12,662 nucleotides of DNA from NCBI GenBank assembly GCA_014384545.1, contig JACNFQ010000060.1, positions 1 through 12,662 of the forward strand. The letters run 5' to 3'. This DNA is from a bacterium (GTDB taxonomy: Bacteria; UBP7; UBA6624). Made by a program: the position numbers and the translations under genes. The notes beneath the pieces were generated by a model, which was not told where the DNA came from, did no database searches, and saw only the letters and a list, made by a program, of their open reading frames with translations. Below are positions 1 through 12,662 of the stretch, in pieces (the stretch's first letter is position 1; each line of letters opens with the position of its first letter).

Positions 1-290
1 GGGAGGGAGAGTTGTGTAATGCCCTCGTTGTGAAGGTGAAGCAAGTAGGAAGCCTGAGCCGGACACTGGAGGCCGTGGAAGAAGCAAGGCAAGGAGGGTG
101 GGCTTGGAGTGTTAGCCACCGATCTGGGGAAACTTGTGATGATTTCATCGCCGACCTTGCTGTGGGTGCAGGAGCCCCATTCATCAAGACAGGAGCACCT
201 GCCCGAGGCGAGCGGACTTCGAAATACAACCGGCTACTCGCGGTTGAAGAAGAGGGGGTAAAGTTCAACCCTTTGGGCTTGGGGGGATGA
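1..290 (+). CDS. eno: Enolase, C-terminal 95 residues (5' end outside window)
   Basis: This is the 3' end of enolase (2-phosphoglycerate to PEP + H2O, cytosolic glycolysis). The reading frame is open from the first full codon at position 3, so the gene begins upstream. The visible part carries the C-terminal barrel motifs of the family: the Lys of the LLIKVNQIG-like strand (codon 33-35, catalytic base in characterised enolases), SHRSGE with the substrate-binding His-Arg-Ser, IADLAVG, and IKTGAP with the second active-site Lys, followed by the usual SKYNRLLxxEEE tail. One oddity is that the normally conserved Asn in KVNQ is Lys here (codon 39-41). The TGA stop overlaps the pyruvate kinase ATG (ATGA), so the two are very probably co-transcribed and translationally coupled. 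Identification is secure; the gene is partial. Confidence 0.95.
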   Translation, partial: EGELCNALVVKVKQVGSLSRTLEAVEEARQGGWAWSVSHRSGETCDDFIADLAVGAGAPFIKTGAPARGERTSKYNRLLAVEEEGVKFNPLGLGG

Positions 291-1663
291 GAAAGACGCG
301 TATTCTGGCTACTCTTGGTCCGGCAACGGAATCAAGAGAGTCGCTCCTAGCACTTAGAGAAGCGGGGGTCAATCTTTTCCGTATCAATGCCAGCCATATC
401 TCTCCCAGAGAGATTAGGGAGATCATGGAGCGCGTGCGTGACGATTGCCCCGATATGCCCACACTCTTGGACCTAGCGGGTCCAAAGATAAGGTTAGGAA
501 GCGTCTCTATGGAGAGGGATCTCGTGGTGGGACGACGATTTCGGTGGGAACCTAGTGAGGGTGATACCGATGATGAGACGATACGATTTGGCCCACCTTC
601 TTTGGCGGAGAGTTTGAAGGATGGGGGTGTAGTGGGTGTGGTGGACGGTCGAACGACATTCCGTCTCCATTGTAAGGAGGATATCTATCTCGTTGCGGAG
701 AGAGTGGCGGCTCCGTTGCGGAAAGGTGCTGGAATCTCGCTTCCTGAAGGGGCATTAGGAGAGGGATCACTCTTGTCTCAGGCGGACAAGAGGGCGCTGG
801 CAGTCGGTATCAGCGAAAATGTGACGGTGGTAGCAGCCTCCTATGTTAGGGGTCCTAAAGATGTACTGGAAGTCAGAGACGCTATGGGGAAGGGCTCAAA
901 GACTCTCCTCATGTCCAAGATTGAGCGTCCGGAGGTGTTACCCGTTCTGGACGAGACCCTCGCCTTGTCAGACTTGGTGATGGTGGCTCGGGGTGATTTA
1001 GGAGCTTCAGTGGGCTTGGAAGAAGTCCCTCGCCTACAGAAGCGGATTGTCAAGTTGGCAAGGGAGCGGGTGGTGGGGGTTGCTGTCGCTACTGAGATGT
1101 TGGAGTCTATGGTTCACTCTCCGGTACCAACTCGGGCTGAAGCGATGGATATTGACGGAGCGGTGGAACAGGGGGCGGATATCTTGACACTCTCTGCAGA
1201 GACGGCGATGGGGGACAATCCCGTCCAAGCAGTCAAGTGGATGGCAAGAATCATTGAGAGTTCGGAAGCAGAAAGAGGGTTTGACCCCGTCCGTTCTGGA
1301 ACGGGAACCGCCGAGCGGATTGGGGTAGCAGCAGTGGACCTAGCCGCGGCGGCGGGGGCGAAAGCGTTTGTGGTCCTTACACGCTCTGGATTCTCTGCCA
1401 GAAACCTCGCTCGGCACCGCCCCTCCATTCCGATTCTTGCTGTTGTAACCGATGAGATGGCAGCAAAGAGAGCATCGTTCTTGCGGGGTGTCTTTCCGGT
1501 CGTTTCAACAGTGAAGGGTGTGGAGGCGCGTTTCTTGTGGGGGGTAAGAACACTCTTGGCGAGAGGGTGGGTTGCTTCAGGGGAGAAAGTGGTGGGAGCG
1601 TTGGCATTACCCCACGAAGACCCGGGTGGGACGAGTGGGCTTTTTCTACTACGAGCCCCCTGA
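287..1663 (+). CDS. pyk: Pyruvate kinase, Lys-type (probably K+-independent)
   Basis: Converts PEP + ADP to pyruvate + ATP, the last glycolytic step. The protein has 458 residues, close to short bacterial forms (about 470). The start at MRKTRILATLGP matches the family N-terminus. Motifs seen: FRINASH (R32, N34, S36), DLAGPKIRLG (62-71), a B domain at about 72-160, ASYVR, SKIERPE (K211 catalytic, E213 metal ligand), MVARGDLG (D237), ATEMLESM (T269), PTRAEAMD and TLSAETA, then a C-terminal allosteric-type domain (about 340-458). Canonical DTKGPEIRT is replaced here by DLAGPKIRL: Leu, Lys and Leu stand where K+-dependent enzymes have Thr, Glu and Thr. Q is E in the ATQML motif, and SGR/SGT is SGF in the C-terminal domain. 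The ATG overlaps the enolase stop and has only a weak ribosome site. No terminator hairpin follows. Confidence 0.96.
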   Translation: MRKTRILATLGPATESRESLLALREAGVNLFRINASHISPREIREIMERVRDDCPDMPTLLDLAGPKIRLGSVSMERDLVVGRRFRWEPSEGDTDDETIRFGPPSLAESLKDGGVVGVVDGRTTFRLHCKEDIYLVAERVAAPLRKGAGISLPEGALGEGSLLSQADKRALAVGISENVTVVAASYVRGPKDVLEVRDAMGKGSKTLLMSKIERPEVLPVLDETLALSDLVMVARGDLGASVGLEEVPRLQKRIVKLARERVVGVAVATEMLESMVHSPVPTRAEAMDIDGAVEQGADILTLSAETAMGDNPVQAVKWMARIIESSEAERGFDPVRSGTGTAERIGVAAVDLAAAAGAKAFVVLTRSGFSARNLARHRPSIPILAVVTDEMAAKRASFLRGVFPVVSTVKGVEARFLWGVRTLLARGWVASGEKVVGALALPHEDPGGTSGLFLLRAP

Positions 1664-1835
1664 TACTCCCCAAAAAAACGCAACCCCTTCCCCAATGTAA
1701 CCCCCACCAATGGCGACCCGTGGAAGGGTCCCTAATACCACGCCTTGCCACCTGCACTCCCCCGCCTAATAACGGATTTGTGGAGGTTGCCACATGCGGG
1801 GCGTGGAACTTGATGCTCAAGACTAGAATCACACT
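1664..1835. other. Only intergenic region; C-rich, with small inverted and direct repeats
   Basis: This is the only non-coding stretch longer than 12 nt. The + strand is C-rich here, the reverse of the G-rich flanking coding strand. Small stems: GACCC/GGGTC (1715-1719/1726-1730), TGTGG/CCACA (1779-1783/1790-1794), CTTGA/TCAAG (1809-1813/1817-1821), and a distant CCACGCC/GGCGTGG pair (1738-1744/1800-1806) enclosing the second stem. An 11-nt near-direct repeat, TTGCCAC[C/A]TGC, lies at 1745-1755 and 1787-1797, 42 bp apart. None is followed by a T-run, so no Rho-independent terminator is supported. No tRNA or known ncRNA is recognised. It probably holds the promoter and control region for the downstream operon. 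Confidence 0.5.
1824..1829 (+). promoter_or_regulatory. Candidate -10 element (TAGAAT) for a leaderless transcript
   Basis: TAGAAT fits the TANNNT -10 consensus and ends 6 nt before the ATG at 1836, so a start about 7 nt downstream would fall on the A of that ATG. The gene has no Shine-Dalgarno sequence, which also suits a leaderless mRNA. No convincing -35 box is seen at 16-19 bp upstream, so this is only a candidate. Confidence 0.35.
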
Positions 1836-2780
1836 ATGCGTGCACTGATTACGGGGATTACAGGATTTGCAGGAAGCCACCTAGCGGAGTACTTGTTGAG
1901 CAGAGGGGACGAGGTTTGGGGGCTCTGTCGCCGTCGCTCTCCTCGAAAGCATCTCACTAAAGTGCGACAGCAACTCAAGTTGGTTGAGGGAGATATGCGG
2001 GACCAAAGTTCACTTTTTCGTGTTCTCAGGGAATCCCAGCCAGATACGATTTTCCACTTGGCTGCACAATCCTTTGTCCCTACAAGTTGGCGTGCGCCAG
2101 CGGATACTTTTGAGACGAATGTAACGGGGCAGAGCTATCTCTTTGAGGTCGTTCGTGAAATGGAGATCGACCCCATGATTCAGATTGCTGGTTCGTCCGA
2201 GGAGTATGGGATGGTCTATCCTGACGAAACCCCTATAGGGGAGCTAAACCCTCTCCGACCTCTCTCTCCTTATGCTGTCAGTAAGGTTGCACAGGACTTG
2301 ATGGCATACCAATACCACAGGTCATACGGAATGCGCGTGGTCAGGACACGTGCTTTCAACCACACCGGACCTCGGAGAGGCCCCGAGTTTGTAGCGAGTG
2401 CGTTTGCACGCCAGATTGTCGCCATTGAGAAAGGGGCGGCTCCTATTATTCGTGTCGGAAACCTTGAAGCTGAAAGAGACTTTACTGATGTTCGCGATGT
2501 TGTACAAGCTTATGTTGCTTCCGTTGAATGTGGAGAGCCTGGAGAGGTATACAACATCTGTTCAGGGAGTGCAGTCTCAATTGGCACCTTGTTAGAGATG
2601 CTCTTGAGTCTCTCCAAAATCAAGGTCACGATCGAAAAAGACCCTGCATTAGATAGACCCAGCGATGTGCCTCTCTTGTTGGGAGATGCTTCTAAGTTCA
2701 AGAAAGCGTCGGGATGGGAACGAGTGATTCCTCTCGAGAAGACGCTCTTGGACCTTTTGAACTGGTGGCGAAGAAGATAG
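1836..2780 (+). CDS. Extended SDR nucleotide-sugar enzyme, GDP-6-deoxymannose reductase / GDP-mannose dehydratase type
   Basis: A 314-residue extended short-chain dehydrogenase of the GDP-mannose 4,6-dehydratase / GDP-4-keto-6-deoxymannose reductase (RMD) group, which makes deoxysugar donors for surface polysaccharide. Seen: a Rossmann GxxGxxG at the N-terminus (GITGFAG, 7-13), HLAAQSFV, NVTG, GSSEEYG (119-125), YAVSK (catalytic Y146 and K150), FNHTGP (174-179), ERDFTDVRDVV, and a C-terminal RPSDVPLLLGD segment. SSEEYG rather than TSEMYG, and RPSDVP rather than RPTEVD, favour reductase over dehydratase, but substrate and exact reaction are not settled. The ATG fits the family start. There is no ribosome-binding site, and a TAGAAT lies just upstream (possible leaderless mRNA). 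The 3' end overlaps atpZ by 16 nt, tying a sugar-nucleotide gene to the ATP synthase operon. Confidence 0.85.
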   Translation: MRALITGITGFAGSHLAEYLLSRGDEVWGLCRRRSPRKHLTKVRQQLKLVEGDMRDQSSLFRVLRESQPDTIFHLAAQSFVPTSWRAPADTFETNVTGQSYLFEVVREMEIDPMIQIAGSSEEYGMVYPDETPIGELNPLRPLSPYAVSKVAQDLMAYQYHRSYGMRVVRTRAFNHTGPRRGPEFVASAFARQIVAIEKGAAPIIRVGNLEAERDFTDVRDVVQAYVASVECGEPGEVYNICSGSAVSIGTLLEMLLSLSKIKVTIEKDPALDRPSDVPLLLGDASKFKKASGWERVIPLEKTLLDLLNWWRRR

Positions 2781-2989
2781 TCAAGCCCGGTTCCCTGGGT
2801 AACCTTGCCGAGGAGAGTTCACTGGGGTGGAGCATCGCTATCGCTGTGGGCACAGGGATTTTCGTGGGAATGTGGGTAGATAACCAATGGGAGGTTGAAC
2901 CTTGGGGTTTGATTGGCGGGTTTCTTTGGGGGATAGGGGGGGCAAGCCGTCTTCTCATCCGTGCACAAAAGAGGCTGGATGAGAAGTGA
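2765..2989 (+). CDS. atpZ: AtpZ-type small membrane protein of the ATP synthase operon
   Basis: About 74 residues with two predicted membrane helices: LGWSIAIAVGTGIFVGMWVD and, after a short loop, a Gly-rich segment PWGLIGGFLWGIGGASRLL. The layout and the LGW...G.W.D...PWG.IGG pattern match the AtpZ/F0F1-ATPase subunit family found just upstream of atpB, whose members have been linked to Mg2+/Ca2+ transport and to assembly of the synthase in alkaliphilic Bacillus. I chose the GTG at 2765 because it gives the family-length protein and a short overlap with the preceding gene. An in-frame ATG at 2714 would add 17 unlikely residues inside the upstream gene. The stop overlaps the next start (GTGA). 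There is no clear ribosome site, so translation probably depends on coupling. Confidence 0.75.
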   Translation: MAKKIVKPGSLGNLAEESSLGWSIAIAVGTGIFVGMWVDNQWEVEPWGLIGGFLWGIGGASRLLIRAQKRLDEK

Positions 2990-3264
2990 ACGTTCTCCAG
3001 GTTTTTTATGGGCTTTTGGCGGGGGGAGTGGCGTTTGGGGCTTGGATTCCTCTAAAGAGCATACTTCTAAAGAAAAAAGCGGACCCAAAGGAAGGGAGTA
3101 AGAGCGATGTGGTGGGACAGATTGGACGGGTAAGCATGCTCCATTTCTTGGTAGTGGGTGGTATGATATGGGCTTTGAAAACCCACTTGGCAACACCGTC
3201 CGGCATTGTCGGGTTTGGCATAGGAACTGTGCTGGGGCTTTCTCTTCTTTCGCAATCGAAATGA
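2986..3264 (+). CDS. atpI: ATP synthase subunit I-like membrane protein
   Basis: A 92-residue, strongly hydrophobic protein with three likely membrane segments (about 4-24, 48-66 and 70-88), separated by a Lys-rich loop (LLKKKADPKEGSK). Sequence alone is only weakly diagnostic. Position between atpZ and atpB, size and hydrophobicity fit ATP synthase protein I, which helps assemble the c-ring and is not part of the mature enzyme. Shorter than the usual 115-130 residues, it may lack one helix. The GTG start overlaps the atpZ stop (GTGA), and its own TGA overlaps the atpB start (ATGA), so the three are likely translated in relay. Another small membrane protein function cannot be excluded. Confidence 0.6.
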   Translation: MNVLQVFYGLLAGGVAFGAWIPLKSILLKKKADPKEGSKSDVVGQIGRVSMLHFLVVGGMIWALKTHLATPSGIVGFGIGTVLGLSLLSQSK

Positions 3265-4325
3265 CGCTCTGGAAGTTACCTCCCGACAGAGATTCTCCTT
3301 CTGGAGAAGGTGGGGGGAATGTGGAACACGACCACAAGGAAGAACAGACGGATGCAATGCCCCATGAACAAAGTGAGCACCATCAAGATGGAGAGGGGGA
3401 GCATGGAACTGCGGATGGAGACCATGGGGGCGAACACGAAGGGTGCCACCACGATGATTTCAATGGGAATGGTGCGCCCGATGGTCTTCTCAATGTCTTT
3501 AACTGGAAAGGGTTGTTGGGTTCGGAGGGGTTTCATACGACCCAAGAGGAAAACCTCCCTAGTTTTTGGCGTTGTAGTGGGGTTCCTGGATCTACAGCGA
3601 TGGGGGAAGTCAATCTCACGATGGCTTTCAACACCTTCTTGGTGATTGGGATTTTGGTGCCCCTGTTTATTCGAGGAGGAAAGAGGCTTCAGGAGATTCC
3701 TGGACGCATCCAAGCCGCAGCCGAGTCTTGGGTCGAGATGTTGATTGGGTTCTTCCAGAGTTTTGCTGGAGAGCATGTGGGGCGAAAGTACGTGGGGTTA
3801 CTAGGTGCCTATTTCACCTTTATCTTGGCGCTGAACTTGTGGGGGTTGATTCCGGGATTTCATTCGCCCACAGCCAATATCAACACGACGTTGGGCTTTT
3901 CTGTCATCGCTATTATCGCTAGTTTGGTCATCGGTCTCAAAGAGTCTGGAGTTAGGCATATAGTTCATCATTGGATGGGCGAGCCTGATCCAAGGGATGG
4001 GATGGCTAAAGGTATTGGGGCTTTTCTCCTTCTTCCCTTAGAACTCATTGCCCAGTTTGCCAGAATGGTCTCTTTGGCATTACGGCTTTATGGGAATATC
4101 TTTGGGGGCGATGTCGTTATCGCTGTTTTCGTTGTGTTGCTTACTGATCTGGCCGTGTCAATCTACCTGCCGTTGCCGCTCCACCTTCCGGTGGTGTTGC
4201 TACACTTGATCGCTTCGGTGATTCAGGCGGTTGTTTTCACGGCTCTGCTTTCGGTTTATATTGCAGGGTTCTGTTCTCATCATGGGGACGACCATACCAG
4301 CCACGCGGAGAGCGTGGCGCACTAG
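3261..4325 (+). CDS. atpB: ATP synthase Fo subunit a with His/acidic N-terminal extension
   Basis: Forms the two proton half-channels beside the c-ring. Of 354 residues, about 115 precede the first membrane helix, much more than in the compact (about 220-270 residue) forms. Membrane helices lie near 119-137, 178-200, 205-226, 252-295 and 309-337. Key residues: SLALRLYGN with the essential Arg (R275, equivalent to E. coli R210), D284 at the E219 position, H315 and Q322 matching H245 and Q252, and NLWGLIPGF. Residues 22-66 are rich in His (10) and Asp/Glu (16), with the run CHHDD; the C-terminus is also His-rich (SHHGDDHTSH). The ATG at 3261 is chosen for its ATGA overlap with atpI. A GTG at 3321, after a G-rich run, is an alternative that would still keep the His-rich part. 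Confidence 0.95.
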   Translation: MTLWKLPPDRDSPSGEGGGNVEHDHKEEQTDAMPHEQSEHHQDGEGEHGTADGDHGGEHEGCHHDDFNGNGAPDGLLNVFNWKGLLGSEGFHTTQEENLPSFWRCSGVPGSTAMGEVNLTMAFNTFLVIGILVPLFIRGGKRLQEIPGRIQAAAESWVEMLIGFFQSFAGEHVGRKYVGLLGAYFTFILALNLWGLIPGFHSPTANINTTLGFSVIAIIASLVIGLKESGVRHIVHHWMGEPDPRDGMAKGIGAFLLLPLELIAQFARMVSLALRLYGNIFGGDVVIAVFVVLLTDLAVSIYLPLPLHLPVVLLHLIASVIQAVVFTALLSVYIAGFCSHHGDDHTSHAESVAH

Positions 4326-4329
4326 GAGG
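4324..4329 (+). promoter_or_regulatory. Strong ribosome binding site for atpE
   Basis: A perfect AGGAGG, 5 nt before the atpE ATG and overlapping the atpB stop codon. It is one of the strongest sites in the operon and precedes the most abundant subunit (the c-ring). Confidence 0.85.
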
Positions 4330-4334
4330 ATCGT

Positions 4335-4577
4335 ATGTTTTTTGGAGATAATGTTGATGTAAACCTCATCGCTGCTGCGATTGCGTTTGCCATCCCTTCT
4401 GCCTTTGCTGCCCTTGCTCAGGGCAAGGCCATCGCAGGTGCCTGGGACGGCATGGCTCGCCAGCCTGAGGTCGCCGATACCATCGGTGGTCGGTTGATTA
4501 TCGCTCTAGCCTTCCCTGAGGCACTGGGCATCTTTGGGTTGCTCTTGGGCATCCTGATTATGGGCAAAGCGGGGTAG
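4335..4577 (+). CDS. atpE: ATP synthase Fo subunit c
   Basis: An 80-residue proteolipid forming the rotor ring; two helices (about 8-39 and 50-76) joined by the polar loop ARQPE (R42, Q43, P44), which contacts F1. The ion-binding carboxylate is E62 in FPEALGIFG. Helix 1 has AQGKAIAGAWDG, related to the common GQGxAxG pattern, but several Gly of the usual GxGxG packing motif are Ala and a Lys (K31) follows. Q29 aligns with a Gln that is part of Na+-binding sites, but the Ser/Thr normally needed right after the Glu is Ala (A63) and the later Tyr is Phe, so proton coupling is more likely. An ATG with a perfect AGGAGG favours high expression, in line with many copies per enzyme. Confidence 0.95.
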   Translation: MFFGDNVDVNLIAAAIAFAIPSAFAALAQGKAIAGAWDGMARQPEVADTIGGRLIIALAFPEALGIFGLLLGILIMGKAG

Positions 4578-4583
4578 TTCCTC

Positions 4584-5072
4584 GTGGAGATCACCTGGCA
4601 ACAGGTGCTCGTTGAGGCTTCGGGCTTCCTCCTCGTTTGGTGGGCTTTCGCCAAGTTCTTGGTGGGACCCATCACTAAGGTTCTTGACGACCGTGCCGTT
4701 CGTGTTCGCTCCGATTTGGAGGGGGCAGAGGCACAACGTCTTGAGATGGAGAAGCTAAGAGCTGATTACGAGCATCGCCTGACTTCGGTTGAAGAAGAGA
4801 TTCGTTCGCGTCTGTCGGATGCTGTCGCTCGTGGCGAAGCATTGATTGCAGAGCGGGAGAAGGAGGCTGGTGCACGGGCTGACAAGATCCGTGCTAAAGT
4901 CGAAACCGAGATCAAAGAGATGCGCAATCAGTTAAGGCGCGAGCTTCGAGCTGATGCTGCCCGTATGGTGATGGAAGTCAGTCGACGATTCCTCTCTACA
5001 AAGATGGAAAACGAGGACGAAACTCTCATTGCTCGCTTGATGGAGGAGGTCTCCCCGTCGGTTGAGACTTGA
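4584..5072 (+). CDS. atpF: ATP synthase Fo subunit b
   Basis: A 162-residue peripheral-stalk subunit: a single N-terminal membrane helix (about 8-28, with VLVEASGFLLVWWAFAKFLV), then GPITKVLDDRAVRVRSDL and a long charged coiled coil (about 33-140, heptad-like, rich in Glu, Arg and Ala), as in the family (155-170 residues). It links subunit a to delta/alpha. The start is GTG, 6 nt after atpE, with only a G-run (4571-4574) as a poor ribosome site, fitting its lower copy number (two per enzyme). The C-terminus overlaps atpH by 11 nt. Confidence 0.92.
   Translation: MEITWQQVLVEASGFLLVWWAFAKFLVGPITKVLDDRAVRVRSDLEGAEAQRLEMEKLRADYEHRLTSVEEEIRSRLSDAVARGEALIAEREKEAGARADKIRAKVETEIKEMRNQLRRELRADAARMVMEVSRRFLSTKMENEDETLIARLMEEVSPSVET
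5042..5050 (+). promoter_or_regulatory. Ribosome binding site that decides the atpH TTG start
   Basis: GGAGGAGGT lies inside the atpF 3' end, 11 nt before a TTG at 5062. The atpH frame is closed by a TGA at 5038-5040 and contains no ATG or GTG before the conserved region, so the TTG next to this site is the best start. Spacing is slightly long. Confidence 0.6.
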
Positions 5073-5610
5073 TAGTTTGTCTATAGGTGCCGCCTATGCT
5101 CGGGCGGCGTGGCGCCGATGGGAAAAGAGCGATGTCGCTTTTGAAGCCCGTTCATGGTTTGCCGAGGTGGGCACTGTCTGCCATTCGGTAGAGGGATTCC
5201 TGACTGCTTTGGACCATCCCTCACTTTCCACCGAAGAGAAAGGGGCGTTGTTATCCTCTCTATGTGATGCTATGGGCGCGAACGAGGATTTTCTGAGGAC
5301 ACTCCAACTCATCGTTCTGAATGGGAAGGCGATGCATCTTCCTGCTATCGCATCAGCCTATGGTGAGATTGCCGATCGGGCGGAGGGTATTCGCAGAGGG
5401 TTCCTTGAAACAGAGCGCCCGTTGGATAAAGCATTGGTTCGTGTGTTTGGGAAAAGATTGGGGGTGCAGTTGGGATTGAAGATTCTCCTGACCCCTATAG
5501 AAGGAAAGGGGATGATGGGGGGGTTTCGACTCACTCTAGGAAAAGAGATGGTTGATGCCTCGGTGGAGAGTTCCCTAAATCGAATTGAGACTGCCTTGAT
5601 TGGTGAATAG
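5062..5610 (+). CDS. atpH: ATP synthase F1 subunit delta
   Basis: A 182-residue delta/OSCP subunit capping the F1 head and binding subunit b. The N-terminus ([13 protein letters not shown]) matches the family's helical domain start. The middle ([16 protein letters not shown].... [24 protein letters not shown]) matches its conserved NGR/LP region. The C-terminal [27 protein letters not shown] corresponds to the conserved DxxLxGGxxIxxGxxxxDxSxxxxL segment. The likely start is TTG at 5062 (a second TTG at 5077 is possible), overlapping atpF by 11 nt. A run of seven G (5517-5523) encodes part of the GG motif. Atypical start and overlap suggest translational coupling. Confidence 0.92.
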
Positions 5611-5614
5611 GAGA
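5609..5614 (+). promoter_or_regulatory. Ribosome binding site for atpA
   Basis: AGGAGA, 7 nt before the ATG at 5622, overlapping the atpH stop. A good free site for a subunit needed in three copies. Confidence 0.8.
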
Positions 5615-5621
5615 GATAATA

Positions 5622-7133
5622 ATGAGTAAACTAAGATCAGACGAAATCGCGAGTGCCCTCCAACAGGCACTTGATAGACATAGCGATAATCTCCAACTTG
5701 AAAGCATCGGTACGGTGATTCAAGTCCGGGACGGCATTGCCGAAGTCTATGGGTTGGACGGTGTAAGTGCAGGGGAGATGGTCGAGTTTGAAGGGGGTGA
5801 AAGGGGTCTTGCCCTCAACCTGAACGAAGAATCCGTAGGGGTCATTATTCTGGATAACTTCGAAGGGATTAAAGAAGGGGGCGTGGTCAAGCGGTTGAAT
5901 AGGCAGCTTGAAATCCCTGTGGGCAACACCCTCTTGGGTCGCGTCGTGGATGCATTGGGACGTCCTCTTGATGGGAAAGGTGAGATCTCTAAAGAGCAAA
6001 CACGCCCTATCGAGTTTGTCGCTCCACGCGTCTTGGAGCGAAAAGGAGTTCACGAGCCTCTCCAAACGGGCATCAAGGCGATTGATGCTATGGTGCCGAT
6101 TGGTCGCGGGCAACGGGAACTCGTTATCGGTGACAGGCAGATTGGGAAGACGGCGATTCTTATCGATACGATCATCAACCAGAAGGATACCGATGTACAC
6201 TGCATCTATGTCGCCATCGGGCAGAAGGGGTCGGCGGTAAAAGAGGTCGTTGAGGCGTTAGAAGCCCATGACGCTATGTCCTATACGACAGTTGTAAGTG
6301 CCCCCGCTTCTGCACCTGCTACACTCCAGTTCTTGGCCCCCTATGCGGGGGCAGCAATGGGTGAACACTATATGTTTGGAGGCGAGCATTCTCTCGTTAT
6401 TTATGACGATCTCTCCAAGCAAGCGAATGCGTATAGAGAGGTCTCGCTCCTCCTCCGTCGTCCTCCAGGAAGGGAGGCTTTCCCGGGTGATGTCTTCTAC
6501 CTCCATAGTCGGCTATTAGAACGAGCCGCCAAGATGAGCGATGAAAAGGGAGCAGGGAGTATGACTGCTTTACCTGTTATTGAGACCCTTGAAGGGAACG
6601 AGACGGCATATATCCCCACAAACGTCATCTCTATTACGGACGGGCAGATCTTCCTCTTCCCTGGCCTCTTTAACTCGGGTATCAAGCCAGCTATCAATGT
6701 CGGTCTCTCTGTGAGTCGAGTGGGGGGTAATGCCCAAACCGGGATTATCAAGAAACTGGGGGGAAATCTTCGGTTGGAGTTGGCTCAATTCCGTGAGATT
6801 GAAGCGTTTGCCAAATTTGGGAGTGATTTAGATGCGCGTACACAAGCGCGATTGACGCGTGGGCAGAGAATGGTCGAGCTCTTGAAACAAGGTCAGTTTG
6901 CTCCTCTATCTGTCTCCCACCAAGCCGTTGTCCTCTATGCGGGAACGAACGGTTATCTGGATAGTTTTCCTATTGCGTCGGTTGGACGCTTTGAAAGAGA
7001 GCTTCTTGCGTTTGCTCCCACTTTTGATGCTGATCTCTTACCCACAATCCAGAAAGAACCGAAGCTTACCGAAGAGATCGGTGAGAGGTTGAAGAAACTC
7101 CTAGATGCCTTCGTGAAGGGGTTTGAAGCTTAG
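5622..7133 (+). CDS. atpA: ATP synthase F1 subunit alpha
   Basis: 503 residues, the normal length. It forms the non-catalytic nucleotide sites of the alpha3beta3 head and supplies the arginine finger. Seen: an N-terminal beta-barrel (about 26-95), Walker A GDRQIGKT (170-177), [12 protein letters not shown], the [10 protein letters not shown] Walker B region (258-268), [39 protein letters not shown], and SVSRVGG with the Arg finger R366, then a helical C-terminal domain. A small peculiarity is Ile for the usual Thr in GDRQTGKT; the P-loop still fits GxxxxGKT. The region after DGQIFL reads FPGLFNSG rather than the common EADLFNSG. ATG start with a good ribosome site. The stop overlaps the atpG GTG by one base. 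Confidence 0.98.
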
Positions 7134-7994
7134 TGGCTGGACTGAGAGAAATTCAAGGAGCGATTCGCTCCATCCAGAACACCGCCAAGGTAACGAGTGC
7201 GATGAAGATGGTCTCCTCTGTCAGATTGGGAAAGATGGAAGACCGAACGAGGTCCAGCTCTTCCTACCATGACGCTTTCGAAACTCTCTTCAAGCGGGTG
7301 ATGGCAAAGGTGGGCAAAGTGGAACACCCCTTGGCTCAACAACCCACGGGAGGAAAACATCTTTTTCTCCTATTGAGTGCAGACCGAGGATTGTGTGGAG
7401 CTTACAACGCCCACATTCTGAAACGACTCGTTTCACGGGTGGATGAAGAGGGGTGGGAAGAAGGGGAATATCTCGTAGCGACAGTGGGTAACAAAGGGGA
7501 GAAGTTGGCAACATTCAAAGGATTTTCCCTCATTGATTCAAGAGGAGGTTTCTCTACGGATCTTCCGGATGAAGATGTCAAGTCCCTCTTGTCTTGGCTG
7601 ACGGATGGGTTCTTGCGTGGAGAGTTCTCTACGGTAGAGATTCTCTATACAAAGTACTATTCCAAGGCAAAATATGTCCCTTCTAGCCTCATCTTGTTAC
7701 CTTTCTCCACCCCCGAAGAGCAGGAAGAAGATGGGTGTGCAGAGTGGCTTTTTGAACCCGATGCCCAGGTGCTGGCAAAGACGCTCGTTCCTATGGCGGT
7801 TCGGGGAATGGTATTTCGGTCTCTCCAAGAAGCAATGACGAGCGAACAGGCAAGCAGGATGATGGCGATGACTCAAGCGACGGACAATGCAAAGGACGAG
7901 ATTAAGAAGAAGAAAAAGCTTTTCAACAAACTGAGACAGGAAGCAATCACCAGTGAACTGATGGATATCATTGGTGGTGCTGCTGCAATCGAAT

Positions 7995-7996
<2 letters not shown>
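7133..7996 (+). CDS. atpG: ATP synthase F1 subunit gamma
   Basis: 287 residues, the normal size: the central rotor shaft. Conserved ends are clear: N-terminal LREIQGAIRSIQNTAKVTSAMKM (split here as LREIQGAIRSIQNTAK and VTSAMKMVSSVRL) and C-terminal RQEAITSELMDIIGGAAAIE, which form the coiled coil inside the alpha3beta3 head. The middle has LSADRGLCGAYNAHILKR. The start is GTG at 7133, sharing one base with the atpA stop (TAGTG), with no clear ribosome site, which suggests re-initiation after atpA and fits the single copy per enzyme. Confidence 0.96.
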
Positions 7997-9423
<1,427 letters not shown>

Positions 9424-9424
<1 letters not shown>

Positions 9425-10080
9425 TGCACTTATTGGTCTTGACACCTCGTGGGCCCGTGATGGATGTGGAGGCAGACTCTATTATCTTGCCTTTAGAGTC
9501 GGGGTTCTTGGGTGTAAAGAAGGGACACCAACCGTTGGCGGGTATCGTGGTACCAGGCGGTCTTTTTCACCGGTCAAGCGGGGAAAAAGGGATCCATTTT
9601 GTTTCAGGGGGTGTCGTGGAAGTGAGTGAAGAGAGGGTCCTTATCTTGACAGATGCAGCCGAAGAGAAGGGTGAGATTGATCTGGGGCGGGCTGAGAAGG
9701 CGCTGGAACGAGCTACACTGCGGCTAAAACGACGGGAAGCGGGGCGGCTCCGACTGGAATCCGCTCTGAATAGAGCGTGGCGACAGCTGCGAGAAGAAGG
9801 TGTTGATAGGAAGCGCTTGCTACTCGATATGGATCGTGCCCTTGAGCGTGTTCCATGGGAAGGAGATGAGGGTGAAGAGGCTGCTCGTGCTCTAAAGGGG
9901 TTGCGCTCTACACTCTTGGATAAGGAAACAACAGTTGATGACCTTCGTGCGGCGATTGGACCCGCCATGGATGCGGTCCAATTGGCGGGTGTTAATGTAG
10001 CACGTGCCACATTGAGCCAAAAGCGGGCGCAAGCGCGCCTCCAAGTCGCTCGGGGCGAGGTGCTTGCTTCCCTCCTTTGA
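9424..10080 (+). CDS. atpC: ATP synthase F1 subunit epsilon with enlarged C-terminal helical domain
   Basis: The rotor-foot subunit that couples gamma to the c-ring and can inhibit ATP hydrolysis. Residues 1-82 form the usual beta-sandwich (LVLTPRGPVMD, GHQPLAGIVVPG, VSGGVVEVSEERVLILTDAAE). The IDLGRA at 85-90 fits the I/LDxxRA ATP-binding motif described for Bacillus PS3 epsilon. The protein is 218 residues against the usual 130-140: after AEKALERATLRLKRRE come some 85-90 extra, Arg/Leu/Glu-rich and mainly helical residues (about 105-195). They end in a segment (ARATLSQKRAQARLQVA) that resembles the normal last helix. The frame is open throughout and no frameshift is visible. The start is GTG sharing a base with the atpD stop. 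The 3' end overlaps murA by 17 nt. Confidence 0.92.
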
Positions 10081-11307
10081 GCGTCTGCTGAAGATTCGGG
10101 GCGGAATTCCTCTTAAGGGGGAGGTTCGGGTTCAGCCTAGCAAGAATGCCCTTCTTCCCATACTAGCTGCTACCGTATTAGCCGAGGGTCCCTGTCGTCT
10201 TTCTTCTGCCGTTCCTCTTCGAGATGTAGAGAATATGGTGGAGATGTTGAGGCGTTTTGGAGCGAAGGTGGAATGGTGTGACGGCGGTATTGAGGTTGAC
10301 ACGACAGATGTCCATCCCCAGACGATTGGAAGAGAACTGACGGGCAAGATGCGAGCAAGCGTCCTTTTCTTGGGGCCACTCTTGGCTCGCTTTGGCGAAG
10401 CGACTACTGATTTGCCCGGTGGTTGCCGTATTGGAGAACGCCCGATTGACTGGCATCTGTCAGGGTTTGAGCAATTGGGCTACGAAACGAAAGTAGAGGA
10501 TGAAGGAGTTGTCCATGTTTGGGGCGAGGGAAAGAACCGAGTTGTCCATCTACCTGGAGTCAGTGTGGGGGCGACCGAAAACGTGATGATGGCTTCGTGT
10601 ACTCAAGCAGGAGCGTCGGTGTTGAATGCGGCAAGAGAGCCTGAGATTGTGGCTCTAGGTAATGCCCTTTCTCGTTTTGGGTTTGGGGTCACGGCGGGCG
10701 ATTCGGAGGTACAAATCGCCGGTGGTAAACCACGTGGGGGCGAAGTAGAGATTCCTTCCGACCGAATCGTTGCAGGCACTTGGGCAGCCGCATTCTTGGC
10801 AACGGGGGGAGAGGGGCGTATCGTGGGATATCCTCATAAAGACCTAAGGGCGTTTACAGCTTTGTTGTTAGAAGGGGGGGCTCGGTTGGAGGAGGATGGA
10901 GATGCTCTCCTCGTCTTGAAGTCACCCAGACTGAAAGCTCTCAAGTTTGGGACAGGTGCCTTTCCTGCTTTTCCCACAGACCTTCAGCCCATCGTTTCTG
11001 CGTTGTTGACAAAGGCTAGGGGAAAGAGCCGTATTGTGGAAAACCTTTTTGAGAGTCGAAGCAACCACTTGAACGAACTGGGAAGAATGGGAGCAAGGTC
11101 ATGGGTGGACAACCGTACCTTTACGATAGAGGGTGTGAAGCAGCTCCAAGGCGCTCTTGTTTCTTCAACTGATCTAAGGTGTGGAGCTGCATTGGTTGTG
11201 GCAGCGTTGGGGGCATGCGGAGAGACCCTATTGCAGGATCGCCATATCTCTCGTGGGTACCACGGTTTTATCGCGTCATTGGAGTCGGTGGGTGCACAGA
11301 TTGAGGT

Positions 11308-11317
<10 letters not shown>
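10064..11317 (+). CDS. murA: UDP-N-acetylglucosamine 1-carboxyvinyltransferase (MurA)
   Basis: First committed step of peptidoglycan synthesis: transfers enolpyruvate from PEP to UDP-GlcNAc. 417 residues, the normal size. Seen: IRGGIPLKGEVRV start, SKNALLPILAAT (K27, N28), RASVLFLGPLLARFGEA, LPGGCRIGERPID with the active-site C121 (Cys rather than Asp, so expected to be fosfomycin-sensitive in the family), FPTDLQPI with D306, ENLFESRSNHLNELGRMGA and DLRCGAALVVAAL with R372. The GAKNA motif reads PSKNA. The start is probably TTG at 10064 with GAGG just before it, overlapping atpC by 17 nt. Location directly after atpC recalls Firmicutes, where murA lies near the atp operon end. A run of seven G (10874-10880) is present. 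Confidence 0.95.

Positions 11318-12662
<1,345 letters not shown>

Follow-up and report, generated by a model that had tools for sequence, protein, structure and literature searches.

A rare, long ATP synthase epsilon subunit in a UBP7 bacterium with a C-terminal domain probably enlarged by amplification of a 21-residue helix unit

The atpC gene in the window, by which we mean the whole stretch of 12,662 nucleotides of DNA analysed here, encodes an ATP synthase epsilon subunit of 218 residues, as compared to the usual length of about 125-150 residues. We consider it probable that this protein is an ATP-sensing epsilon in whose C-terminal domain (CTD) a 63-nt segment was amplified in tandem and in frame, so that two helix units became six, and that a predicted lobe at the tip of the domain would hinder the swing of the regulatory brake. 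What is new here is that the insert looks like a multiplied epsilon helix, and that the same repeat is in concerted evolution in a sister genus.

The atpC gene and its 84-residue insert

The window represents a single contig in the draft genome (1.39 Mb, 78.8% complete) of one uncultured bacterium from the candidate phylum UBP7. It contains pyk, a GDP-mannose dehydratase gene, atpI, a small unknown gene, the series atpB-E-F-H-A-G-D-C, murA and a gene of the CofD/YvcK family. It was compared with two further genomes of the phylum, PBAU01000005.1 (bacterium SP4379) and DLTY01000043.1 (bacterium UBP7_UBA7824), which belong to the same family as the window and to a different genus. From the dehydratase gene through to the CofD/YvcK gene, all three UBP7 genomes are arranged identically, and atpC is the last gene of the atp operon, directly after atpD, in the window as well as in the relatives. 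In the window, the GTG start of atpC overlaps the stop codon of atpD and opens a single unbroken frame of 218 codons.

The N-terminal beta-sandwich scores 55.6 bits against PF02823 (cut-off 27), and the protein as a whole exceeds the curated cut-off of the NCBI equivalog TIGR01216 (Table 1). The match to PF00401, the two-helix CTD, reaches 18.3 bits and stays below the cut-off of 24.6. A two-helix CTD is usual in epsilon subunits and not universal, and many of them are devoid of it. Since the features that define an epsilon are present, this shortfall marks a departure in the variable part of the protein. A previous reading of this DNA, made from the sequence alone, had described an AtpC of 218 residues with a normal beta-sandwich and a normal IDxxRA motif, and this description holds, with PF02823 covering residues 1-79 and IDLGRA located at residues 85-90. 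In its beta-sandwich, its place after atpD, the IDxxRA motif, the arginines of the ATP site and the first and last CTD helix the protein resembles other bacterial epsilon subunits (TIGR01216; PF02823 plus PF00401; e.g. that of Bacillus PS3, 2e5y). It differs from them in having six units instead of two, a CTD of 134 instead of about 50 residues, which makes the brake arm about 2.7 times as long as normal, and a predicted four-helix lobe.

AtpC of both relatives, encoded at the same operon position, is 134 residues long. The window's protein is 84 residues longer, and the whole excess lies in the C-terminal helical domain, where the insert is best bounded as residues 106-189 (nt 9739-9990). The sequence-only reading had placed an insertion of about 85-90 residues at 9736-10008; the insertion is confirmed, and its size and limits are slightly corrected. 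It had also called the arm Arg-rich, which applies to the insert with its 12 Arg in 84 residues; overall the insert is not basic, as 15 Lys/Arg stand against 17 Asp/Glu. Gamma aligns with the gamma subunits of the relatives over 287 residues at 60% identity and is unchanged in length. No length change matching the insert was found in gamma, alpha or beta as compared to the relatives, and no other ATP synthase subunit is comparably altered. A search for a second copy of the insert in the three UBP7 genomes (E <= 10) and a comparison with the PDB sequences yielded no match. Pfam matches to PKHD_C and DNA_ligase_OB in this region lie below the cut-off and were rejected.

The codon use of the insert is gene-like: it scores 0.253 per codon, with the beginning of atpC and the neighbouring genes at 0.145-0.236, and none of the five alternative frames reaches its score. 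Thus, the coding signal is found in the atpC frame only, and nothing points to a frameshift or to a fusion with another ORF, which had been named beforehand as a possible trivial explanation. An antisense ORF at 9567-10010 was rejected by its non-coding codon score. That an assembly artefact or a frameshift joining a separate ORF produced the long form is hardly credible and largely refuted: it is true that the form comes from one draft genome of the above completeness, but it lies in a single open frame with the coding signal in that frame only, its extra length is in register, and the operon is conserved on both sides of atpC, with a normal murA downstream.

Long epsilon subunits are rare, and the present one is known from one draft genome; uniqueness is not claimed. 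In a survey of 389 genomes of at least 90% completeness, 281 had a match to TIGR01216, and among the matches listed, the better-scoring ones, all cases in long frames were of normal epsilon length. Two surveys with PF02823, in which all matches were listed, gave a match in 138 of 183 and in 103 of 142 genomes, respectively; the sets overlap and comprise about 170 different genomes. Each frame of at least about 161 residues was read or was already known. Counted from the start of the match to the stop codon, none except that of the window was above 151 residues, and no other epsilon in these roughly 170 genomes was longer than about 155, on which grounds we call the long form rare. Long epsilon-bearing open frames elsewhere were upstream read-through or ordinary frames, with an epsilon proper of 84-151 residues. 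A search for other long epsilons yielded only the two relatives among genome contigs and nothing among viral contigs. In the open-access literature, no long or repeat-expanded epsilon was found, and searches for UBP7 returned mostly yeast and plant gene names and one mention of the phylum in a review. The length is thus not that of a widely known variant, the other trivial explanation that had been considered at the outset.

Repeat units of 21 residues and their origin

The excess of 84 residues equals exactly 4 x 21, and from residue 85 onwards the CTD can be divided into six units of 21 residues and a tail of eight residues, GEVLASLL (Table 1). The sequences of units 1 to 6 are IDLGRAEKALERATLRLKRRE, AGRLRLESALNRAWRQLREEG, VDRKRLLLDMDRALERVPWEG, DEGEEAARALKGLRSTLLDKE, TTVDDLRAAIGPAMDAVQLAG and VNVARATLSQKRAQARLQVAR. 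Within the unit, hydrophobic residues occupy positions 6, 10, 13 and 17, and Arg positions 5, 12 and 16. Unit 6 and the tail align with helix 2 and the tail of the relatives, including V208, G211, E212 and L214.

Table 1. Location of atpC and of the parts of its product in the window
Feature	Position (nt)	Strand	Evidence
atpC, ATP synthase epsilon subunit, 218 aa	9424..10080	+	ORF; TIGR01216 69.2 bits vs 67.25
N-terminal beta-sandwich domain, residues 1-79	9424..9660	+	PF02823 E 5.4e-15; strands in AF2 model
Helix unit 1, residues 85-105, canonical helix 1 with IDLGRA ATP-site motif (residues 85-90)	9676..9738	+	BLOSUM score 52 over 21 residues vs relatives' helix 1
Probable extra helix unit 2, residues 106-126	9739..9801	+	In-register match to helix unit; shuffle p 0.0002, heptad-preserving p 0.017
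Probable extra helix unit 3, residues 127-147	9802..9864	+	Shuffle p 0.0002, heptad-preserving p 0.047; predicted helix 129-141
Probable extra helix unit 4, residues 148-168	9865..9927	+	Shuffle p 0.008, heptad-preserving p 0.019; predicted helix 147-165
Putative extra unit 5, residues 169-189, degenerate	9928..9990	+	Length and place fit; own match not significant (p 0.14); predicted helical from residue 171
Helix unit 6, residues 190-210, canonical helix 2 with R194, R201, R205	9991..10053	+	Score 42 vs relatives' helix 2
C-terminal tail GEVLASLL, residues 211-218	10054..10077	+	Aligns with relatives' GEFLNVVK

In a scan of periods from 14 to 31, a period of 21 gave the highest signal (z 7.15), a period of 14 gave 4.3, and all others remained below 1.5. 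Lags of 21, 42 and 63 exceed most other multiples of 7, and some signal is present at lags 7 and 14. The four inserted units were furthermore scored in all registers against a reference that combines the first helix of the window's protein with the relatives' helix units; the in-register score was 39.4, and the next best of the 20 other registers scored -5.8. For the whole insert, heptad-preserving shuffles gave p 0.002 and permuted 7-residue blocks p 0.0036. Units 2, 3 and 4 are each significant against the helix unit, unit 5 alone is not. A 21-residue spacing combined with a similarity above the heptad background is found for units 1, 2, 3, 4 and 6, and not for unit 5 alone. The insert most likely consists of four more copies of the 21-residue epsilon helix unit and not of foreign sequence. 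The sequence-only reading, correct about the lengthened hairpin, had missed these likely copies.

An unrelated helical segment between helix 1 and helix 2, with a 21-residue register resulting from coincidence and generic coiled-coil (heptad) periodicity, would fit the unrecognisable unit 5 and the signal at lags 7 and 14, and a length that is a multiple of 21 would by itself occur by chance in about 1 of 21 cases. This explanation appears quite improbable to us, as the similarity exceeds that of heptad-preserving shuffles and of 7-residue block permutations, and the insert is without a match elsewhere in the three UBP7 genomes or in the PDB sequences. Alternatively, residues 1-123 might form a complete epsilon in which unit 2 serves as helix 2, and the remaining 95 or so residues would be a new extension at the C-terminus. 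HMMER and BLAST matches stop at residues 118-123, which corresponds to a whole normal epsilon, and unit 2 keeps R110 and R117. However, helix 2 and the tail of the relatives fit unit 6 and its tail better than unit 2 (score 42 as compared to 17), both R201 and R205 are present in unit 6 whereas unit 2 has Q121, and AlphaFold2 (AF2) gives residues 87-124 as one helix without a hairpin turn. We therefore regard a complete epsilon with an extension as unlikely; under a repeat expansion, the descriptions as extension and as insertion would in any case be partly equivalent.

The AtpC proteins of the relatives share with that of the window the phylum, the gene order, 42% identity over the common part, the 21-residue spacing of the helices and the tail; they differ in having 134 residues with two units that are near-identical in DNA, whereas the six units of the window are diverged. 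The DNA of the two helices is a direct repeat with a period of 63 nt in both relatives. Compared over 14 codons within a genome, its copies agree at 42/42 nt in one relative and at 41/42 nt in the other. Between the species, the same repeats agree at 32-33 of 42 nt, and every difference is synonymous. Because of this near-identity within each genome and the synonymous differences between species, the two helix copies evidently evolve together, i.e. they undergo concerted evolution inside an ATP synthase gene. Recombination between the repeat copies would be the simplest cause, and it would imply that repeat recombination occurs in the UBP7 lineage. Unequal recombination between such copies would add or remove whole units of 21 residues. 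The repeat pair sits at L058:3253-3378 and L059:3253-3378.

None of 42 further epsilons examined shows such near-identity of its helix DNA, their DNA identity ranging from 0.24 to 0.67. On the protein level, helix 1 resembles helix 2 across epsilons, with a mean z of 3.0 for 44 proteins including the two relatives and a usual spacing of 22-26 residues. A pattern common to both helices in most of the 42 epsilons from other bacteria is hDxxRAxxAxxRAxxRL. The normal epsilon hairpin looks as if it had been derived by duplication of one helix, and this general resemblance would make a multiplication of the helix unit natural.

For the window, we propose an in-frame tandem amplification of a 63-nt repeat, encoding a 21-residue helix of three heptads, from two to six units. 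The steps that can be read from the sequences themselves are the insertion, its register, the similarity of units 2-4 and the fact that the corresponding repeat evolves in concert in the sister genus. A recent duplication is ruled out, as no DNA repeat remains in the CTD. At third codon positions, the insert has no lag-21 similarity, the copies having decayed to background, and the expansion would thus be old. As, in addition, unit 5 is unrecognisable, we infer the exact number of duplications. That unit 5 is not individually recognisable and that the long form occurs in one genome only count against an amplification.

The additional units might also have been produced by repeat recombination in a small-genome lineage and merely tolerated, folded out of the way and without any effect. 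Such a neutral growth would be in line with the recombination active in the sister genus and with the different unit counts of the genera. We nevertheless find it rather doubtful, since the open frame, the gene-like codon use and the helix pattern were kept despite the third-position decay of the DNA repeats, which suggests that the insert is maintained by selection.

Predicted fold and the regulatory brake

The structure of epsilon alone was predicted with AF2, as the sequence-only reading had proposed. For the CTD alone, a single-sequence prediction gave a pLDDT of 88.8 and a pTM of 0.74, with helices at residues 87-124, 129-141, 147-165 and 171-217. The whole protein, predicted together with the two relatives and with low confidence (pLDDT 63.4), showed the beta-sandwich and helices at residues 87-123, 129-142, 147-165 and 171-217. 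The CTD is thus predicted to fold into long-short-short-long helices, in which the usual hairpin is lengthened and bears a four-helix bundle at its end. That the hairpin is longer while its first and last helices look normal had been expected from the sequence, and it is supported by this predicted fold and by the match of unit 6 and the tail to the relatives. We read the model as a normal hairpin of units 1 and 6 that continues into units 2 and 5; units 3 and 4 would pack against these and thereby contribute the second pair of helices to the four-helix lobe. The predicted helix 87-124 crosses the junction of units 1 and 2, so that the units are not always separate helices.

The best structural alignments of the CTD are to four-helix bundles on a two-helix stalk, the top one being NarQ (6xyn; Z 11.9, 135 residues, 3.2 A). 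For bundles, a Z below about 13 may reflect no more than a common arrangement of helices. Helical bundles are easily predicted. The Foldseek match to NarQ-type sensor domains has E > 0.05, and a Z of 11.9 is in the range of common helical arrangements. These domains are alike in the up-down order of long-short-short-long helices, a common fold, and are without sequence relation to the window's CTD or sign of a common function. It is unlikely that the arm is simply a longer rod extending upwards along gamma, because a straight helix of 134 residues would measure about 200 A (1.5 A per residue) and far exceed the F1 head. The suggestions of a longer reach along gamma, a different mechanism of inhibition or a new partner found no support, the predicted arm being a folded lobe, gamma unchanged and the insert not net basic.

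The epsilon brake is usually pictured as a fixed two-helix arm that folds down or swings up. In Bacillus PS3, epsilon holds ATP by E83, D89, R92, R99, R122 and R126 (PMC5436830), which map to E80, D86, R89, R96, R201 and R205 of the window's protein. Since these residues are kept in units 1 and 6, an ATP pocket could still form between the two units. We propose that units 1 and 6 remain a normal hairpin with the ATP-sensing residues, which would still dock on the beta-sandwich and respond to ATP, while units 2-5 would prolong the hairpin and fold into the predicted four-helix lobe at its tip. As helix 2 moves to enter the alpha3beta3 cavity, the 84-residue lobe would lie between the helices, at or below the cavity entrance, and by its bulk would hinder the swing of helix 2 into the cavity. 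A lobe of this kind would most likely hinder the inhibitory 'up' state, and ATP hydrolysis would be inhibited less strongly, or its inhibition would be exerted externally, at the lower face of the head. As the commonest outcome we expect a brake that is hindered or weakened; its main rival is a brake acting from outside. The epsilon of Paracoccus denitrificans is likewise over-long, yet is reported to be non-inhibitory; unlike here, only nine extra residues are involved, and these are C-terminal (PMC9317440).

A stronger or differently placed brake, in which the lobe wedges gamma against the lower face of alpha3beta3 or touches the peripheral stalk and so locks rotation in one direction, seems to us less than likely. 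It would be in keeping with the normal mode of inhibition, as in E. coli the CTD of epsilon engages alpha, beta and gamma and locks the enzyme (PMC6449082), and with a CTD that is retained and enlarged rather than lost and keeps its ATP-site residues. On the other hand, gamma is of unchanged length and alpha and beta are of normal length, and no partner feature was seen.

If the arm is indeed made of repeat units that can be multiplied, with the same repeats in concerted evolution in a sister genus, it would depart from the fixed two-helix picture. The protein would then be a natural test of how much can be accommodated between the two helices without loss of the up state, and it would bear on the question whether inhibition needs full insertion into the cavity. 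More tentatively, the brake of this lineage might be a modular helix array whose number of units changes by repeat recombination, with the arm as a new rotor domain that alters when or how rotation is blocked, or that docks a further protein.

Other observations at the locus

The gene at 2986-3264, between atpI and atpB, encodes a small hydrophobic protein without a Pfam match, and in the relatives an ORF of comparable size occupies the corresponding place. The N-terminus of subunit a (atpB, window 3318-3620) contains an acidic, His-rich stretch in all three UBP7 genomes, which in the atpB of the relatives (L056, L057) is a short tandem repeat of the HHGDD type. Metal binding by this His-rich N-terminus appears possible.
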